NCBI GenBank assembly: GCA_035533075.1
Contig: DATLUO010000262.1
Location: 1 to 49,267, forward strand
DNA: 49,267 nucleotides
Direction of reading: 5' to 3'
From: Pirellulales bacterium
GTDB lineage: Bacteria > Planctomycetota > Planctomycetia > Pirellulales > JAICIG01
The notes under the pieces are model-generated. The model was not told where the DNA came from. It searched no databases and saw only the letters and a program-made list of their open reading frames with translations. The position numbers were made by a program, and so were the translations under genes. Positions 1 to 49,267 of the stretch are shown piece after piece; positions within the stretch are counted from its first letter, which is position 1; every line of letters starts with the position of its first letter.

Positions 1-1
1 C

Positions 2-256
2 TACCGGCAGGCGAAGCGTGTCTGGGCTCGTTACCAGGAGGAGGGCGACAGGGGGTTGGTGCATCGGCTGCGTGGGCGGGCCTCGAACCGGCATGTGCAG
101 CCGATCCGCAAGGAGCAGGCGTTGGAGCTTTATCGCGAGAAGTACGCGGGTTATGGCCCTACGTTGGCGGCAGAATGCCTGGAGCGGGACGAGGGCTTGT
201 CCGTGCCGGCGAGTACGCTACGGGAGTGGCTGTCGGATCATCCTTGGCGGCGCCGT
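2..256 (+). pseudogene. Transposase N-terminal remnant (ISNCY/IS1202-like), cut by window edge
   Basis: The first ~255 bases read through in frame 2 as the helix-turn-helix and linker part of an ISNCY-type transposase. Visible pieces are an 'ARYQEEGDRGLVHRLRGRAS' stretch, a 'YAGYGPTLAAECL' stretch and a 'STLREWLSD' stretch, in the order usual for this family, where these helices bind the terminal inverted repeats of the element. After about position 240 the resemblance stops and no DDE catalytic core follows, so the gene is truncated downstream. Its 5' end lies outside the window. The family is assigned from remembered sequence patterns only. It is almost certainly a dead fragment. Confidence 0.6.
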
Positions 257-380
257 TTCGCCCCTCCTCGTATGGCCGCCGCTGTGGGGTTGGACTGCTC
301 CGCTCCGGTCGACATTTCCATCCGTCAGAAACAGGGGACAATTCTATCCGCGTGTGACACGGAACCTCTCAAGTGCTTTA

Positions 381-435
381 CAGCCGCAACCCGGCTGGCT
401 ATGCTTTCCGAGGTACGGTGGCCTAGGACTAGGCC
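381..435. repeat. Two small hairpins upstream of the 468-800 gene
   Basis: CAGCCG-N5-CGGCTG at 381-397 forms a 6-bp stem, and GGCCTAG-GA-CTAGGCC at 420-435 is a near-perfect palindrome 32 bases before the next start codon. The second could be an operator or a repeat end; nothing else in 257-467 is recognised. Confidence 0.3.
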
Positions 436-467
436 GATACTCTTCTCTCTTGTCAGGAGACTGCGTC

Positions 468-800
468 ATGGACGGCGATTTGCAAGCGGCAATGACGGCG
501 GGCCTGTTTGTCGAATACCGCGACGAGCAGGGCAACACCATCGGGCAAACGGTCTTCACCGGTTGGCAAGGTCGGCCGGTGCCGAACATCGGCGATCTGG
601 TTTGCTGCACGGTGCAATTGACGGCCACGCGCCGCCAACGAAAACTGCTCGGCCGGGTGAAGCAACGGCACTTCGAAGTGCAACATGAAGACGACGGCCG
701 ACCGTGCGTTTGGGCGCGCTTGGTGCTTGAGGTTGTCGCTTCGCCGACACCAAAACCGACTCCAAAGCCGCAACCGCGGATTCGATTTTCGTCGAATTAA
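468..800 (+). CDS. Small protein of unknown function (110 aa)
   Basis: I do not recognise this protein. The ATG at 468 is chosen because CAGGAGA at 454-460 is a good ribosome binding site at 7-base spacing; the longer upstream reading in the same frame runs through transposase debris. The N-terminal two thirds look like a compact beta-rich fold (several V/G-rich strands such as 'GLFVEYRDEQGNTIGQTVF' and 'GDLVCCTVQLTATRRQRKL'), and the last ~20 residues are a Pro/Thr/Lys tail with a 'PTPKPTPKPQP' repeat. There is no signal peptide or membrane segment, so it should be cytoplasmic. It stands alone between a transposase remnant and an exported Gly-rich gene. Confidence 0.6.
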   Translation: MDGDLQAAMTAGLFVEYRDEQGNTIGQTVFTGWQGRPVPNIGDLVCCTVQLTATRRQRKLLGRVKQRHFEVQHEDDGRPCVWARLVLEVVASPTPKPTPKPQPRIRFSSN

Positions 801-1008
801 CGACCACCTACTCGTCACGTTCGGTCCGCGCACCCGTTGGATCCGCAGTCGATCCGACCTGCCGGTCTCATGACGACCGATTCTATCTTGTTTCTGATCG
901 TCGTCTCCGTTTGCCGCACGGGAAAGCGGACGAAGGCACGGAATGTGCGTCCCATCGAGAATACGAGGGGCAAGATTCGACACAAAGCCAAGCGACAGGG
1001 GGTGTGAG

Positions 1009-2244
1009 ATGTTGCGGCGACATTGGTTGACGAGCGGCCTGATGGCCGCGCTGATTTTGTTGGCGACGAGCGCGTCGTCATTCGGACACGGCGGCGGTGG
1101 TGGGGGCGGAGGTGGGGGCCACGGGGGTGGTGGTTTTGGCGGGGGGGGCCACGGGGGTGGTGGTTTTGGCGGGGGTGGCCACGGCGGCGGCTTTGGGGGC
1201 GGCGGGTTTCATGGCGGCGGATTTGGCGGCTTCGGCGGCGGCGGATATCGAGGCGGCGGCTTCGGCGGAGGAGGCTTCAGAGGGCCGGCGGGCGGTTACG
1301 CCTCGGGGTTTCGCGGAGCGCCCGGTGGCAGCTTTGCCGCGCGTAACTTTGGCGGCGCCGGATCACAATGGGCGCGCGGCGGTCAGATGGGCCGGGCCGG
1401 TCAAACGTTCGCGGGCGGTGGTGCCCGTTACGGTGCAAACTCGTTCATCGGTCGCCACGGACTCGCAAGCTATGGTGTGGGCGGTGGCAATCTGGGCATG
1501 AATCGTGGGTTTTACGGGATGAACCGTGGCCTTTACGGCGGTTATGGCGGGTACGGTGGCTACGGAGGTCTGGGTCTGTTTGGCTTTGGCCCCTACGGAC
1601 TGGGCTACGGCGGATTCGGCTTCTTGCCGTTCTTCGGACTCGGCTATGGTGGCTACGGCTACGGTGGCTACGGCGGGTATGGTGGCTACGGAGGGTATGG
1701 CGGATACGGTGGCTACGGGTCGGGAGGCTATGCGAATTACGCTCCGGCTGCGGGCGACCAAGCAACCGATTACGCGGCTTTGGGCGAGCAAGACTTCAAG
1801 GCGGGCCGCTACACCAACGCCATCACTGATTGGCAACATGCGTTGGTCGACGACCCGCGGAACGGCGGGCTGATGATGCTGTTGGGCCAGGCCCTGTTCG
1901 CGGTCGGCCGTTACGACGATGCGGCGGGCGCGACGCAGCTTGGTATGCAACTGCTGTCGCAAGACCACTGGGGCACCGTGGTGACTCACTTCCGCGAGCT
2001 TTACACCAGCAGCGACTACACCACGCAGTTGCGTGCTTTGGAGTCGTCGGTGAAGGCGGAGGACTCGCCGGCCAAGCGGTTCTTGCTCGGTTTTCATTAC
2101 GGCTACCTCGGATATCCGAAGCAGTCCGTTCGGGAGCTGGACAAGGCGATCGAGTTGAATCCGAAAGACAAGATGGCCACCGAGCTGCGCAAGCTGATGG
2201 CCTCGAAACTGAGCCCCGCTGAGGTATCGGAGGCGGCGGGCTGA
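1009..2244 (+). CDS. Exported glycine-rich protein with C-terminal TPR domain
   Basis: 411 aa. ATG at 1009 follows a GACAGGGGG purine tract and begins a clear signal peptide (residues ~1-26, 'LTSGLMAALILLATSASSFG'), so the product leaves the cytoplasm. Residues ~27-240 are extremely Gly-rich: first GGHGGGGF-type repeats, then Gly-Tyr repeats (GGY units around 1540-1730). Residues ~250-410 switch to a TPR-like helical domain with 'DYAALGEQDFKAGRYTNAI' and 'AKRFLLGFHYGYLGYPKQS' helices. The Gly-rich part is likely flexible and adhesive or surface-associated, and the TPR part a protein-binding module; both roles are inferred. It is convergent with the Uma2 gene, with a hairpin repeat between them. 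Confidence 0.8.
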   Translation: MLRRHWLTSGLMAALILLATSASSFGHGGGGGGGGGGHGGGGFGGGGHGGGGFGGGGHGGGFGGGGFHGGGFGGFGGGGYRGGGFGGGGFRGPAGGYASGFRGAPGGSFAARNFGGAGSQWARGGQMGRAGQTFAGGGARYGANSFIGRHGLASYGVGGGNLGMNRGFYGMNRGLYGGYGGYGGYGGLGLFGFGPYGLGYGGFGFLPFFGLGYGGYGYGGYGGYGGYGGYGGYGGYGSGGYANYAPAAGDQATDYAALGEQDFKAGRYTNAITDWQHALVDDPRNGGLMMLLGQALFAVGRYDDAAGATQLGMQLLSQDHWGTVVTHFRELYTSSDYTTQLRALESSVKAEDSPAKRFLLGFHYGYLGYPKQSVRELDKAIELNPKDKMATELRKLMASKLSPAEVSEAAG

Positions 2245-2245
2245 T

Positions 2246-2296
2246 GTAGCCCGCTTGCTCCGCAAGCGGAACGGCTGAATCGGATGGGTGGGCTAC
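2246..2296. repeat. Inverted repeat with hairpin between convergent genes; overlaps a stop codon
   Basis: The element starts GTAGCCCGC and ends GGTGGGCTAC, so its ends are mutually inverted. Inside, CCGCTTGC-TCC-GCAAGCGG is a perfect 8-bp stem. It could act as a bidirectional terminator for the two convergent genes, although there is no T-run. The right end supplies the TAG stop (2293-2295 on minus) of the Uma2 gene. Confidence 0.6.
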
Positions 2297-2946
2297 TCGG
2301 CTTTGGATCCGGCGAGTAACTCGTTCAAGACCGCGGGCACCTTGGGCGGCTGCTCCTGCCACAGCCATTCGGGGCGAAGATAAAAGCCCGGCACGACGCG
2401 CGATGCGATTTTGCCTTCAGCCGGTGCGATCGACTGGTAGGCTTTGTCGGCGTCCAGCGCGTAGGCTTCCAAGCGCTGATAGAGCGGGTCGATCACCCAG
2501 TACTCATCGACGCCCGCCGCTTCGTATTCCAGGTATTTGACTCGCCAGTCTCGGTCGACGCTGTCCTCCGAGACGACCTCGATGATCAAGTTCGGCGCCC
2601 CTTCGAAATGGTTTTTGTGCAGACGATCAGAGCGGTTGTTTGCGACAAATAAAACGTCCGGCAAACGACGACGTTTGGAGTTGATCCGCACCGATACTTC
2701 GGGGCCCAACGCCTCGCCCAGGTCGCGTTCTCGCGCGTAGTCGTTCAGCAGAGAGTGCAGGAAGTGCGAAAGCCTGTCGTGAACGACACTGACTGGAGAC
2801 ATGATAATCACCTTTCCGTCAACCCATTCGGCGCGCGTGTCTTCGTCGCACCAGGCCAGGAACTCTTCCTCCGTCATGGTTCTGCCCGGAGGCAATGGGG
2901 CAACTTCAAGATTGATCGAAGCGACGTTGTGCTGTATTGAAGCCAT
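2293..2946 (-). CDS. Uma2 family (DUF820) PD-(D/E)XK nuclease-fold protein
   Basis: 217 aa. The ATG at 2946 is preferred to upstream in-frame starts because CGGAGG lies 8 bases before it and homologous proteins begin near 'MTEEEFLAWCDEDTRAEWVDG'. Typical Uma2 features are present in order: 'EWVDGKVIIM' (~residues 35-45), 'LGPEVSVRI', 'RLPDVLFV' (~100), 'LIIEVVSEDSVDRDW' (~130) and 'KYLEYEAAGVDEYWVIDP'. The Asp of PDV and the E of 'IIEVVS' are the expected catalytic acidic residues. These proteins are abundant in cyanobacteria and planctomycetes; they are annotated as putative restriction endonucleases, but their real role is unknown. It is a stand-alone gene ending on a repeat. Confidence 0.85.
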   Translation of the reverse strand: MASIQHNVASINLEVAPLPPGRTMTEEEFLAWCDEDTRAEWVDGKVIIMSPVSVVHDRLSHFLHSLLNDYARERDLGEALGPEVSVRINSKRRRLPDVLFVANNRSDRLHKNHFEGAPNLIIEVVSEDSVDRDWRVKYLEYEAAGVDEYWVIDPLYQRLEAYALDADKAYQSIAPAEGKIASRVVPGFYLRPEWLWQEQPPKVPAVLNELLAGSKAE

Positions 2947-3044
2947 GATGGAAACCTCCGTGGCTTTATTGTATCTCGCAAGCCGGCAGTCGTAAAACGA
3001 CCTGGCGAGCACAAATTGGTGCCCCAACCAACCCCAGCCAGCCC

Positions 3045-3839
3045 TTACGGAGCCTGCCGCTCGGTGATGCCGAACAAACGCCGGGCGTTTTCGAGCGTCT
3101 GTGCCGCGAAGGCGTCCGGCGTTGTGCCGCGCGCCGCGGCCAGGCAGGCCGCGGTGTGTACCAGGTGGGCCGGCTCGTTGCGGCGGCCGCGCAAAGGATG
3201 AGGTGAGAGATACGGGCTGTCGGTTTCGATTAGGATCCGATCGTCGGGCACGCTGCGGGCCACTGCCCGCAACTCGTCGGCCTTCTTGAATGTGACCATG
3301 CCGGCGAAGCTGATAGAGAGTCCCAGTTCGACGCACTCGGCCGCCGATTCGGCACTGCCGGTGAACGAGTGCATCACGCCGGCCATCGGCCCGCGGCGGC
3401 GCGCGTCGCGCAGCATCGCCAGCACGTCGGCGTCGCTGTCGCGCGTGTGGACGATGAACGGCAGCCCGCGCTCCTGTGAGAGCCGCAGATGACGGTCGAA
3501 GTAATCCTGCTGCAGCTCGAACGGCGAATAGTCCCAGTGGCGGTCGAGGCCCGTTTCGCCCAGTGCCACGACGCGCGGCCGCTCGACCAGCGACCAGACG
3601 CGCTCCCAGTCGCCCGGCGCTGCCTGGCCGCAGTAGTTCGGTTGAATGCCCACGGCGGCGAAGATGCCCGAATGCTTCGCCGCCAGCTCGACGCTCGCCA
3701 GGCTGCTGTCGGCGGTGATGCCGACCGCCAGCATCGTCTCGACGCCCGCCTGCCGTGCGCGGTCAATCACTTCCGCCCGATCGGCGTCGAACTCCGGCTG
3801 GTCGAGGTGAGCGTGCGTGTCGAACAGGTGCATCGTCAT
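3045..3839 (-). CDS. tatD: TatD family metal-dependent hydrolase (DNase)
   Basis: 264 aa, the usual TatD length. Metal-binding residues sit where expected: 'FDTHAHLD' (H9, H11), 'GETGLD' (~E96), 'FIVHTRD' (~H135), 'MHSFTG' (~H162) and 'ETDSPYL' (~D213). TatD enzymes are cytoplasmic TIM-barrel hydrolases with 3'-5' exonuclease activity on DNA, thought to act in repair of oxidative damage. Two ATGs are possible (3839 and 3833); the first is taken because it begins 2 bases after the stop of the upstream gene, which suggests translational coupling. It is the last gene of a compact minus-strand run. Function confident; exact substrate unknown. Confidence 0.92.
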   Translation of the reverse strand: MTMHLFDTHAHLDQPEFDADRAEVIDRARQAGVETMLAVGITADSSLASVELAAKHSGIFAAVGIQPNYCGQAAPGDWERVWSLVERPRVVALGETGLDRHWDYSPFELQQDYFDRHLRLSQERGLPFIVHTRDSDADVLAMLRDARRRGPMAGVMHSFTGSAESAAECVELGLSISFAGMVTFKKADELRAVARSVPDDRILIETDSPYLSPHPLRGRRNEPAHLVHTAACLAAARGTTPDAFAAQTLENARRLFGITERQAP

Positions 3840-3841
3840 AA

Positions 3842-4150
3842 CTATCTGCGGTCGATGCGCGACTTTGCCGAACGCGGACGGAGCACGGCGTAGATCACGC
3901 AAAACAAGAGCGCCAGCGGCAACAGCTTGGGTCGCAACGCAGCCATCAGCAACACGGCCAAAAAGACGAACAGCCAGAACTTGTGCCGCACGCGCAACAG
4001 ATCGGGCAAGGCCAGCCAAAGCAGCCCCATGACGAGGCCCACTCGCCAAAAGGCGCCCTCGATCGCCACGCTGCCGTATCCGAACAACCAACACGCCGCC
4101 GCGCCGGCCAGAAGCGCCAGGGCAATCAGGCCGACGGTAGGACGGTGCAT
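3842..4150 (-). CDS. Small membrane protein of unknown function (102 aa)
   Basis: Three or four hydrophobic helices are visible: 'VGLIALALLAGAAACWLFG', 'VGLVMGLLWLALPDLL', 'FWLFVFLAVLLMAAL' and 'LLPLALLFCVIYAVL'. A basic tail 'RPRSAKSRIDRR' probably faces the cytoplasm. The stop codon is separated from the tatD start by two bases, so the two are probably co-transcribed. No enzymatic motif is seen. Short proteins of this type next to tatD are common in planctomycetes in my recollection, but no function is known to me. Confidence 0.7.
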   Translation of the reverse strand: MHRPTVGLIALALLAGAAACWLFGYGSVAIEGAFWRVGLVMGLLWLALPDLLRVRHKFWLFVFLAVLLMAALRPKLLPLALLFCVIYAVLRPRSAKSRIDRR

Positions 4151-4192
4151 GCAGAACAGGGAACAGGGGACAGGTTACAGGGAACAGCAGCA
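4151..4192. repeat. Short degenerate ACAGGGAACAGG repeats
   Basis: The gap between 3842-4150 and the next gene contains 'GAACAGGG', 'AACAGGGGACAGG' and 'TTACAGGGAACAG', about four imperfect copies of a 7-9 base unit. It resembles simple dispersed repeats elsewhere in the window (42180, 49061). Confidence 0.4.
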
Positions 4193-4197
4193 GGTGG

Positions 4198-6198
4198 TCA
4201 GATCTTGTCGAGCGAGTCGATCCATCGCAGCACTTCCGATACTTCGTCGTCGCCGAGCAGGGGCGCTTTTTCCGGCTGCTCTCTCACGGTCACGGCGAAC
4301 TTCCGATCGCGCAGCGTCTTGATAGCCGCTGCCGTCATTTTTTCGAAACGGCTGGCTTTGGTCTCGGTGAGAAAAAAGTCGAGCCGCGCGACGGGATCGT
4401 TGTCGGCCGCCGAGGGAAGGAAGGGCGACCGCAGCGCGACGACGCCCCGCACCGTGTCGCGGTGATTGAAGGCGTAGTAATAGGCCACCATGCCGCCCAC
4501 CTCTTCGCCCCACACGATCACCCGCAACGGATCGATCTGGTAGCCGGCCTTGAGCTGCTCGACGGCCTTGCGAATGAACTCAAAATCGTCGGACTGCCAC
4601 TTGCCCGATTCCGCCGCCTTCGGCGCCAACAAAATCAATCGCCCGCGGTCGCAACGGTCCTTCCAGGTCAAGAGCAGGTCGTCGTCGATCTGAGGTTCGC
4701 CGGGCGGATGGAGCCAAACGACCAGCGCGTGCGGCCGCCGTGGATCGTAGCTTTCGGGCACATAGCTCAGGGCCTCATTCTTCAACTCCGCAATCTTCAG
4801 CGTCGAGCGGCCGGTCGCCGGACGCTGGCCCTCAAACGCGGGAAGTTGGGCTGCGTCCGGCAACTCGGCCGGCACGGCGTCCGGCTCCGCCTGCCAGACA
4901 AGATCGAATTTCAGCGTTTGATCGCCGCGATGAATCTCGATAGGCGTCGATTGTCCGATTTCCGCCGCCGCCGCGATCTCGACCAGATCGTCGCGGCGCT
5001 TTACCGGCTTGTCCGCGAGCGACGTAATCACGTCGCCCGGCTCCAGCGCGGCTTTCTTGGCCGGGCTATCGGCGTAGACATAACGGACGACGACGCCGTT
5101 TTGTTCGGCGTCCTTTCCGCTGCGTTCGGGCAACACGCCCAGGAACGCCCGCTGATAGGGATCGAGATGATCGACCAGCTCGATCTCGCGCACGAGCTTT
5201 TCTTCGCCGCGGACGACGGTGATGGAAAGCTTGTCGCCGGCATAATGGCGGTGAACCTCGTCGAGCAACTGCGAGGAGCGCGCGACGGCTCGGTCGTCGA
5301 TGGCGACGATTTTGTCGCCCGCTTTCAGGCCGGCCTTGTAGGCGGGCGAGTTCGGCCGGGCCGCGGCGATGACCGGCGCGTCGGCATACACGTCGCCGCT
5401 TTGCAGGCTGACGCCCACCAGGCCCGGCTTCAGGTCGCCCTCTTTCCAGCGCGGCAGCACGCGATGGATGTGTTCCAGCGGCACGGCAAAGCCGATGCCC
5501 GAATCGTACCATTCGACGCCGCCCACCTCGCCGGATTTTTGCGGCGAGAGCGGCGACAGGACGCCCATCACGCGGCCGCGAATATCGACCAGCGGCCCGC
5601 CGTAGTTGGTGGGCGAGACCTTGGCGTCGGTCTGGACGGCCCGGCCCGAAAGGCGGTCGACGGCGCTCACGATGCCGACCGAAATGTTGAGCTTGGAAAC
5701 ATCGAACGCCCGGCCGAGGGCGATGGCCCACCAGCCGACTTGAATCTCTTTTTCGGGTGCTGTATCAGGAAGCGGGAGCGGCTGCTCGCGTTCGACCTTG
5801 AGCAGCACGAGCATGCGGCTATGGTCGGTGGCGACCAGTTGTGCCGGCAGGCGGGCGCCGTCGGCCAGCGTAACAATGATCGAACTTGGCTTCTGCACGA
5901 AGTTGAACGCGCTCGACACGATGTAGCCATCCGCCGACACGATCAGCCCCGTGGCTGGCCCGGTTCCCAATAGCACTTGGCCGACGCGTTCCAGTCCGCC
6001 GACGGTTTCGATGCCGACCACGACGGGCGCAACCTTTTCGACGGCGGCCTGAATGGCACGCTGCTCGCGTATCGACAGATCGTCGTCGGCACACAACAGG
6101 CCGGACCCGATCAGCAGCATCGCGGCGACGGGGACTGGCAAAGCGTTTTTCATGCGAGTCATGGACGAGTTCAAACGGCCTCCGAATGGTTTGCTCAT
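4198..6198 (-). CDS. HtrA-like pseudoprotease with PDZ domains fused to a nucleophile-less alpha/beta-hydrolase domain
   Basis: 666 aa. A signal peptide follows 'MTRMKNALPVPVAAMLLIGS', so it is exported or lipid-independent periplasmic. Residues ~45-235 have the chymotrypsin/HtrA layout (Gly-rich 'TGPATGLIVSADGYIV', 'TLADGARLPAQLVATD', 'GPLVDIRGRVMGV'), then two PDZ domains (~255-345 and ~350-435), then an alpha/beta-hydrolase-like domain (~470-660). All three protease catalytic positions are replaced: the His region reads 'SSAFNFV', the Asp region 'DHSRMLVLLK', and the Ser loop 'NYGG' (Tyr199). The hydrolase elbow reads GEEVGG instead of GxSxGG. It is therefore probably a binding or scaffold protein. 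The start at 6198 lies 1 base after the upstream stop; ATG 6162 is an alternative nearer the signal peptide. Confidence 0.85.
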   Translation of the reverse strand: MSKPFGGRLNSSMTRMKNALPVPVAAMLLIGSGLLCADDDLSIREQRAIQAAVEKVAPVVVGIETVGGLERVGQVLLGTGPATGLIVSADGYIVSSAFNFVQKPSSIIVTLADGARLPAQLVATDHSRMLVLLKVEREQPLPLPDTAPEKEIQVGWWAIALGRAFDVSKLNISVGIVSAVDRLSGRAVQTDAKVSPTNYGGPLVDIRGRVMGVLSPLSPQKSGEVGGVEWYDSGIGFAVPLEHIHRVLPRWKEGDLKPGLVGVSLQSGDVYADAPVIAAARPNSPAYKAGLKAGDKIVAIDDRAVARSSQLLDEVHRHYAGDKLSITVVRGEEKLVREIELVDHLDPYQRAFLGVLPERSGKDAEQNGVVVRYVYADSPAKKAALEPGDVITSLADKPVKRRDDLVEIAAAAEIGQSTPIEIHRGDQTLKFDLVWQAEPDAVPAELPDAAQLPAFEGQRPATGRSTLKIAELKNEALSYVPESYDPRRPHALVVWLHPPGEPQIDDDLLLTWKDRCDRGRLILLAPKAAESGKWQSDDFEFIRKAVEQLKAGYQIDPLRVIVWGEEVGGMVAYYYAFNHRDTVRGVVALRSPFLPSAADNDPVARLDFFLTETKASRFEKMTAAAIKTLRDRKFAVTVREQPEKAPLLGDDEVSEVLRWIDSLDKI

Positions 6199-6199
6199 G

Positions 6200-7105
6200 C
6201 TATTCTAGCAGATTTCCCAGCAGCGGGGCCATGTCGCGGTCGAAGTCGTGTTTCGCCAAGAGAAGCACGGCGATCAGTGGCAGGGCCACCAATAGCAGTC
6301 GAATCGCCACAGCCTGCCACGGTTTGCGACCGCGAAGCGGCGGCAACTCCGTGACCCAACACAACAAGGGAGCGAGAAACACGACGATCGCTGGCGTGGC
6401 CGAAAGCCGGCCAAAGAAGTGCCCGATGAGCAGCACTCCTGCCAAGGCAATGAGGCCCATGCCGATCAATCCGTGAGCAGCGAAAAGTCGGCTGATGGCG
6501 GCCGAAGCGACCGCTGCCCCAGTCACTGCCGCGGCCAGCGGCAAAGCCGCTTCGCCACCGCGGATGTACCCGGCCAGCATCACGGCCAGCCCGCCACAGA
6601 CGATCGCCTGCGACAAAGCCAGCGGAAGTGAAACGCCCGTGTGGCGCTGGTCGAATAAGAACAACATCGTCCACACGCACGTCAAACCACCGCCGGCAAG
6701 CACGAGCCAGATGGCTGCCGGCCATGTCGTTCGCCAAGCATCCGCCGCGCCGCCGAGATAGACGGAACCGTGTAAGAGTACTCTGGCGGTCGCCAGGGCC
6801 AGGCCGATCCGCAATAAGCCGGCCAGCCCCGTCGGCAGCCGTGGAAGCACGGCCAGCAATTCCACGACGGTCGCCGCCGGCAAGACGATTGTCAGCAGCC
6901 GGTCCAAGGCGTTGGCCGGCGGCCATTGGGGACGAAGATCGAGGACGGCCCACCCGATTGCGGTTCCCAGGCCGACGGCCACGACGCAAGCGGCGTTCAT
7001 CCAGGCCGGGTTCGCCCACCGCAGCCAGCCGAGCGCCACGACCAAGACCGCACTGGCGCCGGCGGCGGCCAGCGTGGCCAGCAGGCACTCGACCGGGTCG
7101 GGCAT
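6200..7105 (-). CDS. Polytopic membrane protein of unknown function
   Basis: 301 aa, almost entirely hydrophobic with about nine likely membrane helices, for example 'LLATLAAAGASAVLVVALGW', 'LGTAIGWAVLDL', 'LLTIVLPAATVVELLAVL', 'AIWLVLAGGGLTCVWTMLFL', 'LALSQAIVCGGLAVMLAGY' and 'LLLVALPLIAVLLLA'. No transporter or enzyme motif is recognised. A GGAAA stretch precedes the ATG. It begins 3 bases after yceI and ends 1 base before the pseudo-HtrA gene, so the three are probably one transcript. A role together with the exported pseudo-HtrA protein is possible but only inferred from position. Confidence 0.75.
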   Translation of the reverse strand: MPDPVECLLATLAAAGASAVLVVALGWLRWANPAWMNAACVVAVGLGTAIGWAVLDLRPQWPPANALDRLLTIVLPAATVVELLAVLPRLPTGLAGLLRIGLALATARVLLHGSVYLGGAADAWRTTWPAAIWLVLAGGGLTCVWTMLFLFDQRHTGVSLPLALSQAIVCGGLAVMLAGYIRGGEAALPLAAAVTGAAVASAAISRLFAAHGLIGMGLIALAGVLLIGHFFGRLSATPAIVVFLAPLLCWVTELPPLRGRKPWQAVAIRLLLVALPLIAVLLLAKHDFDRDMAPLLGNLLE

Positions 7106-7108
7106 CGG

Positions 7109-7693
7109 CTATTTCCGCATTCCTTCGCAGTCGATGTAGATCCGCACCTCGTCGCCGATCAGGCCGATGTTTTTCTTGTCGAAGCCGAAGTCGCTCCGCT
7201 TGAGCGACAGTTCCGTGGAGAAGCCGACGCGCTTCGTGCCCATGAAATCGGCCTCTTTGCCGCCCAGCAGCTTGATGGTGACGGGGTTCGTCTTGCCGTG
7301 CATGGTGAAGTCGCCCGCCACTTCGTAGCCGCCCTTGATCGGCCTCACGCTGGTGCTCTTGAAGTCGATCGTGGGAAACTGCTTGGTGTCGAAGTAGTCG
7401 GGCTGCCGCAGGTGCTCGTCGCGGGCCTTGTTGGCGGTATCCACGCTATCGGCCTTGATCGACAGCTCGAACGACGACTTGGCCGGGTCCAGCTTGTCGA
7501 TCACGAACTTTCCTTCGGCCTCGTTGAAGCGGCCGTGGATCCAGCTAATGTCGAGGTGTTGGGTTTTGAAGCTGATCGACGAATGGACCATGTCGAAGGC
7601 GTACTCATCGGCCGCGGCGGCCGGCTTGACGCCCGTCGAAAGACACAATCCGGCCACGATGCCGATCGTCCAGGTTGAGAAGAATTGACGCAC
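7109..7693 (-). CDS. YceI family periplasmic lipid-binding protein
   Basis: 194 aa. I take the GTG at 7693 because AGGAG lies 7 bases before it, whereas the upstream TTG at 7711 has none. A signal peptide ends near 'TGVKPAAAADEYAF'. The mature part shows the YceI lipocalin-like pattern: 'DMVHSSISFKTQHL', 'HGRFNEAEGKFVID', 'SFELSIKADSVDT', 'RDEHLRQPDYFDTKQFP', 'DFTMHGKTNPVTI' and 'RSDFGFDKK'. YceI proteins bind isoprenoid lipids such as polyprenyl chains in the periplasm. It is the first gene of the minus-strand cluster down to tatD. Family assignment firm, ligand unknown. Confidence 0.93.
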   Translation of the reverse strand: MRQFFSTWTIGIVAGLCLSTGVKPAAAADEYAFDMVHSSISFKTQHLDISWIHGRFNEAEGKFVIDKLDPAKSSFELSIKADSVDTANKARDEHLRQPDYFDTKQFPTIDFKSTSVRPIKGGYEVAGDFTMHGKTNPVTIKLLGGKEADFMGTKRVGFSTELSLKRSDFGFDKKNIGLIGDEVRIYIDCEGMRK

Positions 7694-7841
7694 GAGGTCG
7701 CTCCTTGGCAAGACGGTTTCAGGGGTTTCAGGGATGAAGCTCAGTGAAGCACGCGAACTGGCATGGTAAGCTCGCGCGGGGCGGGAGTAAAGCGGGTAAC
7801 CCGGATCCGCTGCAGATGTCCGGTCGGGTTAGCGAATATCC

Positions 7842-7931
7842 GTAGGGTGGGACCAGCGAGCTTGCGAGCGCCGGCCCACCATCGGCGCTCATGGTGGGCC
7901 GGCGCTCGCAAGCTCGCTGGTCCCACCCTAC
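7842..7931. repeat. Inverted pair of the R1 dispersed repeat (GTAGGGTGGGACC...)
   Basis: Two ~38-bp arms face each other around a short centre (CGGCGCT). The left arm reads GTAGGGTGGGACCAGC, then GAGCTTGCGAGC and GCCGGCCCACC; the right arm is its reverse complement. The RNA would fold as one long hairpin. The right end supplies the TAG stop codon (7928-7930, minus) of the radical SAM gene. Further copies lie at 11237-11348, 42144-42173 and 48976-49119. Confidence 0.85.
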
Positions 7932-8863
7932 ATTGGCTCGCAATGCGAGCAGGTTACCTTCGGCGCGACCTGTTGGCTGAGGTTCATCTGGGCGATGCGT
8001 GCGGCACGCCGCGGGCCGCAGTCCGGGCAGTCGAAAAAACGGTCGATGTCCCACAGGTCGGCCAGCACGCGGCCGCGGCCCAGCGAAAGGCCATGCTCCA
8101 AGACCTGCTCCAGCGAGCGGATGGTGGGCGGCGAGAAGAGGCCGGCCGCGGCCAATTGTTCCATGATCCCGTTGCCGCCGCGCGTGGGAATGATCGCGCA
8201 GCAACCGACGCCGAGAGAGAAGGCGTATTCCAACGACCTGATCGCCCATTCGGCCCCCTCCTTCTCGCTCAAAAACGGAGGTCGCAAGAGAAGGAATGCC
8301 CGCACGGCAATCTTGCTGGCCAGCAAGAACTCGGCGGCGCGGGCGAAATCGTCGAGCGTCATGCCTTTGTTCAACCGCGGCAGGACTTCCGGGTGTACCG
8401 TCTCCAGTCCCAGCGCGACTTCCAGCTCGCTGCCGCAGGCGTCGCGAAACCGCGGGCACGCATCGCCGCAAAGCTTGGGATGGTTCTCCACGATGACGCG
8501 CTCGAACCGGCCGACGCGCCGGACAATGGCCGCGTGATCGTCGGGCGGAACGGCCTGCGAGTCGAAGAAATTGCCGCTGTTGTAAAGCTTGATCTGCCGT
8601 GCCGGCGGCAGCCTGGCCAAAGCATAGTCGATCTGCTCTGGAATTGCCCCGGGCGGCGTCGGCCCGTCGATCGTGTTTTTCCACAGGTCGCACATCAAGC
8701 AGCGCCAGGGGCATTCGCGGTCCGTGAGAAACACCGTGGCCACATCGACCATGTCGCCTTCCGCCGACGGTTCGCGCTCGACGAAGAAGGCGTAGGGCCG
8801 CCGGACATCGACGGCGTTTTTCGGAGGGCGTGCGGCGAGGACCGCGGGGGTCGATAAATCCAT
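7928..8863 (-). CDS. Radical SAM protein with C-terminal double CxxC
   Basis: 311 aa from ATG 8863. The Fe-S cluster motif is C51-x3-C55-x2-C58 ('CPWRCLMC'), as in radical SAM enzymes, which cleave S-adenosylmethionine to start radical chemistry in the cytoplasm. Further family-like stretches are 'IKLYNSGNFFD', 'ENHPKLCGD' and 'LEVALGLETVHPEVL', which resemble the Elp3/archaeosine-synthase-like branch (TIGR01210-type). The C-terminus has 'CPDC' and 'CSHC', probably a zinc site. Substrate unknown; tRNA modification is a guess from the branch. The TAG stop is formed by the dispersed repeat that follows. Earlier in-frame ATGs are rejected because the extra sequence is low-complexity. Confidence 0.85.
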   Translation of the reverse strand: MDLSTPAVLAARPPKNAVDVRRPYAFFVEREPSAEGDMVDVATVFLTDRECPWRCLMCDLWKNTIDGPTPPGAIPEQIDYALARLPPARQIKLYNSGNFFDSQAVPPDDHAAIVRRVGRFERVIVENHPKLCGDACPRFRDACGSELEVALGLETVHPEVLPRLNKGMTLDDFARAAEFLLASKIAVRAFLLLRPPFLSEKEGAEWAIRSLEYAFSLGVGCCAIIPTRGGNGIMEQLAAAGLFSPPTIRSLEQVLEHGLSLGRGRVLADLWDIDRFFDCPDCGPRRAARIAQMNLSQQVAPKVTCSHCEPM

Positions 8864-9338
8864 CAAATCTCGTGGGCCACGCCGCCAGGACGTGCGAAGC
8901 CGCCCGGCGGATATTTGTCTGGCTGGTAGAAATCTTACCGTTGAATGGGCTGTTTCGTCGAGCGCCGTTCCGCGGCGCCGCCTTTGTGACGTTTCCGCGG
9001 CCGGCGACGCCCTTGTGGGATTCGGCCGTCGACTCCGCGTCTGCCGTCTGCCATCTACGCTCTTGTGTTGTACTCCCGAACTGGCTTGGGCATCCCGGCG
9101 CGCCGGGATAGGCATCGCGCTCCGCCGTGATGGAATCTTCCGGCCCCGGACCGCGATCGCTCGTCTCTGATCATGCACGGCAACTGGCTTGCGCGGCTCT
9201 CGCCACTGCCCGATTCCCTCATCCCTCAACAAAGAGGGAGCCAATGTCCATGTCGGCTTCAGGCCGCAATGGGCCGGCGAGTTAAAGGCAGCGATCGAGA
9301 AGTGTCTGCAGACGGAAAAACCGTAGGGCGGGACGCCG
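8864..9338. other. 475-bp gap with one possible gene tail
   Basis: Between the radical SAM start and the regulator stop I see no full gene. On plus, 9171-9326 stays open and its last part reads like protein ('NVHVGFRPQWAGELKAAIEK'), ending at a TAG inside GTAGGGCGGGACG, a variant of the R1 repeat end. This may be the tail of a lost gene. The rest is GC-rich without a pattern I recognise. Confidence 0.35.
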
Positions 9339-11171
<1,833 letters not shown>

Positions 11172-11897
11172 AGGGTGCGGGAAAAGGGAAATGGGCCTGC
11201 TGACGGTGCCGACGGTTCTATTATAACCAAAAGCCCGTAGGGTGGGAGCGTGGGAGCGAAGGAGCGAAGGAGCGTGGGAGCGAAACGGAGAGGGGAGTAA
11301 ACGACGTCGCCCTTGGTGGGCCGGCGCTCGCAAACTCGCTGGTCCCATGGCATGCGCAAAATCGGGGGCAAGGAGGCGATCCGATGATGCGAGTTTTGTT
11401 CCGAATTGGGATTGTGTTTGCCACCAGCTTTAGCTGGTGGTCTGCGGCTGCCCACCCTTTTCCTTTGAGCCGGCTTCAGCCGGGCTTCCTGGACCGTCGC
11501 ACCATTCGGTATCGCGGGCGAGCGTTGAAGCCACGGTCGAGAAGCCCGGCTAAAGCCGGCTACCGAAGTCGGACCCCGTCCCGCAAACCACCAGCTAAAG
11601 CTGGTGGCAGAGCATCGAAGCCGGCTGAAGCCGGCTGAAGCCGGCTCATGGATCTGCGCCAGTTTCGCGCGATGTCGCATCTCGGAACAAAAACAGATCG
11701 CAACGTCATCGTCGGAAATCCTTCGTTTGCGCAGGCCAGTCCCACCCTACCTTGTAACGGAAGCCGTCGGCGCCGGGGCATCGCTTGGCCGCATGGCGTG
11801 TTCTCAAATCCGGATCGCGCGCGGCCAAGCTCTGCCCCAGCCACCGCCTGCGTCATGCACCCTTTACTTGGCGCGGCGGGCCGGTTGTAATCGGGCC
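11172..11897. repeat. Repeat-rich 726-bp intergenic region
   Basis: No gene is seen. 11237-11348 is a broken R1 pair: GTAGGGTGGGA, then tandem GGGAGCGAA/GGAGCGAA units, then an inverted R1 arm ending GGTCCCATGG. From 11420 to 11650 two alternating palindrome families occur: ACCAGCTTTAGCTGGTGG (11421, and its variant at 11589 with AAA) and CCGGCTTCAGCCGG or GCCGGCTAAAGCCGGC (11470, 11546, 11620-11646). Another R1 end (CCCACCCTAC) lies at 11742. These look like REP-type elements. Confidence 0.75.
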
Positions 11898-13367
11898 ATG
11901 AGCGATGCCGAGCAATACGATCCTTATGCCCTGCCGCCCGACGCGCTGCGCGAGCCGCCCCATAGCCTGTGGACCGCCCTGAAGCAGATCGGCCCCGGCA
12001 TCATCCTGGCAGGCAGCATCATCGGCACCGGCGAGTTGCTGCAAACCACGAAGATGGGCGCCGAACACGGCTTTCAGTTTCTGTGGTTGATCCTGTTCAG
12101 TTGCGTGGCCAAGGTGTTCATCCAGGTCGAGTTGGGGCGATATGCTTTGTCGTCCGGCAAGCCGACGCTCTCCGCGCTCGACGAGCTTCCCGGTCCGCGG
12201 CTGGGCGCCCATTGGCTCGTGTGGTGGTGGTTCTTCATGCTGCTGGCCACGGTGTTTCAGCTTGGTGCGATGGTGGGCGGCGTCGGTCAGGCCATGCATC
12301 TGCTCTGGCCGCAGAGCACCCAGGCCTTGGTCGAATGGCTTCAGCCGGTTGCTCCCTACCTGGCCCGCAAGTGCGGCGAGCATGCGGCTTATCCGTGGGC
12401 CGTGCCGACGGCACTGGTCGCCATCGGATTGTTGCTCAGCGGCGGCTACAAACGTATTGAAATCATCACCACCGTGCTGGTCGTGGCGGTGACCGGCGTG
12501 ACGGTGGCCTGCGTGCTGGCACTTCCCTTCACCGGCTACCCGGTGCCTTGGAAGGAGGTGGGCCGGGGACTGGCGGTGTCGCTGCCCGCCGGGGGCAAAG
12601 GCGTGGCCATTGCCTTTTCGGTGTTCGGCATCACGGGCGTCGGCGCGTCGGAGTTGTTCGCCTATCCCTATTGGTGCCTGGAGAAGGGATACGGCCGATA
12701 CACGGGAGTCCGGCAGGACAACGAGGCCTGGGCGCACCGCGCGCGGGGGTGGATGCGGGTGCTGTCGCTCGATGCCTGGGTGAGCATGGCGGTGTTCACC
12801 GTGGCGACGGTGGCGTTCTATTTCATGGGCGCCGGCGTGCTGCACCGGCTGGGCATGATCCCGGAAAAGGACCACATGATGGAGCAGCTTGCCCAGATGT
12901 ACGTTCAAGCGTTCGGGCATCCTTGGACCAAGACACTGTTCTTGATCGGCGGCAGCGTGGTGCTGTTCAAGACGCTGTACGTCGCCACCGCCGGCAATAG
13001 CCGCCTTTCGGCCGACTTTCTCCGCCTGGCGAAGATTGCCCGTCATCCCGACGCCGCGGCCCGCGGCCGCTGGGTGAACCGCTTTTGCGTGTTCTATCCG
13101 CTCTTGGCTTTGTGCTTGTTTCTGCTGTTCGGCGATCCGGCCTTCATGGTGCTGTTGGGCGGTTTCGCCCAGGCGGCGACGTTGCCCGTGATTTCCGGGG
13201 CCGCGCTTTACTTGCGGTTTCGGCGGACCGACCGCCGGTTGGCGCCCTCGCGTTTCACCGACGTCTGCGTGTGGCTGGCGTTTCTTTTGATCGCGGCGGC
13301 GGCGATGTACGCGGTGCCGACGAGCGTCCGGGGCATTTGGACCGCACTGTGGAGTATGCTGTGGTAG
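11898..13367 (+). CDS. Nramp family divalent metal ion transporter-like protein
   Basis: 489 aa from the ATG at 11898; upstream in-frame sequence is repeat-derived and is excluded. Around eleven membrane helices are visible. The first reads 'GPGIILAGSIIGTGELLQTT', the position where Nramp proteins carry the helix-1 metal-binding motif, here without the classical DPGN. Later helices include 'FSVFGITGVGASELFAYPYW' and 'LFLIGGSVVLFKTLYVATA'. Canonical Nramp proteins import Mn2+ or Fe2+ with protons across the inner membrane; because the DPGN and MPH signatures are not clear, this is a divergent (Nramp-related) member whose substrate should be left open. It stands alone with repeats upstream. Confidence 0.8.
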   Translation: MSDAEQYDPYALPPDALREPPHSLWTALKQIGPGIILAGSIIGTGELLQTTKMGAEHGFQFLWLILFSCVAKVFIQVELGRYALSSGKPTLSALDELPGPRLGAHWLVWWWFFMLLATVFQLGAMVGGVGQAMHLLWPQSTQALVEWLQPVAPYLARKCGEHAAYPWAVPTALVAIGLLLSGGYKRIEIITTVLVVAVTGVTVACVLALPFTGYPVPWKEVGRGLAVSLPAGGKGVAIAFSVFGITGVGASELFAYPYWCLEKGYGRYTGVRQDNEAWAHRARGWMRVLSLDAWVSMAVFTVATVAFYFMGAGVLHRLGMIPEKDHMMEQLAQMYVQAFGHPWTKTLFLIGGSVVLFKTLYVATAGNSRLSADFLRLAKIARHPDAAARGRWVNRFCVFYPLLALCLFLLFGDPAFMVLLGGFAQAATLPVISGAALYLRFRRTDRRLAPSRFTDVCVWLAFLLIAAAAMYAVPTSVRGIWTALWSMLW

Positions 13368-13449
13368 GCCGCTTTCTTTCTTCGCCGAGTCGATTGCGTT
13401 GGATACAATGATTGTGGACCGCTCGTTAATTTGGGCACGGAGAATCATT

Positions 13450-13704
13450 ATGCCGTTCATGAAAGACCAGGCGTTTACCGGCGAGGGGCAGCAATTCTTG
13501 GGCAGGTACCATTCAACCTTCCGCAGCGAAGGCGGACAGGTGGTTGCTCATTTATTCGAGCGGCAAGGTTGGCTAGTGGCCTACATCTACTTTGCGCCGG
13601 GCTGGGATGCGACAACGGCGACCGACCGATACTGGAGTGAATTGACGCGATATGCCACGGAGCAGGGCTTTGCCGGTAAACTAAAGACAATTCTCTCCGA
13701 TTGA
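13450..13704 (+). CDS. Small protein of unknown function (84 aa)
   Basis: The ATG at 13450 is chosen over one at 13399 because CGGAG at 13437 gives an 8-base spacing. The product is soluble, aromatic-rich and probably alpha/beta ('GEGQQFLGRYHSTF', 'VVAHLFERQGWLVAYIYFAP'). I do not recognise the family. Its stop overlaps the start region of the next gene, so it is likely co-transcribed with the HEPN-like gene and with the small 14565-14822 gene. A toxin/antidote arrangement is possible from size and context but not shown. Confidence 0.6.
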   Translation: MPFMKDQAFTGEGQQFLGRYHSTFRSEGGQVVAHLFERQGWLVAYIYFAPGWDATTATDRYWSELTRYATEQGFAGKLKTILSD

Positions 13705-13712
13705 GCGCGCCG

Positions 13713-14560
13713 ATGCCCGAAGTGCGCGTGGCCGTTCGCCTCCCCTATCTGCTGCTCTTGCCCGATGGCGAGTATGCAACGCCCGCGGTTGGCGGAAGCA
13801 TCCGCCTGCGCGAGCAAAGCGAGCTGCATCAAGCTAACGAACCAGAAGAGCTACGAACGGAGGTATCGGCGCTCTTCGTCTGCGGATCGGAACAAGAGGA
13901 TGCGGTGAAACAGATTCGCGCGGTGCAAGCCGAGCGACTGCTGCGGCAAACGAATCACTTGCTCCGCTGGTATCGTGCGGTCAGCCGGCAACCGCGGGTC
14001 GCCGAACTGAGCCGCGCACAAGCAAGCCGGTTTTGTTTCACCGTAGAAGAGACCGGTGAGCTTTGGAGCGAACCGCTCGAGTATGGCGCCACGCCCGAGC
14101 CCTTGCCCGCGGAGATTGCCGAAATCCAGCAGTCGATCCGCGAGGGACTGGCCAGCGCCGCCGAGCCGTCTGTGGCCTCGCTGAGCATGCTCGACGCGGA
14201 GTACGCGATCAAAACCGGCCGTTTCCGCGAGGCGATCCTGTTTTGCTGGAGCGCGATCGATGCCACGTTCAGCAGGAAGTACGAAGCCCTTGTCGACGAC
14301 GCCTTGGCGGAGAATGGGACGATGCGCGCAGGTTTTTTCGCGGTCACGCCGATATTCCAATGCGCCACCGCATGAGCGCCGTGATGCATCTCGTCGCCAA
14401 CCGGTCGTTCTATCGCGAAGCGGGTTTGTGGGACGACCTTTCGCGCAGCTACGACCACCGGAACGGAATTATCCATAACGGCGCAAGTGCCACGGAGGCG
14501 GATGCGGAATTGGCACTATCGGTTGCCAAGCGGGTGGTGGCGATTATGGAGGCATGCTAA
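13713..14560 (+). pseudogene. HEPN-like protein, interrupted by a 1-base frameshift
   Basis: The reading frame from ATG 13713 continues to a stop at 14373-14375, but from about position 14312 coding sense moves to another frame: 'EWDDARRFF', then 'MSAVMHLVANRSFY', 'DDLSRSYDHRNGIIH' and a normal ending at 14560. One missing base near GGAGAATGGG (14310-14316) explains it, giving one ~282-aa protein. The C-terminal half is helical and carries 'RNGIIH', matching the HEPN R-x4-H RNase motif, with a typical 'FREAILFCWSAIDATF' first helix. HEPN proteins are often RNases in toxin or defence systems. Either the gene is broken or a base was lost in sequencing; the conserved sense after the shift favours a recent event. 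Confidence 0.6.
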
Positions 14561-14564
14561 GCCA

Positions 14565-14822
14565 ATGCCAGCAAATCTTGTTGCCTCGGGAAACACGTAC
14601 AATCCGAGCCTGATCGTGCTGCGCGATAAAGGCTACGAACTGTGGCTGGAAAAAGCGGAGAACGGATCGCTTTGGTGCGCGAGAAAAAACGGTCATAGCT
14701 TCCTGGCTTATTCCGGACCGGAGTTGCTTGGGGTCGTCACGCTTTGGGAATGCCTGGGCGACCACTGGAACCAGCAAACCCCCGACGTGCTGGGCGAACT
14801 GTTCGAGAAGAGGGACGATTGA
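14565..14822 (+). CDS. Small protein of unknown function (85 aa)
   Basis: The ATG at 14565 begins 5 bases after the stop of the frameshifted HEPN-like gene, with GGAGG at 14548-14552 as likely ribosome binding site. The product is compact, with 'NPSLIVLRDKGYELWLEK' and 'LLGVVTLWECLGDHW', a pattern I remember from small bacterial proteins often found near HEPN-like genes, but I know no function. The close spacing suggests a partner role, for example an antidote. No membrane or signal sequence. Confidence 0.6.
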   Translation: MPANLVASGNTYNPSLIVLRDKGYELWLEKAENGSLWCARKNGHSFLAYSGPELLGVVTLWECLGDHWNQQTPDVLGELFEKRDD

Positions 14823-14916
14823 TCGCTGCACTTCGCGTCGCTTGCCGATTTGCCGCTTGATTTCACCGCCAGGATTCGCCAAAATCCGGTCTTTAGTCCA
14901 GCAGGCCGAGAGAGCG

Positions 14917-15735
14917 ATGGTTTTCGATCAGATCGAATCACTCAAGCAGCAATACACTGACAAGTACGTGGTCGTCGATGATTCGCGGCCGGAACTGGCC
15001 CGCTTTCGCGGCCTGGCCGGGCGGATCAAGACCGTCAACATGAGCGGCCGAGCGTTGGTCGAGTTCGACGCTTACAACAACGTCGGCTGGTACGACATCG
15101 GTCTCGATTTTCTCAAGGTGGTCGACGAGCCGCCTGCCAAGCCCGCCGAGGCGCATGCCAAACCGGCCAAGGCGGCGCCGGCCAAGAAAGCCGAGCCAGG
15201 CCCCAAGGCAGCGGCCGGCGAAAAGAAACTCTCGCCGTTGGAAATGGCCCGTGCCCAAGGCGCCGCCAAAAAGCCGGGCGAGGCGCCCAAGAAATCGACC
15301 AGCGACATCCTGGCGGCCGCTCGCGCCGGCAAGTCGCCCACTCCGGCGAAGGCAGCCCCGGCTGCGAAGGCCGAGGCTGCTCCGGCCGCTCCGGACGGCG
15401 AAAAGAAGAAGCTGAGCACCTCGGAGATTATCGCGGCCGCCCGTGCCAAGGCCGGTGCGGGCGCTGCTCCCGTAGCCAAGGCCCCCGAAGCGGCACCGCC
15501 CGCGCCCGCCGCAAGCCAGCCGACGACGGCCGAAATCCTGGCGGCGGCGCGCCGCAAGGTGGCGCCGGCTGAGAACGCCGCGCCCGTCGAAGCGCCCGTT
15601 GCTGAATCGCCGGCCGAGGAAGCCTCGGCCGCTACCGTCGCAGTCGAGAAGCCTGCCAAGGCTATTCCGGCGGGGGACCGCCCCACAACGACAGCCGAAA
15701 AAATCGCCTGGTGTCGCCAGCACGACGCGAAATAG
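14917..15735 (+). CDS. Ala/Pro/Lys-rich protein with repeated EI(L/I)AAAR motifs
   Basis: 272 aa from the ATG at 14917 (CGAGAGAG upstream). Residues 1-68 form a conserved-looking small domain ('KYVVVDDSRPELARFRGL', 'RALVEFDAYNNVGWYDIGL'), possibly an SH3-like barrel. The rest is disordered Ala/Pro/Lys linker carrying a spaced short motif: 'LSPLEMARAQG' (~105), 'STSDILAAARAG' (~127), 'LSTSEIIAAARAK' (~165), 'TTAEILAAARRK' (~202) and 'TTAEKIAWCRQHD' (~257). Evenly spaced helical motifs on a flexible tail suggest multivalent binding to one partner. No known function. I would call it cytoplasmic because no signal peptide is present. Confidence 0.75.
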   Translation: MVFDQIESLKQQYTDKYVVVDDSRPELARFRGLAGRIKTVNMSGRALVEFDAYNNVGWYDIGLDFLKVVDEPPAKPAEAHAKPAKAAPAKKAEPGPKAAAGEKKLSPLEMARAQGAAKKPGEAPKKSTSDILAAARAGKSPTPAKAAPAAKAEAAPAAPDGEKKKLSTSEIIAAARAKAGAGAAPVAKAPEAAPPAPAASQPTTAEILAAARRKVAPAENAAPVEAPVAESPAEEASAATVAVEKPAKAIPAGDRPTTTAEKIAWCRQHDAK

Positions 15736-15745
15736 ACAGCACGCC

Positions 15746-17125
15746 TCACGCCAACAACTCAGGCACCACATCGCCGGCCGGGACGACGCGATGCGGCCGC
15801 TGAAGCTGATCGTAAATCTCGTGCTGGTTGGGAACGCCCAACGCGTGGTAAATGGTCGACAGAATGTCGCCCGGCACCAGCGGATTGCTGGCCGGATAGG
15901 CGCCGGTGCCGTCGCTCGAACCGAATACGAGTCCGGCTTTGAAACCGCCTCCGAACAACATCAAGCTGTAGCAATAGTTCCAGTGATCGCGGCCGCCGTT
16001 GTTGCCGTTGATCCGCGGAGTGCGGCCGAAGTCGCCGAACACCGCCACGATGGTCCGCTCGAGCAGGCCGCGATCGACGAGATCGTTGACCAAGCTGCTG
16101 CACGCCGCATCGAGCTGCGGCAGAAGCGTCGTCTTGAGGTTCTGGAAATTACTGCCGTGCGTATCCCAGGTGGCATTGGCGTTCGGTGCCCAGGAGATCG
16201 TCACCAGCCGCGTGCCGCGCTCGATCAGCCGCCGGGCCAGCAGCACGCTCTGGCCGTAGACATTGCGTCCATAGCGGTCACGGTCGGCGTCGGTTTCCTC
16301 GGCCAACCGGAACGCCCGCTGCGTTTCATCGGAGGTGAGCAGATTCAGCGCGACGCCTTGCGCCGCGGTCATCTCCGCGGCGGCCGATCGACCCGCGCTC
16401 GATGCCAAGCGGGCGCCGAGCGTGCTGAACAGTTGCCTCCGGCCATCGAGCCGCCCCGCAGAGACCTCCTCGCGCAGCGTCAGCTCGGGCACTTTGAAGT
16501 TGGGTGAATTGGGGTCTTCGAGGACGAACAGCGGATCGCAACTGCGGCCCATGAACCCGCCGAAGAAGCCGGGTTGCGGAGGATTGCCGGCGCCTTCCTG
16601 AGTGATGTACGGCATGTGGACGTGCGAAAGCACGTTGGGGGGCGTGGGCCGCAGTTTCGACAGTACGGCTCCCATGCAGGGATGATCGGTCGGCGAAGCC
16701 AGCCCGCCGCGCTCGCCGCGGTCCAGCCCGGTGAGCGCCGTATAGACCGCGGCGCCGTGCGAATTGTTGACGCTGTGGTGCATCGACCGCACGACGGTGG
16801 CCCGGTGCATCCACCGGGCCACCTTCGGCAGGTGCTCGCTCATCTGGTAGCCCGGCAGCGAGGTGGAAATGGGCTTGAATTCGCCCCGAATGCCTTCCGG
16901 CGCATCGGGCTTCATGTCCCATATATCGAGATGGCTGGGACCGCCATCGAGAAACAGCAGGATGCAGTTGTCGGCGGTCGGGCGAATGCCGTAGCGGGCG
17001 GCCGATTCGGCGGCCAACAAATCGGGCAAGGACAAACCGCAGCCCGCGGCGCCGAGCGCGCCCCAGTGCAACCACCGCCGACGCGACCAGCGGCGCACAA
17101 CGATGTTGTCGTCTTGATGGCCCAC
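15746..17125 (-). CDS. DUF1501 domain-containing secreted protein (Tat leader)
   Basis: 459 aa. The GTG at 17125 is used because GAGGAG lies 6 bases before it. The N-terminus has a twin-arginine type leader ('VVRRWSRRRWLHWGALGAAG'), so folded export is expected. The body is a sulfatase/alkaline-phosphatase-like DUF1501 fold: 'LFLDGGPSHLDIWDMKP', 'MHHSVNNSHGAAVYT', 'FGDFGRTPRINGNNGGRDHW' and 'GDILSTIYHALGV'. DUF1501 proteins are very numerous in planctomycetes and usually sit beside DUF1549/DUF1553 cytochrome-like genes; here no such partner is present. Reaction unknown. It is the only gene between the AAAR-motif protein and the cyanophycin locus, both strands considered. Confidence 0.92.
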   Translation of the reverse strand: MGHQDDNIVVRRWSRRRWLHWGALGAAGCGLSLPDLLAAESAARYGIRPTADNCILLFLDGGPSHLDIWDMKPDAPEGIRGEFKPISTSLPGYQMSEHLPKVARWMHRATVVRSMHHSVNNSHGAAVYTALTGLDRGERGGLASPTDHPCMGAVLSKLRPTPPNVLSHVHMPYITQEGAGNPPQPGFFGGFMGRSCDPLFVLEDPNSPNFKVPELTLREEVSAGRLDGRRQLFSTLGARLASSAGRSAAAEMTAAQGVALNLLTSDETQRAFRLAEETDADRDRYGRNVYGQSVLLARRLIERGTRLVTISWAPNANATWDTHGSNFQNLKTTLLPQLDAACSSLVNDLVDRGLLERTIVAVFGDFGRTPRINGNNGGRDHWNYCYSLMLFGGGFKAGLVFGSSDGTGAYPASNPLVPGDILSTIYHALGVPNQHEIYDQLQRPHRVVPAGDVVPELLA

Positions 17126-17172
17126 GCAATACTCCTCTGAAGCCCTGGAATGCCCGGCCTTGATTGTACCCG

Positions 17173-17670
17173 CTACAAAAACCTTTCCAGCAGCCGGCGG
17201 CCGGCCGTATCGAGCTGGCGAAGGTCGCGAATCAGGTAACGCATGCGATGGCTGTCGGTGATCGTCGCCTGATGACGGCCCAAGCGACGGACGTTCTCCT
17301 CGCTCTCGACGACAAAGGTCGTCGTTCCGCGGTCGGTTTCCACCGTCCACTCCGTGGGCGACAGGCCCGACGAGATGCGCACGATCCGCTGGATCTCCGG
17401 AATGAAATCGCGGCGTGCCAGGTCAGACTCGATCAGCTCTCGTTCGTCGGCCGGCAGCTTCGTCAGGTCTTCACAGCAGGCCAGTTCGGCGCCGCGGCTG
17501 TCACAGATCGAGATGTGTCGGGTCGGATCAGTAATGGGAAAGGCCCGCACCGGAACCACGTTTTCGTGACGCCGTCCGTCGGCATCGGTGAAGATAAGTT
17601 GCCCCCACGCGTCCTGAGTCAGGCCGGTGGTGAGCACGGGCGGAGCGTCGAGGGGAAGGTCTTCGTTCAT
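17173..17670 (-). CDS. DUF1854 family protein, cyanophycin-locus associated
   Basis: 165 aa. Features such as 'VRAFPITDPTRHISICDSRG', 'LIESDLARRDFIPEIQRI', 'PTEWTVETDRG' and 'RYLIRDLRQLD' match the DUF1854 family as I remember it. Members are found next to an ABC exporter and cyanophycin synthetase in proteobacteria, and reference annotations call them cyanophycin metabolism-associated. The gene follows the ABC transporter on the same strand, ~70 bases downstream with an A/T repeat between. It is cytoplasmic with no membrane segment; it may regulate or couple the transporter. Biochemical function unknown. Confidence 0.85.
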   Translation of the reverse strand: MNEDLPLDAPPVLTTGLTQDAWGQLIFTDADGRRHENVVPVRAFPITDPTRHISICDSRGAELACCEDLTKLPADERELIESDLARRDFIPEIQRIVRISSGLSPTEWTVETDRGTTTFVVESEENVRRLGRHQATITDSHRMRYLIRDLRQLDTAGRRLLERFL

Positions 17671-17738
17671 GATTTTGGATTGCGGATTTTGGATTTTGGA
17701 TTGGAATGGCGAACAATCCAAAATCGAAAATCCAAAAT
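17671..17738. repeat. Inverted 'GATTTTGGATT' repeats
   Basis: Tandem GATTTTGGATT-like units on the left face AATCCAAAATC and AAATCCAAAATGG units on the right, separated by GGAATGGCG. This AT-rich inverted element contrasts with its GC-rich surroundings and lies between two genes of one transcript. Confidence 0.6.
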
Positions 17739-17740
17739 GG

Positions 17741-20149
17741 CTACAGTTCTCCGGCCAGTTCCAATTGTGCCCGGTGCAAACGTGCATAGGCGCCTTGTTG
17801 TTCCAACAAATCGTCGTGCTGGCCGATCTCCACGATCTTGCCGTGTTCGAGCACCACGATGCGGTCGGCGCGGCGCAGCGTGCTCAGCCGGTGGGCAATG
17901 GCGATCGTCGTGCGGCCGCGAATCAAGTTGTCGAGCGCCAACTGGATCTCGCGCTCGGTCTCGGTGTCGACCGACGAGGTGGCTTCGTCGAGGATCAGGA
18001 TGCGCGGGTCGATCAACAGCGCCCTGGCGATCGAGATCCGCTGGCGCTCGCCGCCCGACAGCTTTTGCCCGCGCTCGCCGACAATCGAGTCATAGCCGTC
18101 GGGCAGGCGCAAGATGAACTCGTGGGCCCGCGCGGCACGCGCCGCCGCGATCATTTCGTCGAGACCCACGTCCGGCCGGCCATAGGCGATGTTCTCGGCG
18201 ATCGTGCCATAGAAGAGAAACGGCTCTTGCAACACCAGCCCGATGTTGCGGCGGTACTCTTCCAAAGCGAACCGGCGCACGTCGTGGCCGTCGATCAGCA
18301 CGGCTCCTTCGTTGACGTCGTAGAAGCGGCAGACGAGATTGACCAGCGTGCTTTTGCCCGATCCGCTGGGGCCGACCAGGCCGATCATTTCGCCGGGACG
18401 GATGGTCAGATTCACGTCGTCGAGCACCGGCCGGTTGCCATACCGAAAACCGACGTGCCGCAGCTCGATCTCGCCGTCGAGCCTGCCTGGGCTGACGGGG
18501 TTTTCCGGCTCGCGCACGCTGGGCGCCTGGTCGAGAATCTCGAAGATGCGCTGCGAGCTGGCGGCGGCGCGTTGCACGGCGGCCACCATGCGGCTCATCG
18601 AATCGAGCCGCGCATAAAAGCGGGCCATATACGCGGTGAATCCCATCAACACGCCGACGGTGATCTGGTGACGAAAGATCATCCAAGCGCCGAAGGCCCA
18701 AATCACCAGCAGGCCGACCTCGGTCGACAAGGTGACCGCCGGGCCAAAGGACGACCAGACGCGATTCACGCGGTCGTTGGCGGCCAATACCTGGTCGTTG
18801 CTCTGCCGAAAGCGCTCGATCTCGCGCTGCTCCTGCGCAAATGCCTTCACCACGCGAATGCCGGGAATCGTATCGGCCAGCACACTCGTCATATCGCCCC
18901 ACACGCGGCCGGCTTCCAGAAAGCCCTTACGCAGCCGCTCGCGCACGTGCAAAATCATCCAGCCCAGCAACGGGAACGGCAGGAGTGTGACGAGGGCCAA
19001 CCAGGGGTTGATCCAGAACAAGATTGACGCGGTCATGGTCATCATGACCAGGTCGGTGCCGAAGTCGAGCAGGTTGAGTGAGAGAAAGTCGCAAATGCGC
19101 TCCGTGTCGGTACTGACGCGGGCCATCAAGTCGCCGGTCCGCTGCCCGCCGAAGTATTCCAGCGAGAGGCGTTGGAGATGGCCGTAGGTGTGGGTGCGCA
19201 AGTCGGCGCTGATCCGCTCAAAGACCCAGGCCAGCACATAGGTGCGCCCCCAGTTAAAAGCCCAAGCCAGAATGGCGGCTAGAAAAAGTCCGGCCAGGTA
19301 CCATCGAACCAGGCTGAACGAAATGTCTGCGCCGGCTTCGAACGGTTTCAGCACCTTATCGACCAGGGGGATGATGAGATAGGGCGGGAGCTGTCCCGCC
19401 GCCGTGCCGACGAGCATCAACAAGAAGCCGAGGGCGACAGTCCGCGCGTGCGGACGAGCGAAGCGGACTAACCGCAGCAGCGAGCGGGTCGGTCGGGCCA
19501 ACTTGCCCGCGGCGCAAATCGGACAATCGATCGATTCCGCCGGCAACTCCGCGCCACAATCGGGGCAGCAGGTTTTCGGTTGTTCGTCGCCGAGCCGGGC
19601 GTCGCCTGGGCGCGTCAGCCCACTGCGTCGAAAGGCGGCAAACTGCTGCACGAGCCGGTCGGCGTTCGACGAGCGGCCGATGGTGTAATGCCAATGGGCC
19701 AAACGCCTTCCGGTGGCCAACAGTTCCAGCGTGCCGACGCCCGCCTCGGCCGCGGCCCCCAGTTCAGTGACACTATCGAGAGGCCACGACCGCCACAGAC
19801 CCTCGTCGGCACCCGCCTCGACGCTCACCGGCGCTTGAGCGGTCAACACTCGGTGGTCGGTGACGAGCACGAGACCTTCGGCATACCGCAAACGGGTGTC
19901 CAGGTCGGGCTCGAACCACGCCAGCACAGTTTCGCCCGAATCGAGCTGCCGGCGGACTTCCCGCTGCCAGTGCTTGGGCAATTGGCTGAGCGTGTCGGTT
20001 CTTCCGGGCAAAAGCGTTGTCTCCCAAGAAATTGCGTAAAAACGACCGAGGCGAGCTTGTGCGGTTTCGCGAACGAGCGGCTTGCCATTTGCAGTAGGAG
20101 GGCGGGCCAAGCCTGGGGCAATTCTATACCGTTTGCGCTCGGTTGGCAT
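17741..20149 (-). CDS. ABC exporter (fused permease/ATPase) with zinc ribbon, cyanophycin-locus associated
   Basis: About 802 aa. An N-terminal ~190-residue soluble part ('LDSGETVLAWFEPDLDTRL', 'VLVTDHRVLTAQ') resembles a PH-like/bacterial sensor fold. It is followed by a zinc ribbon (CPDC, then CPIC, residues ~193-212), a six-helix ABC transmembrane domain (~230-530) and a nucleotide-binding domain with Walker A 'GPSGSGKST' (~590), signature 'LSGGERQ' (~693) and Walker B 'ILILDEATS' (~717). This is the exporter type found beside cyanophycin synthetase and DUF1854. The substrate is unknown. The start is uncertain: ATG 20149 is used, GTG 20236 is upstream, and a TTG at about 20010 with GGGAG before it is an alternative. 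It diverges from cphA across ~590 bases. Confidence 0.85.
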   Translation of the reverse strand: MPTERKRYRIAPGLARPPTANGKPLVRETAQARLGRFYAISWETTLLPGRTDTLSQLPKHWQREVRRQLDSGETVLAWFEPDLDTRLRYAEGLVLVTDHRVLTAQAPVSVEAGADEGLWRSWPLDSVTELGAAAEAGVGTLELLATGRRLAHWHYTIGRSSNADRLVQQFAAFRRSGLTRPGDARLGDEQPKTCCPDCGAELPAESIDCPICAAGKLARPTRSLLRLVRFARPHARTVALGFLLMLVGTAAGQLPPYLIIPLVDKVLKPFEAGADISFSLVRWYLAGLFLAAILAWAFNWGRTYVLAWVFERISADLRTHTYGHLQRLSLEYFGGQRTGDLMARVSTDTERICDFLSLNLLDFGTDLVMMTMTASILFWINPWLALVTLLPFPLLGWMILHVRERLRKGFLEAGRVWGDMTSVLADTIPGIRVVKAFAQEQREIERFRQSNDQVLAANDRVNRVWSSFGPAVTLSTEVGLLVIWAFGAWMIFRHQITVGVLMGFTAYMARFYARLDSMSRMVAAVQRAAASSQRIFEILDQAPSVREPENPVSPGRLDGEIELRHVGFRYGNRPVLDDVNLTIRPGEMIGLVGPSGSGKSTLVNLVCRFYDVNEGAVLIDGHDVRRFALEEYRRNIGLVLQEPFLFYGTIAENIAYGRPDVGLDEMIAAARAARAHEFILRLPDGYDSIVGERGQKLSGGERQRISIARALLIDPRILILDEATSSVDTETEREIQLALDNLIRGRTTIAIAHRLSTLRRADRIVVLEHGKIVEIGQHDDLLEQQGAYARLHRAQLELAGEL

Positions 20150-20741
20150 CCCGTTAGGAATCGAGAAAAAAAATCCCGGTCGGCCGGGTAACGAATTGGC
20201 CGCGAGCGGCATCTCATGTATGATAGGTGCCGCCACACTGCGTCAAGGATCTTGAGCTCGAGCTTGATCGACACTTCAGCAACCGGCCCACGCGGGGCCG
20301 GCGTTCTTCTTTGCTGGTGCTCGATGGACCGCCCTTCAGGCTTCGAGGAGAGTTGCAAGGAAGCGTTCTCACGTCTTAACGCGGAACGGCACGGAGTCCG
20401 TTCCCTACAGAAGCGGCGTCTTGCTCTGAGAGCGCGGATGGCAATGCACCGCCTGTATTTCCGGTCCCACCGGTATGCACGGTCATTCGCATGAGGAGGG
20501 TCATGCCGGCCCGGTTGGCCACCGATGATTTGCCTTAAATGGATTCTCGGTCCACTTCGCCGGTAGAAGTAGTCGCGTCAGCGCCGTAGCCGCTCGAGAA
20601 GGGTAGCAACTCCCAGGATTTTGAGTCATCATCAAACTGCGGTGGCGTCTGCCGCGTAAACCGAGACAGGTCTCTCGCCCGCGAGGAACAGCGAGCGATA
20701 AGTTCTTTATCAGCCATCGGGCAAACCCTGAGTGAAGAGGC
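20150..20741. other. Divergent intergenic region between ABC exporter and cphA
   Basis: About 590 bases without a convincing gene. It should hold the promoters of both divergent units. A hairpin GGAACGG-N8-CCGTTCC lies at 20391-20413, and a run of A/T-rich sequence including TTTGCCTTAAATGG at 20530. A 60-codon minus reading frame (20535-20717) exists but has no family resemblance. No clear -10/-35 pair stands out. Confidence 0.4.
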
Positions 20742-23462
20742 ATGGAAATTCAGAAAATTTTGGTGTTACGTGGTCCGAACGTCTGGGCGAACTTTCCGGT
20801 GCTGGAAGCCTGGGTCGATCTCGGTGAGCTAAAAGACTCTCCCTCGAACGAGTTGCCCGGCTTCAATGAGCGGCTGATGAGTTGGCTGCCATCGATGATC
20901 GAGCATCGTTGCGGCATTGGAGAGCGGGGAGGCTTTTTCCAACGGCTGCGCACCGGAACCTATCAGGGCCATATTCTGGAGCACGTGACGCTGGAGCTGC
21001 AAAGCCTGGCGGGTTCTCCCGTCGGTTTTGGCCGTGCCCGCGAAACTTCGGTCGAAGGCGTCTACAAAGTGGTCGTCGAGTACGAAGAAGAGGTCTTTGC
21101 CCAGGCTGCCATGAAAACGGCCTTCGAGCTTTTGCAGGCGGCGGTGCATGACCGTGCGTTCGACGTGAAGGCCGAGATTGCCCGGTTGAGCGACCTGAAC
21201 CAACAGCTTCGGCTGGGGCCAAGCACACGTGCCATCGCCGACGCCGCCAAGGCCCGCGGCATTCCGGCACGCCGGCTGAACGACGGCAACCTGGTGCAGC
21301 TTGGCTATGGCAAACGGCAGCGACGGATCTGGGCCGCCGAGACCGACCGCACCGGGGCCATCGCCGAAGAGATCGCCCAGGACAAAGACCTCACGCGGAT
21401 GCTGCTCCGCACCGTCGGCGTGCCTGTCCCCGAAGGGCGACCGGTGGCCAATGCCGACGACGCTTGGGTGGCCGCGCAGGAGATCGGCACCCCGGTGGTC
21501 GTCAAGCCGCAGTTCGGCAATCAGGGCAAGAACGTGGCCACCTTTCTGACAACCAAAGAACAAGTCATTGCCGCCTTCAACACGGCCTCGGAAGGCGGCT
21601 ATTCGGTCGTCTGCGAAAAGTTCATCACCGGCGCCGACTACCGGTTACTGATCGTCGGCGACCAACTCGTGGCGGCTGCTCGACGCGAACCGGCCCAGGT
21701 CATCGGCGACGGTGTTCACACGGTGGCGGAGCTGGTGGATCACGTGAACGCCGATCCGCGCCGCGGCAACGACCACGCCACGCCGCTCAGCAAGATTCGA
21801 CTCGATCCGGTGGCCATGGGCGTGCTGGCCGAACAGGGACTGTCGCCCTCGGCCGTTCCGCCCGCCGGCACGCGCGTGCTCATCCGCCGCAACGGCAACC
21901 TGAGCACCGGGGGGACCGCCGCCGACGTCACCGAACTGGTACACCCGGAAGTTGCCGCTCGCGCCATCGAGGCGGCCACGACGATCGGACTCGACATCGC
22001 CGGCGTCGACGTGCTGGCCACCGACATCAGCCGGCCGCTCGAAGAACAGGGCGGCGCGATCGTCGAAGTCAACGCCGGGCCGGGCCTGCGGATGCACATC
22101 GAACCTTCGAGTGGACAGCCGCGTCCGGTGGGCGCGGCCGTCATCTCGAACATGTTTGCGCCCAACGAAACGGCCCGCATTCCGATCGTCTCGGTGACGG
22201 GCACCAACGGCAAGACCACCACCACTCGGTTCATCGCTCATCTCCTGCGGTCGCAAGGCATGACCGTCGGCCTGACCTGCACCGACGGCATTTACATCAA
22301 CGATCGCCGCATCGACCGGGGCGATTGCTCCGGGCCGAAGAGCGCCCGCGCGGTGCTCTTCAATCCGCAGGTTGAGGCGGCCGTGTTCGAATGCGCCCGT
22401 GGCGGCATTCTCCGCGAAGGGCTCGGTTTCGATTTTTGCGACGTGGCTGTGGTGACGAATATCGCGGGCGGTGACCATTTGGGCGTGGGAGGCGTTGATA
22501 CGCTCGAGCAGCTCGTCCGCGTCAAGCGGTGCGTGGTCGAAGCCGTCGCTGCCACGGGCTATGCCGTGCTCAAAGCCGACGATCCTTTGGTGGCCGGCAT
22601 GGCCGAGAAATGTCCGGGCAAAGTGATCTATTTCGCCCAGAACGAGCACGATGCGGTGATTGCGGCGCACCGCGTGACGGGCGGCCGTGCGGTCTTTGTT
22701 CGCGGCAGTGAGATTGTGGCGGCCGAAGGCCTGGAAGAATCGGTGATTACCACGCTCCCGCTGGTGCCGCTGACGCACCGCGGCCGAATCGGCTTCCAGG
22801 TCGAAAACGCCCTGGCCACCGCCGCCGCCGGCTGGGCCCTCGGTCTGCCCCTCGACAAGCTGGCTGCGGCCATGGCGTCGTTCTCGGCGAACCTGGAGCA
22901 GTCGCCCGGCCGCTTCAACCTGCTCGAAATCGGCGACACGACCGTGATCGTCGACTACGGACACAACGTTTCGGCGTTGCAGGCGCTGGCCGACGTGGTG
23001 GAGCAGTTCCCGCACGGCCATCGCTCGATCGTCTACACCGCGGCCGGCGACCGCCGCGATTGCGACCTGATCGAGCAAGGCGAGCTGCTGGGCAAGACGT
23101 TCGATCGCGTCGTGCTCTACGAAGACCACTACCGCCGCGGACGCACCGAAGGGGAAATCATCGGTCTCTTCCGCCGAGGCATGGCCAACACCACGCGAGC
23201 TCGAGACGTGCTGGAGATTCAGGGCGCCGTTTCGGCCGTCGAAGCCGCGCTGCGCGTGTCGCAGCCGGGCGAGCTGCTGGTGATCCAGGCCGACGAAGTC
23301 GATGAGACGGTCGACTTTGTGAAAGAGTATCTTTCGCGTCGGGTGCCTGGCCGCGAGATCGACCTGAACGAAGCCCTCGCCGCGGCCGTGCCGCCCGCGC
23401 CAACCGGGCCTCAGCCCGTGATCCTGCCGCACCGCGCCGAGCCGCAGTTGGTCACCGGTTGA
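20742..23462 (+). CDS. cphA: Cyanophycin synthetase
   Basis: 906 aa, the usual length. It polymerises aspartate and arginine into the storage polymer cyanophycin (multi-L-arginyl-poly-L-aspartate) in the cytoplasm, using ATP. The N-terminal domain (1-160) has 'RGPNVWANFPVLEAWVDLG' and 'GTYQGHILEHVTLELQ'; the ATP-grasp domain (~215-480) includes 'DKDLTRMLLRTVGVPVPEG', 'VVVKPQFGNQGKNV' and 'IVEVNAGPGLRMH'; the Mur ligase-like domain has the P-loop 'GTNGKTTTT' (~488), 'ECARGGILREGLGF' and 'DYGHNVSAL'. An ATG with AGTGAAGAGG upstream marks the start. It diverges from the exporter/DUF1854 pair. No cyanophycinase gene is present in the window. Confidence 0.96.
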   Translation: MEIQKILVLRGPNVWANFPVLEAWVDLGELKDSPSNELPGFNERLMSWLPSMIEHRCGIGERGGFFQRLRTGTYQGHILEHVTLELQSLAGSPVGFGRARETSVEGVYKVVVEYEEEVFAQAAMKTAFELLQAAVHDRAFDVKAEIARLSDLNQQLRLGPSTRAIADAAKARGIPARRLNDGNLVQLGYGKRQRRIWAAETDRTGAIAEEIAQDKDLTRMLLRTVGVPVPEGRPVANADDAWVAAQEIGTPVVVKPQFGNQGKNVATFLTTKEQVIAAFNTASEGGYSVVCEKFITGADYRLLIVGDQLVAAARREPAQVIGDGVHTVAELVDHVNADPRRGNDHATPLSKIRLDPVAMGVLAEQGLSPSAVPPAGTRVLIRRNGNLSTGGTAADVTELVHPEVAARAIEAATTIGLDIAGVDVLATDISRPLEEQGGAIVEVNAGPGLRMHIEPSSGQPRPVGAAVISNMFAPNETARIPIVSVTGTNGKTTTTRFIAHLLRSQGMTVGLTCTDGIYINDRRIDRGDCSGPKSARAVLFNPQVEAAVFECARGGILREGLGFDFCDVAVVTNIAGGDHLGVGGVDTLEQLVRVKRCVVEAVAATGYAVLKADDPLVAGMAEKCPGKVIYFAQNEHDAVIAAHRVTGGRAVFVRGSEIVAAEGLEESVITTLPLVPLTHRGRIGFQVENALATAAAGWALGLPLDKLAAAMASFSANLEQSPGRFNLLEIGDTTVIVDYGHNVSALQALADVVEQFPHGHRSIVYTAAGDRRDCDLIEQGELLGKTFDRVVLYEDHYRRGRTEGEIIGLFRRGMANTTRARDVLEIQGAVSAVEAALRVSQPGELLVIQADEVDETVDFVKEYLSRRVPGREIDLNEALAAAVPPAPTGPQPVILPHRAEPQLVTG

Positions 23463-23468
23463 CATCCC

Positions 23469-24425
23469 ATGTTCCCCGCCGCCGCGATCGAAACCCGGCA
23501 ACTCGTGCATCGCTATGGCCGGCGAACCGCGCTGGCGGGGCTCGACCTGCGCGTCGAGCCGGGCGAAATCTTCACCCTGCTCGGTCCCAACGGCGGCGGC
23601 AAGACGACGCTCTTCCGATTGCTATCGACGCTCATCCCCATCCAACAAGGCTCGGCCGCCGTGCTTGGTTATGACGTGGCCAAGCAGACCGCCGACGTGC
23701 GGCTGCGCATCGGCGTGGTCTTTCAATCGCCCAGCCTCGATAAAAAGCTGACCGTCGCCGAGAACCTGCACCACCAAGGCCATCTCTACGGCATGTCGGG
23801 CACCACCCTGCGGCATCGGGCGGACGAAATGCTTGCCCGGCTGGGACTGACGGACCGTCGCCGCGATCTGGTCGAGACGCTCTCCGGCGGCCTGCGGCGG
23901 CGCGTCGAGCTGGCCAAAGGAATGTTGCACCGTCCGCGGCTCGTGTTGCTGGACGAGCCGAGCACGGGACTCGATCCCGCCGCGCGGAGCGATCTGTGGG
24001 ACTACTTGCGGCAGATTCGCGGCCACGAGGGCGTCACCGTCGTGCTCACCACGCACCTCTTGGAAGAGGCCGACAAGGCCGACCGCCTGGCCATCCTGAA
24101 CGCCGGCTCGCTGGTGGCGCTCGATACGCCCGAACGGCTGCGGGAGAGCGTCGGCGGCGACACGCTGACGATCGAAACGGACGACGCCGCGTCGCTGGCC
24201 GTCTCGATCGCCGAGCGGTTCGAGTTGTCGCCGCACGAAGTCGACGGCAGCGTTCGTTTGGAGATGCCGGAGGCCGCCCAGTGGGTGCCGCGTTTGATCG
24301 AGGCCTTGCCCGGCCGCATCCACTCGATCACGCTCGGCAAACCGACGCTGGAAGACGTGTTCATTGCCCGTACCGGCCATAAGTTTTGGAGCGACGCCGA
24401 TGATACTTCGCGCGGGCGGCAATGA
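23469..24425 (+). CDS. ABC-2 type transporter ATP-binding protein; permease missing
   Basis: 318 aa, DrrA-like ATPase: Walker A 'GPNGGGKTT' (~39-47), Q-loop 'VFQSPSLDK', signature 'LSGGLRRRVELAKGM', Walker B 'LVLLDEPSTGLD' and H-loop 'LTTHLLEEAD', followed by the C-terminal extension typical of this class ('LGKPTLEDVFIARTGHKFW'). It powers an ABC-2 export channel. Such genes are almost always followed directly by their permease, but here the sequence after 24425 is non-coding debris, so the operon was cut. It starts 6 bases after cphA ends, which makes co-transcription likely. Whether the ATPase still works with a permease elsewhere is unknown. Confidence 0.92.
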   Translation: MFPAAAIETRQLVHRYGRRTALAGLDLRVEPGEIFTLLGPNGGGKTTLFRLLSTLIPIQQGSAAVLGYDVAKQTADVRLRIGVVFQSPSLDKKLTVAENLHHQGHLYGMSGTTLRHRADEMLARLGLTDRRRDLVETLSGGLRRRVELAKGMLHRPRLVLLDEPSTGLDPAARSDLWDYLRQIRGHEGVTVVLTTHLLEEADKADRLAILNAGSLVALDTPERLRESVGGDTLTIETDDAASLAVSIAERFELSPHEVDGSVRLEMPEAAQWVPRLIEALPGRIHSITLGKPTLEDVFIARTGHKFWSDADDTSRGRQ

Positions 24426-24539
24426 GACGTCTTCGCTGGCTGGGGCGGAAGCTGGGCCGAAATCGAACCGGTCGAGGTAGAGTCGAGCAGTGGCGCGGTG
24501 GTTTAGGTGCGGCCTATCGGTTGCCGGCCCTTTCGTCTG

Positions 24540-24690
24540 CCGGACCAACCTCAATTCTTCATAGAGGTATTCGTCGGGGTAGCGAGAAGTTCCCCGACCC
24601 GGCACTTTATGCTTCTTGCACAACCGCTGGGGCTTCCCAGGTTGCGTTGGTATTCTTTGTAAACATGCCGTCCGCCTCTCATCCGGTGGA
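24540..24690 (-). pseudogene. Group II intron reverse transcriptase/maturase C-terminal fragment
   Basis: Read on minus, this stretch encodes 'LCKKHKVPGRGTSRYPDEYL' followed directly by 'YEELRLVR', a pattern I remember from the C-terminal end of bacterial group II intron maturases, where a K/R-rich 'KHK..GRG' precedes 'YPDEYLYE.LGL'. No reverse transcriptase core (YADD) is present nearby, so only the tail remains. It reaches to about 80-230 bases after the ABC ATPase gene, where the missing permease should begin. The assignment rests on a short motif. Confidence 0.4.
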
Positions 24691-24720
24691 ACTGCGGAGC
24701 CAAATCGCTCGTGCCTCTTG

Positions 24721-25019
24721 CCTACAATCATCGAGCTGCGCATCGATCCCGAGCTTCAGACCCGGCTGGACGAGCTCGCAGAAAAGGCCAACCAGGGAAG
24801 TCTATCACCCGACGAGCGCAAAGAGTATGAAGGCTACATCGAGGAGCTTGACATCATCGCGACCCGCGTCGTGATGATTGGTCGCAGCATTTCGCGCTTC
24901 GAGGCGCGCACCTTGTCGGGCTCACGCCTACCGGCCGAGCCACCGTTCAGTTGCTCCAGTTCAATACGCAGCGCCGCTTGGAATTGCGCGAAGCTTTGAT
25001 CGCCGAGGGCGAGTTTTGA
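24721..25019 (+). pseudogene. Antitoxin-like gene fused by deletion to an HNH endonuclease tail
   Basis: 24721-24860 encodes 'IIELRIDPELQTRLDELAEK' followed by 'ANQGSLSPDERKEYEGYIEE', a small helical family common in planctomycetes directly upstream of HNH nuclease genes. From about 24861 the sense changes frame and reads 'RRDDWSQHFALRGAHLVGLT', then 'PTGRATVQLLQFNTQRR' and a stop at 25017-25019, which is the C-terminal end of such an HNH protein. A deletion therefore removed the end of the first gene and most of the second, including the HNH catalytic region. The start codon of the first gene is also missing. Both are dead. Confidence 0.6.
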
Positions 25020-25160
25020 ATGGCGCTGTCTTCGTCTGCCACCAGATTTATCTGCTGGTTGACGGCTAACAGCCCCCATCATTCGTCAGCCGGCTTCGGC
25101 CGGGCTTCCGTGTTGGCTTTAGCCCTGTGCGTCGCGGCGGCGGCAAGCACGACGCGGCAA

Positions 25161-25247
25161 CCGAGGGAGGCGAAAAGGGCGGCGCGGGGCCGTTCGTCTC
25201 TGGCGTCCAATCACCGCTCCACCGGCACAAGGCCGTCAATGGTGGCG
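25161..25247. repeat. R2 repeat, copy 1
   Basis: Begins near GAGGGAGGCGAAAAGGGCGG, contains CGTCTCTGGCGTCCAATC and ends with the hairpin-like CCACCGGC-N5-GCC...GGTGG. One of five copies (25651, 25861, 28119, 28441) flanking the TIR-like/Mrr-like operon. Confidence 0.7.
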
Positions 25248-25448
25248 ACTTCGGGAACCACACTTCTTCCAACGGCCGCCGGCCGTCCGTAGCCCGGAAC
25301 GGGCGTCATTCGGTAGCCCAGGGTGCAGCGCAGCGGAACCCTGGGTTACCGGGCCGCAAAAACCTCGTCAGCCGCAACGCGGCGAAACTCCCCCCATTCC
25401 CGTCACGCCGACAAGCACGAAGCCGGCGCGCCGCGCCCGCCGCGTCTT

Positions 25449-25479
25449 CCCCGCCACGACCCGAGCCTGCCTCGGTCGA
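25449..25479. repeat. R3 hairpin repeat, copy 1
   Basis: CGCCACGACCCGAGC then CTGCCTCGGTCGAG forms a stem CGACC(C)GAG / CTCGGTCG with a CCTGC loop. Copies with a CTTGC loop lie at 26282-26310 and 28318-28345. Conserved stem with changing loop suggests a structured RNA or a mobile palindrome. Confidence 0.65.
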
Positions 25480-25506
25480 GATCCAACGATGAATGTCAAG
25501 TGCGTC

Positions 25507-25531
25507 GGGCGTGATGACGCCCCGTTTTTTT
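25507..25531 (+). terminator. Rho-independent terminator
   Basis: GGGCGT-GATG-ACGCCC forms a 6-bp stem followed by CG and seven T. It is the clearest intrinsic terminator in the island. No protein gene ends before it, so it may close a transcript starting upstream, possibly a non-coding RNA that includes the R2 and R3 hairpins. Confidence 0.65.
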
Positions 25532-25650
25532 AACTCATGGTGCGGCTCCTAAAGGATGGTGGGGCGTCGAGTGGTTCGGGCGAACGGGTTCCTTAACGGG
25601 TTCCTCTTCTCTGTTCTGGGAGAGTTGTGGGCGGCACGCACGGCACGGAA

Positions 25651-25850
25651 ACCGACGTCGGCGAAAAGGGCGGTGGCGGCCATTTGTCTCTGGCGTCCAA
25701 TCACCGCTCCACCGGCACAAGGCCGGAATGGTGGCGGGGCGAAGCAGCCCCGTTTGGCCGTGCGAGGATTCGCCACGACGCGGCGCGGTTCCGCCGCGTC
25801 GCCACGGCGACGACCGCGAAGCGGGCGCGCCGCGTCCGCCGCGTCGCGGC
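25651..25850. repeat. R2 repeat, copy 2, with extended 3' part
   Basis: Contains GGCGAAAAGGGCGG, GTCTCTGGCGTCCAATCACC and CCACCGGCACAAGGCCGG. It continues into GGGGCGAAGCAGCCCC (a hairpin) and TTTGGCCGTGCGAGGATTCGCC, then GCGGGCGCGCCGCGTC. The same extension follows copy 4 at 28209-28310. Confidence 0.7.
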
Positions 25851-25954
25851 GCTGGCGGACGCCCGTGGCGCGCACCGTCGCCGGAGGAAGGGAGGTCGCG
25901 GCTTCCTCTCTGGCGGTCAATCACAGCACCACCGGCATAAAGCCGGATGGTGGC
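25851..25954. repeat. R2 repeat, copy 3
   Basis: GCTGGCGGACGCCCGTGGCG leads into CTCTCTGGCGGTCAATCAC-like sequence and ends with CCACCGGC-ATAAA-GCCGGATGGTGG. The upstream GGCGGACGCCCGTGGCGCGC is shared with copy 4. Confidence 0.7.
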
Positions 25955-26052
25955 TTGCGGCGCGTGAGCTAAACCACGTCCGGCGAAAGGATCAAAGGGC
26001 CGCGACAGGCCGCCGCAGCGCAAACGTGATCGACAACCGGCTGCGGTTTGGA

Positions 26053-26147
26053 AGCCTGTTGAAAAAGGGGGCCTGGGGCCGAGCTGCTGGACTCCATGCC
26101 GCGAATCAAGCATGTTGCGAGGTGCCTGTCCCCCTTTTCAATAGGCT
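26053..26147. mobile_element. MITE-like element, 95 bp with terminal inverted repeats
   Basis: AGCCTGTTGAAAAAGGGGG at the left end and the reverse complement of AGCCTATTGAAAAGGGGG at the right end form 18-19 bp terminal inverted repeats with two mismatches. The interior has no gene. Similar 'TTGAAAAAGGGG.CAGGCACC' ends are, as I remember, widespread in planctomycete genomes. Confidence 0.65.
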
Positions 26148-26281
26148 GTTCTAGGCCGCGCCACGTCGGGCGAAACCGAGAAGCTGACGCTCATTGCCGT
26201 AGCCTCCCGCTCGTGGGAAAAGGCAGCCGACGGCATTATTCCGCGTCGGCTGCGGCAGCAACGAAAGCCGCATGTCGCTGG

Positions 26282-26310
26282 AACGCCACGACCCGAGCTT
26301 GCCTCGGTCA
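26282..26310. repeat. R3 hairpin repeat, copy 2
   Basis: CGCCACGACCCGAGC then TTGCCTCGGTC; same stem as at 25449 with loop CTTGC. Confidence 0.6.
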
Positions 26311-26459
26311 GGCGGTGATGGGATGCGCCAGGCGACGGCCCGATAAGCTTTTTCCCTTTCCCTCTTGCTCCGCCGTGGTGCGGCGGTCCAAGGTCCGGAT
26401 TCCAACCAACTTTTGGGCGGTCGAGCAAGGTTCGTAGGGCGAGGATCCCGATTCGGCGG

Positions 26460-26465
26460 TATAAT
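26460..26465 (+). promoter_or_regulatory. Possible -10 box (TATAAT) of the TIR-like/Mrr-like operon
   Basis: A perfect TATAAT lies 36 bases before the ATG at 26502. No convincing -35 hexamer is seen at 16-18 bases upstream, so the promoter is tentative. Confidence 0.35.
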
Positions 26466-26501
26466 GACCGTCAGTGGGCGAAACAGCTTCGGAGTCGAGA
26501 C

Positions 26502-27443
26502 ATGAGTTCGGCAAGCCAGAAAAACGGCCCAGCGAACGGAGCGAAAATAGTGCGCTCTGTATTCCTGTCGTATCCAGTCCGCACGGACACGTCGGTTATC
26601 CGGCGCGTGCTGGAAGGGGAAGGTGTCGGCGTTCGGTCGGACGAGGACATTGAACCGGGCGACAACTTTCGTGCGTCGCTGATCGAAGGCGTGCAGAAGG
26701 CGGACGCCGTGATCGCCGTTCTGGGAGAGCGGCCGAAGAGCTCCAACGTCTTCTATCAGATGGGGCTCGCCGACGCGATGGGGAAGCCCGTTCTTGTTGT
26801 CTCCGTCGGCGCGCCCGATCCAGTCAGTGATCTGGCCCTCTATCCGTACCTCCGCGCGCGACCCGACGACGAGGAGGCTCTGCGGTTCGGGCTCGCACAC
26901 TTCATTCACGCGCCGCACCACGGGTCGAAGCACGAGCGGGATTACAAGACTGCGACGAAACCAATTGGAGAACTGGTTGACGCCTTTCTTGCCCGGCTAC
27001 ACGCGGACCAGGCCATCAGGGAAGACGAGCTGGTCATCATCATCGCGTCGGCGATTCGGGAGAGCGGCGTGGACACCCAGGCGAGTGTTCTTCATCGCGC
27101 CTCTGCCGAAGAGATTACGGCCGACATCGCCGTGTGGTCTGATGAACTGGAGTCACTGATTGGCAATCCGCTCCCCATCGAAGTCCGATCGTCCGTAATG
27201 ACTGCGCGCGATGCGGAGGGCGCGGCGAAGAACCTGATGCGGGCGATCGTCGGCGCAAAGGTCCGGTGGGGCCTGATCTTGTTCCTGAAAGCGACCGCGG
27301 ACGCGATGGGTGTCCTAAGCAAGTATCCGGTGCTGGCGATGTCGATCGAAGACTTCCTCGAAGGGCTGCGAAAGCGGTCGTTCGGCAGGATCGTCGCCGA
27401 TCTGCGAAACCGGGCCGTGCATGGGGCGCGTGCCGATGCCTAA
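26502..27443 (+). CDS. TIR-like domain protein with C-terminal HEPN-like motif
   Basis: 313 aa, start supported by CGGAG 7 bases before the ATG. Residues ~15-115 have a TIR-like/flavodoxin fold: 'VFLSYPVRTDTSVIRRVLE', 'ADAVIAVLGERPKSSNVFYQ' and 'GLADAMGKPVLVVSV'. In NAD-cleaving TIR proteins of this type the catalytic residue is the Glu of NVxxE; here it is Gln86, so NADase activity may be lost or changed. The C-terminal half (~150-313) is helical and ends with R302-NRAV-H307, fitting the HEPN R-x4-H RNase motif. The stop overlaps the next start by ATGCCTAA, so both proteins are made together. A defence or abortive-infection role is inferred from domains and island location. Confidence 0.75.
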   Translation: MSSASQKNGPANGAKIVRSVFLSYPVRTDTSVIRRVLEGEGVGVRSDEDIEPGDNFRASLIEGVQKADAVIAVLGERPKSSNVFYQMGLADAMGKPVLVVSVGAPDPVSDLALYPYLRARPDDEEALRFGLAHFIHAPHHGSKHERDYKTATKPIGELVDAFLARLHADQAIREDELVIIIASAIRESGVDTQASVLHRASAEEITADIAVWSDELESLIGNPLPIEVRSSVMTARDAEGAAKNLMRAIVGAKVRWGLILFLKATADAMGVLSKYPVLAMSIEDFLEGLRKRSFGRIVADLRNRAVHGARADA

Positions 27444-27972
27444 GTTCTCGGCCAAGAAAATCAAAGACCTCTTCGCCAAGTCAGACGCGGCCAAAACGAA
27501 AGTGGAGAAGGGAAAATACCTCGAAGACCTGGCCGTCTACCTGTTTCAAATGATCCCGGGTATTAGCATGACCGCGCGGGACAAGAAGAACACCTACGAT
27601 GCCGAGGAGATCGACGTCGCGCTTTGGAACGAGCAGCACGCGAGGGGCTTCAAGACGCTCAACTTCCTTATCCTTGTGGAGTGCAAGAACTGGTCGTCCC
27701 CCGTCGGCAGCATGGAAGTGAATTGGTTCCTCACGAAAATCAAGAACCGCGCGCTGGATTTCGGCATCCTTATCGCGGCAAACGGCATCACCGGCAGCGA
27801 CGAGGACAAGAGACAGGCGCACGATGTGGTTTCGAAGTCACTCGCCGAAGGCGTCCGGATGGTTCTCCTGACCCGTGACGAGATACTCGCGCTGACCGAC
27901 AGCGACGAATTGGTACGCACCGTAAAACGCAAGCTCTGCGAGCTGATTGTTTCGGGCACCGTCTGGCCGTAG
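27436..27972 (+). CDS. Mrr-like PD-(D/E)XK restriction endonuclease-fold protein
   Basis: 178 aa. The ATG at 27436 is chosen because it overlaps the previous stop by eight bases (ATGCCTAA); 27421 is an alternative. The nuclease core is clear: E29-containing helix 'KGKYLEDLAVYLFQMIPGI', 'DAEEIDVAL' (D60), 'FLILVECKNW' (E82, K84) and 'FGILIAANGITG'. This is the D-xn-ExK pattern of Mrr_cat-type restriction endonucleases that cleave DNA, often modified DNA. No DNA-recognition domain is fused, so recognition may come from the TIR-like/HEPN-like partner. Second gene of a two-gene operon in an island flanked by R2 repeats. Confidence 0.8.
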   Translation: MPKFSAKKIKDLFAKSDAAKTKVEKGKYLEDLAVYLFQMIPGISMTARDKKNTYDAEEIDVALWNEQHARGFKTLNFLILVECKNWSSPVGSMEVNWFLTKIKNRALDFGILIAANGITGSDEDKRQAHDVVSKSLAEGVRMVLLTRDEILALTDSDELVRTVKRKLCELIVSGTVWP

Positions 27973-28080
27973 ATGCGGCAGAGTCGCGTGCGACGTTGCC
28001 GGTTTTACCGATGCATGAAGAACGCCAAAGGGCGAAACACCGATAGGGCCGGCGCGGACAAAGGCCCCTTCCCTCAGCGG

Positions 28081-28310
28081 GCGTCCGCCAGCCGCCGCGT
28101 CGTGGCGGCCGGCGGACGCCCGTGGCGCGCACCTGCGACGGAGGAATGGAGACGCCGCTTCGTCTCTGGCGGTCAATCAGCGCTCCACCGCCACGAGGCC
28201 CGATGGTGGCGGGGCGAAGCAGCCCCGTTTGGCCGTGCGAGAATTCGCCTCCGCGCGGGGCGGTTCGGCGGCGTCGATAAGGCGACGAGCGCGAAACGGG
28301 CGCGCCGCGC
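28081..28310. repeat. R2 repeat, copy 4, with extended 3' part
   Basis: GGCGGACGCCCGTGGCGCGC, then TTCGTCTCTGGCGGTCAATC, CCACCGCC-N5-GGCCCGATGGTGG, then GGGGCGAAGCAGCCCCG and TTTGGCCGTGCGAGAATTCG. It combines the left part of copy 3 with the right part of copy 2. Confidence 0.7.
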
Positions 28311-28317
28311 CCTCTCC

Positions 28318-28345
28318 CGCCACGACCCGAGCTTGCCTCGGTCGA
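28318..28345. repeat. R3 hairpin repeat, copy 3
   Basis: CGCCACGACCCGAGCTTGCC then TCGGTCGAG, identical in stem to the copies at 25449 and 26282. Confidence 0.6.
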
Positions 28346-28440
28346 GCGCTGATTGAACGCCAGAAGCCGGCCACGCAAGAGACCTTCTCCCTCCCGCCTG
28401 TGCGTGCCGCCGCCGCGACGCGGCGGCGACACGCACGGCA

Positions 28441-28527
28441 ACCCACGGAGGCGAAAAGGGCGGCGCGGGGCCATTCGTCTCTGGCCTTCAATCGCCGCTC
28501 CATCCGGCACAACGCCGGATGGTGGCG
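28441..28527. repeat. R2 repeat, copy 5
   Basis: CGGAGGCGAAAAGGGCGG, TTCGTCTCTGGCCTTCAATC and a perfect hairpin CCATCCGGC-ACAAC-GCCGGATGG. This copy has the most regular stem. Confidence 0.7.
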
Positions 28528-28643
28528 ATACGATGCAGAGCAGACGCGACTCCGCGCCGCGAATGGATCGGGCGTCGCGCTGCACTCGCTCGATGCGCCG
28601 CTCCTCCTGCCCAGGCTGATGGGCGTCTTGCGGAAACGGAACG

Positions 28644-29066
28644 TCAGACAAATGGCGTAGAATACACAACTGTCCGCATGAGCCGGAGAGCGGACTCGCA
28701 TTTGGCTTTCAGCTCAGAATGTCCATTACTGTATTGCTCTTCCACGTCGTGGTCCTCCCAAGGATCATCGATATGGACCCAAAGGTTTCGTTCCTTCCGC
28801 AACGCGTGCATTTCTGTCTTCGTGGCCGCATCGAAGTCGCTGGCGTCGATTAAATCCACGAAGCGATTTCCATGCGTTCCCTCCTCGCGGAGCCAAGTCT
28901 CGATCGTCGCACCACACGTTATCAGGCATGCGACGAACGCATCGTGAACGAAACAGAGATCGGCGTTCCGGATTAGCTCGGCAGCAAAATCCGACGTCAT
29001 GATGCCACCCATGAGGAGCTCGTCATCGAGCTGCACCAGCCATTCCCATCGTCTTTCATCGCTCAT
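28644..29066 (-). CDS. Small HEPN-like protein
   Basis: 140 aa, mainly helical. Residues 88-98 read 'LRKERNLWVHI', giving R93-x4-H98, the HEPN RNase signature, preceded by helices such as 'DFAAELIRNADLCFVHDAF' and 'GATIETWLREEGTHGNRFV'. HEPN proteins often act as RNA-cleaving toxins or in phage defence. No obvious nucleotidyltransferase (MNT) or antitoxin partner lies next to it. The start at 29066 has only a weak GGGAA site. The family is assigned from motif and helical layout, so it is tentative. It faces the TIR-like operon tail-to-tail across the repeat region. Confidence 0.6.
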   Translation of the reverse strand: MSDERRWEWLVQLDDELLMGGIMTSDFAAELIRNADLCFVHDAFVACLITCGATIETWLREEGTHGNRFVDLIDASDFDAATKTEMHALRKERNLWVHIDDPWEDHDVEEQYSNGHSELKAKCESALRLMRTVVYSTPFV

Positions 29067-29575
29067 CGCGTTCCCTTTTGCTGTTCTTGTTCAGTTTCTT
29101 TCCGCCGTTTTCTCGCGTCCACCGGCTGTTCGCCTATTGCGGATCCTTGAGATCGGCGCAAGTCTTGGGCGGCGTCACGTCCTGGATTCTAATCGATGGA
29201 AAGGCGTCAAGCAACTTCGCCCCGGCGCGCGCCCAGCCAAGATTGGCGCCGCGCGGCCGAAGAAGTCGCACGCCCCTCATGTTCTCTGTCGTGATCTTCT
29301 TCTCGGTCAGCTTGGCCCTCCGCAGGGCTTCTTGCATCAGCCAGCAACACGCGCCGAACCAGGTTATAGGCCAACAGGTGCAAGCCCGAGTTTATCTCGG
29401 CGGGGCGCATGGTCGACCACCAAGAACCGCCGCGCGAAACCGTTCCTTCACGCGGGTCATTGGCCTTGACGAGGGCAGTAGTCGCACACTGCGCGACCCA
29501 AAGTGGGAACGGCAAGCGGGTCGATGATATCTTCAGCGATTCCCAGCCTGCCCTTCCTTTGCTACGATAATTCGC
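29067..29575. other. 509-bp gap with a decayed transposase
   Basis: Apart from the transposase remnant (29134-29440) I see no gene. AT-richer than the flanks. Confidence 0.5.
29134..29440 (-). pseudogene. IS4-type transposase C-terminal remnant, frameshifted
   Basis: On minus, one frame encodes 'AEINSGLHLLAYNLVRRVLL' and a neighbouring frame continues with 'MQEALRRAKLTEKKITTENM' and 'AGAKLLDAFPSI'. In intact IS4-family transposases these two pieces are consecutive ('HLLAYNLIR' followed by a Lys-rich helix). A 1-base shift around 29335 separates them. The DDE core is missing. No terminal inverted repeats were identified. Confidence 0.45.
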
Positions 29576-31600
29576 ATGGCCACAATTGAGCCGATTGATG
29601 CCGGCTCTCATTACCTAACGCTCGTCAAGAAGCTCTGGAGAGCTAACAGCGAAACCCTCGGGTTCCTTCCCGACGGAGCGTTCGATGAATACGCAAGCAA
29701 AGGCGGCATTCTCATCGCGCGGGATCGCGACGCTCTTGTCGGATACCTGCTCTACCGCCTCGGAAAGTCAAAGGCCACCATAGCGCACTTGTGCGTAGAT
29801 GAAACTGCGCGAGGTAAGGGGTATCCCGAAGAACTGGTTCGACATCTCGTTGTTCGCACAAACCATCTGGCCGGAATCGATCTGCGTTGCCGAAGGGACT
29901 TCCCGGCGTGCAGAGTTTGGCAACGGCTAGGCTTTACCGTGCTTAAGGAATCGCCTGGTCGGGCGGCGGACGGCAGTGAGCTGACGCATTTCTGGCTTGA
30001 TTTCGGGCACGCGGATCTTTTTACGAGCGAGCCGCGTTGCGCGATCGTCGTGCTCGATGCGAACGTTTTCGTCGACCTCGCGGAATGTCGGAATGAAGAA
30101 TCGCAGGGACTGCTGGCCGACTGGCTTCAAGACTCAGTCGAATTCTTCGTTACGTCCGAGCTCAACAACGACATCAATCGAGCTCGCGACCCGCAGCTTC
30201 GTCGAAAGCGGAAACAGGACGCACTGCGATTCGAGGAACTGAAACACTCGCACGACGAGTTCATGAAGTGGGAGCAGGTTATCCGGCCTTTGTTCCCGGT
30301 CTTCAAAACGGAACAAGACGAGTCTGACTTCAGGCACCTAGTTCGTGCAGTAGCTGGCGGGGCCGCCGCCTTTGTGACACGAGACGACGAACTTCTCCGT
30401 CTGGCGGACGAAGTCTATCACCTCTCAGGGCTTCGCGTGCTGCGCCCCGCTGAGCTAATCGGGCGAATCGACGAATTGGTCCGAGAAAGCGAGTATCAGC
30501 GCTTCCAGGTTGCTGGAACGAGGCGGATCAACCGGCAACGTGCAAGCGCCGCCGATGACTCGTTGATCCGCGCCGTGGCCGGCCCAAATGACCCGCATTG
30601 GAGCGTGCGCGACGGGCTCAACACTTTTTTTGCAGCTCCTCAGCGGTTTAGCTGCTTCAAAATCAGCGACAACGACGGATCGGTACTGGCGTTCTACGTC
30701 ATCGAGCAGACTTCGGGATGCCTTCGCATACCGCTATTCCGCGTGTGTCGACACAAAATCGCCGGAACGCTCGCTCGCTGCATCCTCACGCACCTAGTGC
30801 GTACCGCGGTTGGCGACGGAAAAAGCCGTTTGTTGCTTTGCGAAAGCATCGCTGCTGGGCCAGTGGAAAGCGCGTGCGCGGATCTCGGGTTCCTTCGCGT
30901 CTCAGAGGGGCACATGAAGCTCTGCCTGTCCGGGGCCTGGGGAAAGAGCAACCTGGGCCGGGCGATTGATGAGGTCGGCGTTGTATCAGACCGCATTCCA
31001 GCGATCGCAGAGTCGCTCAAAGGCGAGCTAACTCCGGCGGTGGCGTCGGAAATTGAGCACATGATCTGGCCTGGAAAGATCGTGGATGGGCCGCTCCTCA
31101 CCTACCTTTTGCCGATTCGTGCCGGGTTCGCCGCGCACCTGTTCGACGAGCATCTTGCAACTCAAGGGCTTTTTGGCGCAGACGTTGACCTAGCCTTGAA
31201 CCCCGAATCCGTTTATTATCGCTCCGCGTGTCAGCGAAACGTCAAACGGCCCGGCCGGATCCTCTGGTACGTCAGCGACGATGACCGATACCAGGGAACA
31301 AAATCGATTCGCGCCTGCTCGCGGATCGCCGAAGTCCAGGTCGGGGCGGCAAAGCGGCTTTTTCGGCAGTTTCAAAGGCTTGGGGTCTACGAATGGCCGG
31401 AGGTTCTAGCGACGGCGAAGGGCGACCCCGAAGCAGAAATCATGGCGGTTCGCTTCCACGACACGGAGTTGCTACGCCCAATTCGATGGAACGACTTTCA
31501 GTCCATTCTTAGAACGCATGGGATTAGGACGAATCTTGAGTCACCCGTCACGATTCCGGCCCGAGTCTTCGCCGCCCTGTACGCTCTTGCTTTCGATTGA
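29576..31600 (+). CDS. Multidomain GNAT-PIN-GNAT-like-EVE/ASCH-like fusion protein
   Basis: 674 aa. Residues 1-145 are a GNAT acetyltransferase fold with acetyl-CoA loop 'ETARGKGYPEELVRHLV' (76-92). Residues ~154-295 are a PIN-type nuclease: 'VVLDANVFVDLAE' (D161), 'TSELNNDINRA', and 'AAFVTRDDELL' (D270/D271), the acidic residues of VapC-like RNases. Residues ~340-455 look like a second GNAT-like domain ('LAFYVIEQTSGCLRIPLFRV', 'ADLGFLRVSEGHM'). Residues ~560-660 resemble a PUA-like EVE/ASCH domain ('GRILWYVSDDDRYQGTKSIR', 'RPIRWNDFQSIL') that binds modified nucleic acids. The next gene, another ASCH protein, overlaps its end. Acetylation, RNA cleavage and modified-base reading on one chain suggest a toxin/defence module; this is inference. 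Confidence 0.75.
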   Translation: MATIEPIDAGSHYLTLVKKLWRANSETLGFLPDGAFDEYASKGGILIARDRDALVGYLLYRLGKSKATIAHLCVDETARGKGYPEELVRHLVVRTNHLAGIDLRCRRDFPACRVWQRLGFTVLKESPGRAADGSELTHFWLDFGHADLFTSEPRCAIVVLDANVFVDLAECRNEESQGLLADWLQDSVEFFVTSELNNDINRARDPQLRRKRKQDALRFEELKHSHDEFMKWEQVIRPLFPVFKTEQDESDFRHLVRAVAGGAAAFVTRDDELLRLADEVYHLSGLRVLRPAELIGRIDELVRESEYQRFQVAGTRRINRQRASAADDSLIRAVAGPNDPHWSVRDGLNTFFAAPQRFSCFKISDNDGSVLAFYVIEQTSGCLRIPLFRVCRHKIAGTLARCILTHLVRTAVGDGKSRLLLCESIAAGPVESACADLGFLRVSEGHMKLCLSGAWGKSNLGRAIDEVGVVSDRIPAIAESLKGELTPAVASEIEHMIWPGKIVDGPLLTYLLPIRAGFAAHLFDEHLATQGLFGADVDLALNPESVYYRSACQRNVKRPGRILWYVSDDDRYQGTKSIRACSRIAEVQVGAAKRLFRQFQRLGVYEWPEVLATAKGDPEAEIMAVRFHDTELLRPIRWNDFQSILRTHGIRTNLESPVTIPARVFAALYALAFD

Positions 31601-32030
31601 GCCGCGATTCGTAGAGCAAATCCTGGCTGGCACAAAGCGAGTTGAACTTCGCCGGCGGTTTCCAGAGGTATCGCCCGGCGCCTGCGTCCTAATGTACTCG
31701 AAATTGCCGGTGGGCGCGTTGCTGGGCAGCTTCATTGTCGCACGCGTGTCGCGGCTGCCTGTGGATAAGTTGTGGCGTCGCGTCAAAGGGCTTTCCGGGC
31801 TAAGCCAACGCGAGTTCTTGCAGTATTTTTCCGGCGCGCAAGTAGGCGTTGCCGTCCACATCGACGAACCCAGCAGATCCGACCGGCAAGTTAGGCTGGC
31901 GGAGTTGCGCAAAATCTGGACAGGGTTTCACCCGCCACAAGGCTTTCGGTACGTTCATGCAGACGATCTCGCGGCGCTTGAAAGAATTGGTATTGTCAGC
32001 GCCGCCACGCCCCCTCGCAGAGCCGCTTAG
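31518..32030 (+). CDS. ASCH (PUA-like) domain protein overlapping the GNAT-PIN gene
   Basis: Up to 170 aa from ATG 31518. The ASCH domain starts at 'LLLSIEPRFVEQILAGTKRV' and contains 'ELRRRFP' and 'VLMYSKLPVGALLGSFIV', which match the family that folds like PUA and binds RNA or modified bases. Because the domain begins right there, TTG 31587 (14-base overlap with the previous gene) may be the true start, giving about 147 aa. Translational coupling with the GNAT-PIN protein is likely. It may be the partner or antidote of that protein. After 32030 there is no gene until the truncated restriction enzyme. Confidence 0.75.
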   Translation: MGLGRILSHPSRFRPESSPPCTLLLSIEPRFVEQILAGTKRVELRRRFPEVSPGACVLMYSKLPVGALLGSFIVARVSRLPVDKLWRRVKGLSGLSQREFLQYFSGAQVGVAVHIDEPSRSDRQVRLAELRKIWTGFHPPQGFRYVHADDLAALERIGIVSAATPPRRAA

Positions 32031-32276
32031 TGAAAGCGAACTTCTCGTGGCTTGTCTTCAAACTTGCCGCGGAGTGACAATCCCGGGCCTTACGAGTCAA
32101 CGCGGCGATGAGGCGACTAGAACGCACCGGATTCTTTCCAGCGATCGACCTTGCAGACTCGCTTGATGGCGGCGAAAGACGCCCGAGAGAGACCGAATCG
32201 CCCAAACATGCGTAACAAACGGCAGAATTGTCATCACCGGCAGGAGAGAGCGCCGATGGTCCTGCTGATCATCGAA

Positions 32277-33755
32277 TCAATGCTCCGCCTCACGTTGAAG
32301 GAACTTGATTTCGTCCACGGTCAGGTCGAACAGCCGATAGACGCGATCATTCAACTCAGCTTCGACGTCGGCAATTTCTCGGGTCAACGACTCGACCTTG
32401 GCGCGGTTCTCCATCAGATACGGCTCCCATTCGTCCGCGGCTCGCGGGTTCTTGAGCGGATTTGACGCAAGCTTGAAACTCGACTTCAAGGCGTCTCCGA
32501 GCGCGGGGAGAGCAAGCCCCCACCACAACTGAGCCTTCTCGTTCAGCGTCCCAAGCGACTGGCCGTCGCGCGAGACGCCGAACGACTCGATCAGGCGCCG
32601 CTGAACATGCGATTGCAGTCGGTAGCGCTCGAGCGCTAACACCCCGCTGCGCTCGGCAAACGTGGCGATCGCGTGCCGATCCGCGTCGCTCGCCGCAGGT
32701 ATTGGGATTGCGCTCATCGACTGTGTGAAGAGCCGATACTGCCAGCGGTTGCCGCGGAGTCGTAGCGGCTGAGCGGTTTTGCTGATGTAAAACCAGGTCG
32801 TCCAGGACGAGAGTATGCCGAGCAAGTACGGGTCATCTCCAGGCACGAAGTACGCCGTGTTTCCCGCGCATCGCGCGGAGCGATCGAGACTGAACCGTGG
32901 CAACTTGCTGATGTCTGGCCACATGATCTTGGGCTGGTCGAATGCGTCCCAATATCCGCATGCGCGAAGCTCCCACCAGAACTGGCCTTGATCTTGCCGC
33001 TTTATTGCACGCTCGCGCGACGCATCAAGGTGCGCATGCACAGCCGGGTAATGTTTGGCGAAGACCGCCTCGGCCTGATCGCCAGCCCCCGACCAGGGCC
33101 AGTTGTGGTTGGCGCTCGACTTGATGGCAAGCAGATATTCGTCAGATACTTCGATGTAAAAGGGCCGCAGGTGAGTGCCCTGCACGAACGGTTTGATCAG
33201 GTCGGCGCTTCGTGGGTCTGCCGCGATCAATTCCGCGCGCTTTGCCTCACTGATCACAAAGACATCCGTCAGACCCATCAGCACTCCGCGAAGAATCCGG
33301 CCGCGGCAATACTCGTCGAGGCTCTGGCCCGCTGATGCAAGCTTTTGGCGCAACCGCCGCGCGTCGTCCGACTCTAGTTCCCAAGGTGCCGCCGACAGGT
33401 GTTCGACCGTCATTGTCGGCGAAGACAAGATGACCTCCGATAGGTTCTCAGGAGGATGGCCGCTCGTGAGCCACTTGAAGAGGCGCAATTTTCGGTCGCG
33501 CCCACCCTTTTGAAGCACAGTGATACTCGGGCGGATCATCTCGGCGTCTTCAAACGGTTGGTATTCGCCAAAGTCGACCATTGATTCGACACTCGCGTTC
33601 CCCAAGATGAATCGTCGAAGCGCTTCGCCAAAGCTCGCGCGCACCCAACTTCCTGACGTAATGAATGCGAGGCGGCCGCGCTCGCGAAGAATGTTGAGCC
33701 CAGCCTCAAAGAAGTAGGTAAAGATGTCAGCCGTGCCATCGAACGTCTGAAATAC
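32277..33755 (-). pseudogene. Type IIG restriction-modification enzyme, N-terminus missing
   Basis: 493 codons remain, opening right after a TAG at 33756-33758. The first residues read 'FQTFDGTADIFTYFFEAGLN' and 'ERGRLAFITSGSWVRASFGE', which is the middle of an Eco57I-type adenine methyltransferase (just after the NPPY motif). Then comes a TaqI_C-type target recognition part ('RGRILRGVLMGLTDVFVISE', 'NTAYFVPGDDPYLLGILSS', 'LRLRGNRWQYRLFTQSMSAI') and a coiled-coil C-terminus ('NDRVYRLFDLTVDEIKFL'). The nuclease domain, SAM motif and NPPY are gone, so it cannot modify or cut DNA. The break at 33756 marks the island edge. First possible ATG is at 33644. Confidence 0.75.
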
Positions 33756-34063
33756 CTAAAAACGCAGCAATCGTTCTCATGGTAGTCCGTCTCCGTAGTG
33801 TAGTGGTAGATCGTCGACGCTCTCGGCGGCTCGACGGGCGTCCGCCATTCTACCCCACGCCGCTCGGGGACGGGTAATATCACTTGCCGGCCCCTTCCTC
33901 CTCCGCCTGCTCGACTTCCACCCTCGGCCACAACTTCTGTTGCCGATCGGCGACGCGGACGGCGACCTGCAAGAACCGCACGTCGCCCGGATGCTGGCGG
34001 ACGGTGCGTTCGTGGACGAACCCACGATCCATTGCCCAACTTTTAGGCAACCCTCACGGTTCA
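33756..34063. other. 308-bp junction region with one small open frame
   Basis: It holds the small frame at 33880-34032 and, on minus, a start-like site CGGAG...ATG at ~33782 that encodes only 17 codons ('MRTIAAFLGISDVRW') before running into the truncated restriction gene in another frame. This may be the beginning of a gene whose body was replaced. Confidence 0.4.
33880..34032 (-). CDS. Possible small conserved protein (50 aa)
   Basis: A frame from ATG 34032 encodes 'MDRGFVHERTVRQHPGDVRF' followed by 'LQVAVRVADRQQKLWPRVEV' and a Glu-rich end. The composition and the regular beta-like pattern look protein-coding, and the third codon positions are G/C as in neighbouring genes. No good ribosome binding site is seen. 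It lies 31 bases after thrC on the same strand. Function unknown; may be a remnant. Confidence 0.35.
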   Translation of the reverse strand: MDRGFVHERTVRQHPGDVRFLQVAVRVADRQQKLWPRVEVEQAEEEGAGK

Positions 34064-35449
34064 CTAGCTGTAAACCTGGATCGCCTTGATGATCTCGTTG
34101 AGATCGTTCGAGACCGCCACGGCACGATTGGCGAACGAAGCACGCTTCACGCCGCGGCTGCCCAAGACTTCGTTGAACTTCTGCTGGTCGGTCGTGTGAT
34201 AAGCCACAGTGGCCGTCGGGTCTTTGAGTTGGTGCCCAGTGAGGATGCACACCACGCGTTCGTCGGCGCCGATCACGCCCTCCGAGCGCAACAGCTTCGC
34301 CCCCGCCACGCTGGCCGCGCTGGCCGGCTCGCAGCCCAGTCCGCCGGCGCCCACCTGGGCCTTGGCGTCGAGAATCTCCTGATCGCTCACCTCGCGCACC
34401 ACGCCGTCGCACACGTCGAGCGCCCGCAGGCATTTCAGCAGGTTCACCGGCCGATTGATCTCGATGGCGCTGGCGATGGTCGAGGCGCGTTGCCCTCGCC
34501 GATCGAGCTCGGAATAGTAGCCCGTCGACTTGCCGCAGTCGGGACAGCCGGCGTTCCAACGCAGCTCTCGCTGGGCATAGAGCACGTGCAACGTGTTGGC
34601 CCCCGCGGCGTTGATGACCGCCAGCCGCGGAACGCGGTCGATGAGACCGATCTCCCGCAACTCGGCGAAGGCCTTGCCAAAAGCGCTGGAGTTGCCCAGG
34701 TTCCCGCCGGGCACGACGATCCAGTCGGGCACCTCCCAGCGCAGCGCTTCGAGCACGCGGTACATGATCGTCTTCTGGCCTTCCAGCCGGAAGGGATTGA
34801 CGCTGTTCACCAGGTAAATGCCCAGCTCTTTCGAGACTTCCTGCACGCGGGCCATGGCGTCGTCGAAGTCGCCGGCAATCTGCATGGTGAGCGCCCCGTA
34901 GTCGAGCGCCTGCGAGAGCTTGCCGTAGGAGATTTTGCCCGAACCGACGAAGATCAAGGCCCGCATCAGCTTGGTCACCGAGCTATAGAGGGCCAGCGAC
35001 GCGCTGGTGTTGCCGGTCGAAGCGCAGGCGGCGCGGGTGGCGCCGGTCATCCGCGCGTGCGTGAAGGCGGCCGACATGCCATTGTCTTTGAAGCTGCCCG
35101 AAGGGTTCATCCCTTCGTATTGCAGAAAGAGCCGGCCCGGCTGCAGGCCAACATACTTAGCTACGCCGCCGGAAGGCAGCAGCAGCGTCTGCCCCTCTCC
35201 GATCGTCACGATCTGTTCGGGCGGAGCGAAGGGGAGCAGCTCGCGAAACCGCCACACGCCGCTGAAATCGAGCGGGTCGTAGCGGCGAGACCATTTTTGC
35301 TCGAAAAACTCCCACGAGTCGGGCGGCCGGGCACGGTCCCAATCGTAAGCCACGTCGAGCAGATTGCCGCAACGATCGCACGCGACTCGCACCTCGTCGA
35401 TGCCGTAGGTCGCGCCGCAATCGTGCGCAATGCACCGTTGAAAGGCCAA
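34064..35449 (-). CDS. thrC: Threonine synthase
   Basis: 461 aa. It converts O-phosphohomoserine to threonine with pyridoxal phosphate in the cytoplasm, the last step of threonine synthesis. The PLP lysine lies in '[13 protein letters not shown]' (K121), with '[10 protein letters not shown]' and the phosphate-binding '[12 protein letters not shown]' behind it. An N-terminal zinc ribbon uses C6, C11, C24 and C27, and another CPDC lies at ~297. This belongs to the long threonine synthase type with ribbon insertions. The start is a TTG at 35449 because no ATG is available upstream and the zinc ribbon begins there; the ribosome binding site is weak. Monocistronic by context. Confidence 0.93.
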
Positions 35450-35756
35450 GTCGGTCGCGGCAGAAACACTAATGGCAAGGGCTCCGGCGGTAAGTGCGAG
35501 GGCAGAGTCGCAAGACGTATAGGGGGCGAAAATCCAGTGTACGACGCGAATCGGCGGCCTTCAAGACAAGGCAGTTTTGACATCGCGCCGGCGGCCACGC
35601 GTATTGTGCGTTGCCGGACCAAACCCCGTTACGCGTCCACGCAAGAGCAGGATTTGCCAATGCCCACCCCTCGACCCGTCCTCGTGCTTCCGGCGGGGTG
35701 GGCGCGGCGCCCACACCCGGCGGCCCCGACGCCAGTTCTACTGCCGCGGCTTCCTC
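35450..35756. other. 307-bp gap upstream of thrC
   Basis: Between the thrC start and the kinase stop, both on minus. A strong hairpin GTGGGCGC-N-GCGCCCAC lies around 35697-35717 and may end the kinase transcript. No gene or promoter pair is clear. Confidence 0.4.
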
Positions 35757-37457
35757 TCATTGCCCGACGGCGGAGGAGGTCAGGGATTCCGGCCGCATCG
35801 CCGGCTCTGCCAACACGCTTTCCGTCTCGTACCACCACTGCTTGGCACGGTCGCGCGACCAGTCGACGGCCGCCTCGCAGTCGGCCAAGGCCTGTTCCAA
35901 CGACAACACGTCCTGAAAGCGGTCCTCGGGCCGCTTCGCCAGGCAGCGGAGCACCACCTGCTCGATGTCGGTGGGGATTTCCGGCCGCCAGCGCGAGAGC
36001 GGCACGGCGTCTTCGCGGGCGTGGGCCACCATCACCTTCATGGCCGTGTTGCCCTCGAAGGGAGGGCGGCCCGTCAGCAGGTAATAGGCCACGGCGCCCA
36101 GCGAATAAATGTCGCCGCGGGCGTCGGCCTCGTTCTCGCCCAGCGATTGTTCGGGCGACATGAACAGCGGAGAGCCGGTGATGGCGCCGTCCAGGGTCAA
36201 CTCCAGGTAGTCGCCGTTGCCGGTCAGCGGCTTGGCCAGCCCGAAGTCGAGCAGCTTCACGACGTCGTAAACGCCGCCCCGCTGGGCCGCAAAGATATTG
36301 CCGGGCTTGATGTCTCGATGGATCAGGCCGCTGGAGTGGGCCTCGTGCAGGGCCTCGCAGGTCTGCCGCAAAAAATAGATGGCGCGGCCCACCGGCAGCG
36401 GTCCGTAACGCTGGACGAGATCGGCCAGGCTCAAGCCGGGCAAATACTCCATCACGTAGTAAAACGTGCCGTCTTCCGTCCGGCCATAGTCGAAAATCTC
36501 GACCGTGTTCCAGTGCGAAAGGGCCGCGGTCGCCCGCACCTCGCGCTCGAAGCGGGCCAGCACCTTGGGGTCGTCGGCCTTGCCGGGCCGGATGACCTTG
36601 AGCGCGCAGGGCCGCTTCAAAAGCTGATGTTCGGCCAGATAGACTTCGCCCATGCCGCCGGAACCGATCAGGTGCTTCAGCCGGTACTGTCCGAGCTGCT
36701 TCGCTTCGTAGGCCTCGCGGCGCAAGGTGCCGATCATGTGCGTGCCCAATACGCTGGCGCCGAAGGCGGTGCCCATCATCAGCACCAGAGCGGGAAAATC
36801 GTCGTAGTTCTGACGGCATTGGGCGATCGATTCGAACCAGGTCATATCGAACAGGGTCCAAATCACCGGGGCGGCCGCCATCACGCCGATGACGCAGGCC
36901 GCCCGCCGCCAGGTGTTCGGTATGAAGATCGCGTAGGTGAAGATGAGCGTGAACCACATGCCGGCCGGATTCGGGATGAAACCGTGCTGCGTGGCGCAAT
37001 ACAGACTGGTGAAGTGCTGCACGCGCAACAAAAACAGGCCCGTCCAGGCGAAAATGGCCAACTCGGTCAACCGGAGTTGACGCAAGCTGAACTGGTGGCA
37101 GCGCCGCAGCAACACCACGCTGACCAACCCCAGCATGGTCACGTGGAAGAGATGAAAGCCAAACAACAGCCGTTCGCCGGCGAGCAGCATCGGATCGCGC
37201 AGATCGGGCAGGCCGCCGGTAATCAGGTTTTTCACCAGGAACGCGCCCGATCCGAAAAACAAGACCAACGACGCCGCTCGCAGCCGAGATCGCAATAAAA
37301 CCTGCGTCTGGCTGGTGAGTCCCGATTCGCTCCCCTCGACCAGTTCCACCTTGCAGGCCGGCGACGGCGCCGAGCTGGGCGACAAGAGATCGACCGGCGC
37401 GTCGAGAGTCACGTCGTCGGGCGCAAGCTGTTTGATGCTGGGATAAGCCGATTTCAT
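35757..37457 (-). CDS. Membrane-anchored Ser/Thr protein kinase
   Basis: 566 aa from ATG 37457; the TTG at 37484 has no better support. Unusually, the membrane part comes first: about six hydrophobic helices lie at ~55-240 ('LVLFFGSGAFLVKNLIT', 'LLFGFHLFHVTMLGLVSVVL', 'FALVLMM'-like segments), then the kinase at ~258-520. Kinase motifs: 'IGSGGMGEVYLAEH', 'ALKVIRP' (Lys), 'HRDIKPGN', 'DFGLAKP', 'GSPLFMSPEQ' and 'DIYSLGAVAYYLLTGRPPFE'. It phosphorylates Ser/Thr on proteins; targets unknown. FHA proteins such as the 9339-11171 regulator are typical readers of such phosphorylation. It is divergent from the TPR gene that follows. Confidence 0.92.
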   Translation of the reverse strand: MKSAYPSIKQLAPDDVTLDAPVDLLSPSSAPSPACKVELVEGSESGLTSQTQVLLRSRLRAASLVLFFGSGAFLVKNLITGGLPDLRDPMLLAGERLLFGFHLFHVTMLGLVSVVLLRRCHQFSLRQLRLTELAIFAWTGLFLLRVQHFTSLYCATQHGFIPNPAGMWFTLIFTYAIFIPNTWRRAACVIGVMAAAPVIWTLFDMTWFESIAQCRQNYDDFPALVLMMGTAFGASVLGTHMIGTLRREAYEAKQLGQYRLKHLIGSGGMGEVYLAEHQLLKRPCALKVIRPGKADDPKVLARFEREVRATAALSHWNTVEIFDYGRTEDGTFYYVMEYLPGLSLADLVQRYGPLPVGRAIYFLRQTCEALHEAHSSGLIHRDIKPGNIFAAQRGGVYDVVKLLDFGLAKPLTGNGDYLELTLDGAITGSPLFMSPEQSLGENEADARGDIYSLGAVAYYLLTGRPPFEGNTAMKVMVAHAREDAVPLSRWRPEIPTDIEQVVLRCLAKRPEDRFQDVLSLEQALADCEAAVDWSRDRAKQWWYETESVLAEPAMRPESLTSSAVGQ

Positions 37458-37612
37458 GGGGAAACGCCCCGTGGAAAAACGCAATCGTATTGGTACATCA
37501 TAGACCTTTGCGACCGAAAAGGCGACTTGCCGCGCGCGCGATTTGTCGGCCTGGGAGCGACTGGCCGGGTCTGGTAAAATGGATCGTTCGTGGTTCCACC
37601 CTACGGTGCCAC

Positions 37613-39877
37613 ATGATACTGACTATTCCGCCTGCTTGGAGAACACCTGTGCGTATCGCCCTTGCCGTTGCGATCGCTCTTTTTTTCGCCGTCGGCGGTC
37701 CGGCCCCAGGCTTTGCCGAGCCGAGCAAGAGCCCGGTCGAGCCGCCGACGCGGCCGGCGGCAGCGGGTCCCGCGGCCTTGGATCTCGACGATCCCGCCGA
37801 GCCCTTCGTTCCCGCCCGTGCCCGCGCCGAAGATGACGAGAACCGCATTGAAGCCCTCGGCCTTTTCGCCGCGGGACGCATCAACGAGCAGGAAGACCGG
37901 CCCCTGGAGGCCTTGCGGCGCTACGAGCGGGCCAGCCGTTTCGATCCGTCGTCGCAGGTGGCCCGCCGGCAGGCGGTGCTGACGGCCATTCGGCTGGAAC
38001 GATGGTCCGACGCGTTGCGCTATGCGGCCCGCGGCGACCTCGACGTTGACGAAGCCAGCGTGTTGTGGGAGTTGGGGCGGCATTTCGAGGAGCAAGAACA
38101 ATATGAGGCTGCACTGCGGCACTTTCGCGCGGCGCGGGCCTTGCAGACCGACAAGCATTCGGCCGGCTATGTGCTGCTGACGCGCGAAATCGGACGGTCG
38201 GCCTTGCTGGCACGCCAGTCTCCGGAAGCCGCCGACGCCTTTGCGGAACTCGTGAAAGCGCTCGAGCACCCCGAACAGCACGGCGTGGACGAGCGGACGC
38301 GCAGACGCATTTCGCTCGACGGCGAAGGCGCCTCCGGCATGGCGGCGCTCTACCTGTTGTCTGCCGAGGCGTTTCTTTCGGCCGACCGGCCGGACCAGGC
38401 AACTGCCGCGTTGGAAAAAGCCGAGGCCGCCGCCCCGAATGCGGCGGTGCATGCCTACCGTGTGGCGCGGGTCGAAGACGCACGCCACCAGCCGGCCAAG
38501 GCCCTCGACCTGCTCAACAAGTATTTCGAAACCAAAGAGACCGGTGCCGGGCTCGCCCCCTATCAACTGCTGGCCAAGGTTTTGACCGATTTGGGGCGCG
38601 AGACGGAGCTGGCCGCCACGCTGGAAAAGTTGCACGAACGGGACACCGACAACCCGTTGCTGTCACTTTTTCTGGCCGAGCAATATCAAAAGGCCAGCCA
38701 ATTCGAGAAAGCCGCTCCGCTCTATCGCGACATGCTGGCCAACAGCCCGACACCGCTGGCGTATGAGGGGCTGGCGGTCTCGCAACATCGGCTGAAGCAG
38801 ACGGCGGCCCTGTTCGATCTGCTCGCCGACGTGGCCGGCAAGGCGGGCGACCTCGACCCCTTGGGCGACGAGACAGCGGCCATCGCCGCCGATGCGGAAA
38901 CCGTGGGGGCGCTACTGCAGTTGGCAAAAGAAAAGCATCAGGCCGACGCCGACAGCCTGGGATATGGTGCCCGGCTCGCGATGGCTCTCGTCGCCTTGAA
39001 AGCCGGGCGCATGGACGACGCCGCTGAATTCTTTGAGCGGGCCATCAAGGTCAACCGCGAAAGTGCCAAACATGTCTATCGAGTTTGGGGCACGGGATTG
39101 TTGGCCGACAAGCACTATGGGGCCGCGGCGAGAATCTTTCGACGGGCCATTGACGAGCGGGCCGTCGCCGGCGACGATCCGACGTTTCATTACTTCCTGT
39201 CGGCGGCGCTGGTGCTGGACGACAAGGCAGACGAGGCACTGGAAGCCGCCAAACACGCCGCCAGCCTCAATCCTCGTTCGATCATGCTGGCTGGGCGAGT
39301 GGCTTGGGTGGCGTATTATGCCAAGCACTACGACGAGGCACGTGCCGCGTATGAGGACTTCCTGCGACGCTTCGACGAACCGGGCAAAGCGGAAGGCGAG
39401 CGGAAAGAGTTGCATCAGGCGCGCATGATTTTGTCGAGCATCGCCGTCATCGAGCACGATCTGCCGGCCGCCGAAGAATGGCTGTCGCAGGTGCTGGACG
39501 AGTTTCCCGACGATATTGGCGCGCAGAACGATCTAGGTTATCTGTGGGCCGATCAGGGCAAGCGACTCAAGACGTCTCTGGCCATGATCGAGCGTGCGGT
39601 GGCGGCCGAGCCCGAGAACGTCGCCTACCGCGACAGCCTGGGTTGGGTCTTGCACCGCCTGGGGCGGCACGAAGAGGCGGTGGTCGAGCTCAAGAAGGCG
39701 GCCTCCGGCGAATCGCCCGACGGGGTGATGCTCGAACACTTGGGCGAGGCCTGCCAGGCTGCCGGCCAACACGACGCCGCGAAAGATGCCTGGCAGAAGG
39801 CACTGACGGCCTTCGAGAAAGCGGCCGACCCCGAAAAGATCGCGCGGGTCAAGCAAAAGCTGGCGGGCGCAGGATGA
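37613..39877 (+). CDS. Exported tetratricopeptide repeat protein
   Basis: 754 aa. ATG 37613 starts a signal peptide ('RIALAVAIALFFAVGGPAPG'), so upstream in-frame starts are rejected. After a Pro-rich linker, TPR repeats run through the whole protein: 'AAGRINEQEDRPLEALRRYE' (~85), 'LFLAEQYQKASQFEKAAPLY' (~350), 'AMALVALKAGRMDDAAEFFE' (~470), 'DSLGWVLHRLGRHEEAVVEL' (~680) and a last helix pair near the end. Such arrays bind protein partners in the periplasm or envelope. No enzyme domain is visible. It is divergent from the kinase and 72 bases before yebC on the same strand. Confidence 0.85.
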   Translation: MILTIPPAWRTPVRIALAVAIALFFAVGGPAPGFAEPSKSPVEPPTRPAAAGPAALDLDDPAEPFVPARARAEDDENRIEALGLFAAGRINEQEDRPLEALRRYERASRFDPSSQVARRQAVLTAIRLERWSDALRYAARGDLDVDEASVLWELGRHFEEQEQYEAALRHFRAARALQTDKHSAGYVLLTREIGRSALLARQSPEAADAFAELVKALEHPEQHGVDERTRRRISLDGEGASGMAALYLLSAEAFLSADRPDQATAALEKAEAAAPNAAVHAYRVARVEDARHQPAKALDLLNKYFETKETGAGLAPYQLLAKVLTDLGRETELAATLEKLHERDTDNPLLSLFLAEQYQKASQFEKAAPLYRDMLANSPTPLAYEGLAVSQHRLKQTAALFDLLADVAGKAGDLDPLGDETAAIAADAETVGALLQLAKEKHQADADSLGYGARLAMALVALKAGRMDDAAEFFERAIKVNRESAKHVYRVWGTGLLADKHYGAAARIFRRAIDERAVAGDDPTFHYFLSAALVLDDKADEALEAAKHAASLNPRSIMLAGRVAWVAYYAKHYDEARAAYEDFLRRFDEPGKAEGERKELHQARMILSSIAVIEHDLPAAEEWLSQVLDEFPDDIGAQNDLGYLWADQGKRLKTSLAMIERAVAAEPENVAYRDSLGWVLHRLGRHEEAVVELKKAASGESPDGVMLEHLGEACQAAGQHDAAKDAWQKALTAFEKAADPEKIARVKQKLAGAG

Positions 39878-39949
39878 ACCTGTTAACGATGCCATCGACG
39901 GATGACAGACCACTTCTCAAAATCCCAAACGCCGGAGCAAGATAAGCTA

Positions 39950-40699
39950 ATGGCCGGACATTCCCACTGGGCCAACATCGCCCACAAAAAATCCCTGATC
40001 GACGCCAAGCGCGGCAAGCACTGGAGCAAGCTCTCCAAGGCGATCATCGTGGCGGCCAAAATGGGCGGCGGCGATCCGGAAGCCAATCTTCGCTTGCGCT
40101 ATGCCATCGACGCCGCGCGGGCCGTGAGCATGCCCAAAGACAACATCAACCGGGCCATCAAACGCGGCACTGGCGAGCTGGAAGGCGGCAATCTCGACGA
40201 AGTGCTCTACGAAGGCTATGGGCCGGGCGGCGTCGCCGTGCTCTGCGAAATCCTCACCGACAACCGCAACCGCACGGCCAGCGAAATACGCAAAGTGTTC
40301 GAGTTGTCGGGCGGTAAGCTGGGCGAGAGCGGCTGCGTCGCGTGGATGTTCGAGCGCAAGGGGATGTTTCTTATTCCGGCCTCGCAGATCGAAGAAGACG
40401 CGCTCATGGAGTTGGCCCTGGAGGCCGGCGCCGACGACGTGAAACCGGCAGGCGACGCCTATGAAGTCCTTTGCGACCCGGCGGTTTTCCAGCAGGTTTC
40501 CGAGGCGCTGGCCGCGCGCGGTCTGACGCCCGACACCAGCCAGATTGCCCGCATCCCCAACAGCACCGTCGATCTCGACGCCGAATCGGGCCGCAACGTC
40601 CTGAAGCTGATGGAGCGGCTCGACGACCACGACGACGTGCAGAACGTCTCCTCGAACTTCAACATCCCCGACGAGGCCCTGGCCGCGCTGGAGCAGTGA
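39950..40699 (+). CDS. yebC: YebC/PmpR family protein (translation or transcription factor)
   Basis: 249 aa, standard length. The ATG at 39950 begins 'MAGHSHWANIAHKKSLIDAK', the hallmark N-terminus; the upstream in-frame ATG at 39902 adds an unrelated leader. Other family stretches are 'VSMPKDNINRAIKRGTGE', 'YEGYGPGGVAVLCEILTDNR' and 'LGESGCVAWMFERKG'. YebC proteins were described as regulators and more recently as factors that relieve ribosome stalling at proline stretches. That fits the Pro-rich proteins in this window, though it is not evidence. GGAG lies 12 bases upstream of the start. Confidence 0.96.
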   Translation: MAGHSHWANIAHKKSLIDAKRGKHWSKLSKAIIVAAKMGGGDPEANLRLRYAIDAARAVSMPKDNINRAIKRGTGELEGGNLDEVLYEGYGPGGVAVLCEILTDNRNRTASEIRKVFELSGGKLGESGCVAWMFERKGMFLIPASQIEEDALMELALEAGADDVKPAGDAYEVLCDPAVFQQVSEALAARGLTPDTSQIARIPNSTVDLDAESGRNVLKLMERLDDHDDVQNVSSNFNIPDEALAALEQ

Positions 40700-40853
40700 A
40701 ATCCTTGGCCTGCACCAACGCCGCGACCGCTTGCGCCCGTGAGACGGTCGGAATATCGGGATCGCTATCAACGACGGACGAAAGCAAAGTCATGGTCCCA
40801 CCCTACACTCAGCCCGAACCAATCCATCGACGGCTGACAGAGCACTAACCGAT
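40700..40853. other. Gap with an R1 repeat end
   Basis: GGTCCCACCCTAC at 40795-40807 is the end of the R1 family without its arm. Between convergent yebC and the lipoprotein gene; no terminator with T-run seen. Confidence 0.4.
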
Positions 40854-41552
40854 CTACCGAGTAGAACGCGCAACCGGTGGCAGGTCCATCAAATCGATGG
40901 GGTCCGACGAAGAAGGTGTGCGGGCAGTGCCGGCCCGCGAGGGGTGCTTGGCGGCGGCCCGCTCATAAACGGGTGACGGCTCGTCATTGACGACCGCGAC
41001 GTGGTTGGCGCGCACCGCCTGCCGTTGCGTGCGGCCCGAATAGACGTTTGCCGAATCCGGAGCCGACGTCGGACTACCCGATCCGCGACCCGCGGATTCG
41101 CTTTGTTCCTGGCCGCCTTGGGCGTCCTCGCCGGTAGACGCAGCGTTATACGACGCCAGCACGGCACCCCGATTGCGTGATCCTCCAACGGCAGGCACGA
41201 ATTGCAATGACTTGCTGGGCGCCGGGCCGGGCGTCGAGCCAAAACCGCCCCCGGCCGCCGGCGTCGGTGTCGACGCCGGTGCCGGCGACGGCTGATACTG
41301 GTAACCGCCGGGTGGCGTGTAGGGGTTGCTCGTGCCATTGCCGCCGGGCACGGCGGCAGGTGGCGGATAGGCGGGCACCGACCCCGTGAAAGGCGCCGGG
41401 TTAAGGTAATTGGCGTCGCCCGAACCTGTGGCGGCGCCCGTGGGAGGGGGCGGAATGCGGGTATTGGGCAAGAAGGGATCGAACGCCGGGGGCGTGCTAT
41501 GGCAACCAGCCGCCCAAACGGCTGCGAACATCCAAGCCGCCGGCCATCGCAT
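40854..41552 (-). CDS. Pro/Gly-rich lipoprotein
   Basis: 232 aa. ATG 41552 with AGGAG 7 bases upstream. The leader 'MRWPAAWMFAAVWAAGCHS' ends in a lipobox (AAGC), so the Cys is probably acylated and the protein anchored in the membrane. The mature chain is low-complexity: Pro-, Gly- and Ser-rich ('PSPAPASTPTPAAGGG', 'TSAPDSANVYSGRTQ'), with a C-terminal 'DPIDLMDLPPVARSTR'. No domain is recognised. Likely a cell-envelope linker or structural protein. The 41671-42000 exported gene is just upstream on the same strand. Confidence 0.75.
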   Translation of the reverse strand: MRWPAAWMFAAVWAAGCHSTPPAFDPFLPNTRIPPPPTGAATGSGDANYLNPAPFTGSVPAYPPPAAVPGGNGTSNPYTPPGGYQYQPSPAPASTPTPAAGGGFGSTPGPAPSKSLQFVPAVGGSRNRGAVLASYNAASTGEDAQGGQEQSESAGRGSGSPTSAPDSANVYSGRTQRQAVRANHVAVVNDEPSPVYERAAAKHPSRAGTARTPSSSDPIDLMDLPPVARSTR

Positions 41553-41670
41553 GACTCGACTCCTACCATGATCTTCCGGGTGAGTGTCCGGAAGCTTAGC
41601 GTTTTCCCGACCGCCGTAAAGAGCAGTTCGCTGCGAAGAGTCCAACGGACAGGCCACTGAATCATCCGCG

Positions 41671-42000
41671 CTAGGGGCCGATGCTGGGCGGGTTGGGATC
41701 GAGAAAGTCGCGTGGGCCGCGGTTCGTGTAATACGGATAGGTGATCTGGGCCGCCGCGGGTCCACCGTATCCCAGATCTTCGTCGGCAGCGCGACGGTGC
41801 AGCAGCGCGCAGCGGTGAAACGGACCGCACGCTTTGCCGCAGCCGGGACATCGCTTGGCATGGAACAGGCCCGCGCAGCGCTGAAAAATTCCGGGCTTGC
41901 ACGATGGGCACCCGCCATTGGGGCAGCCGCCGGCCGCAAAACACTCGGCGGCCAGTCCCAGGGCGGCAATCATCAGGCTGGCAAAAAAGGCGCGTTTCAT
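41671..42000 (-). CDS. Small Cys-rich exported planctomycete protein
   Basis: 109 aa. AGGAA upstream and a signal peptide ('FFASLMIAALGLAAECFA'). The mature part has paired cysteines ('GGCPNGGCPSCKPG', 'RCPGCGKACGPFHRC') and ends with 'YPYYTNRGPRDFLDPNPPSI', a tail I remember as conserved in many small planctomycete proteins. The cysteines may bind metal or form disulfides. Role unknown; copies of this family are often near envelope lipoproteins, as here. Confidence 0.8.
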   Translation of the reverse strand: MKRAFFASLMIAALGLAAECFAAGGCPNGGCPSCKPGIFQRCAGLFHAKRCPGCGKACGPFHRCALLHRRAADEDLGYGGPAAAQITYPYYTNRGPRDFLDPNPPSIGP

Positions 42001-42143
42001 GGCGGTGGTTCCTGACAGTTTGGGTCGCTAGCCGTTGTTATCGTCGCTCGATTCACTCGTGTTGAGGGAATCGTCAGAACGCCGAGAAGCGACATAAACA
42101 GGGTAAGAGTTCCCGCCGGAGCACGACGACGCTACATTGCAAG

Positions 42144-42208
42144 TAGGGTGCGAGCGAGCTTGCGAGCGCCGGCGTGGAAGGGTTCAGGGTTCAGGGTTCA
42201 GGGTTCAG
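42144..42208. repeat. R1 arm followed by GGTTCAG tandem repeat
   Basis: GTAGGGTGCGAGCGAGCTTG with GCGAGCGCCGG is a partial R1 arm; then four copies of the 7-mer GGTTCAG (42181-42208) run directly into the ribosome binding site of the next gene. The same 7-mer, reversed, lies beside R1 at 49061-49077. Confidence 0.65.
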
Positions 42209-42220
42209 GAAGGAGGCGTC

Positions 42221-44458
42221 ATGCGGATTAAATCGACCTTGCCGGCCCGGTTGATCGTGCCGGTTCTATTAACCGCTTCCATCGCGCGCGCGGGCGACGA
42301 GGCCCGAATGGTCGCGATTGAACCCGGGCCGATGGCCCAAAAGCAATTGCAAACCGCGCTGATCGAAGCGCAGGCAGGCGACGTGGTTCGGCTTGCCGCC
42401 GGACGCTACGACTTCACGGCCACGATCTCGCTCGATGTCGCCGGCGTCACCCTCCGCGGCGCCGGGCCAGAACAGACGGTCCTCAGCTTCAAGAATCTGG
42501 TGCAGGGCACCGGCGGCGAAGGGCTGCTCGCCACGGCCGGCGGCTTCACCATCGAAGACCTGGCCGTCGAAGATGCCCGTGGCGACGCCGTGAAAGTCAG
42601 CGGTGCCGACGGCGTGACGATGCGGCGGTTACGCATCGAGTGGACCGACGGCCCGAAAACCACCAACGGCAGCTACGGGCTGTATCCCGTGCTGTGCCGC
42701 AACGTGTTGGTCGAAGATTGTACGGTACGCGGCTCGTCGGACGCCGGCATCTACGTCGGCCAGTCGCAGAACATCATCGTCCGCCGCAATCGGGCCTATC
42801 AAAACGTGGCGGGCATCGAGATCGAAAACTCGGTGTCGGCCGACGTGTACGACAACGACCTGACCGAGAACGCCGCCGGATTGCTGGTTTTCACGCTGCC
42901 CGACCTGGTGGAGAAGCAGTGCCGCGGCTGTCGGGCATTCAAGAACCGCATCGTGGCCAACAACCACGAGAACTTCGCGCCCAAGGGGAATATCGTGGCC
43001 CAGGTGCCCAGCGGCACCGGCCTGATGGTGATGGCCAGCGACGAGATCGAGATATTCGACAACGACCTGGAAGACAACCAGACCGTCAACCTGACGGTGA
43101 TCAGCTACCTCGCCACGCGGCTGGAATTCACCGACAAAGAGTTCGATCCGTACTGCGAGACGATTTGGGTACACGGCAACCGATTCGAAGGCGGCGGGGA
43201 AAAACCGGCCGGCGAGTTGGCCTTGCTCAAAGTCGTGCTGTTTCGCCGCACCTTGCCCGACATGATTCTCGACTGGTCGGAGAACCCGGCCCGGCAGGTC
43301 GACGGCTCGCTGCCGCCCGCCTTGCGCAGCCTGTTCAGCGACAACGGCGACGCGGATTTTGCCCGCATCGACCTGGCGGCCAAGGTGCCCAGCCCGAGCA
43401 AGGTCAGCCAGGACCTCGCCCCCTACGTCGGTCAGCATGCGCCGCTGGCGGCGGTGCAAATCAAGCGGGTCGGCGTGGCCAAACGTAAGCCGCGACGGCC
43501 GGTCCCCAAGCGGCTGTCGGAATACGGCTTCTTCCGAGGTGCCGGCGCCCGTCAGCAGCCGGCCGACGGAGTTCTGCCTTACGATGTCAACACGCCGCTT
43601 TTTTCCGATTACACGGTCAAGCACCGCTTCGTGAAAATGCCCAAGGGACCGGCTGCGAAATACTCGGCCGACGATGTGTTCGACTTGCCCCTCGGCACGC
43701 AGCTTATCAAGACTTTCGCCATGCCCCACGACCTTCGCCGGCCCGACGACGGCGAGCGGCTGTTGGAGACCAGGATTTTAGAGCGCGGTGACGACGGCTG
43801 GACCGGTGTGGCCTACCTCTGGAATGATGAACAAACGGAGGCATTCTTGGCCTTGGCGGGAGACACAATCGACGTCGAGTGGATCCACACCGATGGCGAG
43901 AAGCGGTCGAACAACTACCTGGTGCCCAATGTGAATCAGTGCAAGGGCTGTCATACGACGAGTGCCGGCATGGCGCCCATCGGCATCAAGGCCCGGCATT
44001 TGAACCGCGCGTTCGACTACGGCGACATGACCGAGAACCAGTTGAGCCATTGGACCAAGGTCGGAGCGTTATCGGGTGCGCCCGATGCCGACCAAGCGCC
44101 GCGTGCCGTCGCCTGGGACGACTCGACGGCCGATCTCGACGACCGCGCTCGCGTCTGGCTGGAGATCAACTGTGCCCATTGCCATCAGCCGGGCGGCAAT
44201 GCCCAGAACTCGGGCCTCGATCTGCGGCTTTCGCAGAGCGATCCGATGAAGCTGGGCGTGCTCAAGCCGCCGGTGGCGGCCGGCACGGGTTCGGGCGGAA
44301 TGCAATACGACCTTGTTCCCGGCCGGCCCGATCGCTCGATCATGATGGTCCGCCTGCGTTCGACGCACCCCGACGTAATGATGCCGGAACTGGGCAAGCG
44401 TCTGGTGCCGGAAGAGGCGGTGGAACTGATTCGCGACTGGATTGCGGCGATGAAGTGA
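42221..44458 (+). CDS. Fused parallel beta-helix / diheme cytochrome c protein (TIGR03805-TIGR03806 type)
   Basis: 745 aa; AGGAGG 4 bases before ATG 42221. A signal peptide ('LIVPVLLTASIARAG') sends it out of the cytoplasm. Residues ~30-390 form a right-handed beta-helix ('GVTLRGAGPEQTVLSF', 'DAGIYVGQSQNIIVRRN', 'GIEIENSVSADVYDNDL'). Residues ~420-745 are the HNE_0200/SO2930-like domain ('SEYGFFRG', 'LPYDVNTPLFSDYTVKHRF') with two heme motifs: CKGCH (~572) and CAHCH (~650), both CxxCH. Elsewhere the two parts are usually neighbouring genes; fusions have been noted. Function unknown, but two hemes imply electron transfer or a c-type peroxidase/oxidase activity. A transcript on its own. Confidence 0.9.
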   Translation: MRIKSTLPARLIVPVLLTASIARAGDEARMVAIEPGPMAQKQLQTALIEAQAGDVVRLAAGRYDFTATISLDVAGVTLRGAGPEQTVLSFKNLVQGTGGEGLLATAGGFTIEDLAVEDARGDAVKVSGADGVTMRRLRIEWTDGPKTTNGSYGLYPVLCRNVLVEDCTVRGSSDAGIYVGQSQNIIVRRNRAYQNVAGIEIENSVSADVYDNDLTENAAGLLVFTLPDLVEKQCRGCRAFKNRIVANNHENFAPKGNIVAQVPSGTGLMVMASDEIEIFDNDLEDNQTVNLTVISYLATRLEFTDKEFDPYCETIWVHGNRFEGGGEKPAGELALLKVVLFRRTLPDMILDWSENPARQVDGSLPPALRSLFSDNGDADFARIDLAAKVPSPSKVSQDLAPYVGQHAPLAAVQIKRVGVAKRKPRRPVPKRLSEYGFFRGAGARQQPADGVLPYDVNTPLFSDYTVKHRFVKMPKGPAAKYSADDVFDLPLGTQLIKTFAMPHDLRRPDDGERLLETRILERGDDGWTGVAYLWNDEQTEAFLALAGDTIDVEWIHTDGEKRSNNYLVPNVNQCKGCHTTSAGMAPIGIKARHLNRAFDYGDMTENQLSHWTKVGALSGAPDADQAPRAVAWDDSTADLDDRARVWLEINCAHCHQPGGNAQNSGLDLRLSQSDPMKLGVLKPPVAAGTGSGGMQYDLVPGRPDRSIMMVRLRSTHPDVMMPELGKRLVPEEAVELIRDWIAAMK

Positions 44459-44551
44459 CGCGTCGCCTGGCCGAGGTCCAAATGTAGTGAAATAAACCCA
44501 CCCAAACCGCACCCAAGTCCTTTCGCGAACGTCAGAAGTCTCTGACTTGTG

Positions 44552-45583
44552 TTAAGGTATCCGGCAAGAATCGGGCGTGGTCCGTTCGGAGGCCCGCGGT
44601 TGCGCGGCTACGGTCGCTGCCACGGCGACGCTGGCGGCCAAAGCATGCACCGCGCTCGGCGCGGCCGCCCGATTCTCCGGCGCGTCTTCCGCGACGATTT
44701 GCGAAACGGCAACGTCGGCTGTCGCCGCCTCGGCCTCGATTTGGGCGGCCATCATCTGATCGACCGCAGCTTCGTCAAACCGCGGCGACTTCGCTGGGGC
44801 ATCGTCCGACGCGGCAAGCAACGTCGGCGGGGCGTCTTCCTGTCTTTCTCGGTCGCCGCGCGAGGCCGCCGCGCTGCCCGGCGACGACGGATCCTCGTTC
44901 CCAGGCTGATCTTGGTTCGCCAAAAGAGCGTGGCCCGTCGATGAACGGTCGCCCGGCGGCGCCTTTGCGTGCGGTGCAAGCAAATCAATGTCGGCCGGCC
45001 GGCCCTCGCCGAGCGGCCGCGCGATCAACTCGGTCATCGCCGTCTTGGTGTCCGTCGCTCGACGCGCGGTCGGCGTGCCCACGCCCATAGGCACCGTGTT
45101 GCGATGGACCAAGCTCGTGTTGGCGCCGATGTTGAAGTTGCGAATGCCGTAGGGCGTGTTCGCCGCCTGGTAGTAAAGGTTCGGCGACAATTCGGGCGGC
45201 AGATTCTCGCCGGGGAAGGGAGGTCGGTCGTTCGGTATCCAAGACGGATGGTTGAAGGCCAGCGCGTCGTTGGCCGCGTAGCTGATATCCACGGGAACGG
45301 CGCTGCCGGTCGCGCCGACCAGGGCAATGTCTGCCGGGTTGGTGCTGTTCGAGGGTGCGGCGGAACCCGGCAGGGCAACCAGACCACTTTGAGCGATCGA
45401 CGACGCGTCCGGAGACACATTACCGAACTCGGTCGTGCCAGGCGCCAGACTCAGCGCGAGGCGTTCCTCCAGGGCTTCGAATCGTGCGGGATGCGAGAAG
45501 CCATGACGACGGTCGTGCCGCGGCTGACCCGCGCCGCGGCCCCGATGAGCCCCTGTTTGCCAAGCCTTGGCGAACTGCCACAT
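44552..45583 (-). CDS. Planctomycete sorting-motif protein, low complexity
   Basis: 343 aa; GGGGGAC precedes ATG 45583. Residues ~30-48 read 'HPARFEALEERLALSLAPG', the LExRL(A)LS signature at the N-terminus of planctomycete extracellular proteins (Planc_extracel type), normally followed by secreted domains. A middle part ('NLYYQAANTPYGIRNFNIGA') may be structured; the C-terminal ~150 residues are Ala/Asp/Glu-rich and probably disordered. The role is unknown; surface location is inferred from the motif. It lies alone between the cytochrome fusion and an exported helical protein. Confidence 0.75.
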   Translation of the reverse strand: MWQFAKAWQTGAHRGRGAGQPRHDRRHGFSHPARFEALEERLALSLAPGTTEFGNVSPDASSIAQSGLVALPGSAAPSNSTNPADIALVGATGSAVPVDISYAANDALAFNHPSWIPNDRPPFPGENLPPELSPNLYYQAANTPYGIRNFNIGANTSLVHRNTVPMGVGTPTARRATDTKTAMTELIARPLGEGRPADIDLLAPHAKAPPGDRSSTGHALLANQDQPGNEDPSSPGSAAASRGDRERQEDAPPTLLAASDDAPAKSPRFDEAAVDQMMAAQIEAEAATADVAVSQIVAEDAPENRAAAPSAVHALAASVAVAATVAAQPRASERTTPDSCRIP

Positions 45584-45885
45584 TTTCGTCCCCCTTTCTC
45601 ACTTTCTCAGGCCCCAGGGTGGAAATAGTATGCCGGACTAAGACAATTCTAAACCCGCTATTCCCCGAGACTTGCCGCCGATGGGGCATCTATCACGGCT
45701 TTTCCGATCACGTCTTTGATTGATCCGCAATGTCATTGCTTGCAATGCTGCTAGACCCGGCTTGCGACAAAGTAAGCTTATCAAGGTCGCGCGCCAGTTG
45801 CAAAAACGCCGGCCGATAGCGCATAATGAGCCGATCCGCGTCCCGCCTCGCTCGCCCCTCCTTTGGCTTTCGCAAGGTCTATCGC
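45584..45885. other. Divergent promoter region
   Basis: 302 bases between the sorting-motif protein and the next gene. On plus, TTGCAA (45798-45803), an 18-base spacer and CATAAT (45822-45827) could be a promoter for the 45886 gene. No repeats seen. Confidence 0.35.
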
Positions 45886-46764
45886 ATGTCCAAGCGCTCC
45901 GCTGTGGTTCTCTGTTTGGTTGGCAGTATGCTTCTTCCTAGCGCGGTTCTGGCCCGTGGGCATCGCGGCGGCGGCGGCTTCGGCATGATTTTCAGCGCGG
46001 CGGCGGCCTTTAACGCCCAACGGGCCGCTTGGGAGCGCCGGGAAGCGGCCGCCGAGAAGATTCGTCGCGCCAAGAACAATCAGGAACGCATGAAATATGC
46101 CGAGTTGGCGCGCAAGCAAGGCAAACCGCGGCTGGCCGCCACGCTTTATTTGCGGGTCGCCCTCTCGCGCAAGGAGAAGTACGCCCCCGCCGCCAAGGCC
46201 GCGCTCAAACAGATGGCTGCCGAAGGCCAGGCCGAGATGAAGAAAGCCGATGAATTGCTGGCCCAAAACAAGATCGTGGAAGCCTTCGAGAAGCTCGATT
46301 ATCTGGCCTGGGCCTACGAGGATGTGCCCAACTTCAACGAGGAGATCAAGAGCCACGTGACCCGCTTGCACAATGAGTCGCGCTATCAAGCGGTGCTCAA
46401 CGAAAAACCGGCGGCCGACATGCTGGCGCAGGCACAGGCCGCGGAACAGGACGATGCGCGTTGCTGTGCTTTCTGGATGTACGAAGCAACCGCCAAGTTG
46501 GTGCCCGCGCCTTCGGCCATCAAAGCAGAAGAACGCTATGAGGCGATGAAGAAGGACCCTGAGATCGTGGCCGAGGCCGAGGAGTGCCGCACCTTGCATG
46601 AATGCGACAAGCTATTCCACCAGGCCGAACTGCTGGAGAAATCGTTGCCCGAAAAGGCCGAGGCGCTGTTCAAGGACATCCTGGCCAAGGCGCCGCGCGA
46701 TTCGGAAGTGCATCAATCCGCCAAGCAAGAACTGGCCAAGCTGCATCCGGGGGCAAAGCGTTGA
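45886..46764 (+). CDS. Exported alpha-helical protein of unknown function
   Basis: 292 aa from ATG 45886, with AAGG upstream. Signal peptide 'VVLCLVGSMLLPSAVLARG', then a short Gly-rich part and long Lys/Glu/Ala helices with TPR-like rhythm ('AELARKQGKPRLAATLYLRV', 'ADELLAQNKIVEAFEKLDYL', 'AELLEKSLPEKAEALFKDIL'). Adjacent cysteines 'ARCCAFWMYEA' and 'EECRTLHECDKLFH' may form disulfides. No known family is recognised. It may bind partners in the periplasm, like the other TPR proteins of this window. Confidence 0.7.
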   Translation: MSKRSAVVLCLVGSMLLPSAVLARGHRGGGGFGMIFSAAAAFNAQRAAWERREAAAEKIRRAKNNQERMKYAELARKQGKPRLAATLYLRVALSRKEKYAPAAKAALKQMAAEGQAEMKKADELLAQNKIVEAFEKLDYLAWAYEDVPNFNEEIKSHVTRLHNESRYQAVLNEKPAADMLAQAQAAEQDDARCCAFWMYEATAKLVPAPSAIKAEERYEAMKKDPEIVAEAEECRTLHECDKLFHQAELLEKSLPEKAEALFKDILAKAPRDSEVHQSAKQELAKLHPGAKR

Positions 46765-46812
46765 TGCGGAAACTTCCGTGAGGCTCACGCCTCCCGCAGC
46801 CGGCGGACCAGC

Positions 46813-47520
46813 TTAGTCTGGCGCATCGGCATTTTTCGCCGGTTCGACGAGAAGGGCCGCCGTCAATGTCTCGTCGGCTTGAGACTCAGCTACCATGCCG
46901 CGCACGAATCGTGCCGCCCAGAAAAAAGCCGCCGGCAGCGCTGCACCGATAGCGATGTACCACCAAAAACCTCTCATTTCGGCCAGGGCAGCGTCGAACA
47001 TGACCGCTGACACGGCTAACAGCCCTGCACCGATGAAGACGACTGAGCCGAAGTAAGCAATCGGCAACACCGCCGACAAGAACACCACGCGTCGCCACGG
47101 TGTGGCAACGCCCGCCCGCGAGAGCGTCTGCACCGACAAGGCCCACATTAGAGTGCTCGCGGTCCAGGCGAAAATGTAAAGGAACCGCATTTGCGGGGCT
47201 TCCGATGGCACCGCCAGGCGAATGAGCGCCACGGGAAGCTGGAACAAAAACACGAGCGCCAGGAAATCGGCGATGGTGAATTGCGTCGGCCGCCGCCTGT
47301 ATCGCGCCTCGGAGTCGAGCGGGCCGAGAACGTATCGGCCGATGACGACCAGTGCCAGCACCAGGCCGACAATGACCACGATCCCGCCAATCAAACCGAA
47401 CTCGCCGGCACGTCGCGGGCCACCCAGTTTGATGATGCCAAGGCCAAGCATCGTCAGTGCGACGGCCGCGACCGTCTTGGCGACGTCGAAATCCGATTTG
47501 AATGGACTTGCAGGGCACAT
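46813..47520 (-). CDS. Membrane protein of unknown function
   Basis: 235 aa from ATG 47520. Around six membrane helices: 'VAAVALTMLGLGIIKLG', 'FGLIGGIVVIVGLVLALVVI', 'IADFLALVFLFQLPVALI', 'FLYIFAWTASTLMWAL', 'VVFLSAVLPIAYFGSVVF' and 'WWYIAIGAALPAAFFWA'. The short 'ARYRRRPTQFTIADFLAL' pattern before a helix is common in planctomycete membrane proteins in my recollection. No function. It precedes the fah gene region without overlap and is probably separately expressed. Confidence 0.7.
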   Translation of the reverse strand: MCPASPFKSDFDVAKTVAAVALTMLGLGIIKLGGPRRAGEFGLIGGIVVIVGLVLALVVIGRYVLGPLDSEARYRRRPTQFTIADFLALVFLFQLPVALIRLAVPSEAPQMRFLYIFAWTASTLMWALSVQTLSRAGVATPWRRVVFLSAVLPIAYFGSVVFIGAGLLAVSAVMFDAALAEMRGFWWYIAIGAALPAAFFWAARFVRGMVAESQADETLTAALLVEPAKNADAPD

Positions 47521-47646
47521 AACCTGTGGCACCGTGGCGAAGAAGTGGCGGCCGAATTGGTCGGCTTCGCTCCCTGCAACATAGCATGGCGAACGGCATC
47601 GGGCTAAGGACGTGCAGCGGCTCACTCCGCACGGCGCGGGGACGCA

Positions 47647-48921
47647 CTACGGCGTTGCGTTCGCCGGGAGCAGCGTCCCCGTCAGCTCGCCGAAACCCAC
47701 GCGGTGGTTGGCGGCCTGGCAGTAGCCGCTGATCGTGACGCGGTCGCCGTCTTCCAGAAAACGCCGCTCGACACCTTCGGCCAGCGCGATCGCCTCGGCG
47801 CCGCCTTGCGTCAGTTCCAGCAGGCTTCCGCGCGATTCCGGCGCGGGGCCGCTGATTGTGCCGGAGGCCAGCAAATCGCCCGTGCGTAGATTGCAGCCGT
47901 TGCTGGTGTGATGAGCGATCTGTTGCGCGATGTTCCAATACAGATACTTGAAGTTCGACGAACAGATGCGCCGCGGTGCCTCCATCTCCTCGGTTTGCAT
48001 AGCGACCTCCAGTTGAATGTCGTAAGCCTGGTGGTCGCGCGACCGCAGATAATCGAGCGGATGCGGGTTTTGCGTCGGCCCCGCCACGCGAAAGGGCGCC
48101 AGCGCGTCGAGCGTGACGACCCAGGGCGAAATGGACGTTCCGAAACTCTTGGCCAAAAACGGACCCAGCGGGACGTACTCCCATTTTTGAATGTCGCGGG
48201 CACTCCAGTCGTTCAACAGCACGAGGCCGAAGACGTGCTCGCAAGCCCGCTCGACCGCGATCGGCTCGCCCAAGTCGTTTCCTTGACCGATGAAATAACC
48301 GACCTCCAACTCGAAATCGACCGCTCGCGCGGGGTGGAACGTCGGCGCCTCTTTATCATCGCCTTTGGTTTGGCCCCACGGACGACGCAGATCGGTGCCG
48401 CTGACGACCACCGAGCTGGCGCGGCCATGATAGGCGATCGGCAGCCACCGCCAGTTCGGCGGCAAGGCGTGCTCGGCCCCCCGCAACAGAGTGCCGACGT
48501 TGGTGGCGTGCTCCTTGGACGAATAAAAATCGGTGTAGTCGCCGATTTCGACGGGCAGCAACATCTCGACCTGGTTCATCGGCACCAGGGCCTCGTGCCG
48601 TAGCGCGGCATCGTCTCGCAAGGTCGGCGTGTCGCGGTGCAGCAAGTCGGCGATTTGCCGCCGCACCGAACTCCACGCCTCGCGTCCCAGCGCCATCAAG
48701 GCGTTCAGCGACGGCCGATCGAAAATCGTGTCGCCGGGCGAGGCGGGCACGTGCAGCAACCCCTCGCGCTCGAGCACGGAGAGATCCAACACCCGCTCGC
48801 CGATAGCGACGCCGACGCGCGGCATACGAGCCCCCGGCGGCCGAAAGACGCCGTAGGGGAGATTGTGGATTGGAAAGTGCGAGTCGGGAGCGACCGGCAC
48901 CAAGCTTTCGTGGATCGTCAT
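47647..48921 (-). CDS. fahA: Fumarylacetoacetase
   Basis: 424 aa, full length. It hydrolyses fumarylacetoacetate to fumarate and acetoacetate, the last step of tyrosine/phenylalanine (homogentisate) breakdown, in the cytoplasm. Family stretches: 'FPIHNLPYGVFRPPG' at the N-terminus, 'YTDFYSSKEHATNVGTLLRG', 'PIAYHGRASSVVVSGTDLRR', 'FELEVGYFIG' (metal-binding Glu), 'VLLNDWSARDIQKWEYVPLG' (metal-binding Asp) and 'GDLLASGTISGPAPESRG'. Other genes of the pathway (hmgA, hppD) are not in the window. The R1 repeat and the M32 gene lie on the 5' side. Confidence 0.95.
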   Translation of the reverse strand: MTIHESLVPVAPDSHFPIHNLPYGVFRPPGARMPRVGVAIGERVLDLSVLEREGLLHVPASPGDTIFDRPSLNALMALGREAWSSVRRQIADLLHRDTPTLRDDAALRHEALVPMNQVEMLLPVEIGDYTDFYSSKEHATNVGTLLRGAEHALPPNWRWLPIAYHGRASSVVVSGTDLRRPWGQTKGDDKEAPTFHPARAVDFELEVGYFIGQGNDLGEPIAVERACEHVFGLVLLNDWSARDIQKWEYVPLGPFLAKSFGTSISPWVVTLDALAPFRVAGPTQNPHPLDYLRSRDHQAYDIQLEVAMQTEEMEAPRRICSSNFKYLYWNIAQQIAHHTSNGCNLRTGDLLASGTISGPAPESRGSLLELTQGGAEAIALAEGVERRFLEDGDRVTISGYCQAANHRVGFGELTGTLLPANATP

Positions 48922-48975
48922 AGTAAGCCGTTTGGCGAATTTGCAGTGTCACGATTCTATCAAGAACGCGGCCAC

Positions 48976-49119
48976 GTAGGGTGGGACCAGCGAGCTTGCG
49001 AGCGCCGGCCCACCATCGTTAGGCATCAGGCATCCGGCAAAAAGTCAATTCAAGTATCTCTGAACCCTGAACCCTGTTACGGTGGGCCGGCGCTCGCAAG
49101 CTCGCTGGTCCCACCCTAC
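48976..49119. repeat. R1 inverted pair flanking a GGGTTCA tract
   Basis: A full R1 arm starts GTAGGGTGGGACC at 48976; the inverted arm ends CCCACCCTAC at 49119. The ~66 bases between include two TGAACCC units (49061-49077). The right end gives the TAG stop (49116-49118, minus) of the carboxypeptidase gene. Confidence 0.85.
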
Positions 49120-49267
49120 GCCAGTCCGTAAAGCGGCGTCAATTTCGCCCGCAGATGGGCCAGCAGCGGCTCGTGCGACAGAGGCGCGCCGGTCACTAGC
49201 TCGACCAACTCGGCCGCGCTGTAACGCTGGCCGTGCAGGTGGATCTTTGACGCCAGCCAATCTCGCA
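49116..49267 (-). CDS. M32 family carboxypeptidase, C-terminal end only
   Basis: Only ~49 C-terminal residues are in the window: 'RDWLASKIHLHGQRYSAAEL' followed by 'VELVTGAPLSHEPLLAHLRA' and 'KLTPLYGLA'. This matches the end of Taq-type thermostable metallocarboxypeptidases (M32), cytoplasmic zinc enzymes that trim C-terminal amino acids. The HExxH active site lies outside. The stop TAG is the first TAG of an R1 repeat. Partial because of the window edge. Confidence 0.75.
   Translation of the reverse strand, partial: RDWLASKIHLHGQRYSAAELVELVTGAPLSHEPLLAHLRAKLTPLYGLA

Follow-up and report, generated by a model that had tools for sequence, protein, structure and literature searches.

R.BspD6I is one of the closest described systems. 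It consists of Nt.BspD6I and R.BspD6I2, and a small PD-(D/E)XK subunit is encoded beside a larger PD-(D/E)XK protein, as in the gene pair described here. The small subunit of R.BspD6I is active only when the large subunit is catalytically active (PMC6261011). However, the large subunit of BspD6I contains a sequence-specific DNA-recognition part, whereas the first gene of the pair carries a domain related to nucleoside deoxyribosyltransferases (NDTs) and TIR domains at this place, and the likeness does not amount to membership at the sequence level. The TIR proteins of SPARTA/short Argonaute (TIR-APAZ) and the TIR effectors of CBASS and Pycsar share a similar TIR fold (Z 13–14) and a defence context with the pair. 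In contrast to these systems, the pair has no APAZ, Argonaute, SAVED or STING part, the partner is a nuclease pair, and the TIR glutamate is not strictly kept. NDTs, DNPH1 and MilB-type hydrolases have the fold and a Glu-containing motif in common with the gene 1 family, but gene 1 is fused to a nuclease, belongs to a two-gene unit and has Gln at the nucleophile position in the DNA studied here. The Mrr_cat restriction endonucleases are related through PF04471, which matches gene 2 and, directly, 9 of 25 gene 1 homologues. Different from these enzymes, the pair lacks the winged-helix DNA-binding domain, and its operon encodes two halves that are paralogues. Gabija, Hachiman, Thoeris, Retron-Eco1 and Swarozyc also combine a sensor with a nuclease or an NADase. 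Genes of Gabija and Hachiman adjoin homologues of the pair, but none of the five systems contains it.

The pair was analysed in a contig of a Pirellulales bacterium (DATLUO010000262.1, 49,267 nucleotides, the whole stretch being called the window). It consists of two ORFs on the same strand, the first at 26502–27443 (313 aa) and the second ending at 27972, and the coordinates given in the earlier note are right. The features are as follows.

26502..27443, + strand: gene 1, 313 aa; fusion of an NDT/TIR-like domain and an Mrr-like PD-(D/E)XK domain (from Pfam TIR_2, AF2 and profile homology)
26550..26922, + strand: NDT/TIR-like Rossmann-type domain of gene 1, residues about 17–140
26757–26759, + strand: Gln86 codon of gene 1, at the nucleophile position; Glu in the family
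26949..27440, + strand: PD-(D/E)XK (Mrr-like) domain of gene 1, residues about 150–313, with D208, W212, E227, R229 and the terminal RNxxxHG
27436..27972, + strand: gene 2, 178 aa from the conserved start; Mrr-like PD-(D/E)XK nuclease with D60/E82/K84
27436..27443, + strand: ATGCCTAA overlap, where gene 2 begins before gene 1 ends, read from the sequence

The ORF program starts gene 2 at 27421. Homologues align to M6 of this ORF, at 27436, which gives a protein of 178 aa, like the homologues. The residues of gene 2 are numbered from 27436, and D60/E82/K84 correspond to D65/E87/K89 in the long numbering. The overlap of the two genes on one strand that was noted earlier is real, and overlapping or abutting gene ends similar to ATGCCTAA exist in most of the homologous loci. 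A dispersed intergenic repeat is located on both flanks of the pair (window 25155–25967 and 28076–28538). Its units are 70–110 bp long and 60–90% alike, and a 103-base piece of it has 17 matches in the genome over a dozen contigs. The repeat may mark an insertion or recombination hotspot.

Gene 2 matches Pfam Mrr_cat above the cut-off (E 1.6e-6) and was predicted by AF2 with a mean pLDDT of 92.7 (the alignments for structure prediction were made without proteins from plasmid records). In structural comparison it comes closest to the small subunit of R.BspD6I (R.BspD6I2), with a Z score of 11.3 over 149 of 183 residues at 3.2 Å. Nt.BspD6I, FokI, LlaBIII, AspBHI (MspJI-type), NucC and Card1/Can2 are further structural matches, and the nuclease domain of EcoT38I is matched as well. 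The catalytic D, E and K are invariant (30/30). Gene 2 is a small PD-(D/E)XK nuclease with D60/E82/K84 and without a DNA-recognition domain of its own, as had been claimed before; no known DNA-recognition domain was found in either protein. The distant relatives of gene 2 are longer single proteins with the nuclease behind other N-terminal regions. In the loci L045–L085 the nuclease is the C-terminal domain, and the N-termini are varied, some of them TPR-like by eye and one ATPase-like, which suggests that nucleases fused to sensors form a broader family.

The C-terminus of gene 1 had been described as a helical, HEPN-like region carrying R302-x4-H307. When the profile of residues 150–313 was compared with the gene 2 profile by hhalign, the two aligned over 161 columns (98.9% probability, E 1.5e-16), and D208, E227 and position 229 fell on the D, E and K of gene 2. 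An HMM of the gene 1 nuclease domain also finds the gene 2 homologues, at about E 1e-12 to 1e-6. In the AF2 model of gene 1 (mean pLDDT 85), residues 174–307 are arranged as helix-strand-strand-strand-helix-strand. These profile alignments and the predicted fold indicate that the C-terminus of gene 1 is an Mrr-like PD-(D/E)XK nuclease domain and a paralogue of gene 2. The HEPN assignment was rejected, because the model is not all-helical and has no four-to-five-helix bundle, and the profile is that of the gene 2 nuclease. The R-x4-6-H motif is present without the HEPN fold, and the motif alone does not define HEPN. What is left of the earlier description is the letters R302 and H307: they belong to the RNxxxHG end in the last helix of the nuclease domain and are conserved in the main clade. 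Over both clades the arginine is found in 21/25, N303 in 18/25 and the histidine in 19/25 homologues, and the motif is missing in the L037–L043 clade.

Within this second nuclease site, D208 and E227 are kept in all 25 homologues and K229 in 23 of them. Position 229 is Arg in the window and in L027, and the plasmid homologues also have Arg. The window gene 1 thus shows D208 and E227 but not a complete D...E-x-K site, R229 standing for the Lys, and by its sequence the site may be dead owing to Arg229. In the fold search with the whole gene 1 model, the N-terminal domain filled the list of matches, so that the missing nuclease matches are uninformative. The pTM of the model is 0.58, and the mutual arrangement of the two domains of gene 1 is uncertain.

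The N-terminal domain of gene 1 (residues 20–127) matches Pfam TIR_2 with an E value of 1.9e-8 (35.3 bits versus a cut-off of 28), while the match to Pfam NDT (Nuc_deoxyrib_tr) is weaker and below the cut-off (22.7 versus 28.8). Among the 25 gene 1 homologues, Nuc_deoxyrib_tr matches all at E 0.1 or better, TIR_2 matches 13, and the CAP12 TIR model (CBASS/Pycsar) matches 8. When the gene 1 family profile was compared with the PDB, chains of NDT, DNPH1 and CMP/hydroxymethyl-CMP hydrolases were found, with a best E value of 8e-10 (PDB 2a0k), and no TIR chain was found at E 0.01. By structure comparison, the gene 1 model matches MilB, NDT and DNPH1 with Z scores of 14–15, the SPARTA TIR domain with 14.2 and the SARM1 TIR domain with 13.8. 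The TIR-like domain proposed earlier is thus supported both by TIR_2 and by the fold. NDT is an equally good or better relative, and the domain is therefore named NDT/TIR-like.

Position 86 is Glu in 21 of the 25 aligned homologues and Gln in four, namely the window and three others, which agrees with the earlier observation that Gln86 takes the place of the usual Glu. Gln86 falls in the ELG-type motif that holds the catalytic Glu of the NDT and DNPH1 relatives. The window gene 1 therefore has neither the catalytic Glu of TIR domains nor the nucleophilic Glu of NDTs, which weakens a claim of NADase activity but not that of a TIR fold. The Gln rows in the trees need at least two separate Glu-to-Gln changes, and Gln86 is found in intact copies of two separate lineages. 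These independent changes strengthen, and do not prove, the earlier suggestion that the domain binds a nucleotide rather than cleaves NAD. As far as the entry PDB 8pqq describes it, a Glu-to-Gln mutant of an NDT was crystallised with a bound nucleoside analogue. By analogy with this mutant, a Gln variant which binds without turnover is plausible.

The gene 2 profile was searched against 84,980 genomes and gave 69 loci, the 28 closest of which have E values below 1e-27. In 28/28 of these close homologues the gene 1 nuclease domain is located directly upstream on the same strand. The fusion is intact in 25 of them; gene 1 is cut by the contig end in L035, frame-shifted in L018 and reduced to the nuclease domain in L034. 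The hosts are Cyanobacteriota, Pseudomonadota, Actinomycetota, Bacteroidota, Verrucomicrobiota, Bacillota, Acidobacteriota, Methylomirabilota and a nanoarchaeal MAG. Three copies (L028–L030) come from one Streptomyces assembly. Three plasmids, two of Agrobacterium and one of Sphingomonas, carry the intact pair. The order, strand, overlap and active sites are kept by homologues in about nine phyla, far above chance, and the distances of gene 1 and gene 2 correlate with r 0.85, a value reached by none of 2000 permutations. Conserved synteny and co-variation exclude a chance pairing of the genes.

These searches turned up no full-length gene 1 that lacked gene 2. The gene 1 profile was also run against 385 genomes of one class, where the full-length protein was found in the seed genome alone; this search has little power and added no orphan gene 1. 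The survey of homologues that had been proposed thus found the close homologues of the two genes together and not apart. The distribution is sporadic: gene 2 was found in 1 of 97 relatives and in 1 of 343 genomes of the phylum, each time in the window's own genome. In L086 (6533–8531), on a viral contig, pentapeptide repeats replace the NDT/TIR domain before the gene 1 nuclease domain, which makes this locus a variant of the two-gene unit, and from this sequence the sensor part seems to be exchangeable. The pair of L038, on a contig labelled Helicobacter pylori PMSS1, is nearly identical to that of a Kangiella MAG, and the record is probably a mis-binned or mislabelled metagenome contig.

The proteins within about 6 kb of 15 pairs matched 145 PADLOC families at E 1e-15, in contrast to 10 families for matched control stretches of the same genomes (one of the 15 control stretches and a few proteins were left out). 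PADLOC families are redundant, so 145 and 10 are not counts of systems, and the matches in the control stretches were mostly generic helicases and the like. When 20 large neighbours were scanned singly, clear defence genes were found in 5 of the 15 neighbourhoods, so not every neighbourhood has one. Among the neighbours are Gabija GajA and GajB in L040, GajB in L032, a short pAgo in L041, a PLD-helicase in L043, and PDC-S73 with an OLD/AriA-like protein in L031. On the Agrobacterium plasmids, a gene pair of DUF1837 and DEAD-box proteins, which we take to be typical of Hachiman, is located close to the two-gene unit. In the window, PDC-M11-like genes, a DUF4145 gene and a type IIG-like fragment are found 3' of the pair. 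The overlapping ORFs at 29576–32030 (+ strand) encode a GNAT and PIN fusion and an ASCH-like protein, which match the two halves of the PADLOC candidate PDC-M11; with the GNAT part before PIN, this may be an unusual PDC-M11 variant. The match of the 455-aa ORF at 32277–33644 (- strand) to type IIG restriction-methylation enzymes is confined to their C-terminal part, beginning at profile positions of about 640–740, and the ORF looks like a truncated or broken type IIG enzyme.

The GC content is 0.56–0.62 in the pair and in the genes that lie beyond the intervening repeat, down from 0.65–0.68. The patchy distribution, the defence neighbours and the GC drop together indicate horizontal spread in defence islands, and the neighbourhood survey agrees with the view that the pair is sited like a defence system. 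The fusion, the patchy distribution and the defence linkage also rule out that gene 1 is a stand-alone housekeeping NDT, a reading by which the earlier note would have been overturned.

No component model of PADLOC 2.0.0 matches either protein up to E 1, no NCBIfam model names the pair, and PHROGs gave only weak matches, to PHROGs of unknown function. No description of the pair was found in the literature on TIR/NDT and Mrr/REase pairs that was covered, with most subscription papers and all supplements outside its scope. Nor did the pair turn up when the main texts of the papers on DefensePredictor and on the phosphorothioate system were searched by term. Within PADLOC, NCBIfam and this literature, the combination is not a named system, as had been supposed. 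All the domains are of known kinds. What appears to be unnamed is their combination, in which an Mrr-like nuclease is duplicated and one of the copies is joined to an NDT/TIR-like domain.

We favour, with moderate confidence, the reading that the pair is a mobile two-gene system against phages or mobile elements, with a heterodimeric DNase that is gated by the NDT/TIR-like domain. By analogy with R.BspD6I, the nuclease domains of gene 1 and gene 2 would probably pair as a heterodimer, with one strand cut by each. The NDT/TIR-like domain would replace the sequence-recognition domain as the gate of this nuclease pair; upon infection, it would bind a nucleotide-type ligand, or oligomerise, and DNA cleavage would be licensed. 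In the window copy, gene 2 would be the intact catalytic subunit, and gene 1, with Arg for Lys in the nuclease site and Gln for Glu in the NDT/TIR site, may be mainly regulatory. The nuclease Asp and Glu are kept more strictly than the NDT/TIR nucleophile, which favours the nuclease as the effector and the NDT/TIR-like domain as the sensor. Counting against this, most homologues retain Glu86, as an NDT/TIR enzyme would, although an enzymatic role in the Glu-bearing copies remains compatible with a nuclease effector. The earlier proposal of a sensor working with one nuclease keeps its pairing of sensor and nuclease, but is recast: since gene 1 ends in a domain paralogous to gene 2, the sensor is joined to one of the halves of what is probably a two-subunit nuclease. 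A more specific form of the gated DNase can be put forward only tentatively, as one possibility of several. Here an NDT/DNPH1-derived domain, its catalysis lost in some lineages, would bind a (deoxy)nucleotide made or altered by the phage and switch on the heterodimeric DNase, as a ligand-gated split restriction enzyme with an exchangeable sensor (the pentapeptide repeats of L086).

The main rival reverses the roles, and we consider it rather unlikely. In it, the NDT/TIR-like domain is a toxic effector, an N-glycosidase of NAD or nucleotides, and the paired nuclease folds sense DNA. Such coupling of sensing to NADase action is found in TIR-APAZ/short Argonaute, Retron-Eco1 and Swarozyc. The structural matches to the SPARTA and SARM1 TIR domains beside NDT and DNPH1, the Glu86 retained in 21/25 and the CAP12 TIR matches in 8/25 fit this view, and DUF4062 TIR-like proteins are infection-activated NADases (PMC13174449). 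However, two separate lineages have intact copies with Gln at the nucleophile position, while both nuclease sites are retained. If the nuclease folds did no more than sense DNA, there would be no need for D and E to be invariant in both proteins, and L086 has the nuclease pair without the NDT/TIR domain. Less likely than this reversal, and improbable in our view, is a modification-dependent or conventional restriction enzyme, whose heterodimer would cut foreign DNA directly with the NDT/TIR-like domain as a structural or base-recognition module. Gene 2 does match the nuclease domains of MspJI/AspBHI and EcoT38I, and neither the homologous loci nor the annotated plasmid loci include a methyltransferase in the unit, which is also the case for modification-dependent enzymes. 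Against it, both proteins lack a known DNA-recognition domain, and those characterised relatives that the searches found use the fold of the NDT/TIR-like domain to bind nucleotides. A two-step DNA attack, in which the NDT/DNPH1-like domain strips phage DNA or nucleotides of modified bases before the nuclease pair cuts what results, is very improbable, since it requires the Glu nucleophile, which is Gln in the window and three homologues, and the known relatives act on free nucleosides or nucleotides and are not known to act on DNA, even though the closest solved relatives by profile are NDT, DNPH1 (a 5-hydroxymethyl-dUMP hydrolase) and CMP/hydroxymethyl-CMP hydrolases.

As a candidate immune system the pair is compact, occurs widely and has no name, and it brings TIR/NDT nucleotide chemistry and split restriction nucleases together in one operon. 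The natural Glu/Gln variation at position 86 offers a ready test of whether immune TIR/NDT-like domains act as enzymes or as ligand sensors. If the gating model is true, the pair would be a restriction enzyme under metabolite control, and in its ligand-gated split form it would recognise infection by nucleotide chemistry instead of by DNA sequence.
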